40,582 bases of DNA from an uncultured Pelagibacteraceae bacterium (lineage in GTDB: Bacteria; Pseudomonadota; Alphaproteobacteria; Pelagibacterales; Pelagibacteraceae). The translations under genes were made by a program, and so were the position numbers. Where the stretch lies: assembly GCA_902619835.1 (NCBI GenBank), contig CACNFS010000009.1, positions 1 through 40,582 on the forward strand, given 5' to 3'. This document shows positions 1 to 40,582 of this stretch, piece after piece (position 1 is the stretch's first letter; each line of letters begins with the position of its first letter). A model generated the notes under the pieces. It made no database searches, was not told the origin of the DNA, and was given only the letters and a program-made list of their open reading frames with translations.

Positions 1-252
1 TGTAATAAGAAAGTTTTTAGAGAAATTGAAGAAATTTATAGAAAAAATAATTTAAATTATACTTTTGAAAAATTTTCAAACACTAAAAATATATTAAACC
101 TTGTCCCTTATTTAAAAAATGATAAAAAAAATAATGATGAAAAAATCAATTTTATATTACTAAAAAGAATTGGTAAGACAACAATGTCAAATGATTTTAA
201 AATTTCAACTGAATCTCTTAAAAAATACTGTAGCTCTATTGCTCAATATTAA
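1..252 (+). CDS. aroB: 3-dehydroquinate synthase, C-terminal end (partial)
   Basis: An open frame enters from the left edge and stops with TAA at 250-252, leaving 83 codons. The end of the peptide has the pattern of the AroB C-terminus: a charged Lys/Asp stretch, then KINFILLKRIG, matching the family's 'DKK..G...F.LL..IG' segment. AroB converts DAHP to 3-dehydroquinate, the second step of the cytosolic shikimate pathway to aromatic amino acids. The NAD- and metal-binding regions lie outside the window, so the call rests only on this tail. The last 17 bp overlap the 3' end of bolA, which runs the other way. No terminator is visible between them. Confidence 0.7.
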   Translation, partial: CNKKVFREIEEIYRKNNLNYTFEKFSNTKNILNLVPYLKNDKKNNDEKINFILLKRIGKTTMSNDFKISTESLKKYCSSIAQY

Positions 253-493
253 TTTCAATAGCATGTATCTTTGTTTTTAATTCCTTCTTAAGAGTTTTCA
301 TGACTAATTTTTGTGCATTTATTCTGGAAATTGAATTCAAAAAAAATGACTTAATATTTAATTTTAAATGATATTTTTTTGAGTCAAAAAATTTATGTTT
401 ACGATGTTTAAAAGAATTATCAACAATTTCCAGACTCTCTATCTTGATATTATCTTTTAACTTTTTCTCTATTTCATCTAAATAATTTTTCAT
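236..493 (-). CDS. bolA: BolA family protein
   Basis: The product is 85 residues, the usual size for a small BolA-type protein. It has the family layout: an N-terminal helix (YLDEIEKKLKDNI), a central loop with a His/Lys run (KHRKHKFFDSKKYHLKL), the segment around SINAQKL-type residues, and the C-terminal strand IHAIEI. BolA proteins pair with monothiol glutaredoxins and take part in Fe-S cluster delivery and iron sensing in the cytosol; that role is family knowledge. The gene is tail-to-tail with aroB (17 bp overlap) and head-to-head with the J-domain gene, with 30 bp between the starts, so the two divergent promoters must overlap. In alphaproteobacteria bolA is commonly found beside the CobS/CobT-like genes, as here. 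Confidence 0.8.
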   Translation of the reverse strand: MKNYLDEIEKKLKDNIKIESLEIVDNSFKHRKHKFFDSKKYHLKLNIKSFFLNSISRINAQKLVMKTLKKELKTKIHAIEINIEQ

Positions 494-523
494 AACTAAA
501 GTTTTACTATATAGAGTTTAAAT

Positions 524-1039
524 ATGAAAATTATATGTGATTGGAAAAATTGTAAGGAAACTGGCTTGTATAAGGCGCCAGTCGAAAGGGATAATAGTAA
601 AAAATATCGTCTATTATGTTTAGAACATATAAAAATCTTTAATAAGAATTGGAATTATTTTGAAAACATGAATGACCAAGAGATTGAATTTTTTATTAAA
701 TCTGATTTAACTTGGCATAAGTCTACAAAAAAATTTGGTTCATCAGATAATTTTTTTAATATTCTTTGGAATAATGCTCTTGATGATAAATTGAATATTT
801 TTAAAAGTTCTAACTATAAAGATTTTAAAAAAGCAAAAATTTCACAAACTGACCGGGATGCTTTGCAAGTCATGGGGTTAAATGATGATATAAAATGGGA
901 TCAAATTCACTTAAAATTTAAAGAACTTGTAAAAAAGTATCATCCTGATAAAAACCATGGCAATAAAAAATTTGAAGAAAAATTAAAAAAGATTACTTTG
1001 GCTTATAGCCAACTTAAAAAAACTTTAGGAAAAAAATGA
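524..1039 (+). CDS. J-domain protein with N-terminal Cys/His (zinc-ribbon-like) segment
   Basis: The product is 171 residues with the J domain at the C-terminus, unlike DnaJ itself. The J domain covers about residues 113-168 and keeps the HPD tripeptide at 140-142, which stimulates the Hsp70 ATPase. The N-terminus has C5-x4-C10 and C32-x2-H35, a plausible metal site. There is no Gly/Phe region and no DnaJ zinc-finger repeat, so this is a specialised co-chaperone rather than the general one. Its stop overlaps the next start as ATGA, so it is translationally coupled to the CobS-like ATPase. A client or assembly role for the CobS/CobT-like complex is my inference from this coupling. Confidence 0.8.
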   Translation: MKIICDWKNCKETGLYKAPVERDNSKKYRLLCLEHIKIFNKNWNYFENMNDQEIEFFIKSDLTWHKSTKKFGSSDNFFNILWNNALDDKLNIFKSSNYKDFKKAKISQTDRDALQVMGLNDDIKWDQIHLKFKELVKKYHPDKNHGNKKFEEKLKKITLAYSQLKKTLGKK

Positions 1040-2013
1040 GCGCAGAAGCACTTTTACAAAAACCAGACATTAAACTATCTGTTAAACAAACATTTGGTTT
1101 TGACAGCGAGATGAAAGTAGGAGCTTTCTCCAAAAAAAATGAATACGTGCCTAAAATTGATCCAGATTATAAATTTGATAAAGATACAACCTTAGCAATT
1201 TTAGCTGGTTTCTCCTTTAACAAAAGGGTCTTGATACAGGGATATCATGGAACTGGAAAATCTACTCATATTGAACAAGTTGCTGCAAGATTAAATTGGC
1301 CATGTGTAAGAGTAAATCTTGATAGTCATATTAGTAGAATAGACTTAATCGGAAAAGATGCGATTATATTAAAAGATGGTAAACAAATAACTGAATTTAA
1401 GGAGGGGATACTTCCTTGGTCAATTCAGAATCCAGTTGCCTTAGTATTTGATGAGTATGATGCAGGTCGTCCTGATGTTATGTTTGTTATTCAAAGAGTA
1501 TTGGAAAGTGAAGGAAATTTTACTCTATTAGATAAAAACAAGATTTTGGAGCAACATGATTTTTTTAGAATTTTTGCAACTACAAACACAATTGGATTAG
1601 GTGACACCACAGGCCTATATCACGGAACTCAACAAATTAATCAGGGTCAAATGGATAGATGGAATATTGTATCTACTTTAAATTATCTCCCATTCGAAAA
1701 AGAGTTAGAAATAGTTCTCTCAAAAAACAAAAATTTTAATAATAAAGAAGGAAAAGATTTATTATCAAACATGATTAAAGTTGCAGATCTAACAAGAAAA
1801 GGATTTGTAAATGGAGATATATCAACAGTTATGAGCCCTAGAACAGTTCTTCATTGGGCTGAGAACGCTGAAATTTTTAAAGATAAAGGTTATGCCTTTA
1901 GAATTACATTTCTCAACAAATGTGATGACTTAGAAAAAAAAATAATTTCCGAATATTATCAAAGGTGTTTTGGTGAAGATTTGCCTGAGTCTTCAATTAA
2001 CGTAAGTCTTTAA
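1036..2013 (+). CDS. cobS: CobS-like AAA+ ATPase (cobaltochelatase CobS family)
   Basis: The product is 325 residues, close to the usual CobS length of about 330. Walker A is GYHGTGKST at 69-77 and Walker B is ALVFDE at 135-140; the segment [11 protein letters not shown] that follows is typical of the MoxR/CobS branch of AAA+ ATPases. In the aerobic cobalamin pathway CobS and CobT form the ATPase chaperone that drives cobalt insertion by CobN. No CobN or other cobalamin gene is in the window. Homologues of this pair are widespread in alphaproteobacteria, including ones that do not make cobalamin, so the real substrate here is uncertain. The gene starts inside the J-domain stop codon (ATGA) and ends one base before the CobT-like start. 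Confidence 0.85.
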
Positions 2014-2014
2014 A

Positions 2015-3814
2015 GTGGAAAATAAAAAAGAAAAACTAGAATACTTTAAAACAGCCATTAGTTCTACTGTAAGATCGCTATCAAATTCTCAAAAGATTGA
2101 AGTTTGCTTTGGGAACCAAACACAAAAAACAGATAAAAATTCAATAAAATTACCAGAGTTAGAAAATATAAGTAATCAAATCAATTTTGAAGAAATAAGA
2201 GCCATATCTGATTCAAAATCTTTAAGAGCAAGATTTTCAAATTTAAAAATTTTAAAAAAATATGAGCCTGTAGGAAATGTCTCCAAAAAACTTTACAATA
2301 TATCTGAAAAGATTAGATGTGAAAGAATTGGAACATCTTATTTTAAAGGAGTGAAAAATAATATCGAAAAATATTACAACAAGAGAGTAAGCGGAGTCGA
2401 TCTTAAAAGCAGTGAAGATAAAATAATTGAATCTTTTGAGAACTATTTAAGAACAAAATTTTTAGATTTTCAAAATAACAATGATATAGAGAAAAAATTA
2501 AAACCTTTTAAGAAAGATCTTAATCAAAAGTTCAAAAGTAAAGTTGCTGAATTAAAGAATCTTACTTTAGATCAAGAAAAGTTTAATTCACTTATATCTA
2601 AATTAATTTCTGAGATGAGTTTAGATGAAAATATTGATGAGGAACAAAAAAAAGATGAAGAAAATAATAAAAATGAAAAGGAGTCAAAACCACAAAATCA
2701 AGATCAGAAATCTACGAAAAAAGAGGAAAAATATGAAGAGATGTCTATAGATAGCGGTGTGCCAGATTTAGAGAATGAAGCTAAAGATTCTGATGAAGCA
2801 GTAGAAGAACTTGAAGTGGAGAAAAGTTCAAGACCAGATTTAAGGAAAAGAAATAACCCAAATTTTGCTGATTTAAAATATAAATCTTACACACAAGAAT
2901 TTGATGAAATTGTCAAAGCAGAGGAACTTGAAAATGCTGAGGAACTTTCAAGATTGAGAAAAAATTTAGATCAACAGTTGTTACAATTAAAAAGTTTTAT
3001 TTCAAAGCTAGCAAATAAGTTGCAAAGAAAATTATTAGCCAAACAAAATAGATCATGGAATTTTGATCTTGAGGAAGGATTACTAGATACTTCAAAACTT
3101 CCTAGAATAATTATGGATCCATATAATTCTTTATCTTTCAAAAAAGAAAAGGATATTGAATTCAAGGATACTTTAGTTACTATACTTATTGACAATTCAG
3201 GATCAATGAGGGGAAAGCCAATATCAGTTGCAGCTATTTGTGCAGATATTCTCTCAAGAACTTTAGAGAGATGTATGGTAAAAGTTGAAATTCTTGGTTT
3301 TACCACAAAACATTGGAAAGGTGGATTATCTAGAGAAAAGTGGATGAAAAATAATAAACCAAATTTTCCTGGCAGACTAAATGATCTTAGACATATAATT
3401 TATAAGTCAGCAGATAATCCTTGGAGGCAAGCTAAAAATAATATGGGTTTAATGCTTAAAGAGGGCTTACTAAAAGAAAATATTGATGGTGAAGCTTTAA
3501 AATGGGCATTCAACAAAATGAATAAAAGAAAAGAAGAAAGAAAAATTTTAATGGTAATTTCAGATGGAGCACCTGTCGATGACTCTACGCTATCCACAAA
3601 TACAAGTGACTATTTAGAAAATAATTTAAAGAAAACAGTTAAATGGATAGAAGGAAAATCAAATATCGAACTTTTAGCAATAGGCATAGGTCATGATGTA
3701 ACAAGATACTATAACAGAGCAGTTAAAATCACAGATGTTCAAGATTTAGGTGATGTAATGATAAATCAACTTACTGATTTATTTGTAGAAAAAAGTAAAA
3801 AAACCTTTCATTAA
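2015..3814 (+). CDS. cobT: CobT-like protein with C-terminal VWA domain
   Basis: The product is 599 residues and begins with GTG one base after the CobS stop. The N-terminal third is helical. The middle (about 200-275) is a very acidic, low-complexity linker rich in Glu, Asp, Lys and Asn, typical of CobT. The C-terminal von Willebrand A domain has a complete MIDAS motif, DNSGS at 393-397, followed by strands such as [10 protein letters not shown]. The family works with CobS as a two-part AAA+/VWA machine, the VWA domain using its metal site to contact the target. Together with the J-domain gene this is a tight three-gene unit. Its 3' end lies 2 bp from the convergent transporter gene with no obvious terminator. 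Confidence 0.83.
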
Positions 3815-3816
3815 AG

Positions 3817-4386
3817 TTAAGCTTCAGAAACTGAGCTTTCTGAATAATCTTTTATTTTATTTAATAAAAGCCTAAATGGAATTAACATTATTAGAGTTAT
3901 TAAGAGTTTAATAGTCAAATCTCCAAAAGCCAAAGTTAACCAAGGGATATCTGTTGCATAAAAAGCTATAGAAAAAAATAAAATAGTATCTGTAATTGAT
4001 CCAAATATAGATGAAGTAAGTGGAGCAATGTACCAACTTTTTTTTCTCAGTTTATCAAAAATATGTACATCTAAGTTTTGAGCAACAAAAAATGCTACTC
4101 CTGAGCCTATTGCAATTCTTATAGAAATAATATCTGAAAAGTTTGTTGATATAAAAAGCGTTAGAAATATTCCAATAATAAAACCTATATAAACTACTTT
4201 TCTTGCAACAACTTTTCCATACGCGCGATTAGCTAAATCAGTTATTAAAAAAGTTGCCGGATAACTGAATGCTCCGTAAGTTAGTACTTCATTTAATCCA
4301 AAATATGATACCGGAAATTGAACAAGGTAATTTGAGAGGACAACAACAACCCCCATCATAACTGATAGTTTGTAATATAAATTCAT
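3817..4386 (-). CDS. VUT family transporter, probable queuosine precursor transporter (YhhQ-like)
   Basis: The product is 189 residues, almost all hydrophobic, with about five to six membrane segments. It matches the VUT/YhhQ family: the N-terminal segment VVVVLSNYLVQFPV, the conserved polar stretch FLITDLANRAYGKVVARKVVY, and the later FGSITDTILFFSIAFY. E. coli YhhQ imports the queuosine precursors preQ0/preQ1, used to modify the tRNA wobble base. The substrate here is inferred from the family; no queuosine gene is nearby. The start codon lies one base after the rpmB stop, so it is probably cotranscribed with rpmB. Confidence 0.75.
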   Translation of the reverse strand: MNLYYKLSVMMGVVVVLSNYLVQFPVSYFGLNEVLTYGAFSYPATFLITDLANRAYGKVVARKVVYIGFIIGIFLTLFISTNFSDIISIRIAIGSGVAFFVAQNLDVHIFDKLRKKSWYIAPLTSSIFGSITDTILFFSIAFYATDIPWLTLAFGDLTIKLLITLIMLIPFRLLLNKIKDYSESSVSEA

Positions 4387-4387
4387 T

Positions 4388-4666
4388 TTACGACTTAGCG
4401 TAGATTGAGGCTTTAATTTTTTTAGCTTTTTTTGATAATTTTGAATTTTTTGCAGTAGTTAAAAATTTGTCTAAACCTCCTTTGAAATCTACTGTTCGTA
4501 ATGCTGCGTTTGCTACATTTAATTTAATTTCTTTTTTTAATATATCGCTTCTAAAAGTAACTTTTTTTAAATTTGGCAAAAATCTCCTCTTTGTTTTATT
4601 TTTAGCATGACTTACGTTATGACCTTTTAGAGGTGATATTCCAGTTAATTCGCACTTTTTAGACAT
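4388..4666 (-). CDS. rpmB: 50S ribosomal protein L28
   Basis: The product is 92 residues and very basic. It opens with the L28 signature MSKKCELTGISPLKGHNVSHAK and continues with KTKRRFLPNL, both diagnostic of L28. It is somewhat longer than the 78-residue E. coli protein, as is common in alphaproteobacteria, and the extra length is a Lys-rich tail. A good sigma-70-type promoter lies just upstream, overlapping the pyrD stop, so the gene probably has its own high-level expression apart from read-through of lysK-pyrD. A short GGA-type ribosome binding site sits about 8 nt before the ATG. The VUT transporter follows after one base. Confidence 0.95.
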   Translation of the reverse strand: MSKKCELTGISPLKGHNVSHAKNKTKRRFLPNLKKVTFRSDILKKEIKLNVANAALRTVDFKGGLDKFLTTAKNSKLSKKAKKIKASIYAKS

Positions 4667-4682
4667 AAGATTTTCCTACAGC

Positions 4683-4711
4683 TATATAAGTATAGAGTTG
4701 ACAGTGGTCAA
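4683..4711 (-). promoter_or_regulatory. Predicted promoter of rpmB
   Basis: Read on the minus strand: TTGACC (4711-4706), a 17-nt spacer, then TATATA (4688-4683). Transcription would start near 4676, about 10 nt before the ATG. The -35 hexamer overlaps the pyrD stop codon. The stretch TTGACCACTGTCAA is an inverted repeat with 5-bp arms that covers the -35, so it could also be an operator, though arms this short can arise by chance. Confidence 0.55.
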
Positions 4712-5754
4712 GCATTAATTCCGACTGCTTCACTAATACTATTTAGATTCTCTTTTTTTATAATTGATATTAACTCCTTTTTCATATCCCTAACTACCCC
4801 AGGGCCCTTGTAAACCATTCCGGTATAAAGTTGGATTGCATTAGCACCTACAGATATTTTTTCAAAAGCAGATTGCCCAGAGTCTACACCTCCAACACCG
4901 ATAATTTGCACTTTTCCTTTTGTTTCTTTGTAAAATTTTTTAATTAAATTAGTAGATAAATTTTTTAATGGTTGGCCTGACAGGCCGCCTGTTTCATCTT
5001 TTTGATTATCAGATAGATTTTCTCGGTTAGCATCTGTGGTGTTAGAAACTATTATTCCATCGATTTTATATTTAAAAATTAATTCTATCATTTTACTGAT
5101 TTCAACATCATCTATATCTGGAGAAAGTTTGAGAGCAATAGGCTTTGAAATATTTTTTTCTCCTCTAATTTTATTTATCCCCATAAGAAGTTTTTCAAGC
5201 TCATTTTGATTGTGAAAATCTCTTAAACCTTCAGTATTAGGTGATGATATGTTAATCGTCAAATATCCTGCATTTGAGGCTAGTCTAGATAAACATAGAA
5301 AGTAGTCCTCTTCTTTTTTTTTAGTCTCTTTATTAGGACCAACATTAATTCCCAAAAAACCACTTGGTAAATTTTCTGATATTCTTTTAGAAACTATTTC
5401 AGAGCCATGATTGTTGAAACCAAGTCGATTTATAAGAGCTTGATCTTTTTCTAATCTGAAAATTCTGGGTTTTGGATTACCAAGCTGTCTTTTGGGAGTT
5501 ATAGTTCCAACTTCTACAAAGCCGTAACCAAGTTTAAATAAAGAATTGTAAACCTCAGCACTTTTATCGAATCCTGCAGCTAAACCAATTGGATTAGGTA
5601 AAGTTTCGTTAAATAATTTTGTTTCTAACAATTCTTCATTAGCGACTTGAAAAATGGTTTTTGGTAAAATATTTAGCTTTAAAGAGTTAATTGCTAAGTC
5701 ATGAGCAGTTTCAGGGTCTAATGAAAATATAAATGGTTTAAAAATTGAAAACAT
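4708..5754 (-). CDS. pyrD: Dihydroorotate dehydrogenase (quinone), class 2
   Basis: The product is 348 residues, normal for the membrane-associated class 2 enzyme. It oxidises dihydroorotate to orotate in pyrimidine synthesis and passes electrons to quinone. Class 2 features visible in order are the N-terminal helical extension (LDPETAHDLAINSLK), NPIGLAAGFDKSAEVYNSL, the strand VEVGTITPKRQLGNPKPR, NRLGFNNHGS, LGINVGPNK, and the catalytic-serine segment NISSPNTEGLR. The C-terminal FMN phosphate site is IIGVGGVDSG followed by GANAIQLYTGMVYKGP. Its start overlaps the lysK stop as TAATG, so translation is probably coupled to lysK. Confidence 0.95.
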   Translation of the reverse strand: MFSIFKPFIFSLDPETAHDLAINSLKLNILPKTIFQVANEELLETKLFNETLPNPIGLAAGFDKSAEVYNSLFKLGYGFVEVGTITPKRQLGNPKPRIFRLEKDQALINRLGFNNHGSEIVSKRISENLPSGFLGINVGPNKETKKKEEDYFLCLSRLASNAGYLTINISSPNTEGLRDFHNQNELEKLLMGINKIRGEKNISKPIALKLSPDIDDVEISKMIELIFKYKIDGIIVSNTTDANRENLSDNQKDETGGLSGQPLKNLSTNLIKKFYKETKGKVQIIGVGGVDSGQSAFEKISVGANAIQLYTGMVYKGPGVVRDMKKELISIIKKENLNSISEAVGINA

Positions 5755-7316
5755 TATTTTATTTTATCATTTATTAATTTAATTGTTTCTTTAACTCCAA
5801 AAAAACTTATAAAAAATCCCATTCTAGGTCCATTTTCTTCACCAAATACAACTTCATAAATAAGTTTAAACCAATCTCTTAAATTTTTTTCATAGCCACT
5901 CTCTTTTCCAACAGTATAAACGTGGGTTTGAATTTCCTCAGGGCTTAAAGATTGATCGATTTTCTCTAACTTTTTTATTAAATTTTTCAAAGCTTTTTTT
6001 TCCTCTGTATTCGGTTTTTTAAATTTCTTTTTAGGCGCTACTTTATCTTTAAAATAGTTAATTGCATAATTTAAAAGACTGTCCAAAATTAAATGGTCTT
6101 TAGGTTTGATTTCTTTATGAAATCTATTTATGAATTTCCAAAGAATATCTTTGTTGTCAGCATTACTAGAACCGACCAAATTTAATAACATAGAAAAGGG
6201 CATTACTATTTTTTCTTTTGGTGGACTCCCGTTATGAACATGCCACACTGGATTTTGTATCTGTTCTTTTAACCCTTGAGTTGGATACTTTTCAATTAAA
6301 GACAGATATTCATCTACAGTTTTTGGAACTACTTCTGTGTAAAGTTTTTTTGCTCTTTTTGGATTGGGATACATGTATAAAGCTAAACTTTCTGGTGAAG
6401 CATATCTTAGCCACTGTTCAATTGATATTCCATTACCTTTTGATTTTGAAATTTTCTCCCCTTTTTCATCAAGAAATAATTCATAAGCAAATCCGTTGGG
6501 TGGCTCTTTTCCAAGAATTCTACAAATTTTATTTGATAATATCGCACTCTCAGTTAAATCTTTTCCATACATTTCAAAATCAACATCAAAAGTAAACCAT
6601 CTCATTGCCCAGTCTACCTTCCATTGTAGTTTACAATTACCGTTAAGAATATTTGTCTCTAATTTTCTACCATTATTATCAAAAATTACTTTTCCAGACT
6701 TTTGTTCCATATTCAATAAAGGAATTTCAAGAACCATACCTGTTTTTGGACAAATAGGTAAAAAGGGACAATAAGTTTTTCTTCTTTCCTCTCTTAAAGT
6801 TGGTAATATTATATTCATTATTTCTTCATATTTTTCTAAAACTCTTAATAATGAATTATTAAAAACTCCTTTTTTATAATTTTCGGTAGAGCTTTTAAAA
6901 TCAAATTTGAAATTGAATTTTTTTAAAAATTCTTTAAGCATTTCATTGTTGTGTTCGCCAAAACTATTAAACTTTTTAAACGGATCAGGTATTGATGTGA
7001 GAGGTTTACCTAGATTTTTTTTTAATACTTCTTCATTTGGGATATTTTCTGGAACTTTTCTCAGACCATCCATGTCATCAGAAAATGTTATTAGCTCATG
7101 TTCAATTTTTTGAATAAAATTTAAAGCATTTATCATCATTGAAGTGCGCGCAACTTCACCAAAAGTGCCAATATGAGGTAATCCGCTTGGACCATAACCT
7201 GTTTGGAAAGTAATTTTATTCTTTTTTTTTATAAGATCTTTTCTCTCTTTTAAGAGCTTTCTGACTTCTACGAAAGGCCAAGATGAAGTAGACTGGATTA
7301 TATTGTTATCAAGCAT
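5754..7316 (-). CDS. lysK: Lysyl-tRNA synthetase, class I
   Basis: The product is 520 residues with a class I Rossmann fold. The HIGH-type motif is PHIG at 47-50 inside GPSGLPHIGTFGE, and the KMSKS-type motif is KISKS at 288-292. Cys residues around 183-189 (CPFLPICP) fit the metal site of this family. Most bacteria use the unrelated class II LysS; the class I form is found in archaea and in alphaproteobacteria and a few other bacterial groups, which helps place this genome. It heads the lysK-pyrD unit, with a one-base stop/start overlap to pyrD, and faces trkH across a 92-bp divergent gap. A TATAAT-like hexamer on the minus strand in that gap could serve it. Confidence 0.95.
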   Translation of the reverse strand: MLDNNIIQSTSSWPFVEVRKLLKERKDLIKKKNKITFQTGYGPSGLPHIGTFGEVARTSMMINALNFIQKIEHELITFSDDMDGLRKVPENIPNEEVLKKNLGKPLTSIPDPFKKFNSFGEHNNEMLKEFLKKFNFKFDFKSSTENYKKGVFNNSLLRVLEKYEEIMNIILPTLREERRKTYCPFLPICPKTGMVLEIPLLNMEQKSGKVIFDNNGRKLETNILNGNCKLQWKVDWAMRWFTFDVDFEMYGKDLTESAILSNKICRILGKEPPNGFAYELFLDEKGEKISKSKGNGISIEQWLRYASPESLALYMYPNPKRAKKLYTEVVPKTVDEYLSLIEKYPTQGLKEQIQNPVWHVHNGSPPKEKIVMPFSMLLNLVGSSNADNKDILWKFINRFHKEIKPKDHLILDSLLNYAINYFKDKVAPKKKFKKPNTEEKKALKNLIKKLEKIDQSLSPEEIQTHVYTVGKESGYEKNLRDWFKLIYEVVFGEENGPRMGFFISFFGVKETIKLINDKIK

Positions 7317-7373
7317 AAGTATGGTTTATTAAATTTTATACGCAAAATACAGATATAATTATACGATATTAAG

Positions 7374-7401
7374 TTGAATTTTAGATCTATTTAAATAATC
7401 T
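7374..7401 (+). promoter_or_regulatory. Possible promoter of the trkH-type gene
   Basis: TTGAAT (7374-7379), a 16-nt spacer and TAATCT (7396-7401) lie just before the ATG at 7409. The -10 ends 7 nt before the ATG, so the transcript would start at or beside the start codon. In DNA this AT-rich such hexamers are common, so this is tentative. Confidence 0.35.
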
Positions 7402-7408
7402 CAAATTA

Positions 7409-8857
7409 ATGGCTACAAACAAAACAGTCTTTTTTTTAATTGGTATTTTATTAATAGTTTTAGGGGCGTCGATGTTAGCGCCTTATGCTCTTCAAATACT
7501 TTTTAGCGAAGGAAGCCATAGCTTTATTTCTGCTTCTTTTGTAACGATGTTCATTGGAATTTTGTTCATTTTAGCCAATCTCGAAAAGGAATTTAAATTA
7601 AATTTAAGACAAACTTTTTTATTTTCATCTTTGGCATGGATTATGGTGGCAACTTTTGGAAGTTTGCCATTCCTATTATCTACTCAAAATTTTAGTTTTA
7701 GCGAGGCTTTTTTTGAAAGCATGTCTGGTATTACAACTACTGGAGCTACAATTATCCCAGATTTAGATAACAGTCCAAAAAGTATTCTATTATGGAGAGC
7801 TATCATGCAATGGTTGGGTGGTATAGGTATTGTTGTTATGGCTATTACAATTTTACCTTTGCTAAAAGTTGGAGGAATGCAGCTCTTTAAAATGGAAGGA
7901 CCTGATAGCACAGAAAAAATTTTACCTCGAACAATTGAAGTGGCTGCTATAATTATTTCTACTTATATCACTCTTACTTTGCTATGTGGTTTTTTCTATT
8001 GGTTTTTTGGAATGACAATATTTGATAGTGTAAGTCATGCTATGACAACTATCGCTACTGGGGGATTTTCTACTCACAATGACTCTATAGGTTTTTTCAA
8101 AAATTCTAATATTGAAATTGTTGCAAGTATTTTTATTATTTTGGGAAGTATACCTTTTATTTCCTACCTAAAATTTGCTCAAGGAAATAAGAAAGTTTTT
8201 TTTCAAGATGTTCAGATAAGTGGCTTAATATATTTGTTAATTATCTCAATAATCGTAATGTTTTTTTATTTAGTGTTTATAAACTATGAAAGTAGTTTGT
8301 TGGATAAAATAAGAATCTCTTCTTTTAACGTAATTTCAATTTTATCTGGAACAGGATATGTGACGGACGACTTTGGTTTATGGGGAAAATTTTCTTTGAT
8401 CTTCTTCTTATTACTAATGTTTATCGGTGGCTGTGCGGGTTCCACTGCTTGTGGGATAAAGATATTTAGATTACAACTACTTTTAATATTTTTAAAAAAC
8501 CAAATTAAAAAGCTAATTTCTCCAAATAGCGTTATAATAACTAAATATAATAATCAAAAAATTTCTGATAATTTTATTAATTCTGTCATAATTTTTATCT
8601 TCACTTTTTTATTTATTTTCTTAATAATAGCAATGTTGTTATCAATAAGTGGTTTAGACTTTATTACTTCAATTTCTGGGGCTGCTAGCTCAATTTCAAA
8701 TGTAGGCCCTGGACTAGGTGAAATAATTGGGCCTAATGGAAATTATAAAGATATACCTGACGTCTCAAAATGGATATTATCGGTAGGTATGTTGTTAGGT
8801 AGACTAGAACTTTTTGCAGTATTAGTTTTATTTTTTCCTTCATTTTGGAGAAATTAA
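7409..8857 (+). CDS. trkH: TrkH-family potassium uptake protein
   Basis: The product is 482 residues, typical of TrkH, with about ten to twelve membrane segments. The four pore loops of the superfamily can be seen in order: SGITTTGAT (TTTG at about 109-112), ATGGFSTHN, LSGTGYVTDDFG and ISNVGPGLG. Each carries the conserved filter glycine. TrkH is the membrane subunit of a potassium uptake system and normally pairs with the cytosolic nucleotide-binding protein TrkA. No trkA is in the window. The gene is divergent from lysK and is followed after 3 bp by the AmpG-like permease, so the three + strand genes form a probable operon. Confidence 0.9.
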   Translation: MATNKTVFFLIGILLIVLGASMLAPYALQILFSEGSHSFISASFVTMFIGILFILANLEKEFKLNLRQTFLFSSLAWIMVATFGSLPFLLSTQNFSFSEAFFESMSGITTTGATIIPDLDNSPKSILLWRAIMQWLGGIGIVVMAITILPLLKVGGMQLFKMEGPDSTEKILPRTIEVAAIIISTYITLTLLCGFFYWFFGMTIFDSVSHAMTTIATGGFSTHNDSIGFFKNSNIEIVASIFIILGSIPFISYLKFAQGNKKVFFQDVQISGLIYLLIISIIVMFFYLVFINYESSLLDKIRISSFNVISILSGTGYVTDDFGLWGKFSLIFFLLLMFIGGCAGSTACGIKIFRLQLLLIFLKNQIKKLISPNSVIITKYNNQKISDNFINSVIIFIFTFLFIFLIIAMLLSISGLDFITSISGAASSISNVGPGLGEIIGPNGNYKDIPDVSKWILSVGMLLGRLELFAVLVLFFPSFWRN

Positions 8858-8860
8858 TTA

Positions 8861-10234
8861 ATGGATATTTATAAAAAACAAACTTTAGCTGAAACTTTCA
8901 AAGTTTACTTTGATAAGAGAATGCTCAAAATACTCCTTCTTGGAGCAATAAGCGGTTTTCCCTGGGTCATAATAGGGAGCAGTCTAAGTTTATGGTTAAA
9001 AGAAGACGGATTGAGCAGAAGCACTATAGGATGGGCTGGTTTAATTTTTGCAGTTTATGCTTTTAATTATTTATGGGCGCCTATAATTGATCGAATAAGA
9101 ATCCCTTGGTTAACTAAAAAGGTTGGACATAGACGGGGATGGATTATTTCCATGCAAACTATAATTTTGATAAGTTTAGTTTGTTGGAGTTTAATAAATC
9201 CTACCGCAAATTTAGCTTTAATAATTAGTATAGGACTTGTAATTGCTATCGCCTCAGCCACCCAAGATATTACTGTTGATGCTTTAAGAATAGAGCAAAT
9301 TGGTGAGCATGAAGGCGCTTCAATGCAAGCAGGTGCTGCGATGGCAGTTGTTGGTTGGTGGACAGGCTATAAATTAGGCGGTGTGGTTGCCCTTAACTGT
9401 GCTGAAATATTTCAACTAGCTGGTTTTCAAAATTACTGGCAACTTACTTTTTTAATTTTAGGTATTGTTATAATAGCTTGTAATATTGGACTATTGTTTA
9501 TAAATGAGTCTCAACCAACTGATAGAGCAGAGAGTCAAAAACAGACTGATGCTCTAATTGTAAGTAAATTAGGTTCCACTAATCTAATAACTAAATCTGT
9601 GGCTTGGCTGACTGGAACAATTGTAGGTCCGGTAATTAGTTTTTTTAAAAAAAACGGATTTAATATCGCATTAGCAATACTTGGATTTGTTTTTCTTTTT
9701 AAGATTGGCGAGGCTTTTCTTGGACGAATGTCAGTAATTTTTTACAAAGAAATAGGATTTACAAAATCTGATATAGCTCTTTATTCTAAAGGTCTTGGAT
9801 GGATTACTACAGTAATTTTTACACTCATTGGAGGTTTGTTCGCAATTAGGTCCGGAGTTATAAAAGCAATGTTCTTTTCAGGTATTTTAATGGCCTCTAC
9901 AAATTTATTATTTTCATTGCTAGCTTGGACTGGTAAATCAGAATTATTATTTGCAATTGCTGTTGTTTTTGATGACATGGCAGCAGCTTTTGCTACAGTA
10001 GCTTTTGTTGCTTTTATCTCTATGCTTGTAGATAGAACTTATACTGCTACTCAGTATGCTCTACTTGCATCTATTGGAACTGCTGGAAGAACAACTTTAG
10101 CTGCATCCTCCGGAGCTTTAGTTGATTGGCTTAATGGAGATTGGGGAATATTCTTTGTAATTACAGCATTGATGGTTATCCCGTCTTTAATATTTCTTTT
10201 TATAATTAAAGATAAACTTAATTTGAATGGTTAA
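8861..10234 (+). CDS. AmpG-like major facilitator permease (muropeptide transporter family)
   Basis: The product is 457 residues with about 12 membrane segments. The N-terminus fits the AmpG family (FKVYFDKRMLKILLLGAISG, then LSLWLKEDGLSRSTIGWAG), as do LWAPIIDRIRIPWLTKKVGHRRGW and ATQDITVDALRI. AmpG imports anhydromuropeptides into the cytosol for peptidoglycan recycling. Other members of this family carry different substrates (an acetyl-CoA transporter branch exists), so the substrate is inferred. The next gene, an NlpC/P60 peptidase, overlaps by 8 bp and supports a wall-peptide role. It sits 3 bp after trkH. Confidence 0.75.
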   Translation: MDIYKKQTLAETFKVYFDKRMLKILLLGAISGFPWVIIGSSLSLWLKEDGLSRSTIGWAGLIFAVYAFNYLWAPIIDRIRIPWLTKKVGHRRGWIISMQTIILISLVCWSLINPTANLALIISIGLVIAIASATQDITVDALRIEQIGEHEGASMQAGAAMAVVGWWTGYKLGGVVALNCAEIFQLAGFQNYWQLTFLILGIVIIACNIGLLFINESQPTDRAESQKQTDALIVSKLGSTNLITKSVAWLTGTIVGPVISFFKKNGFNIALAILGFVFLFKIGEAFLGRMSVIFYKEIGFTKSDIALYSKGLGWITTVIFTLIGGLFAIRSGVIKAMFFSGILMASTNLLFSLLAWTGKSELLFAIAVVFDDMAAAFATVAFVAFISMLVDRTYTATQYALLASIGTAGRTTLAASSGALVDWLNGDWGIFFVITALMVIPSLIFLFIIKDKLNLNG

Positions 10235-10970
10235 ATATTTTATTAATAATTTTCCAATAATCAATATTTATAAAAAACCTAATTTAAAATCTGAGTTAGT
10301 TACACAGATGATTTATGGAAATAGTTTTTCAATAAATAAAAAAACTAAAAAATGGTTAAGAATAAAAATCAAAGAAGATAATTATAAAGGTTTTATACAA
10401 AAAAAAATTTTTTCAAAGTATGTAAGCCCTACACATAAAATACATGTTTTAAAAGCTAAAATTTTCAAGTATCCAGGTAAAAAAAAAGTTTCTGAGCTTC
10501 CATTTGGCTCAAAAGTTAGAGTATTAGAAATAACTTCTAAATATTATAAAATTTCAGAAGGTTGGATTAATAAAACTGATTTAAAACTAATTTCTTTCAA
10601 AAACAAAGATCCATTCAAAAAAATTTTTATATTTAAAGGAGTAAAATATAAATGGGGAGGAAAGTCTTTCAGAGGCATAGACTGCTCGGGTTTGATACAA
10701 GTATTTTTAAATTTTAATAATAAATATTGTCCAAGAGATGCAAAAGACCAAATAAATTTCTTTAAAAGAAATATTAAACTTTCTAACATAAAAAAAAACG
10801 ACATAATTTTTTGGAAAGGACATGTTGCATTAGCTATTTCAAAAACTCATCTTATTCATGCATATGGTCCTATGAAAAAAACAGTAGTAATGAAAATTGA
10901 TAAAACAATAAAAAAAATTGAGGAAACAGCAAACTTGAAAGTTTTATCAATTAAAAGACTTAAAAAGTAA
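10227..10970 (+). CDS. SH3-domain NlpC/P60 cysteine peptidase
   Basis: The product is 247 residues with no signal peptide, so probably cytosolic. Residues 1-125 form two SH3-like beta modules; 130-247 is the NlpC/P60 catalytic domain. The nucleophile is C153 in GIDCSG and the histidines are H199 in GHVALA and H211 in LIHAYG, giving a complete Cys-His-His set. Family members of this layout (dipeptidyl-peptidase VI type) cleave gamma-D-Glu to diamino-acid bonds in wall peptides. Overlap by 8 bp with the AmpG-like permease suggests that imported muropeptides are trimmed by this enzyme. A G/C-rich hairpin starts directly after the stop codon. Confidence 0.82.
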   Translation: MVKYFINNFPIINIYKKPNLKSELVTQMIYGNSFSINKKTKKWLRIKIKEDNYKGFIQKKIFSKYVSPTHKIHVLKAKIFKYPGKKKVSELPFGSKVRVLEITSKYYKISEGWINKTDLKLISFKNKDPFKKIFIFKGVKYKWGGKSFRGIDCSGLIQVFLNFNNKYCPRDAKDQINFFKRNIKLSNIKKNDIIFWKGHVALAISKTHLIHAYGPMKKTVVMKIDKTIKKIEETANLKVLSIKRLKK

Positions 10971-10998
10971 GGGCAGTTTCAGTCTCCCTCCACTGCCC
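10971..10998. terminator. G/C-rich hairpin after the NlpC/P60 gene
   Basis: GGGCAGT (10971-10977) pairs with ACTGCCC (10992-10998) around a 14-nt loop. It begins at the base after the stop codon, as expected of a terminator, but the + strand has no T-run after it. On the minus strand the hairpin is followed by TTACTTTTT and would lie about 75 nt after the 16-codon ORF at 11076-11126. It may end transcripts from one or both sides. The minus-strand loop reads GGAGGGAG. Confidence 0.45.
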
Positions 10999-11075
10999 TC
11001 AGATTTAATTTAACTGATTCGCTTGGATAATTTATTTTTTTTTAAGTGTGGATAAATTCTATATATCAATCCGCA

Positions 11076-11126
11076 TTAATTCATAAAGTAGCCAAGAGCA
11101 ATTATAATCACAAAAACTTCTAACAT
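11076..11126 (-). CDS. Candidate 16-residue hydrophobic peptide
   Basis: A very short frame encodes MLEVFVIIIALGYFMN and stops with TAA. It is notable because a perfect AGGAGG (minus strand, complement of 11133-11138) sits 6 nt before the ATG, the ideal spacing; I noticed no other ribosome site this strong among the starts I examined here. The peptide is almost entirely hydrophobic, so it could be a membrane micropeptide or a leader. I do not recognise it. It lies in the gap between the NlpC/P60 gene and the secreted-protein gene, with the hairpin at 10971-10998 as its likely terminator. No clear promoter can be assigned upstream. The frame is too short to judge by coding statistics. Confidence 0.45.
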   Translation of the reverse strand: MLEVFVIIIALGYFMN

Positions 11127-11201
11127 AAGAAACCTCCTGAGAATTAGATTAAATCAATTTTTAAGAAAAATTAAGTCTCTTAATAGTTGTATGTTTATAA
11201 G

Positions 11202-11219
11202 TGGCGGAGATAGAGGGAT
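11202..11219 (-). repeat. Duplicated tRNA-Ser 3' end (att-like direct repeat)
   Basis: The + strand reads tggcggagatagagggat and matches the last 18 nt of the tRNA-Ser gene at 11738-11755 at 17 of 18 positions, in the same orientation. The match includes the encoded CCA and stops abruptly. It lies downstream of the tRNA 3' end, the geometry left when an element integrates into a tRNA gene. The 518 bp between the copies hold one gene for a small secreted protein and no integrase. Confidence 0.7.
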
Positions 11220-11226
11220 CACAATT

Positions 11227-11670
11227 TTAAAATGATTTTTTTGCAGCAGAACATTTAGCTCTCCCATCATATGATGTATCCATGCCTTGCTCTAAGCGAA
11301 AGTGTGCATTTCTTTTTTTAAATCCTTTTAATTTCTCTTCACCTTTAAGATATTTAAGTAATTGTTTACCGTTAATTTGTTTAGATACCTCCACTTTTCC
11401 AGTGCCAGAGTATCTATCAATATGATAAAACATTATAGTCCATTTATCATTAGTAGAGTCCATTGGAATATTTTCATGAAATTCAACTATGCTATCATCA
11501 TGATAAGTTAAATAACCGCCCTTTTTTGAAGAGTCCAATTCAAAAGTTTTAGTTGCTAGAAATTTTCCATTGAGTTCAATATCGCACTGTAATTTTATTT
11601 TAAGCATTTTTGCATTTACAAAAGAACTGTAAAGAAAACTTAGAATTATTATAATAAAATATTTTTTCAT
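11227..11670 (-). CDS. Hypothetical secreted protein, 147 residues
   Basis: The N-terminus is a classic Sec signal peptide: MKK, a hydrophobic core (YFIIIILSFLYSSF), then VNA with cleavage after A20. The mature part is about 127 residues, polar and beta-rich by eye, with two cysteines near its ends (C29 and C140) that could form a periplasmic disulfide. I recognise no family. The gene is alone on the minus strand between the tRNA-Ser gene and the duplicated tRNA 3' end, so it may be the cargo of a decayed integrated element. Its stop lies 8 bp from the repeat. The 67 bp upstream hold a repeated gacgac pair (gacgactatacgacgac) of unknown meaning. Confidence 0.7.
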   Translation of the reverse strand: MKKYFIIIILSFLYSSFVNAKMLKIKLQCDIELNGKFLATKTFELDSSKKGGYLTYHDDSIVEFHENIPMDSTNDKWTIMFYHIDRYSGTGKVEVSKQINGKQLLKYLKGEEKLKGFKKRNAHFRLEQGMDTSYDGRAKCSAAKKSF

Positions 11671-11737
11671 ATATGACGACTATACGACGACCAAGGTTTT
11701 TTTAAAACTAACTATGAGTTGTAATAATTTCTAAAAA

Positions 11738-11827
11738 TGGCGGAGAGAGAGGGATTCGAACCCTCGAAACGGTTTCCCGTTTACACGCTTTCCAAGCGTG
11801 CGCCTTCAACCACTCGGCCATCTCTCC
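11738..11827 (-). tRNA. tRNA-Ser (anticodon GGA)
   Basis: The minus strand folds as a serine tRNA with a long variable arm. The acceptor is GGAGAGA pairing with TCTCTCC, the discriminator base is G and CCA is encoded. The anticodon loop holds GGA within ACGCTTGGAAAGCGT, reading UCC/UCU codons. The variable arm pairs around AACGGGAAACCGTT. The T arm is GAGGGTTCGAATCCCTC. It starts 2 bp after the stop of the glycosyltransferase gene, so it may be cut from the pheS-pheT-lepA transcript. Its last 18 nt are duplicated at 11202-11219. Confidence 0.95.
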
Positions 11828-11829
11828 TT

Positions 11830-12849
11830 TTAAAGTTCATTTATAATTTTTACAAACTCATCTATAAATTCTTTATTTGTAGGAAGTTTATTTTTCAACA
11901 AATCTTTTTGAATTTTCTTATAATTTTTTCTTATAAAATTTAGTGTTCCAAAAAAACTAAGAAAATTTCTTTTTGATACAAAAACTCCTTTTTTTTCTCC
12001 AATAACATGCTTAATTTCCTCAAATATGATTACTGGTCTTCTTCTCGCTAAAGCCTCCAAGAGAACCATTGGATGACCCTCTGTAAATGATGGTAAAACA
12101 AAAATATTATGATCATCATAAAATTTGATAAGTCTGGCTTTATTGCTTTGTGTAAGGTGTATTTTAATATTACTTTGATTTATTTTATTAGAAGTTTGTT
12201 TTTCAGCTCCAATAACTGTTAATGTAATATCACGTTTATTTCTTATTAAGTTTGATAAAGAAAAAATTCCTTTTTCAACTCTTATTCTTCCAACATATAA
12301 TAGTTTAAAATTCTTAATCTCTAAACTTTTAGGTTTTCTAAACCAAACTGAGTCCAATTGAGATGGAGAAACAATTTTTCCTTTTTTACCTTTAAGAATA
12401 TAATTTCTACAACTTATAAAATCGCCAATGAATGATGCAATATTGAACATTAAGTGATAAATTAAAGGTCCAATTTTTCCAAGTATCGCTTTATACTCGC
12501 CATAACCATCACTTCTTAAATATATAATCGGTTTTTTTCTGAAAATTCTTAAAATTAACGAAATTATTAAAGTATAAGGCGTAATTGAGATTACTAAATA
12601 TTTTGTCTCTTTCTCCTTGGCAGTAGATATTACAGATGAAATATAAGAAATAATATTAGAAAAAATTTTAACTCTTTTTAATTTAATTTCATGGGCTCTT
12701 TTTTTTAAAGATTTTCTACCAAATAAATATACTTCAAATTTTTTATTTAATCCTTCGGGAGTGGATTTGAGGTCGATATTATCACAAAAAAACTTATTTT
12801 CATTTAAATGAATACTTTCATTTGAAAAAATAAATAATTTTTTTTTCAT
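11830..12849 (-). CDS. Glycosyltransferase, family 4-like
   Basis: The product is 339 residues with the C-terminal half of a GT-B enzyme. [14 protein letters not shown] (about 182-195) is the nucleotide-sugar-domain opener and [12 protein letters not shown] has the E-x7-E pair at 257 and 265 typical of retaining GT4 enzymes. The acceptor and sugar cannot be read from sequence; cell-surface polysaccharide or lipid is likely. Its ATG overlaps the lepA stop as TAATG, so a surface-sugar gene is translationally coupled to a translation factor. It ends 2 bp before tRNA-Ser. Confidence 0.78.
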
Positions 12850-14657
12850 TAAGTTTCTTTGTTAATTTTTAAAACTCCTATAAAAGCTTCTTGTGGTATT
12901 TCAACCTTTCCGAATTGCTTCGATCTTGCTTTACCTTTTTTTTGTTTCTCTAAAAGTTTCCTCTTTCTATCAACAGCACCACCTCCGTGTATTTTAGTTA
13001 AAACATCTTTTTTGAAACCTTTAATTGATTCTCTGGCAACAATTTTTCCTCCTATTGCAGCTTGAACTGGTATCATAAAATTATGTCTTGGTATTAAATC
13101 TTTTAATTTTTCACAAACTTGTCTTCCTGTTTTTTGAGCAAAGTCTTTGTGAATTATCATCGCTAAAGCGTCGACTGGCTCAGAGTTTACTAGTATACCC
13201 AACTTAACAAGATCTCCCTCTCTGTAGTCAGAAATATCATAATCAAAACTTGCATAGCCGCTTGAAACTGACTTAAGCCTATCGTTAAAATCAAATACTA
13301 CTTCGTTTAAAGGCAGATCATAGGAGAGCACTGCTCTATTACCAGAGTATGACAAATTAGTTTGTATTCCCCTTTTATCTTGGCAAATTTTAATGATTGA
13401 GCCTAAAAATTCATCTGGAGTAATTATTGTAGATTTTATCCAAGGCTCCTCAATTTTTAAAATTTGAGAAGGATCTGGCATATTTGAGGGATTTTGTAGA
13501 TCTAATATTTCTCCTTTTGTCTTATGTACTTTATAAATTACACCAGGAGTCGTCGTAATTAAATTTACATCAAATTCTCTTTCCAATCTTTCAGTAATTA
13601 TTTCAAGATGCAATAATCCTAAAAAACCACATCTAAAGCCTAGACCTAAAGCGCTAGACGACTCATGTTCATAAGAAAAACTAGCGTCATTTAATTTTAA
13701 TTTAGCCAAACCATCTTTTAATTTTTGATATTCTGAACTGTCTACTGGAAACAAGCCGCAAAATACAACTGGTTTACTTGGTTTAAAGCCAGGTAGAGGA
13801 TCTTGGATTGGGTCAGCAGAATCACATATAGTGTCTCCCACTTTTGTCTCTGATAATGATTTTATTCCAGTAATTATAAAACCAATTTCACCAGAGTTTA
13901 ATTCATCAATATTAGTAGGTTTAGGTGTAAATACGCCAACTTTCTCAATAACATATTCCAAATTATTTGACATAAATTTGATTTTCATACTTTTTTTTAA
14001 CTTACCGTCAATTACTCTTACTAAAATTACTACACCTAAATAGCTATCGTACCAGCTATCAACTAATAAACATTTTAGTTTTTTACTTTGCTCACCTTCT
14101 GGGGAAGGAAGTTTTTTAATAATAGCTTCTAATATTTCATCTATTCCTTCTCCTGTTTTACCTGAACAAGAAATGGCATCTCTTGTGTCGATACCAACTA
14201 CATCTTCAATTTCTCTTTTTGACTTTTCAATATCTGATGCGGGTAAATCAATCTTATTCAAAATTGGAATAACTTCGTGGTTAATTTCTAAGGCTTGGTA
14301 TACATTAGCCAAAGTTTGTGCTTCTACTCCCTGAGTACTATCTACTATAAGCAAAGATCCTTCACAGGCTGATAAAGAACGGCTTACTTCATATCCGAAG
14401 TCCACATGACCTGGAGTGTCAATAATATTAAATATATAATCTTTTCCGTCTTTTGCTTTATAGTTTAACTTGACTGTTTGTGCTTTTATTGTAATTCCTC
14501 TTTCTCTTTCTATGTCCATTGAGTCTAGCACTTGTTGCTTCATTTCTCTTTCGGTTAAACCTCCGCACTTATGAATGATTCTGTCGGCTATAGTGGACTT
14601 TCCATGATCTATATGCGCAATTATTGAAAAATTACGAATTCTTTGAATATCTGACAT
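12849..14657 (-). CDS. lepA: Elongation factor 4 (LepA)
   Basis: The product is 602 residues, the normal LepA length. The GTPase P-loop is AHIDHGKST at 14-22, followed by the switch/G3 region DTPGHVDF and the NKIDLP G4 motif. The C-terminal LepA-specific domain includes [20 protein letters not shown] near the end, which distinguishes it from EF-G. LepA is a ribosome-binding GTPase that acts on stalled or assembling ribosomes. Both junctions are TAATG overlaps: with pheT upstream and the glycosyltransferase downstream. The order pheS-pheT-lepA is not a textbook operon and may be lineage specific. Confidence 0.96.
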
Positions 14658-17059
14658 TAGGATCTTATGGTAGCGCCAGTTTTATCTCTTACTACCTCAA
14701 TTATTTTTTTACAAATACTGTCTAAGTCTTTTTCATTGAGAGTTTTTTCATCAGACTGTAATACTACATTGATTGCAACTGACTTTTTGCCTTTAGGAAT
14801 TTTATCTCCTTCATAAACATCAAAAGTATTTACTTGTTTTATAATTTTTTCGTCAATCTCCTTAATAAGTTTTTCTAGAACTCCAATTTTTATTATCTTG
14901 TCTAAAACAAAAGCGAAGTCTCTTTCAGACTTCTGAAAGTCTGATGATTTCAAATTTTTTTTTGATAATCTTAATTTATTGTCAGGTTGAGTGATATTGT
15001 CTATGAATATTTCAAAACCATAAATGTTAGGCTCTTTGAAATCAATTTTTTTTATAATGGCCGGGTGAATCTCACCAAAATGTGCGAGCAGTGGGCCTTT
15101 TTCTGATTTAAAAGTGATACTTCCAGATCTGCCTGGGTGAAATGAACTTGTAGAATTTTCGTTTACAAAAATATTTTTTTCTTCAACCCCAAGCTCCATT
15201 AAAGATAATATTACATCACTTTTAATATCAAATACATCAACCTTACGTTCTTTTTCTAGCCAGCTTTTTCTTCCTACTTTTCCTGATCTCATGCCTCCAA
15301 TTACAATTCTTTGCTCTCCTGGATTTTTTCCAAAAAAAATAGGGCCAACCTCAAAGAGCGATAAATCTAAATAACCTCTATCTTGATTTTTTTTAAGATA
15401 AATAGAAAGATTAGAAAATATTGATCTTCTTAAAACATTCAAATCTGAGGAAATCGGATTTAAAATTTCTACACTTTTTTCTCCTTTTGAAAACTGGCTA
15501 TCAATTTTAGAATCTGTGAAAGACCAAGTAACGGTTTCTAGATATCCTTTGGACGCTAATGATCTCTGAGATAAATGAAATAGCTTCTGATTAAAATTTA
15601 ACGTTTCGTTTAGTCGTTTTTTTTCAGGTTCTATTAATTTTATGCTTTCGAAACCCTTAATTCTAATCAGCTCTTCAATTAAGTCTACGTCTTCATTAAT
15701 ATCTGGCCTCCATGTAGGAACAATAACATTAAAACCATTTTTTATTTTTTTTAAAGAAAATCCCAAAGAAGTAAGAATTTTTTGTACTTCATTCGGAGAA
15801 ATCGAAATTCCAATAAGATTTTCAAATTTTTCGATATAAAATTTTATTGACTTGCTTTTTTGGGAAGTTTTGCCAGAAACAATAAATGTGCTTACCTCGC
15901 CTCCACATATTCTAGTAATAAGGTTTGAAGCAATTTTTAAACCATCTAAAACAGAATTTGGATCAATACCGCGTTCAAATCTATACTTAGCATCTGTGTT
16001 TATATTTAAAGCTCGTGCGGTTTTTCTTATTGACTCGGGCAAAAAATAAGCTGACTCTAAAAGTATATTTCTTGTTTTTATTTCTGTTGAAGTCTTGGTT
16101 CCTCCAATTATTCCTCCTAAACCTAAAATACTTGATTGGTCAGTAATAACACACATTCCTTTTTTAAGTTTGTAACGTTGACCATCTAAAGCATCGAATT
16201 CTTCGCCTTCTTTAGAAGTTCTTACAATAATTTGTTTATCAATTTTATCGGCATCATAAGCATGTAATGGTCTATTCATATCAAACATTACATAATTTGT
16301 AATATCAACAACTGCTGAGATTGGCTTTAAGCCTAGTGCATAAATTTTCTTTTTAAGCCAATTGGGGCTTTCTTTATTGGTTATATTTTTTATATAACAG
16401 CTTCCAAAACTCGTACAACCTTGCAGTCTATCTTTAATGATAGATGTTTTTATCCGATGTTTTATAGGTTTTTTAATATTAATATTTCTTATAGGTATTA
16501 AAGTTCCAATGCCTGAAGAAGATAGATCTCTTGCTATTCCTCTTACTCCTAAGCAATCAGCTCTGTTTGGAGTGATTGAAATATCAACTATGTTTTCAGA
16601 TTTATTTTTAAAATAACTTTTTCCAATGTCATTTACCCTATTTTTAAGTTCAATTATCCCGTCACTTTCGTTTGATAAGTTTAATTCACTCTCAGAACAA
16701 AGCATCCCCTTGGACTCAACTCCTCTTATCTTAGCTATCTTTAGCTGAAATTTTGTTTTTGGTATAACTGCTCCAGGAGGTGCATAAATGGTAATAAGAC
16801 CACTTTTTGCATTAGGGGCACCACACACTACTTTAAGAGTTTCTGTACCTCCAATATCTACATCACAAACTTTTAGTTTGTCTGCGTTTGGATGTTTTTC
16901 AACTTTCAAAATTTTGGCTATTTTAAAATCGGTTAGCTGATTAAAGCCTTCTTTCACTTCCTCAACTTCTAAACCTATGTTTGTAAGTTTATCTATAATT
17001 TCGTTATCTTTAGCTTTTGTCTTTAGGTGTTCCTTAAGCCATGGGATAGTAATTATCAT
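14657..17059 (-). CDS. pheT: Phenylalanyl-tRNA synthetase beta subunit
   Basis: The product is 800 residues, standard for PheT. The domains appear in order: an N-terminal tRNA-binding domain (about 40-150, [19 protein letters not shown] and [12 protein letters not shown]-type segments), the B3/B4 editing region (about 210-390, with HAYDADKI and [16 protein letters not shown]), B5 (about 400-475, ending [17 protein letters not shown]), a catalytic-like core, and the C-terminal anticodon-binding FDX-ACB domain (about 705-800, [15 protein letters not shown]). It forms an alpha2-beta2 enzyme with PheS. It overlaps pheS by 4 bp (ATGA) and lepA by one base (TAATG). Confidence 0.97.
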
Positions 17060-18126
17060 TTGCTCAATCCTCTATAGTTCGTAGGAACATCTAAAGGATC
17101 AAACCCAAAATGACTCAACCATCTATAATCTGTTTCAAAAAAAGCTCTTAGATCATTTATCCCATATTTTAGCATTGCTAAACGATCAATTCCGATCCCA
17201 AAAGCAAAACCTTTATATTTTTTATTATTGACTTTGACATTTTTTAAAACATTTGGATGTACCATGCCACAACCTAATATTTCTAACCATTTGTCGCCCT
17301 CTCCGACTACTATTCTGCCATTTTCTATCTTATAACCTATATCAACTTCAGCTGATGGTTCTGTGAAAGGAAAGTGACTTGGTCTAAATCTCATTTTTAC
17401 ATTTTTTATTTCAAAAAATTCTTTAATAAAATGATTTAAACATCCTTTTAAATGTCCCATGGTTATATTTTTATCGATGTGTAAGCCCTCGAGCTGATGA
17501 AACATAGGAGCGTGTGTTTGATCACTATCGCAACGATAAGTTCGACCTGGCACAATAATTTTGAAGGGAGGCTTTTGAGACATCATAGTTCTAATTTGAA
17601 CCGGAGAGGTATGTGTACGTAGTAATAATCTTTTATTTTTGTCCAAATAAAATGTATCGTGCATATCTCTCGCTGGGTGATGATCTGGTGTATTAAGTGC
17701 AGTGAAATTATTATATTCAGTCTCAACATCAGGGCCCTCTGCTACTGAAAACCCTATTTCAGAAAAAATAGAAGAAATTTCATCTATTACTTGAGAAACT
17801 GGATGTATCTTACCTCTTTGATGCGGTCTTATAGGTAAAGTAATATCAACCTTTTCTTGTTTAAGCTTATTTTCTATTTCTTTATTTTCAAATTCAAAAA
17901 TTTTATCATCGATGAGGTTAATAAAGTTGCTTTTTAATTCATTTAATTTTTTTGCAAAATCTTTTCTTTTTTCCTCCGGTAAGGACCCCAATTTTTTAAA
18001 CTCATGCGTCATTAAGCCATTTTTTCCAAATATTTCGGACTTAAGACTCTCAATTTCTGCTAATGTTTTAGCCTCATTGATTTTAATTAAAAACTCTTTT
18101 TCTTTAAGATTTTCTATGCTCATCAC
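17056..18126 (-). CDS. pheS: Phenylalanyl-tRNA synthetase alpha subunit
   Basis: The product is up to 356 residues. An N-terminal coiled coil (about 1-100) is followed by the class II catalytic core with [13 protein letters not shown], motif 2 around [11 protein letters not shown] and motif 3 [14 protein letters not shown]. The first two codons are GTG then ATG; the ATG at 18121-18123 (355 residues) is the more likely start. PheS supplies the active site of the PheST enzyme. In many bacteria pheS directly follows rplT; here a radical SAM gene on the opposite strand lies between them, so pheS needs its own promoter, and a candidate lies just upstream. Confidence 0.96.
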
Positions 18127-18129
18127 TTG

Positions 18130-18157
18130 GTTATATTATTAGGTGATATATCATCAA
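18130..18157 (-). promoter_or_regulatory. Possible promoter of pheS
   Basis: On the minus strand TTGATG, a 16-nt spacer and TATAAC (complement of 18130-18135) lie before pheS. The -10 ends 6 nt before the ATG at 18123, so the transcript would start at the start codon. A TGATATATCA palindrome lies in the spacer region. The call is tentative given the base composition. Confidence 0.35.
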
Positions 18158-18229
18158 ATTTATCTTTTAAAAATTATAAATTTGCAATAATTTGTAGGTT
18201 TAATATAAACAGATTAATTCAATATTCAA

Positions 18230-19450
18230 ATGTATTATTATTTACTATCTATACTTAAAAAAAGAGCACCTTTGCTTTACCAATTTTTAAAGAAATTAAA
18301 AAATAAACTTTTTTTTAATAAAAAATTTATTAATAAGTTAAATAAAGAAACCTCTAATTTATTAAATAGTATAAAAAATGAGAGTTATTATGAATTCCAA
18401 AAAAAAGAGTTTTTTAAAACTAAAGATAAAAAAAGCAAAGTTGGTATTCTGGAAATTAATAATAGTTGTAATATAAACTGTGTAATGTGTGATACAAAAA
18501 GCTCTAGTAGAAAAAAAAAATTAATGAGTTTAGATCTTTGCGAAAAATCAGTAAAAGAAATGCATGATCAAGGAATAAGATCTATTTTGCTTCACACTAT
18601 AGGAGATCCTTTGGCAAATGCTAAACTTAAAGATTATTTAAAAATATTAAGAAAGTATAATATGCAAGCTGGAATAAGCACTAATGGCCTTATGCTTGAT
18701 AAACACGTTGACACTTTAACTGAATTTTTTGATATTTGTTCCAATATCAGGTTTTCAATTGATGGAGTAAAAAAAGAAACTTATGAGAAAATTAGATTTG
18801 GTGGAATATTTGAAAAACTTATTGAAAATTTAAATTTAGCAGAAAAGAAATTAAAAAAAATTGGGTATGAATTTTCTATCGATCTTGTTATTTCAAAAGA
18901 TAATTTTGATGAATTAGGTGAATTTATAGTTTTTTTTAAAAAGTACATTAATAATCCTTATAAAAATATGCACTTTAATTTTATGACAAGTTTATCACCA
19001 AGCAATGATTATTTTTTAAGTCATAATACTTTAAAAGAACACACCTCAAAAAATTATTACTGTCAATATGCATCTAGTTTAATTCCATATGTTTTAGTGG
19101 ATGGTAGAGTTTCGGCTTGTTGTAGAGATTATGACGGATCTTTAGTTGTTGACGATATAAATAAAAATAAACTAGAAAATATGGGTAATGGGAATGGTTT
19201 TAAAACTTTACAAAATGCACATATAGAAGAGAGTGATAAGATTGATAATTACGATCTATGTAAATCTTGTTATATTATTGATACAAGAGTTTCAAAAATT
19301 TGGCGGAACAATATTACAAATTTACTTTATAAATATCCAAATGAAAAAGCGGAGTTTTATCAAAATTTTTTTAATGAAAACTTAAATTTTCTTAAAAATA
19401 TAAACGATACTAATTTTAAAAAATTAGCTCAAAAATATTCTTTAGTTTAA
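18230..19450 (+). CDS. Radical SAM protein with SPASM-like C-terminus
   Basis: The product is 406 residues. The radical SAM cluster motif is C80-x3-C84-x2-C87 (CNINCVMC). It is followed by [10 protein letters not shown] and GISTNGLML, the usual core strands. The C-terminal part has further cysteines ([22 protein letters not shown]) like a SPASM domain that binds an auxiliary Fe-S cluster. Such enzymes modify peptides or sugars by radical chemistry; the substrate is unknown and no precursor-peptide gene is next to it. A basic N-terminal 60 residues precede the core. It is the only + strand gene in this stretch, sits between rplT and pheS, and its last 9 bp overlap the 3' end of rplT. Confidence 0.8.
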
Positions 19451-19798
19451 ACTTGATTGAACTTTTTTAATTACAGATTTAAATGCCTCGGGATTGTTGT
19501 ATGCAAGCTCAGCTAAAACTTTTCGATCTAATTTTATTTTAGATTTAGCAAGCCCATTTATAAATTTGGAATAAGTAAGACCCTCGGCTCTTACTCCAGC
19601 ATTAATTCTTTGTATCCACAATTTTCTAAACTCTCTTTTTTTTGTTTTCCTGTCTCGGTAAGCATATTGCATTGCTTTTTCCATTGCTTGGCGAGCTACT
19701 CTAATGGTATTTTTTCTTCTACCATATTGGCCTTTAACTTTTTTTAAAACTTTTTTATGTTTTGCTCTGCTAACAACTCCACGTTTTGTTCTAGCCAT
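19442..19798 (-). CDS. rplT: 50S ribosomal protein L20
   Basis: The product is 118 residues, the standard L20 length. It opens [19 protein letters not shown] and contains [18 protein letters not shown] and the [19 protein letters not shown] stretch, all diagnostic. L20 is an early 23S rRNA assembly protein. It follows rpmI after one base in the conserved infC-rpmI-rplT order; in several bacteria L20 represses this operon, but I see no leader structure that I can assign here. The gene's 3' end overlaps the convergent radical SAM gene. Confidence 0.97.
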
Positions 19799-19799
19799 A

Positions 19800-20006
19800 C
19801 TAACCTCTTAAATTGTAAGGCATGTAAGACTTAACAATATTTGAGTCTTGTTTTGACATAACAGTAGTGCCTCTTTGCCTTCTTATTTGAGAATTTGTTC
19901 TCTTAATCATGCCATGACGCTTACCAGCTTGTGGCATCTTTATTTTACCGGAAGCAGTAAATTTAAACCTTTTTTTTGCAGAGCTTTTTGTTTTAAGTTT
20001 TGGCAT
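19800..20006 (-). CDS. rpmI: 50S ribosomal protein L35
   Basis: The product is 68 residues starting at the ATG complementary to 20004-20006, giving [20 protein letters not shown], the standard L35 start. The frame stays open for 14 more codons upstream (to 20048) but those encode a hydrophobic stretch not found in L35, so I chose the internal start. The body [19 protein letters not shown] is typical. It lies between infC (60 bp gap) and rplT (1 bp gap). Confidence 0.95.
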
Positions 20007-20066
20007 AAATAATTGCGTTTTTATATAGACAATAACATATCTTAGCAAGTCGCTAATAAGATAGGT

Positions 20067-20612
20067 TTAGATAGGCTGAATTATCATTACCATTTGTTTG
20101 CCTTCAAATTTAGGCTTACTTTCAACTTTTGCTATATCTTTAGTTTCGTCTATTATTTTATCCATTAATTCTTTACCAAGATCAGTATGTTGCATTTCTC
20201 GACCTTTAAACTTCACCGTAAACTTTACTTTATCTCCTTTAGTAATAAATTTTTTTGCATTCTTAATTTTGAAATTATAATCATGAGTTTCAGTACCGGG
20301 TCTAAGTTTGATTTCTTTTAAAGATACAGTTTTTTGCTTTTTCTTTGCCTGATTAGCTTTTTTTTGCAAATCATACTTATATTTTCCCATATCCATTATT
20401 TTACAAACCGGAGGGTTTGCGTTTGGTGAAATTTCAATTAAATCTAATTCCTCTCGTTTTGCTAATTCAATTGCTTTTTTTAGCAAAAGCACTCCTAGAT
20501 TTTCTCCATCACTACCAATAACTTGTACGTCCAAAGCTCTTATTCGCTCGTTAGCTCTTGGACCTTGAGGTTTTGTTCTTCTTTGAAAATAATTTGGTTT
20601 TGAATTTGACAC
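20067..20612 (-). CDS. infC: Translation initiation factor IF-3
   Basis: The product is 181 residues with the two-domain IF-3 layout: RANERIRALDVQVIGSDGENLG opening the N-domain (about 18-85, with ISPNANPPVCKIMDMGKYKY), a Lys-rich linker, and the C-domain (about 95-181, LRPGTETHDYNFKIKNA and GDKVKFTVKFKGREMQH). The start codon is GTG directly abutting the thrS stop with no gap. E. coli infC also uses a rare start (AUU) to autoregulate; a GTG here is a milder version, so I only note it. The thrS-infC-rpmI-rplT order is conserved across bacteria. Confidence 0.96.
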   Translation of the reverse strand: MSNSKPNYFQRRTKPQGPRANERIRALDVQVIGSDGENLGVLLLKKAIELAKREELDLIEISPNANPPVCKIMDMGKYKYDLQKKANQAKKKQKTVSLKEIKLRPGTETHDYNFKIKNAKKFITKGDKVKFTVKFKGREMQHTDLGKELMDKIIDETKDIAKVESKPKFEGKQMVMIIQPI

Positions 20613-22532
20613 TTAGTTTAAAGGCAGCTTGTTTAAATCTATCATTTTTTTAATTAATTTTTCTCTTTTAATAACATCTTGTTTTTCAGAGCCCAATTTT
20701 CTTACAGTTACGGTTTTTTCAGCAACTTCTTTTTTGCCGCAAATTATAATATAAGGAACTTTTGCTAATGAATGCTCTCTTATTTTATAATTTATTTTTT
20801 CATTCCTTAAATCCATTTCACATTTTATACCTTCTTTGAATAGATCTTCAAATAATTTTTTAACGTAATTGTTGTTCTCTTCTGTTATAGGACATACTAC
20901 TGCTTGTGCAGGTGATAACCAAAAAGGCAATTTACCAGCATAATTTTCTATTAAAATTCCTATAAATCTCTCTAAAGATCCAAATAAGGCTCTATGCAAC
21001 ATAACTGGAACTTTTTTTGTTCCATCTTTTGAAACATAAGAAGCTCCTAATCTACCCGGCAGGTTAAGATCTACTTGAAGTGTACCACACTGCCAATCTC
21101 TTCCTATAGCATCTCGCAAAACAAATTCAATTTTCGGTCCATAAAAAGCTCCCTCTCCTTTATTAATCGTATATTCAAGATTTGATTTTTTAATGGCTGT
21201 CAAAAGAGCAGCTTCAGATTTGTCCCAAACACTATCATCGCCAACTCTTTGGATTGGTCTATCAGAATATTTTAAAATTATATCTTTAAAACCTAAATCT
21301 TTATAAATTTCTAAAATTAAATTTGTCACTGATAATGACTCTTCCGTAATTTGATCTTCTGTACAAAAAATATGTGCATCATCCTGAGTGAATGCTCTTA
21401 CTCTTAATAATCCATGAAGTGCACCAGAAGGTTCATATCTATGAACTTTTCCAAACTCTGAAAGCTTTAAGGGTAAATCTCTATAACTTTTCAAGCCTTG
21501 ATTAAAAACTTGAACACATCCTGGACAATTCATTGGCTTTACTGCAAAAGTTTTTTCATCAGGTGTTTCAGAAGTAAACATATGTTCTCCAAACTTTTCC
21601 CAATGACCAGATTTTTCCCATAATGTTTTATCTAATAGTTCAGGCGTATTAATTTCTTTATAGCCAGCTAATCTTTGCTTCATTCTCATATATTCAACTA
21701 GTCTTTGAAATAATAACCAACCTTTCTCATGCCAAAAAACTGATCCTGGACTTTCTTCTCTAAAGTGAAATAAGTCCATTTCTTTTCCTAGTTTTCTGTG
21801 ATCTCTTTTCTCCGCTTCCTCAAGTCGATTGAGATAATCATCAAGCTCTTTTTTAGTGCTCCAACAAGTACCATAAATCCTTTGCAACATTTCATTGTTG
21901 GAATCACCACGCCAATAAGCTCCAGATACTTTAGTAAGTTTAAATGCTTTTCCAATCTTACTAGATGATGCTAGGTGAGGACCTCTGCATAAGTCGTGCC
22001 AAGTATCCCCATGATGATAGACAGAAAGTTCCTCATTTTTTGGGATGCTTTCAATAATTTCTGCTTTATATTTTTCACCTATCTTATTAAAATGTGTTAT
22101 TGCGTCAGATCTTTTCCAAACTTCTCTTCTTGTTTTCACATCCCTATCGATTATATCTGACATTTTTTTTTCTATTTTAATTAAATCTTCACTAGTAAAA
22201 GGTTCTTTTCTTGCGAAATCATAATAAAAACCATTTTCAATTACAGGACCTATAGTAACTTGTGTTCCGGGATATAACTCCTGTACTGCCATCGCCATTA
22301 TATGAGCAGCGTCGTGTCTAATTACCTCTAAACCCTCTTTGTCTTTAGATGTAATTATTCTCACTTTTGAGTCTTTTGTAATCTCGTGGCTCAAATCTTT
22401 TAAAAAGCCATCCACCTCCATTATCAAAGCTGATTTTTCAAGAGACTTGCTTATCTTTTTAGTCAACTCAAATCCAGTGATCGATTTTGTAAAAGGAATT
22501 TTTTTACCATCTAATAGTTGAATTTGAGGCAT
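20613..22532 (-). CDS. thrS: Threonyl-tRNA synthetase
   Basis: The product is 639 residues, typical for ThrRS. The domains are TGS (1-62), the editing domain with H73-x3-H77 and C182 matching the E. coli editing residues, the class II core (about 245-535) with zinc ligand C336 in MNCPGC, and a C-terminal anticodon-binding domain (about 540-639). The residue after MNCPG is Cys where the E. coli protein has His; it is not the zinc ligand. The gene is at the head of the infC-rpmI-rplT run. Its ATG overlaps the stop of an upstream glycosyltransferase (TAATG). Confidence 0.97.
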   Translation of the reverse strand: MPQIQLLDGKKIPFTKSITGFELTKKISKSLEKSALIMEVDGFLKDLSHEITKDSKVRIITSKDKEGLEVIRHDAAHIMAMAVQELYPGTQVTIGPVIENGFYYDFARKEPFTSEDLIKIEKKMSDIIDRDVKTRREVWKRSDAITHFNKIGEKYKAEIIESIPKNEELSVYHHGDTWHDLCRGPHLASSSKIGKAFKLTKVSGAYWRGDSNNEMLQRIYGTCWSTKKELDDYLNRLEEAEKRDHRKLGKEMDLFHFREESPGSVFWHEKGWLLFQRLVEYMRMKQRLAGYKEINTPELLDKTLWEKSGHWEKFGEHMFTSETPDEKTFAVKPMNCPGCVQVFNQGLKSYRDLPLKLSEFGKVHRYEPSGALHGLLRVRAFTQDDAHIFCTEDQITEESLSVTNLILEIYKDLGFKDIILKYSDRPIQRVGDDSVWDKSEAALLTAIKKSNLEYTINKGEGAFYGPKIEFVLRDAIGRDWQCGTLQVDLNLPGRLGASYVSKDGTKKVPVMLHRALFGSLERFIGILIENYAGKLPFWLSPAQAVVCPITEENNNYVKKLFEDLFKEGIKCEMDLRNEKINYKIREHSLAKVPYIIICGKKEVAEKTVTVRKLGSEKQDVIKREKLIKKMIDLNKLPLN

Positions 22533-23689
22533 TAATTTTTTAATAATTTTTTATATTCTCTTAAATTTGAATCACACATTGCTTCTACATCAAATTTTTT
22601 TGATATATTTTTTCTACCTTCGTTTCCCATTAATTTCAACTCTTCTTGACTTAATTGAATAACAGTATTTAGACTTTTGGCAAGATCTCTTGGGTCATCA
22701 TATTTATATAAAAAACCAGACTTTTTATTTAAAATGGTTTCTTTTGATCCACCTATATTACTTGCAACTATTGGTTTTCCCATTGACTGGGTCTCGACTG
22801 ATACACGTCCAAAAGCCTCAGGCTCTATAGATGCTGAAACAACTACATCAGCCAATGAGTACGCCAACGGCATTTCTTTACAATTTTGAATAAATTTTAT
22901 TTTTTTTGTTAAACTATATCTTTCAACTAAACTTAACAATTTTTTATAGTACACTTTTCTACCTTGATCAGAACCTAATATGATAGCTTGAAAATTAGTA
23001 AAGTTGTAATCTTCAATTAATATATTTAGCGCCTCAATTAATTTTTCTTGGCCTTTCCAATATGTCAACCTTCCAGGCATTAAGATGGTAAACTTATTAA
23101 GATCTAAGTTCCATTCTTGTTTTAATCTTTCCTGCTTGAGAATTGAGATGTTTTTTGGATTAAAATAATCAACATTTATACCTCTAAATATCACTCGTAA
23201 TTTTTTTTTTTTATTTAAATATTCGTTATAATTATCATTAATATGTCCGAAGATAAAATTAGAGCCAGCGATAGTTAAATTCGATCTTAACATTATACTA
23301 TTGTAAAATTTTTTAAATTTACTTTGAAAGTTGTACGTACCATGAAAGGTAGTTACAAAATTTGTATTCGTTAATTTACAAGCAAAATAACAAGACCAGG
23401 CAGGTGCTCTGCTTCTTGCGTGTACAATATTTATTTTTTTTAACAAAATGATAAATGATAAAAAAAATATATTTAAGAAAATTAAAATCGGATTTTTAGA
23501 GTGGACTGGTAATCTAAATACTTTTACTTTATTTTTTTTGACAAATTTCAGTAATTCCCCACCAGACGTAGCAATATGAGAATTGCAATTCTGTTCTGCC
23601 AAATAATGCGCAATATCATAACAGCCTGTTTCTGCACCTCCATAACCTAGTTTGGGAATTACTTGTAAAACATTTATTTTAGTAGTCAT
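22532..23689 (-). CDS. Glycosyltransferase, family 4
   Basis: The product is 385 residues from the ATG complementary to 23687-23689 (MTTKINVLQVIPKLGYGGAE); an in-frame start 21 bp earlier (to 23710) would add MLLYTKD, which fits the family less well. The N-domain has GYGGAETGCYDIAHYL, the acceptor-side opener of GT4 enzymes, and an internal hydrophobic stretch that may touch the membrane. The C-domain has MPGRLTYWKGQEKLIEAL and the E-x7-E motif in EPEAFGRVSVE. It probably adds sugars to lipopolysaccharide or another surface glycan. It is coupled to thrS by a TAATG overlap and divergent from the hydrolase gene. Confidence 0.85.
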   Translation of the reverse strand: MTTKINVLQVIPKLGYGGAETGCYDIAHYLAEQNCNSHIATSGGELLKFVKKNKVKVFRLPVHSKNPILIFLNIFFLSFIILLKKINIVHARSRAPAWSCYFACKLTNTNFVTTFHGTYNFQSKFKKFYNSIMLRSNLTIAGSNFIFGHINDNYNEYLNKKKKLRVIFRGINVDYFNPKNISILKQERLKQEWNLDLNKFTILMPGRLTYWKGQEKLIEALNILIEDYNFTNFQAIILGSDQGRKVYYKKLLSLVERYSLTKKIKFIQNCKEMPLAYSLADVVVSASIEPEAFGRVSVETQSMGKPIVASNIGGSKETILNKKSGFLYKYDDPRDLAKSLNTVIQLSQEELKLMGNEGRKNISKKFDVEAMCDSNLREYKKLLKN

Positions 23690-23726
23690 ATCTTTTGTAT
23701 ATAATAACAAATTAAATTGTCCTAAT

Positions 23727-24482
23727 ATGAAAAAATTTAAATTTTTAAAATTCTCAAAGACTAAAAAACTCAGATATACTGATAATTATTTCAAAAAAAA
23801 ACTTTATTTGGTTTTTTTACATGGTTTCATGTCTGATATAGAAGGCAAAAAACCTCAAACTTTTTTGAAATTTGCTAAACAGAACAAATTGGGCTTTTTA
23901 AGTTTAGAATATTCTGGTCACGGTAAATCGTCTGGAACATTCACTAAAGGCAATATAAGCACTTGGACTAAGGATACAAAAAGAACAATTGAAAGCGTCG
24001 TAAAAAAAAATAATTTCATCTTGATTGGTTCAAGCATGGGCACTTGGATTGCTTTGAATCAGTTTAAATATTTTCAATCTCAAATTAAAGGTTTGATGGG
24101 TATTGGATCTGCTCCGGAATTTTTAACTAGATTAATGTGGAATAAATTTCCAAAAAAAATCAAAAATGAAATATTAATCAAAGGTAAGGCAATAATTAAA
24201 AATGGGGATTATGAGTATCCAATTACTTACCAATTAATAAAAGATGGGGAAAAAAACAAAGTTCTTAACAAGATTATTAATTCAAAAATAATCGTTACTA
24301 TGATCCATGGAAAAAGTGATGAGGTGGTTCCTATTACATTTTCTAGGTTAGTATTGTCAATTTTCAAGAAAGCTAAAAGAAAACTTGTTGTAATTAAGAA
24401 TGGTGATCATAGCTTATCAAGTGCAAAGCATTTAAAAATTCTATTAAAAGAATTAAAAGGAATTATTGAAGATTTCGTTTAA
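23727..24482 (+). CDS. Alpha/beta hydrolase (ABHD10-like)
   Basis: The product is 251 residues from the ATG at 23727. The frame is open for 25 codons further upstream, but that stretch runs antisense into the glycosyltransferase 5' end and does not resemble the family. The fold is clear: LVFLHGFMSDIEGKKPQTFL with the oxyanion loop, EYSGHGKSSGTF, the nucleophile elbow GSSMG with Ser103, and the C-terminal NGDHSLS carrying the catalytic His. The pattern resembles the ABHD10/esterase-thioesterase group found in alphaproteobacteria. The substrate is unknown. Its 3' end overlaps the convergent epimerase gene by 30 bp. Confidence 0.8.
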   Translation: MKKFKFLKFSKTKKLRYTDNYFKKKLYLVFLHGFMSDIEGKKPQTFLKFAKQNKLGFLSLEYSGHGKSSGTFTKGNISTWTKDTKRTIESVVKKNNFILIGSSMGTWIALNQFKYFQSQIKGLMGIGSAPEFLTRLMWNKFPKKIKNEILIKGKAIIKNGDYEYPITYQLIKDGEKNKVLNKIINSKIIVTMIHGKSDEVVPITFSRLVLSIFKKAKRKLVVIKNGDHSLSSAKHLKILLKELKGIIEDFV

Positions 24483-25331
24483 TCCCTCTACGTATGTTGG
24501 ATATTTTAATTTATATTTGAAAAATGTTTTCATCTTTTTGTTATCAACTTTTTTTGAGTCTTTATAAAAGTTTTTTAACATTTCGCTCTCAATTTCACTT
24601 AATTTCATAAGTTTCGGTTGTTCTAACTTTAATAATTTTGCTCCATAAGCAGCTACCTCTACTTGTGGGGCTGGTTTATCATCACAAATGTTATATGTTT
24701 CACTACTTTTAAAATTTTCTAAAGACTCGAATAAAACGTTTGCTATATCTTCGACATGCACTCTAGAAAAAAAGTGATTTTTTTCATCAACTAATTGGAC
24801 TTTGTTATTTTTTAGTCTCTTTAAAATATTGAACTCATGAGAATAAATTCCTGCTAGTCTAAAAATTTGCAGTGGTAGGTTGTGTTTTTGTGAAAGTTCA
24901 GTCCAAGATTTTTCTGCTTTTAGTCTATCTATTCCGTTAACTGAAGTTGGCTTAGTTACGCTTTTTTCATTAACCCATTCGCCTCTATGATCACCATAAA
25001 CACTGGTTGCTGAGAGGTAGGTAATCCACTTACATTTTTTATTTTTTTTTAAACTCATTTCAAAATTTTTGCTAACTACGTCTTCGCCATTCACGGGGGG
25101 TATCGAAATCAGTATATAATTAGCTTTCTCAAGCTCATTTTTTAATAGCTCATCAAATTTTTCTGTTTCGAACATGTATGAATTAATTTTTAAATTATTA
25201 ATTTTGATTTGATGACTTTCTTTTCTTGAAGTTATTGCAAGTTTAAAATTTATATTCCTATCAATTAGTTTATTAATAAATGCTTCTGCTACTTGGCCAA
25301 ATCCAAAGCAAAAGATATTGATTTTATTCAT
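24453..25331 (-). CDS. NAD(P)-dependent epimerase/dehydratase-like protein (YeeZ-like SDR)
   Basis: The product is 292 residues with an extended-SDR Rossmann fold. The N-terminal nucleotide site is FCFGFGQVAEAF (about 7-18). The segment LSATSVYGDHRGEWV is the YeeZ-type active-site region, with a Tyr but not the standard YxxxK spacing of classic SDRs. The C-terminal half has FSRVHVEDIANVLF and YNICDDKPAPQVEV, conserved in nucleotide-sugar epimerase-like proteins. The reaction is unknown. The ATG overlaps the gltB stop (TAATG), so it is the third gene of the gltD-gltB unit. Confidence 0.78.
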   Translation of the reverse strand: MNKINIFCFGFGQVAEAFINKLIDRNINFKLAITSRKESHQIKINNLKINSYMFETEKFDELLKNELEKANYILISIPPVNGEDVVSKNFEMSLKKNKKCKWITYLSATSVYGDHRGEWVNEKSVTKPTSVNGIDRLKAEKSWTELSQKHNLPLQIFRLAGIYSHEFNILKRLKNNKVQLVDEKNHFFSRVHVEDIANVLFESLENFKSSETYNICDDKPAPQVEVAAYGAKLLKLEQPKLMKLSEIESEMLKNFYKDSKKVDNKKMKTFFKYKLKYPTYVEGLNEIFNNSF

Positions 25332-28300
25332 TAGCTGACTTTCTTAGTAATAGGTCTGAGGCTAATTGGATTATCTAATTTATCAAGCATTTCAATCGGG
25401 CAAATTTGTTTAAAATTTCTCATTTCTTCATCAAAATTATCAATAATTACTTTTGCTTTTTGGGAATTAGTTTTAGATTGAAAATCCTCAATATTTTTTC
25501 TTAGGAATGATTTCCAAAAATCTGTTTCTACTTGCTGCCAAATAATTGAGGCAGGGTTTGCGAAGTTCTCAAATTCATTTTTTTTATCGTAAATAAAAGC
25601 CATTCCACCTGTCATTCCTGCTCCAAAATTATCTCCTACCAAACCTAATATTATAGCTGTTCCACCAGTCATGTATTCGCATCCATGGGCACCGCAACCC
25701 TCTACGATTGCAAAACTTCCTGAGTTTCTAACGGCAAACCTTTCACCAGCTTGTCCTGATGCATATAGTCTTCCGGATGTTGCTCCGTATAGCACTGTGT
25801 TCCCTATAATAGTGTTTTGATCAGAAACTAAGTTGCTTTTAGGTGAGGGTTTGACAATTATTTTCCCTCCTGACAATCCTTTACCGACATAATCATTACA
25901 ATCACCCTCTACTATTAAACTTATGCCTTTAGTTAAAAAGGCTCCTAATGACTGACCTGCTGAACCTTTTAGGTTAATATTAATTGTGTCATCATTTAGC
26001 TTGTTATTACCAAATTTTTTATAAATATGATGAGAAAGCCTGGTTCCAACGGATCTTGAGGTGTTCTCTATTTCAAACTCAAAATTATTTTTATTTTTCT
26101 TATCAATTTTACTTTCAATTTCAGACCAAATTTTTTCATCGAGTGTTTCTGGAACTTTATTTATATGATTATCCTTACAATATCTTAAATTTTCACCGGG
26201 ATCTGTTTGTACTAGTAAGGGGTTTAAATCAAGATCATCTAAATTCGGTGCTCCTTTATTGACTTGAGATAATAAATCTGTTCGTCCAATTATTTCGTTT
26301 ATTGATTTAAATCCGAGCGAAGAAAGAATCTCTCTTACTTCCATTGCAACAAATTTAAATAAATTTACAACTTTTTCAGGAGTTCCAGTAAATTTTTCTC
26401 TTAAAGATGGGTCTTGGCTGCAAACTCCTACAGGGCAAGTATTTGAATGACATTGTCTGACCATTATACATCCCATAGCAACCAAAGAGGAGGTCCCCAT
26501 GCCGTATTCCTCGGCTCCCATCATAGCGGCAATAACAACATCTCTTCCCGTTTTCAGGCCACCATCCGTTCTGAGTGTAACGTTATGCCTTAAATTATTT
26601 AAAGTGAGAACTTGATTAGCCTCTGTCAGCCCCATTTCCCAAGGTATCCCTGCATATTTAATGCTAGTTTGAGGACTGGCTCCAGTCCCCCCAGAATGTC
26701 CAGATATTAAAATGATATCAGCCTTCGCTTTTGCTACCCCGGCTGCAATAGTTCCGATGCCGGTAGAGGCAACAAGCTTAACTCCAACTCTGGCTTTCGG
26801 ATTAATCTGTTTTAAGTCGTATATTAATTGAGCTAAATCTTCGATAGAGTAGATATCGTGATGCGGTGGGGGAGAAATTAAAGTTACACCAGGAGTTGAG
26901 TGTCTTAATCTGGCTATTTCTTCAGTTACTTTAAATCCAGGGAGTTGACCACCTTCGCCTGGTTTTGCGCCTTGAGCAATTTTAATTTCTATTTCGTTTG
27001 CATTATTTAAATAATCAACTGTTACACCAAATCTTGCAGACGCTATCTGTTTTACCCTTGAATTTGCACTGTCTCCATTCGCAAGAACTTTAAATCTTTT
27101 AGCGTCCTCACCTCCTTCTCCACTACATGAGGCGCCTTTAATCCTATTCATACCTGTAGCAAGTGTTTCATGAGCTTCAGCCGATAAAGCTCCGTGAGAC
27201 ATACTTCCACTTCCAAATCTTTTAAGAATATTTTCAAGCGGTTCTACTTCATTGATATCTATTGAAGTGTTTGATTTTTTAAACTCTAATAAATCTCTAA
27301 TATTAATTGGTGGTAAATTGTGTATACCGGCAGAGTATTTTTTATACTGCTCGTATGATCCATTTCCAACTGAACTTTGTAAAAGATGTATTAACTTACC
27401 TTGATATTGATGATCTTCTCCGCTTTTTCTATACCTATAAAGACCACCAATAGGTAGAGTAAATACATTTTTAGCATTAAACTTTTTATGTAATTCTTTT
27501 ATCTTCTTTTCAATTCCTATTACACCTATCCCAGAAATTCTTGAGGACATTCCTGGAAAATAATCGGAGACAATAGCTCTACTTAGTCCTACTGCCTCAA
27601 AGTTACATCCTCCTCTGTAAGAACTAATCACAGAAATACCCATTTTTGACATTATCTTTAATAATCCAGCATCGATCGATTTTTTAAATTTTACTACGCA
27701 ACTTTCAAAGTCAGATTTTCCAAATAATTTTTTTTCGAATCTTTGATAAATGCTATCGATAGCTAAATAAGGATTTACGGTAGTAGCACCTACGCCAATC
27801 AAAACTGCAAATGAATGTGTGTCAAGAGCATCTGAACACTCTACGTTTAGTGAACAATAACCTCTTAATCCATGTTTGACCAAATGAGAGTGGACTGCTC
27901 CAACTATTAAAATGCTTGGTATACTTGCATTTTGATTAGTAATATTTTTATCAGATAAAACTATACAAGTACTTCCCTGCCTAACAGATGTTTCAGCTTC
28001 TTCCCTTATTTCCTCTATTCGCTCCTTAAGTGATGAAGATATATTAAACGTACAGTCAATTACCTTAGTTTTTTTTGAAAAAAACTTTTTGAATTTTCTA
28101 AATTGTGAATTTGTGAGTATTGGACTATCTAAAACATAAATGTTTTCTTCTGTTAAATTATCAAAATCTAAAATGTTTCCAAGATTTCCAAATCTTGTTT
28201 TTAAACTCATAACTTTATTCTCTCGTAAAGAGTCTATTGGTGGATTTGTTACTTGGCTAAAATTCTGTCTAAAGTAATGCGAAACTGGTCTAAAGTGGCT

Positions 28301-29827
28301 TGATAAAACTGCGACCGGGGTATCGTCTCCCATAGAGCCTGATGCTTCTTTACCTTCCTCAGCCATAGGATGAAGAATAAGTTCAAGATCTTCAACACTC
28401 AATCCAGATAGATACTGTCTCTTTCTTAATTCTTCGCTGATAAAATTTGGTTTTTCATTCTCATGAGAAATTTTCTTTTCAAGGTCAATGATTTGCTTGT
28501 TGTATTTTTTGTAATCTTTAGCTAAAAAATCTTTAATTTCTTTGTCTTTAAATAATTTTCCCTTTTTTAAATCAATTGCTATAATCTGACCTGGGCCAAG
28601 CTTACCCTTTTCGATTATATTTTCCTCCGGAATTTTGATCATTCCACTCTCAGAACCTGCAAAAAATAAGTTATCCGAAGTGATAGTATATCTTAAGGGT
28701 CTCAAACCATTTCGATCAGAAGAGGCTAAAACCCATTTAGCGTCTGTTGCACAAATAGCTGCAGGTCCATCCCAAGGTTCAATTGTGCTATTTAAAAAAT
28801 TAAATAGATCTTGGTGATTTTTAGGAACTGTTTTGCTTCTTTTAGACCAAGCATCAGGAATCATCATGAGTTTAATGAGAGGTGCAAGTTTGCCAGAGTG
28901 AACTAATAATTCAAAAACGTTATCAAGTGCGCCTGAGTCTGATGTGCTTCTAATTACTGGTTTTAAATCTTTTACATTTTTAAATAACGAACTTGACATG
29001 TCTTGTTCATGAATTTTCATCCAATTGATATTCCCTTTTAAAGTATTAATCTCTCCATTGTGAGCAAGTGTTCTAAAAGGTTGAGCTAAATCCCAGCTGG
29101 GGAAAGTATTCGTTGAGTATCTCTGATGAAAAACGGCAAATCTTGAGGTTAATTTCTTATCATTTAGATCCGGATAAAATTCAGAGAGCATTTCTGCTAA
29201 AAACATTCCTTTATAAACAATTGATCGAGAACTAAATGAACAGATATAAAATTGTTTAAGTTGGCTTTCTCTAGCAATTTTTTCTATTTTTTTTCTAGTC
29301 TCAAAAAGATCTCTTTCAAGGTCATTTGTTGCTAAATTTTCATTTTTTTTAAACATTACTTGAGCAATTTCAGGCCTACTTTGATCTGCAGTCTTGCCGA
29401 GAACACTTGGATTTATTGGAACCTGTCTCCAACCATAAATATAATAATTTGCATCAAGTAAGGCTGCTTCAATTATCTCTCTACATTTTTCTTGCTCTGA
29501 ATAATCTGTTCGAGGCAAAAAAACCATTCCAACGCAAATTCTTTTTTCATCATCAGGTGCATGACCGGTTGCCAAAATCTTTTCTTTAAAAAATTCCGTA
29601 GCAATTTCAATTTGAATTCCTGCACCATCACCAGATTTCCCATCTGCATCCACAGCACCTCTATGCCAAATTGCCTTTAATGCCTCAATTCCATACTCAA
29701 CAACTTTCCTAGTTTTTTTTCCATCTGTTGTAGCTATTAAACCAACTCCACATGCGTCATGCTCCATATCAGGTTTGTAGTTAAAAGTTTTTTCCAATAG
29801 AAGTTTATTTTTTTTATAATTTTTCAT
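25331..29827 (-). CDS. gltB: Glutamate synthase (NADPH), large subunit
   Basis: The product is 1498 residues, normal for GltB. A 25-residue propeptide precedes C26 (MEHDACGVG), the N-terminal nucleophile of the glutaminase domain (about 26-430). A central domain and the FMN-binding synthase domain follow, with the 3Fe-4S cysteines at about 1120, 1126 and 1131 (CIMVRQCHSNTC). The C-terminal beta-helix domain includes repeated Gly-rich turns (GNTVLYGATSGRLYASGQAG). The enzyme makes two glutamates from glutamine and 2-oxoglutarate, the main ammonium assimilation route with glutamine synthetase. It lies one base after gltD. Confidence 0.97.
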   Translation of the reverse strand: MKNYKKNKLLLEKTFNYKPDMEHDACGVGLIATTDGKKTRKVVEYGIEALKAIWHRGAVDADGKSGDGAGIQIEIATEFFKEKILATGHAPDDEKRICVGMVFLPRTDYSEQEKCREIIEAALLDANYYIYGWRQVPINPSVLGKTADQSRPEIAQVMFKKNENLATNDLERDLFETRKKIEKIARESQLKQFYICSFSSRSIVYKGMFLAEMLSEFYPDLNDKKLTSRFAVFHQRYSTNTFPSWDLAQPFRTLAHNGEINTLKGNINWMKIHEQDMSSSLFKNVKDLKPVIRSTSDSGALDNVFELLVHSGKLAPLIKLMMIPDAWSKRSKTVPKNHQDLFNFLNSTIEPWDGPAAICATDAKWVLASSDRNGLRPLRYTITSDNLFFAGSESGMIKIPEENIIEKGKLGPGQIIAIDLKKGKLFKDKEIKDFLAKDYKKYNKQIIDLEKKISHENEKPNFISEELRKRQYLSGLSVEDLELILHPMAEEGKEASGSMGDDTPVAVLSSHFRPVSHYFRQNFSQVTNPPIDSLRENKVMSLKTRFGNLGNILDFDNLTEENIYVLDSPILTNSQFRKFKKFFSKKTKVIDCTFNISSSLKERIEEIREEAETSVRQGSTCIVLSDKNITNQNASIPSILIVGAVHSHLVKHGLRGYCSLNVECSDALDTHSFAVLIGVGATTVNPYLAIDSIYQRFEKKLFGKSDFESCVVKFKKSIDAGLLKIMSKMGISVISSYRGGCNFEAVGLSRAIVSDYFPGMSSRISGIGVIGIEKKIKELHKKFNAKNVFTLPIGGLYRYRKSGEDHQYQGKLIHLLQSSVGNGSYEQYKKYSAGIHNLPPINIRDLLEFKKSNTSIDINEVEPLENILKRFGSGSMSHGALSAEAHETLATGMNRIKGASCSGEGGEDAKRFKVLANGDSANSRVKQIASARFGVTVDYLNNANEIEIKIAQGAKPGEGGQLPGFKVTEEIARLRHSTPGVTLISPPPHHDIYSIEDLAQLIYDLKQINPKARVGVKLVASTGIGTIAAGVAKAKADIILISGHSGGTGASPQTSIKYAGIPWEMGLTEANQVLTLNNLRHNVTLRTDGGLKTGRDVVIAAMMGAEEYGMGTSSLVAMGCIMVRQCHSNTCPVGVCSQDPSLREKFTGTPEKVVNLFKFVAMEVREILSSLGFKSINEIIGRTDLLSQVNKGAPNLDDLDLNPLLVQTDPGENLRYCKDNHINKVPETLDEKIWSEIESKIDKKNKNNFEFEIENTSRSVGTRLSHHIYKKFGNNKLNDDTININLKGSAGQSLGAFLTKGISLIVEGDCNDYVGKGLSGGKIIVKPSPKSNLVSDQNTIIGNTVLYGATSGRLYASGQAGERFAVRNSGSFAIVEGCGAHGCEYMTGGTAIILGLVGDNFGAGMTGGMAFIYDKKNEFENFANPASIIWQQVETDFWKSFLRKNIEDFQSKTNSQKAKVIIDNFDEEMRNFKQICPIEMLDKLDNPISLRPITKKVS

Positions 29828-29828
29828 A

Positions 29829-31274
29829 CTATGCCGCTTCTATAGATTTTTTCTTATCTAATTTTAATTGTAAATATTTTTCAATTTGAAATGCTGCATC
29901 TCTTCCATCTCTAATTGCCCAAACCACAAGTGATGCTCCTCTTACAATATCTCCAGCTGCAAATACTCCTTCCAGATTCGTTTGCATTGTTTTTAGATCA
30001 ATCTTAATTGTTCCCCATTGAGATATGCCTAATTCTTTTGCATCAAATAGTTTTGGAAGATTTTCAGGATCAAATCCTAATGATTTTATAACTAGGTCAG
30101 CTTTTATAACATAATTTGAACCTTTTTCTATTTCTGGACGTCTTCGTCCTGATGAGTCAGGATCTCCAAGCTTCATCTTATCTACCTCAACTGCCTCTAC
30201 TATATTATTTCCTATAAAGCTCTTTGGGCTTGTAAGCCAGACAAATTCTACACCTTCCTCTATAGCATTGCCAACTTCCCTAGCAGACCCTGGCATATTT
30301 TCTCGGTCTCTCCTATAAATACATTTTACCGATTTAGCTTTTTGTCTTACAGACGTTCTTACACAATCCATTGCTGTATCCCCACCACCTATCACCACTA
30401 CATCTTTTCCTTCAGCATTTAGAGTACCATTATCAAATAACTCCACCTTATCTCCCAAACCTTTTTTGTTAGATGCTGTTAAAAAGTCCATAGCAGGAAA
30501 AATATTTTTTAGTTTTTGCCCTGGAATATCGATTTCTCTAGCTTTATATACACCTGTCGAAATTAAAATTGCATCATGTTGGTCTTTTAATTCGTACAAA
30601 GTTTTATTTTTTCCAACTTCAAAATTTTGAACAAATTTTATACCACTCTCTTTCAAAAGTTTTGTTCTTCTCTCAACTACAAATTTTTCTAATTTAAAAT
30701 TTGGTATTCCATATATTAATAATCCTCCAGGCCTATCATAACGGTCATAAATTGTAACTTGATAACCTGATTTTCTTAATTCTTCTGCGCATGCCATACC
30801 AGCTGGACCTGCCCCGATTATACCTACTGATTGCTTCAATTCTTTTTTAACTTTAATTGGTTTAACCCATCCTTTTTCCCAAGCGGTGTCGGTTATATAT
30901 TTTTCTATAGATCCTATAGTAACTGTCCCATGACCAGACTGCTCTATTACACAGTTTCCTTCACAAAGTCTGTCTTGAGGACAAATTCTGCCGCAAACCT
31001 CAGGCATATTATTAGTGCTTTGAGATATTTCATAAGCTTCTTTTAATCTTCCTTCTGCAGTTAGTTTCAACCAGTCGGGAATGTTATTACTTAGTGGACA
31101 ATGGATTTGACAAAAAGGTACTCCACACTGAGAACATCTACTAGACTGCTCTGAAGCTTTTTCAGTAATAAACTCATTATAAATTTCTTTGAAGTCGTCT
31201 TTTCTTTTCGACGTACTTCTTTTAACAGGAGACTCTTGTTCTAAACCGACAAATTGTAACATTTTTTTTTTCAT
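29829..31274 (-). CDS. gltD: Glutamate synthase (NADPH), small subunit
   Basis: The product is 481 residues. The N-terminal ferredoxin-like segment has two Cys sets for 4Fe-4S clusters: C47, C50, C55, C59 and C94, C98, C104, C108. Then come the FAD site VGIIGAGPAGMACAEELRK and the NADPH site VVVIGGGDTAMDCVRT. The C-terminal GVFAAGDIVRG is the usual second FAD contact. GltD passes electrons from NADPH to GltB. It is the first gene of gltD-gltB-epimerase, with a good promoter and a palindromic element just upstream. Confidence 0.96.
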   Translation of the reverse strand: MKKKMLQFVGLEQESPVKRSTSKRKDDFKEIYNEFITEKASEQSSRCSQCGVPFCQIHCPLSNNIPDWLKLTAEGRLKEAYEISQSTNNMPEVCGRICPQDRLCEGNCVIEQSGHGTVTIGSIEKYITDTAWEKGWVKPIKVKKELKQSVGIIGAGPAGMACAEELRKSGYQVTIYDRYDRPGGLLIYGIPNFKLEKFVVERRTKLLKESGIKFVQNFEVGKNKTLYELKDQHDAILISTGVYKAREIDIPGQKLKNIFPAMDFLTASNKKGLGDKVELFDNGTLNAEGKDVVVIGGGDTAMDCVRTSVRQKAKSVKCIYRRDRENMPGSAREVGNAIEEGVEFVWLTSPKSFIGNNIVEAVEVDKMKLGDPDSSGRRRPEIEKGSNYVIKADLVIKSLGFDPENLPKLFDAKELGISQWGTIKIDLKTMQTNLEGVFAAGDIVRGASLVVWAIRDGRDAAFQIEKYLQLKLDKKKSIEAA

Positions 31275-31285
31275 GGGAACTCAAA

Positions 31286-31304
31286 TTAATAAAGTCTTTA
31301 TTAA
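31286..31304. promoter_or_regulatory. 19-bp palindrome over the gltD -10 (candidate operator)
   Basis: TTAATAAAGTCTTTATTAA is a perfect inverted repeat with 9-bp arms and a single central base. It covers the predicted -10 of gltD and reaches the expected start site, the place where a repressor would bind. Its AT-richness means chance cannot be excluded. Confidence 0.45.
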
Positions 31305-31326
31305 ATTAACACAAAAAAAAGGTCAA
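31298..31326 (-). promoter_or_regulatory. Predicted promoter of gltD-gltB
   Basis: On the minus strand TTGACC (31326-31321), a 17-nt spacer containing an 8-T run, and TAATAA (31303-31298). The transcript would start near 31291 and give a leader of about 17 nt before the gltD ATG. The spacing and the -35 are good for a sigma-70 promoter. Confidence 0.6.
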
Positions 31327-31438
31327 TAACTATTACCTAAATATTTAAATTCCTTTATTTTTAATGCTATTTTTTGCATAGCTGATATGCATTCATGAAT
31401 GACATTAAAAAAACATCCTTCAATTTTAATTATTTGTA

Positions 31439-32197
31439 ATGATTGAAGTACTGATTCTCTCTCTGATTCAAGGTGTCACAGAATTTTTACCGATAAGCTC
31501 ATCTTCACATTTAATTCTATTTTCTAAATTTACAAATTTTCAAAATCAAAGTCTATCTTTGGACGTAAGCTTACATATCGGTTCGTTTTTAGCAGTAATA
31601 ACTTTTTTTTATAAAGATCTTTTAGAATTTATAAGAAATAGAGACCTTTTTATAAAAATTCTAATATCATCTTTACCAGTAATGATATTAGGGTTTTTAT
31701 TAGTTCAAACAAATTTAATAAGTGAGTTAAGAAATATAAAAGTAATAGGTTGGATGACATTATTATTTGGATTACTGCTTTACATAAGTGATAAATTCAA
31801 TATGAATAAAAATATTGGAGCAGATTTTACTTACAGGTCTGCAATCATAATAGGGTTTTTTCAAATGATTTCACTTATTCCAGGTGTTAGTAGATCTGGT
31901 ATATCCATTACAGCAGCTAGATTATTAAAATTTAACAGATATGATGCTGCTAAAATTTCTTTTTTATTATCAATACCTACTTTAGCAGCTGTTTCTGTCT
32001 TTGGGATTAATAACATTTTGTCTTCAGACAATATTAATATTTCATCTCTAAATCTTATTTCGATATTTTTATCATATGTCTTTTCTCTAATAACTATTAA
32101 ATATTTTTTACAATATATCAAAAATTTCAACTTAGATATTTTTATAATTTATAGAGTTATATTGGGAATCGTTATTTTAGCTTTTGCTTATTTATAA
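31439..32197 (+). CDS. uppP: Undecaprenyl-diphosphatase (UppP/BacA)
   Basis: The product is 252 residues with about seven to eight membrane segments. It has both family signatures: QGVTEFLPISSSSHL at 11-25, with Glu15 and the Ser cluster, and PGVSRSGISITAARLL in the second half. The enzyme dephosphorylates undecaprenyl diphosphate, recycling the lipid carrier for peptidoglycan and surface polysaccharide. It is slightly shorter than the E. coli protein (273). It is divergent from gltD across 164 bp. That gap also holds a TGCATA/TATGCA inverted repeat at 31375-31391, which may be chance. Confidence 0.95.
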   Translation: MIEVLILSLIQGVTEFLPISSSSHLILFSKFTNFQNQSLSLDVSLHIGSFLAVITFFYKDLLEFIRNRDLFIKILISSLPVMILGFLLVQTNLISELRNIKVIGWMTLLFGLLLYISDKFNMNKNIGADFTYRSAIIIGFFQMISLIPGVSRSGISITAARLLKFNRYDAAKISFLLSIPTLAAVSVFGINNILSSDNINISSLNLISIFLSYVFSLITIKYFLQYIKNFNLDIFIIYRVILGIVILAFAYL

Positions 32198-32287
32198 AAT
32201 TATCGTAAAGAAAATTAAAATTATCAAAACTACGATAAAGAATATAATTACAGATTTTTGTAGGGAAATATTTTTTAGCAAATTCAT
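32192..32287 (-). CDS. Possible 31-residue single-span membrane peptide
   Basis: A minus-strand frame begins with ATG at 32287 and stops at 32192, overlapping the uppP stop by 6 bp. It encodes MNLLKNISLQKS followed by about 18 hydrophobic residues (Val, Ile, Phe, Leu), a clear single membrane span. An AAGG lies only one base from the ATG, so the ribosome site is poor. It lies 42 bp downstream of tRNA-Arg on the same strand and could share its transcript. I do not recognise it. AT-rich noncoding DNA often yields hydrophobic frames, so it could be spurious. Confidence 0.3.
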   Translation of the reverse strand: MNLLKNISLQKSVIIFFIVVLIILIFFTIIL

Positions 32288-32329
32288 ACCTTATACTTAT
32301 AATTTATCTAGAATATTTCAATAAAATAA

Positions 32330-32406
32330 TGGTGCGCCTGCTAGGATTTGAACCCAGAACCTCCTGGTCCGTAGCCAAGCGCTCTATCCAGTTGAGCTAC
32401 AGGCGC
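32330..32406 (-). tRNA. tRNA-Arg (anticodon ACG)
   Basis: The 77-nt minus-strand sequence folds as a tRNA: acceptor GCGCCTG pairing with CAGGCGC, D arm with AGCTCAACTGGATAGAGC, anticodon arm CTTGG-CTACGGA-CCAGG giving anticodon ACG, T arm CTGGGTTCAAATCCTAG, discriminator A and encoded CCA. The ACG wobble base is expected to be deaminated to inosine by TadA, reading CGU/CGC/CGA. It lies between uppP and the thiolase gene. Confidence 0.96.
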
Positions 32407-32432
32407 ATTTCTATCAATTACCAAATAATCTA

Positions 32433-32460
32433 TTGTATTTAAAGAAATTAAATTTATATT
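32433..32460 (+). promoter_or_regulatory. Possible promoter of the thiolase gene
   Basis: TTGTAT (32433-32438), a 16-nt spacer and TATATT (32455-32460). The -10 ends 6 nt before the ATG at 32467, which would give a leaderless or nearly leaderless transcript. No Shine-Dalgarno is seen before this start, which fits. Confidence 0.4.
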
Positions 32461-32466
32461 AATACT

Positions 32467-33642
32467 ATGAAAGATTCAGTAGTTATTACAGCAGCAAATA
32501 GAACCGCCGTAGGAACTATAGGTAAGTCTCTTAAGAATACACCAGCTTACGAGTTAGGATCAGCTGTGATTTCAGAAACTATTAAAAATTCAAAGGTTCA
32601 TAAAGAGGAAGTTGATGAAATAATAATGGGTCAAGTGCTGACTGGTGGAACTGGTCAAAATCCAGCAAGACAGGCAGCGATGAAATCTGGTATACCCAAG
32701 GAAAAGCCTGCTTACGTAGTAAATCAAGTTTGTGGTTCAGGGATTAGATCAGTAGCTTCTGGTTTTCAAAGTATAAAATCAAGAGATTCAAAAATTATAG
32801 TCGCTGGTGGTCATGAAAGTATGTCTTTGGCTCCACATTCTTTATATTTAAGAGATGGAAAAAAATTAGGTGATACTGAATTAGTAGATACTATGATAAA
32901 AGATGGTTTATGGGATGCTTTTCATGGATATCACATGGGTATTACTGCTGAAAATGTAGCTGAGAAATTTCAAGTAACAAGAGAAGATCAAGACAAATTT
33001 GCACTTAATTCGCAAGAAAAAGCTCTTGCAGCGCAAAAGCAAAAAAAATTTAATAATGAGATAATAGATTTTGTTATTAAGTCCAAAAAAGCTGAAATTA
33101 ATTTTAATAGAGACGAACATCCTAGAGAAGGGATAAATTTAGATAAATTATCAAGATTAAAACCAGTTTTTAAAAAAAACGGCACTGTAACAGCTGGTAA
33201 TGCTTCAGGGATTAACGATGGAGCAGCAGCTGTAGTTTTAATGTCAGGTGAGCTAGCTAGCAAAAAAGGGATACAAAAATTAGTTACTATTAAGTCCTGG
33301 GCAAGTTGCGGCGTTGAACCAGCTTTAATGGGCACTGGCCCTATACCTTCGGTTAAAAAAGCTTTAGATATTGCTGGATGGTCGATAAATGATGTAGACC
33401 TGTTTGAAATTAATGAGGCTTTTGCAGCTCAGAGCATAGCTGTTTTAAAAACTCTTTCTATTCCGGAAGAGAAAGTCAATGTAAACGGAGGAGCAATAGC
33501 TTTAGGGCACCCTATTGGTGCATCCGGTACTAGAATTCTTGTAACGCTAATTCATGAAATGATTGCTCGAGATTCTAAAAAAGGTTTAGCGACTCTTTGT
33601 ATTGGTGGTGGAATGGGTATTGCAATTTGTGTTGAAAGATAA
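32467..33642 (+). CDS. Acetyl-CoA acetyltransferase (thiolase)
   Basis: The product is 391 residues, standard for biosynthetic-type thiolase. The active-site residues are complete: Cys89 (NQVCGSG), His348 (GHPIGASG) and Cys378 (CIGGGMG), at the same numbers as the well-studied Zoogloea enzyme. NEAFAAQS is also present. It interconverts two acetyl-CoA and acetoacetyl-CoA. With the acetoacetyl-CoA synthetase 1 kb away it would complete use of acetoacetate as acetyl-CoA; no reductase or polyhydroxybutyrate synthase is in view, so storage polymer synthesis is not supported here. The deacetylase-family gene follows after 14 bp in the same direction. Confidence 0.94.
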   Translation: MKDSVVITAANRTAVGTIGKSLKNTPAYELGSAVISETIKNSKVHKEEVDEIIMGQVLTGGTGQNPARQAAMKSGIPKEKPAYVVNQVCGSGIRSVASGFQSIKSRDSKIIVAGGHESMSLAPHSLYLRDGKKLGDTELVDTMIKDGLWDAFHGYHMGITAENVAEKFQVTREDQDKFALNSQEKALAAQKQKKFNNEIIDFVIKSKKAEINFNRDEHPREGINLDKLSRLKPVFKKNGTVTAGNASGINDGAAAVVLMSGELASKKGIQKLVTIKSWASCGVEPALMGTGPIPSVKKALDIAGWSINDVDLFEINEAFAAQSIAVLKTLSIPEEKVNVNGGAIALGHPIGASGTRILVTLIHEMIARDSKKGLATLCIGGGMGIAICVER

Positions 33643-33656
33643 AATATTAAATTTCA

Positions 33657-34550
33657 ATGGAACTTCCTGTAGTAAATCACCCTGATTATGTAGCAAAAAT
33701 TAATGACGACAATAAATTTCCAATCAAAAAGTTTGGAGCTTTAGCAAATCATCTTTTGCAAACTGGCGTAGTAAAAAAATTTCATATTCCCGAAGAATGC
33801 TCTATAGAAACTATGAGATCTTCCCATTCTCTAAAGTATATAAATGATATTAAAAATAAAACACTAGATATTAAAGCCCAAAAAAAAATAGGATTTCCAA
33901 TAAATGATAGCGTTGTTAGAAGGTCTTTTGTAGCAACTGGTGGCACAGTTCTTGCAAGTAAATTGGCTTTAGACTCAAAACTTGCTTGTAATACAGCGGG
34001 AGGAAGTCATCATGCAACTTTTGACTTTGGAGCAGGATATTGCGTTTTTAATGATACAGCTGTTGCTGCAAACTATCTAAAAAATAAAGGATATGTCAAA
34101 AAAATTTTAATCTTAGATTTAGATGTCCACCAAGGTAACGGTAATTCAGAAATATTCCAAAAAGATAAAAATGTTCTCACATTTAGTATGCACTGCGGAT
34201 CAAATTATCCAGCAAAAAAATCTAAAAGTGATATCGACATTGAGCTTGAAGATAACATGGAAGATAAAGAATACATTGATGTTTTAAATCAAAATCTTAG
34301 AAAATTAAATCAAAATACTTATGATTTTGTTTTTTATGTTGCAGGAGTAGATATTCATCATAATGATAGATTAGGAAAACTTAAAATTTCTGATGAAGGT
34401 ATCAACAAAAGAGATAGAATTGTAATTGAAAACTTTTACTCAAAAAATATTCCGTTGTGTGGTGTTCTTGGTGGAGGATATAACAAAAGTTTTGATAAAC
34501 TTATAGAGCTTCATTCAATGCTGCACAAAAACTGTGCTGAATATTTTTAG
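33657..34550 (+). CDS. Histone-deacetylase-family (arginase-fold) hydrolase
   Basis: The product is 297 residues with the HDAC superfamily fold. The active site is present: tandem His118-His119 (GGSHHATFDFGAGYC), the zinc ligands Asp156 and His158 (LDLDVHQGNG) and Asp232 (AGVDIHHNDRLG), and the Gly-rich end GVLGGGYNK. Bacterial members remove acetyl groups from lysines, polyamines or acetoin-pathway enzymes (AcuC-like). Next to a thiolase and an acetoacetyl-CoA synthetase, deacetylation of an acyl-CoA ligase lysine is one possibility, but this is inference. It is 14 bp downstream of the thiolase and probably cotranscribed. Confidence 0.85.
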   Translation: MELPVVNHPDYVAKINDDNKFPIKKFGALANHLLQTGVVKKFHIPEECSIETMRSSHSLKYINDIKNKTLDIKAQKKIGFPINDSVVRRSFVATGGTVLASKLALDSKLACNTAGGSHHATFDFGAGYCVFNDTAVAANYLKNKGYVKKILILDLDVHQGNGNSEIFQKDKNVLTFSMHCGSNYPAKKSKSDIDIELEDNMEDKEYIDVLNQNLRKLNQNTYDFVFYVAGVDIHHNDRLGKLKISDEGINKRDRIVIENFYSKNIPLCGVLGGGYNKSFDKLIELHSMLHKNCAEYF

Positions 34551-34557
34551 TTGGTCC

Positions 34558-34593
34558 TGGCTCTAGATGACTTAAATTTAGGGACTAGAGCCA
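34558..34593. terminator. Hairpin between convergent genes
   Basis: TGGCTCTAG (34558-34566) pairs with CTAGAGCCA (34585-34593), a perfect 9-bp stem with an 18-nt loop that holds an inner TAAATTTA palindrome. It begins 7 bp after the deacetylase-family stop and lies before the end of the acetoacetyl-CoA synthetase gene. There is no T-run on either side, so if it ends transcription it does so without the classic tail. Confidence 0.45.
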
Positions 34594-34651
34594 AGATTAG
34601 TTTGAGCATATTCAAATTCATAATTAAGTTTAATTAATATTTCTGACGCAC

Positions 34652-36577
34652 TTATTTAAGCTGCGGCAGATTCGCAAAAAACTCGAGGGATTCGGGATTG
34701 GCTATAGCTTCTTTATTATTTATTTTTTCACCATTAATTACTTGTCGCACAGCTAGCTCTACAATCTTTCCACTTTTAGTTCTTGGAATCTCTGGAGCTT
34801 TAATAATTATTGAAGGAACATGTTTTGGAGAGCAGTTTCTTCTTATTTTAGATTTTATTAATTTGATTTTTTCTTCGTCCATTTCTTGATCATTTTTAGT
34901 TGTAACGAACAGAATAATCCTTACGTCATCATCGAAATCTTGACCTACGACTAAACCTTCAGTTATAAAATCTATGTCTTCCACTTGCTGGTAAATTTCT
35001 GAGGTTCCGATTCTCACTCCTCCTGGATTTAATGTGGCATCAGATCTGCCACGCATAATAAATCCATTATTTTTAGTTCTTTCAATAAAATCTCCGTGAT
35101 GCCAAATATTTTTAAATCTTGTGAAGTAAGCTTTATGGTATTTTTGACCATCCTCATCTCCCCAAAACTTAATTGGCATAGATGGAAAAGGTTGTTTAAC
35201 AACTAATTCTCCTTTATCTCCATCTGCTGTGCTATTTCCATCATCATTAAAGACATCGACATCAATACCCAAACTTTGTCCTTGGATCTCGCCTTTATGA
35301 ACATTTGAAAAAAGATTTCCAAGTACTAAACATCCAACCAAATCTGTTCCTCCGGCGATGGAAGTAAGGTGAACATCTTTCTTAATATTGTCGTATACAT
35401 ATTTAAAACTTTCCTCTGCTAATGGGGAACCAGTCGAAGCAATAATTTTAACAGAATTTAAATCTAAATTTTTACTATTGTACTTTTCGTTCTTAAGATG
35501 ATCTATATATTTTGCACTGACGCCGAATAAATTAATTTTTTTATTTTGACAATATTCTAACAGAATATCTATTTTAGGATAAACTGGAGCTCCATCAAAA
35601 AGAAAAATTGATGATCCTGTAGCAAGCCCCCCCACCAACCAATTCCACATCATCCAACCAGTTGTTGTGTAATAAAACAACTTGTCATTATCTCTGATAT
35701 CACAATGAAGCATAAACTCTTTGTTATGTTCAATTAATACGTTTCCAGTTCCATGAGTAATACATTTTGGTTTTCCAGTCGTTCCACTTGAAAAAAGGAT
35801 ATAAATTGGATGATTAAATTCAAACCTTTCAAAAGACTCATCTGACTGGATATTTAAAGTCTCTTCAAAATCAATAAATTTTTTTAAGTTTTCTTTTTCT
35901 TTTTTGTGATAATTGTAAACTATTACTTTTTCAATCGATGGGATTTGTTTAATCACCTCGTCAACTTTGTCTAAAATATTAATTTTTTTACCATTATAAA
36001 AATAATAATCACTTGTAATAAAAACTTTTGGCTCAATTTGTTTAAATCTATCAACCACACCTTGAACTCCAAAATCTGGAGAACATGATGACCATATTAT
36101 CCCATTTTTAGCACAGGCTAAAAAACTGATTATGGTTTCTATTTTGTTTGGTACATACGCAGCAATTCTATCACCTTTTTTTAAATTCAACTTTTTAAGA
36201 TAATTAGAAAATTTACAAACTTTTTCATATAAAATATTCCAAGTGATATGTTCTTCAAAACCTTTTTCAGATAAAAAGTTTATAGCTATATCATTTGTTT
36301 TTTTCTTAAGAATATTTTCTGTATAATTAAGTTTTGAGTCTGGAAAGAATTTTGATTTGTTGAAAACTTTATCTTTTTGAATTATTACCGATCCTTTGTC
36401 TCCTATAATTTTTGAGTAATCCCAAAACTTTGACCAGAACTCTTTAGGATTTTTTACTGACCATTGCCATAACTCTTTGAAATTACTTGATGATTTGAAA
36501 TTTATAAAATGACAAAAATCTTGTAAGATAGAGCTCTGTTTTAACTTCTGAGAAGGTTGCCAGAGAGGTTTGTTCAT
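34652..36577 (-). CDS. Acetoacetyl-CoA synthetase (acetoacetate-CoA ligase)
   Basis: The product is 641 residues, an adenylate-forming ligase of the acetoacetate branch: LWQPSQKLKQSSILQDFCHF at the N-terminus and WQWSVKNPKEFWSKFWDY are typical of this branch and differ from acetyl-CoA synthetase. The AMP-binding P-loop is LFSSGTTGKPK at 261-271. The C-terminal catalytic lysine is K604 in PRTKSGK, the residue commonly controlled by acetylation in this superfamily. It makes acetoacetyl-CoA from acetoacetate, CoA and ATP, and the thiolase 1 kb away would split that to acetyl-CoA. It converges on the deacetylase-family gene and is divergent from pyruvate dehydrogenase. Confidence 0.9.
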   Translation of the reverse strand: MNKPLWQPSQKLKQSSILQDFCHFINFKSSSNFKELWQWSVKNPKEFWSKFWDYSKIIGDKGSVIIQKDKVFNKSKFFPDSKLNYTENILKKKTNDIAINFLSEKGFEEHITWNILYEKVCKFSNYLKKLNLKKGDRIAAYVPNKIETIISFLACAKNGIIWSSCSPDFGVQGVVDRFKQIEPKVFITSDYYFYNGKKINILDKVDEVIKQIPSIEKVIVYNYHKKEKENLKKFIDFEETLNIQSDESFERFEFNHPIYILFSSGTTGKPKCITHGTGNVLIEHNKEFMLHCDIRDNDKLFYYTTTGWMMWNWLVGGLATGSSIFLFDGAPVYPKIDILLEYCQNKKINLFGVSAKYIDHLKNEKYNSKNLDLNSVKIIASTGSPLAEESFKYVYDNIKKDVHLTSIAGGTDLVGCLVLGNLFSNVHKGEIQGQSLGIDVDVFNDDGNSTADGDKGELVVKQPFPSMPIKFWGDEDGQKYHKAYFTRFKNIWHHGDFIERTKNNGFIMRGRSDATLNPGGVRIGTSEIYQQVEDIDFITEGLVVGQDFDDDVRIILFVTTKNDQEMDEEKIKLIKSKIRRNCSPKHVPSIIIKAPEIPRTKSGKIVELAVRQVINGEKINNKEAIANPESLEFFANLPQLK

Positions 36578-36729
36578 AAAAGTTAATTTAGCTCTTATGA
36601 AATTATTTTAATATATATTTTTTTAGAAGAAATTTCTGCACAATATGACCTTGATTGCCTCTAATTTCCTTCTTTTTAAACAAAAAATTAATTAACCATT
36701 TCATACTTAATTGAAGCATTTAGACATGA

Positions 36730-36787
36730 CAAAAAGTGGCAAAAAATGTGTCAAAAGTTGAACTATTCAACTAATAAGCGCTATTCT
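36730..36787 (+). promoter_or_regulatory. Regulatory region upstream of the pyruvate dehydrogenase operon
   Basis: Three short A-tracts follow C residues at 36730, 36740 and 36752, about one helical turn apart, suggesting bent DNA. Next is the inverted repeat AGTTGAACTATTCAACT (36756-36772, 7-bp arms). A possible promoter overlaps it: TTGAAC (36758-36763) and TATTCT (36782-36787), spacer 18. A separate TATAAT at 36833-36838 ends 7 nt before the ATG and may drive a leaderless transcript. The rest of the 268-bp gap shows no gene. Confidence 0.35.
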
Positions 36788-36845
36788 TTCTAGTTTATTA
36801 TTCAATAACTTTTTTATATGTTCCATCCTGTTTATAATAAGATTT

Positions 36846-39800
36846 ATGGCTCAGAATATTTCAGTTCCCGATATAGGTGATTTTAAGGACGTAGAAGTAA
36901 TTGAGATTTTAGTAAAACCAGGCGACCAAATTAATAAAAATGATCCAATCGTCACTATCGAGAGTGATAAATCAAGTGTTGAAATTCCATCACCTTCATC
37001 AGGTCAAATAAAGGATTTAAAAGTAAAAGTAGGCGATAAAGTTTCAGAAGGTAGTTTACTTGCTACTATAGAAAATGGCCAAGCTGCTCAAGCTCCAAAA
37101 AAAATTAAAGAAACTGAAGTTGAAGAAATTAAAGAAAAAACTAAATCTAATGGAAATTTAAATCCAGTAAAACAAGTTAAAAAAGTATTTGCTGAACCTG
37201 CCTCTAAAGATGATATTGACCCTGTTGAAACAAATGAATGGATAGATTCGTTAAATTCAGTAATTGAAAATGATGGAGCTCCTAGAGCAAGTTATCTTTT
37301 AAATAAAGTTATAGATCAAGCGTATAAATCTGGATTAGTCCTACCAGATACTAGAACGACTCCTTACATAAATACTATTCCTCCTGAAATAGAAGTTAAA
37401 TCTCCAGGTGATCAAAATATAGAAAAAAAAATCAGAGCCTACATTAGATGGAATGCTGCTGCTATGGTCGTTAAAGCTAATAAGAAAAGCTCTGAGCTGG
37501 GAGGCCATATTGGAACATTTGCATCTGCCGCAACTTTATATGACGTTGGTATGAACCATTTCTGGAGAGCAAAAAATAACAAGTTCGGAGGAGATCTTAT
37601 TTACTTTCAAGGTCACTCTGCTCCAGGTATGTACGCCAGAGCATTTTTAGAGGGAAGGATGACTGCAAAACAACTAGATGGATTTAGACAAGAGGTTGCT
37701 AAAGGCGGCTTATCTTCTTATCCTCATCCTTGGTTGATGCCAAACTTTTGGCAGTTCCCGACTGTCTCGATGGGCTTAGGGCCAATTATGGCAATCTATC
37801 AAGCACGTTTTTTAAAATATCTTATTAATAGAGGTTTAGTTAAAGATGAGGGAAGAAAAATTTGGGTTTTCCTTGGAGATGGTGAAATGGATGAACCAGA
37901 GTCGTTGGGTGCAATAGGTTTAGCTGCAAGAGAAAAATTAGATAACTTAATTTTTGTTATCAATTGTAATCTTCAAAGATTGGATGGACCTGTTAGAGGT
38001 AACGGAAAAATTATTCAAGAGTTAGAAGGAAGCTTTAGGGGAACCGGTTGGAATGTAATAAAAGTTATATGGGGATCTTATTGGGATCAATTATTAGCAA
38101 AAGATAAAACGGGTTTACTAGTAAAAAGAATGAACGAGTGTGTTGATGGTGAATATCAAGCTTTTAAGGCTAAAGGTGGTGAATATGTACGAAATAATTT
38201 TTTTGGAAAATATCCAGAACTTAAAGAGCTAGTTTCTTCAATGACAGATAAAGATATTTGGAGACTTAATAGAGGTGGACATGATCCACACAAAGTTTAT
38301 GCAGCTTACCATGCCGCGATGCAGCATACAGGGACTCCTACAGTAATACTTGCAAAAACAATTAAAGGTTATGGAATGGGTAAATCAGGAGAAAGTATAA
38401 ATACTACTCACCAACAAAAAAAATTAGATGAGGAGGATTTAATTTATTATAGAGATAGGTTTGGAGTACCCCTTACAGATAAACAAGTTAAAAATATTGA
38501 ATACTATAAACCTAGCGAAAATTCTGAAGAAATTAAGTACTTAAAGGAAAAAAGAATTAAGCTAGGTGGTTTCATTCCAGAAAGATCCTCTTTTGCAAAA
38601 GCAATCAAGGCTCCTCCAAAAGATATTTTTGATAATTTTATGAAATCTACGGGGGATAAAGAGATGTCTACAACAATGGCTCTCGTTAGAATGTTAACTG
38701 CCTTACTTCGAGATAAAAATTTATCACCTAGACTTGTGCCAATAATACCAGATGAGGCAAGAACTTTTGGAATGGAAGGTTTCTTTCAAAAAATTGGAAT
38801 TTACGCTCATGAAGGGCAGAAGTACGAACCCGTTGACTCAGAGCAACTAAGTTCATATCGAGAAGATAAAAACGGTCAAGTGTTAGAAGAAGGTATTAAC
38901 GAGTCAGGCGCAATGTCTTCTTGGATCGCTGCAGGAACCTCGTACACAAATCATGATTTGGAAATGATACCAATTTATATTTTTTACTCGATGTTTGGCT
39001 TTCAACGAGTTGGTGATCTTGCTTGGGCCGCTGGGGACTCCCAAGCTAGGGGTTTTTTAATTGGAGCTACAGCAGGAAGAACTACTTTGGCTGGTGAAGG
39101 GCTTCAGCACCAGGACGGTCATAGTCATTTGTTGGCTTCCAATATACCAAATTGTGTAAGTTATGACCCTACATTTGCTTATGAAATGGCAGTCATACTT
39201 CAAGATGGTCTTAAAAGAATGCATGAGAAGAAAGAAAATATTTTTTATTATATAACTGCAATGAACGAAAACTACGCCCACCCTCAGAAACCAAAAGGAA
39301 GTGATGACGGAATTTTAAAAGGGATGTATTTATTTAAAGAAAATAATAATAAAGGAAAAACAAAAGTACAACTTCTTGGTTCAGGAACAATTTTAAGAGA
39401 AATAATTTCAGCTTCAGAAATATTATCAAAAGAATACGGGATCGACTCTGATGTATGGAGTGTAACAAGCTTTAATGAATTAAGAAAAGATGGAATGGAA
39501 ACCGAAAGATGGAATTTATTAAATTCTAATAAAAAGAAGAAATCCTATGTGGAAAAATGTTTAGAGAAGAGAGCTGGCCCAATTATTGCTGCATCTGATT
39601 ATACAAGGGCATTTTCTGATCAGATAAGACCCTATACTGAAAAACCTTTTTACTCTCTAGGGACAGATGGTTATGGGAGAAGCGATACTAGAAAAAATTT
39701 AAGAAAGTTTTTTGAAGTTGATAAAGAACATATTGTTGCTTACACTTTGAGCGCATTAGCTAAAGAACAATTAATAGGCTCTGAACAGGCTGAAAAAGCA

Positions 39801-39851
39801 ATTAAGAAATATAAAATTGATAAAGAGAAAGAATTTCCCGCAAACTTATAA
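36846..39851 (+). CDS. aceE: Pyruvate dehydrogenase E1, homodimeric type, with N-terminal lipoyl domain
   Basis: The product is 1001 residues, against about 890 for ordinary AceE. Residues 1-77 are a complete lipoyl domain (ISVPDIGDFKDVEV..., lipoylation Lys42 in ESDKSSVE), followed by a charged linker (about 80-125). The AceE core then starts at ETNEWIDSL and runs to the end. The thiamine-diphosphate motif begins GDGEMDEPES at 344 and ends around the Asn-rich INCNLQRLDGP. E1 decarboxylates pyruvate and reductively acetylates a lipoyl group, normally carried on E2. Here E1 has its own arm. Alphaproteobacteria more often use a two-subunit E1 (PdhA/PdhB), so a homodimeric form is also of note. 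The E2 gene follows after 2 bp. Confidence 0.92.
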   Translation: MAQNISVPDIGDFKDVEVIEILVKPGDQINKNDPIVTIESDKSSVEIPSPSSGQIKDLKVKVGDKVSEGSLLATIENGQAAQAPKKIKETEVEEIKEKTKSNGNLNPVKQVKKVFAEPASKDDIDPVETNEWIDSLNSVIENDGAPRASYLLNKVIDQAYKSGLVLPDTRTTPYINTIPPEIEVKSPGDQNIEKKIRAYIRWNAAAMVVKANKKSSELGGHIGTFASAATLYDVGMNHFWRAKNNKFGGDLIYFQGHSAPGMYARAFLEGRMTAKQLDGFRQEVAKGGLSSYPHPWLMPNFWQFPTVSMGLGPIMAIYQARFLKYLINRGLVKDEGRKIWVFLGDGEMDEPESLGAIGLAAREKLDNLIFVINCNLQRLDGPVRGNGKIIQELEGSFRGTGWNVIKVIWGSYWDQLLAKDKTGLLVKRMNECVDGEYQAFKAKGGEYVRNNFFGKYPELKELVSSMTDKDIWRLNRGGHDPHKVYAAYHAAMQHTGTPTVILAKTIKGYGMGKSGESINTTHQQKKLDEEDLIYYRDRFGVPLTDKQVKNIEYYKPSENSEEIKYLKEKRIKLGGFIPERSSFAKAIKAPPKDIFDNFMKSTGDKEMSTTMALVRMLTALLRDKNLSPRLVPIIPDEARTFGMEGFFQKIGIYAHEGQKYEPVDSEQLSSYREDKNGQVLEEGINESGAMSSWIAAGTSYTNHDLEMIPIYIFYSMFGFQRVGDLAWAAGDSQARGFLIGATAGRTTLAGEGLQHQDGHSHLLASNIPNCVSYDPTFAYEMAVILQDGLKRMHEKKENIFYYITAMNENYAHPQKPKGSDDGILKGMYLFKENNNKGKTKVQLLGSGTILREIISASEILSKEYGIDSDVWSVTSFNELRKDGMETERWNLLNSNKKKKSYVEKCLEKRAGPIIAASDYTRAFSDQIRPYTEKPFYSLGTDGYGRSDTRKNLRKFFEVDKEHIVAYTLSALAKEQLIGSEQAEKAIKKYKIDKEKEFPANL

Positions 39852-39853
39852 TT

Positions 39854-40582
39854 ATGTCTGATCTTAAAATTACAGTTCCTGATATGGGTGATTTTAAGGA
39901 TGTAGAAATTATTGAAGTTCTTGTTAAAGAAGGTCAAACAATTAATAAAAATGACTCTTTAATTACTCTTGAAAGTGACAAATCAAGTGTTGAGGTTCCA
40001 TCTACTGAGTCAGGTAAAATTAATAAAATAAATGTTAAAGTCGGTGATAAAGTCAATCAAGGTGACCTCATTTTGACTTTGAAATCATCTGTAAAGGTGG
40101 AGCAAGTGAAAGAACCTGTTGCAAAGACGCCAGAAAAAAAAATAAATGTAAAAAAAGATCAACCTAAGAAAATTAAAACTCCTCCACCTGCAGCTGTTGA
40201 GACAACTAAAACAGGTACAAAATTAGCTAGTCCTAAAGTAAGAAAATTCGCAAGAGAATTAGGGGCGAACGTATTAGAAATTCCTGGTTCTCAAAGATCA
40301 GGGAGAGTCTCAGAAGAAGATGTTAAAGAATTTGTTCGATCGCAAGTAACGGTCAACAAAGGAGCTATTGAGAAAAAAGAATATAAAGAAGAATTTTCTC
40401 ACGAGGAATTTGGTCATATTGAAATAAAAGAAATACCTAGAGTAAAAAGATTATCCGGTCCTCATTTAGTTAGGTCTTGGACTGAGATCCCGCATGTTAC
40501 TCAACATGATGAGGTAGATGTAACTGAGATGGAACAATTTAGATCATCATTGTATGACTATTACTCTGGTGATGTTATTAAA
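39854..40582 (+). CDS. aceF: Pyruvate dehydrogenase E2, dihydrolipoamide acetyltransferase (partial)
   Basis: The frame starts at ATG 39854 and is still open at the window end after 243 codons. It has one lipoyl domain (residues 3-80, Lys43 in ESDKSSVE), a Lys/Pro-rich linker, a peripheral-subunit-binding domain (about 124-162, LASPKVRKFARELGAN), and the start of the catalytic domain (RVKRLSGPHLVRSW, then IPHVTQHDEVDVTEME). The catalytic His-Asp motif is beyond the edge. E2 forms the core of the complex and transfers acetyl groups to CoA. Only one lipoyl domain is present here, against three in E. coli AceF; the lipoyl domain on E1 is its close paralogue. Confidence 0.93.
   Translation, partial: MSDLKITVPDMGDFKDVEIIEVLVKEGQTINKNDSLITLESDKSSVEVPSTESGKINKINVKVGDKVNQGDLILTLKSSVKVEQVKEPVAKTPEKKINVKKDQPKKIKTPPPAAVETTKTGTKLASPKVRKFARELGANVLEIPGSQRSGRVSEEDVKEFVRSQVTVNKGAIEKKEYKEEFSHEEFGHIEIKEIPRVKRLSGPHLVRSWTEIPHVTQHDEVDVTEMEQFRSSLYDYYSGDVIK

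Follow-up and report, generated by a model that had tools for sequence, protein, structure and literature searches.

A probable remnant of a minimal integrative element, one of a family found at the tRNA-Ser(GGA) gene of SAR11 bacteria

The DNA analyzed here, called the window throughout, is a stretch of 40,582 nucleotides from an uncultured Pelagibacteraceae bacterium (GenBank assembly GCA_902619835.1, contig CACNFS010000009.1), namely, contig C9 of a 925-kb, 30-contig SAR11 genome. A tRNA-Ser(GGA) gene occupies positions 11738 to 11827 on the minus strand, as predicted by ARAGORN and matched by Rfam RF00005 with 62 bits, and its 3' end, CCA included, lies at 11738. Pfam and synteny identify the genes on the 5' side of the tRNA as a glycosyltransferase gene (11830 to 12849, minus strand) and lepA (12849 to 14657, minus strand). 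The conserved flank on the far side is an NlpC/P60 gene (10227 to 10970, plus strand; Pfam PF00877), which is present in 123 of 151 genomes of the genus. Between NlpC and the site of interest, alignment of relatives reveals a conserved hairpin with the loop TCAGTCTCCCTC (10970 to 10999, plus strand), which lies outside the element described below and occurs near NlpC in 79 of 95 loci. Its stem reads GGCAGC-loop-GCTGCC, and in the same loci, a conserved tail of about 60 nt follows it, to about 11055 in the window. An Rfam search of the window gave no match for this hairpin, which may be an unrecognized SAR11 small RNA or a two-way terminator.

The feature that drew attention to the locus is a displaced copy, 18 nt long, of the tRNA 3' terminus. 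The intact 3' terminus (11738 to 11755; plus-strand letters TGGCGGAGAGAGAGGGAT) recurs with one mismatch at 11202 to 11219, also on the minus strand, at a copy-to-tRNA distance of 536 bp. These are the only two sites with up to three mismatches in the 40,582 bases, and 100 shuffles gave a mean of 0.00; thus, the repeat is as originally described, and none would be expected by chance. Two bases to the left of the copy, positions 11171 to 11199 (plus strand) match the sequence that, in relatives with an empty site, stands before the intact tRNA 3' end. The match is identical at 24 of 29 positions and has the top local-alignment score in the window (19; an overlapping stretch scores 14, and the best unrelated place scores 12). 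We interpret the 18-nt copy as the remnant of a left attachment site.

This ancestral flank occurs twice in the window, once in degraded form behind the hairpin (10963 to 11066) and once, better kept, at 11171 to 11199 beside the copy. Between the two sits a micro-ORF of 16 codons (11076 to 11126, minus strand; MLEVFVIIIALGYFMN) with a strong Shine-Dalgarno site, and a simple one-step insertion model leaves the double flank unexplained. Similar tiny hydrophobic ORFs (MSGWEILAVVAVIYYLANNM, MSGFEIFLVVFVIYAITS) stand beside tRNA-Ser in five relatives (L059, L079, L098, L117, and L123); together with the micro-ORF, they possibly form a family of membrane micropeptides.

The original prediction also held that a single gene for a 147-residue secreted protein lies between the two tRNA ends, and it is indeed the sole ORF there (11227 to 11670, minus strand, the same strand as the tRNA). 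The protein is probably secreted, as its N terminus, judged by eye, resembles a signal peptide. It matched no Pfam family and no PHROG family significantly (best E value, 0.055). Its gene was not found in 100 other genomes of the genus, and among 397 genomes of the family, the sole match better than an E value of 1e-3 was the window itself; the viral contigs and genome contigs that were searched held no relatives either. Five weak matches had E values of 0.0016 to 0.0087, and the four that were inspected look like shared signal peptides or chance. Among other cargo at the site, the best match is a protein from locus L134 (E value, 1.9e-4), mainly through overlap of the signal peptides. A single-sequence structure prediction was poor (pLDDT, 44.5).

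Besides this gene, the interval holds a second feature at 11674 to 11736 (plus strand), immediately before the tRNA 3' end. It matches, with gaps, a model of the conserved right end of an element family (R1; 23.0 bits; E value, 2.9e-6), and the only other R1 match in the window up to an E value of 10 has an E value of 1.3. Of 17 right ends, 15 went into R1, near-identical copies being excluded; the window is not among them. Within the right end lie two direct GACGAC(C/T) repeats 11 bp apart (11674 to 11694, plus strand; TGACGACTATACGACGACCAA), which we infer to be putative arm-type sites for a recombinase; a similar motif is found at both ends of relatives' elements. The corresponding left-end model (R2), built from 14 of 18 left ends with near-identical copies excluded, found no left end in the window or in its genome. 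In the window, R2 gave 31 matches up to an E value of 10, of which the best (E value, 0.011) lies elsewhere and another (11642 to 11695; E value, 0.088) overlaps the right arm. The interval is thus regarded as a decayed element because the right end is kept and the left end is lost.

What the site looks like in relatives was determined for 100 of the 122 that had an NlpC match, the 22 left out being weak, fragmentary, or low-ranked. With the window, this gave 101 loci, of which 6 had no tRNA-Ser on the contig and 95 were usable. The site is empty in 38 of the 95 and filled in 57 (38 and 56 among the 94 relatives). The empty sites without gene or second copy that the original prediction named as a check therefore exist, and the interval in them measures at most 160 bp, typically about 105 bp. 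Where the flanks are present, the gene order is MFS, NlpC, hairpin, variable interval, tRNA-Ser, glycosyltransferase, and LepA; flank order is uniform across loci, the orientation of NlpC is constant, and a good part of the loci have additional or different genes on the 5' side of the tRNA. A further search bears on the alternative that gene and repeat were inherited together by all relatives, as the 147-residue gene was found in none of 100 other genomes of the genus.

Cargo at the filled sites is diverse. ORFs in intervals longer than 200 bp fall into 60 clusters, one being the window's own gene. The largest, with 22 members, is a 578-aa class of protein without a Pfam match, which we read as outer membrane-like. 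Other cargo includes trypsin-like proteases (PF13365), methyltransferases, epimerases, and small proteins that were judged by eye to be secreted, and one restriction enzyme-like protein was recognized by PADLOC (mREase_II). Pfam and PHROG families were tallied over 59 cargo clusters (25 of 61 Pfam and 25 of 31 PHROG families listed), and no phage structural or integrase family was among the 25 of 31 PHROG families listed.

Several loci display further features. Hydrophobic proteins of about 70 to 85 aa (cluster c1) stand at the left of the interval in L037, L039, L050, L062, L067, L080, L087, and L096; at a guess, they resemble bacteriocin- or holin-type small membrane peptides. Cluster c2, on the opposite strand, may be a chance ORF facing a second c1-like gene. 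A second variable spot lies between NlpC and the hairpin, where about 1.1 kb is inserted in L109, L126, L135, L070, and L134; by our own reading, the gene it carries (cluster c6) is methyltransferase-like. In L131 (genome G025; about 13490 and 17160 in the NlpC orientation), the target tRNA-Ser has decayed behind an element's right end, with another tRNA-Ser(GGA) farther along, as if to replace the tRNA function.

Displaced tRNA pieces were scored at a local-alignment score of at least 14, which left uncounted a degraded copy in L131 that was seen by eye. By this measure, a displaced tRNA-Ser 3' piece is present in 19 of the 56 filled relatives, and in 16 of these, it is 74 nt long. The repeat geometry of the original prediction is therefore present, although the displaced piece in the family is usually 74 nt, not 18. 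Seventeen copies in 16 relatives span the identical 74 nt, ending at one base in the D arm (the copy in L071 lacks 2 nt within it); L093 has an eighteenth, which deviates at the penultimate base, and those in L062 and L036 are degraded. The window's 18-nt copy is either a truncation of the 74-nt piece or a shorter core. In L039, two tRNA copies and two cassettes are arranged in tandem.

The copies also mark the place of the ancestral junction. Measured from the end of the NlpC match, nine start at 105 to 144 nt, and the tRNA of empty sites starts at about 105 to 120 nt. In 11 of the 19 relatives, the copy adjoins the ancestral flank or lies no more than about 40 nt from it; in the others, it is deeper. 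In L070 and L134, DNA is inserted before the hairpin, yet the copy still follows the ancestral flank. The exact left junction of the family was found in 16 stretches of a collection of 84,980 species, and all 16 are titled Pelagibacteraceae or Pelagibacterales. A local-alignment search found no tRNA copy in 37 of the 57 filled sites, window included; because of this, other routes of gene exchange may also act at the site.

Beyond the tRNA-derived repeat, the elements share their ends. A right-end motif (TGACGACCATACGACGACCAA) beside the intact tRNA is common to 17 relatives, several of which have unrelated cargo, and a similar motif stands behind the 74-nt copy in 14 aligned left ends from 13 relatives; L240 has three GACGACC repeats at 11-bp spacing. 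Across 169 genomes of the genus, R1 matched 33 and R2 matched 27 at an E value of at most 1e-3, some of the weak R1 matches being left arms. Weak R1 matches in G090, G066, G034, and G017 proved to be unrelated DNA, with one coding-like gene between tRNA-Met and tRNA-Val in three of the four, and weak R2 matches in G127, G104, and G084 lie in stretches without tRNA-Ser. Elements with both ends were identified in 14 of the 100 fetched relatives and in G151, G166, G168, and G216, the first three of these four being outside the set used to build the models. Their length is about 0.5 to 2.1 kb, with one to three genes in each. Arms from a single element are closer to each other than arms of different elements are (mean, 1.07 versus 2.03 mismatches per 9 nt; permutation P = 5e-5; Mantel r = 0.59, P = 1e-4; n = 15; the statistics ignore shared descent).

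Evidence for mobility comes from other members of the family, as the window's own element has no close relative. In L056 and L090, an element of 2,081 nt is 99.2% identical and the adjacent core DNA is 81.2% identical; for L058 and L130, the corresponding values are 98.9% over 1,972 nt and 77.4%. A third pair crosses the genus boundary. The element of G216, a genome of another genus that was picked up by the R2 search, is identical to that of G081 at 1,339 of 1,356 nt (98.7%), and lepA is 72% identical. The G216 contig is taken to be QCSF01000004.1 (AG-470-E16), since the two show identical matches shifted by a constant offset. As judged from these sequence comparisons, the element family is mobile, with transfer between species and between genera.

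G216 also indicates where the exchange takes place. LepA is on the element's contig (6007 to 7812), and the far flank has, by our own reading, a beta-lactamase-like gene in place of NlpC. This neighbor is present in six relatives of the same genus, and in three of these, the stretch includes the tRNA, whose body is native (CGGG..CCCGCGAAAGAG within positions 13 to 42 from the 3' end); two of the three loci are empty, the gene and the tRNA being 11 nt apart. G216 has a donor-type copy abutting the host flank, and its intact gene, directly behind the foreign right end, is native at positions 13 to 42. Because this native body adjoins a foreign right end, we locate the exchange within the final 12 nt of the tRNA gene (TGGCGGAGAGAG), a segment that extends from CCA to the acceptor/T-stem junction and corresponds to 11738 to 11749 in the window. 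The placement draws on this single cross-genus case, in which positions 70 and 84 from the 3' end of the intact tRNA match the donor genus, not the three natives, which is unexplained.

Larger islands with an integrase at the site would also have supported the original prediction. Larger islands do exist; an integrase in them does not appear to. The tyrosine integrase family PF00589 has 115 matches in 107 of 151 genomes of the genus, and in 123 genomes, none of the 115 shares a contig with the site; 84 of the 123 have a match elsewhere (the genomes are listed as about 51 to 98% complete). Most of these proteins are about 309 to 327 aa, which we read as Xer-like in size. It is because no PF00589 match lies on the site's contig that a recombinase acting in trans is presumed. 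Ten stretches with other or weak integrase matches were inspected as well; seven contain a tRNA (Leu in four, Glu, Met, and Val), three contain none, and tRNA-Ser is in none of the ten. They held no convincing family ends, with only weak matches to R1 (E value, 0.074) and R2 (E values, 0.004, 0.02, and 0.09).

Searches for a phage source were also negative. The 74-nt core, a 34-nt part of it, the arm motif, and the left junction led to no related phage. The core search returned 14 records, which are tRNA-Ser-like matches in phages of other hosts, including Salmonella, Acinetobacter, Listeria, and Staphylococcus. Of the three stretches matched by the arm motif, L167 is unrelated, GC-rich, coding-looking DNA. 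Descent from a prophage thus finds no backing, in that the undamaged elements of relatives lack an integrase and none of these searches tied a phage to the tRNA.

Other explanations of the locus have to be weighed against these observations. That the 18-nt repeat is a coincidence has next to no probability: it is short and imperfect, but the number expected with up to three mismatches is 0.00, it adjoins the ancestral flank, and it pairs with a right end of the family. It is also very improbable that the second tRNA 3' piece is a vertically inherited regulatory or processing element of the locus, a reading that could draw on the conserved hairpin and flank found here in most relatives. The hairpin is distinct from the tRNA copy, and the 38 empty loci have neither copy nor gene, which contradicts a conserved regulatory role for the repeat.

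Ordinary RecA-dependent homologous recombination through the tRNA and its flanks would produce a replacement-type island, with the tRNA copies as by-products of tandem duplication. The filled sites in which no copy was found speak for such a process, as do the conserved NlpC and lepA flanks, which could supply homology, and the larger intervals with glycosyltransferases and epimerases, which are typical of replacement islands. Nevertheless, we consider it an unlikely account of this element, since, in the genus of G216 (g9), the flank on the NlpC side is a different one and the element is nevertheless found precisely at the tRNA 3' end, with the native tRNA body retained beside the foreign right end, and since the junction falls in a 12-nt block of identity though a longer one, of at least 27 nt, lay deeper in the gene. 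Moreover, elements with different cargo share ends, and their two arms covary. The interval could also be what is left of a larger phage or conjugative element that lost its own integrase by deletion. Pelagiphages integrate at tRNA-Leu (PMC6811365), the integrases near tRNA-Leu, -Glu, -Met, and -Val described above occur in a few genomes, and the window's element is itself partly deleted. Even so, this origin seems rather unlikely given that elements with both ends are small, that PF00589 is absent from the site's contig where checked, that the exact core, left junction, and arm motif led to no related viral contig, and that the ten integrase stretches have no convincing family ends.

The reading we favor, and regard as quite probable, is that the interval is a decayed member of a SAR11 family of minimal integrative elements that insert site-specifically at the 3' end of tRNA-Ser(GGA). 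Each element would consist of two conserved ends that enclose one to a few cargo genes. A tyrosine recombinase whose gene lies elsewhere, in a phage, in another element, or in the host as an Xer gene, would act in trans and bind the repeated GACGACC sites at both ends, and the circular element would be joined to the tRNA end in such a way that the tRNA gene stays intact. The window's element would later have lost its left arm and the greater part of the displaced copy, leaving the 18 nt, the cargo gene, and the right arm. The core of the original prediction, that a decayed or minimal element delivered the secreted-protein gene, is in this respect supported by the empty and filled sites, the shared ends, and the R1 match in the window. 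It is comparison among genomes that reveals the site, its empty state, the shared ends with different cargo, the 74-nt piece, the stacked cassettes, and the transfer between species and genera.

How does this family relate to known systems? Features expected of tRNA-targeted integrative elements or additive islands are in evidence, namely, empty and filled states, a tRNA repeat at the far end, and, in other members, incongruent divergence. Additive flexible islands at tRNA genes have been described for "Candidatus Actinomarinales" (fGI1; PMC7771536), "Candidatus Methylopumilus" (fGI-2; PMC10872708), and Alteromonas (PMC4119200), where cassettes insert at tRNAs and leave telltale tRNA repeats. 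In the passages concerned, these islands likewise vary in size and content and grow by repeated insertion; the SAR11 family is set apart by ends that are conserved beyond the tRNA repeat, a size of 0.5 to 2.1 kb, and no integrase seen, a distinction drawn against descriptions that are silent on island ends. The tDNA islands identified by Islander (PMC4383910) are delimited by a regenerated tRNA gene and a displaced fragment, as here, and a crossover at the acceptor/T-stem junction fits their subsite J. Islander requires an integrase gene inside the island, however, and none was found in the SAR11 elements.

CIMEs, as outlined in part of PMC5704250, retain attL and attR, lack integration genes, and form tandem arrays by accretion, a makeup that the SAR11 elements may share. 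Both ends are present in the elements of 18 relatives with no PF00589 match on the contig where checked, and the window has no left arm. CIMEs are defined there as decayed ICEs or IMEs, whereas the small SAR11 form is itself widespread and moves between genera; no ICE or IME parent with the family ends was noticed in 397 genomes of the family (R2 matches below 25 bits in other genera were set aside). Tycheposons, as summarized in PMC10872708, are cargo elements at tRNA genes of streamlined marine bacteria too. They are 4 to 200 kbp long and, in the Methylophilaceae case, have a tyrosine recombinase (xerD), whereas the SAR11 elements are far smaller and no recombinase was found in them; neither the element in the window (536 bp from copy to tRNA) nor those with both ends in relatives (0.5 to 2.1 kb) have such a length, and no PF00589 match lies on their contigs where checked. 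The marks of a prophage remnant were likewise not found: the 25 of 31 PHROG families listed for the cargo include no structural or integrase family, and the searches with the core and the junction led to no phage with a matching attP. Integron cassettes, on which PMC4119200 touches, resemble the SAR11 elements in being small, stacked units with a recombination site, mostly in one orientation, and with the recombinase outside the cassette. They differ in that the SAR11 target is a tRNA gene, not attI, and that the ends are tRNA derived with arm-like GACGACC repeats on both sides. Passages of two SAR11 papers (PMC7318151 and PMC11898729) do not describe the tRNA-Ser site, and no report of such SAR11 elements was among the literature matches listed, a search whose coverage mostly stops short of subscription journals. 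Thus, tRNA-targeted cassette islands are already known in other marine bacteria, and we take the minimal, integrase-less SAR11 family with conserved ends to be a new form of them.

The position of the cargo suggests how it might be expressed. In 18 of the 19 right-end loci, counting the window, the ORF closest to the tRNA shares its strand, and it starts 39 to 96 nt behind the tRNA in 14 of the 18 and at 169 nt in four with a 579-aa gene. The window's cargo gene starts 67 nt behind the tRNA, immediately after the arm repeats. Read-through from the tRNA promoter into the cargo is possible from this arrangement. A broader and more tentative proposal, which we think possible though doubtful, is that SAR11 has an integron-like system on tRNA-Ser(GGA), in which cassettes that lack an integrase, each with one to three genes and a pair of arm sites of its own, would be inserted, stacked, and exchanged between species and genera by a recombinase in trans, the newest cassette being expressed by read-through from the tRNA promoter. 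Under this proposal, the newest cassette would point in the direction of the tRNA, with a start codon near the arm site in several cases, the window's among them.

SAR11 bacteria have some of the smallest and most streamlined genomes of any free-living organisms, yet their populations have large pangenomes, and how they gain genes despite few mobile elements is an open question. A defined site, defined ends, and countable cassettes make this question testable. They also open the questions of how many cassettes each species has and whether the tRNA-Ser site serves in the exchange of small secreted proteins, proteases, and nuclease-like genes.
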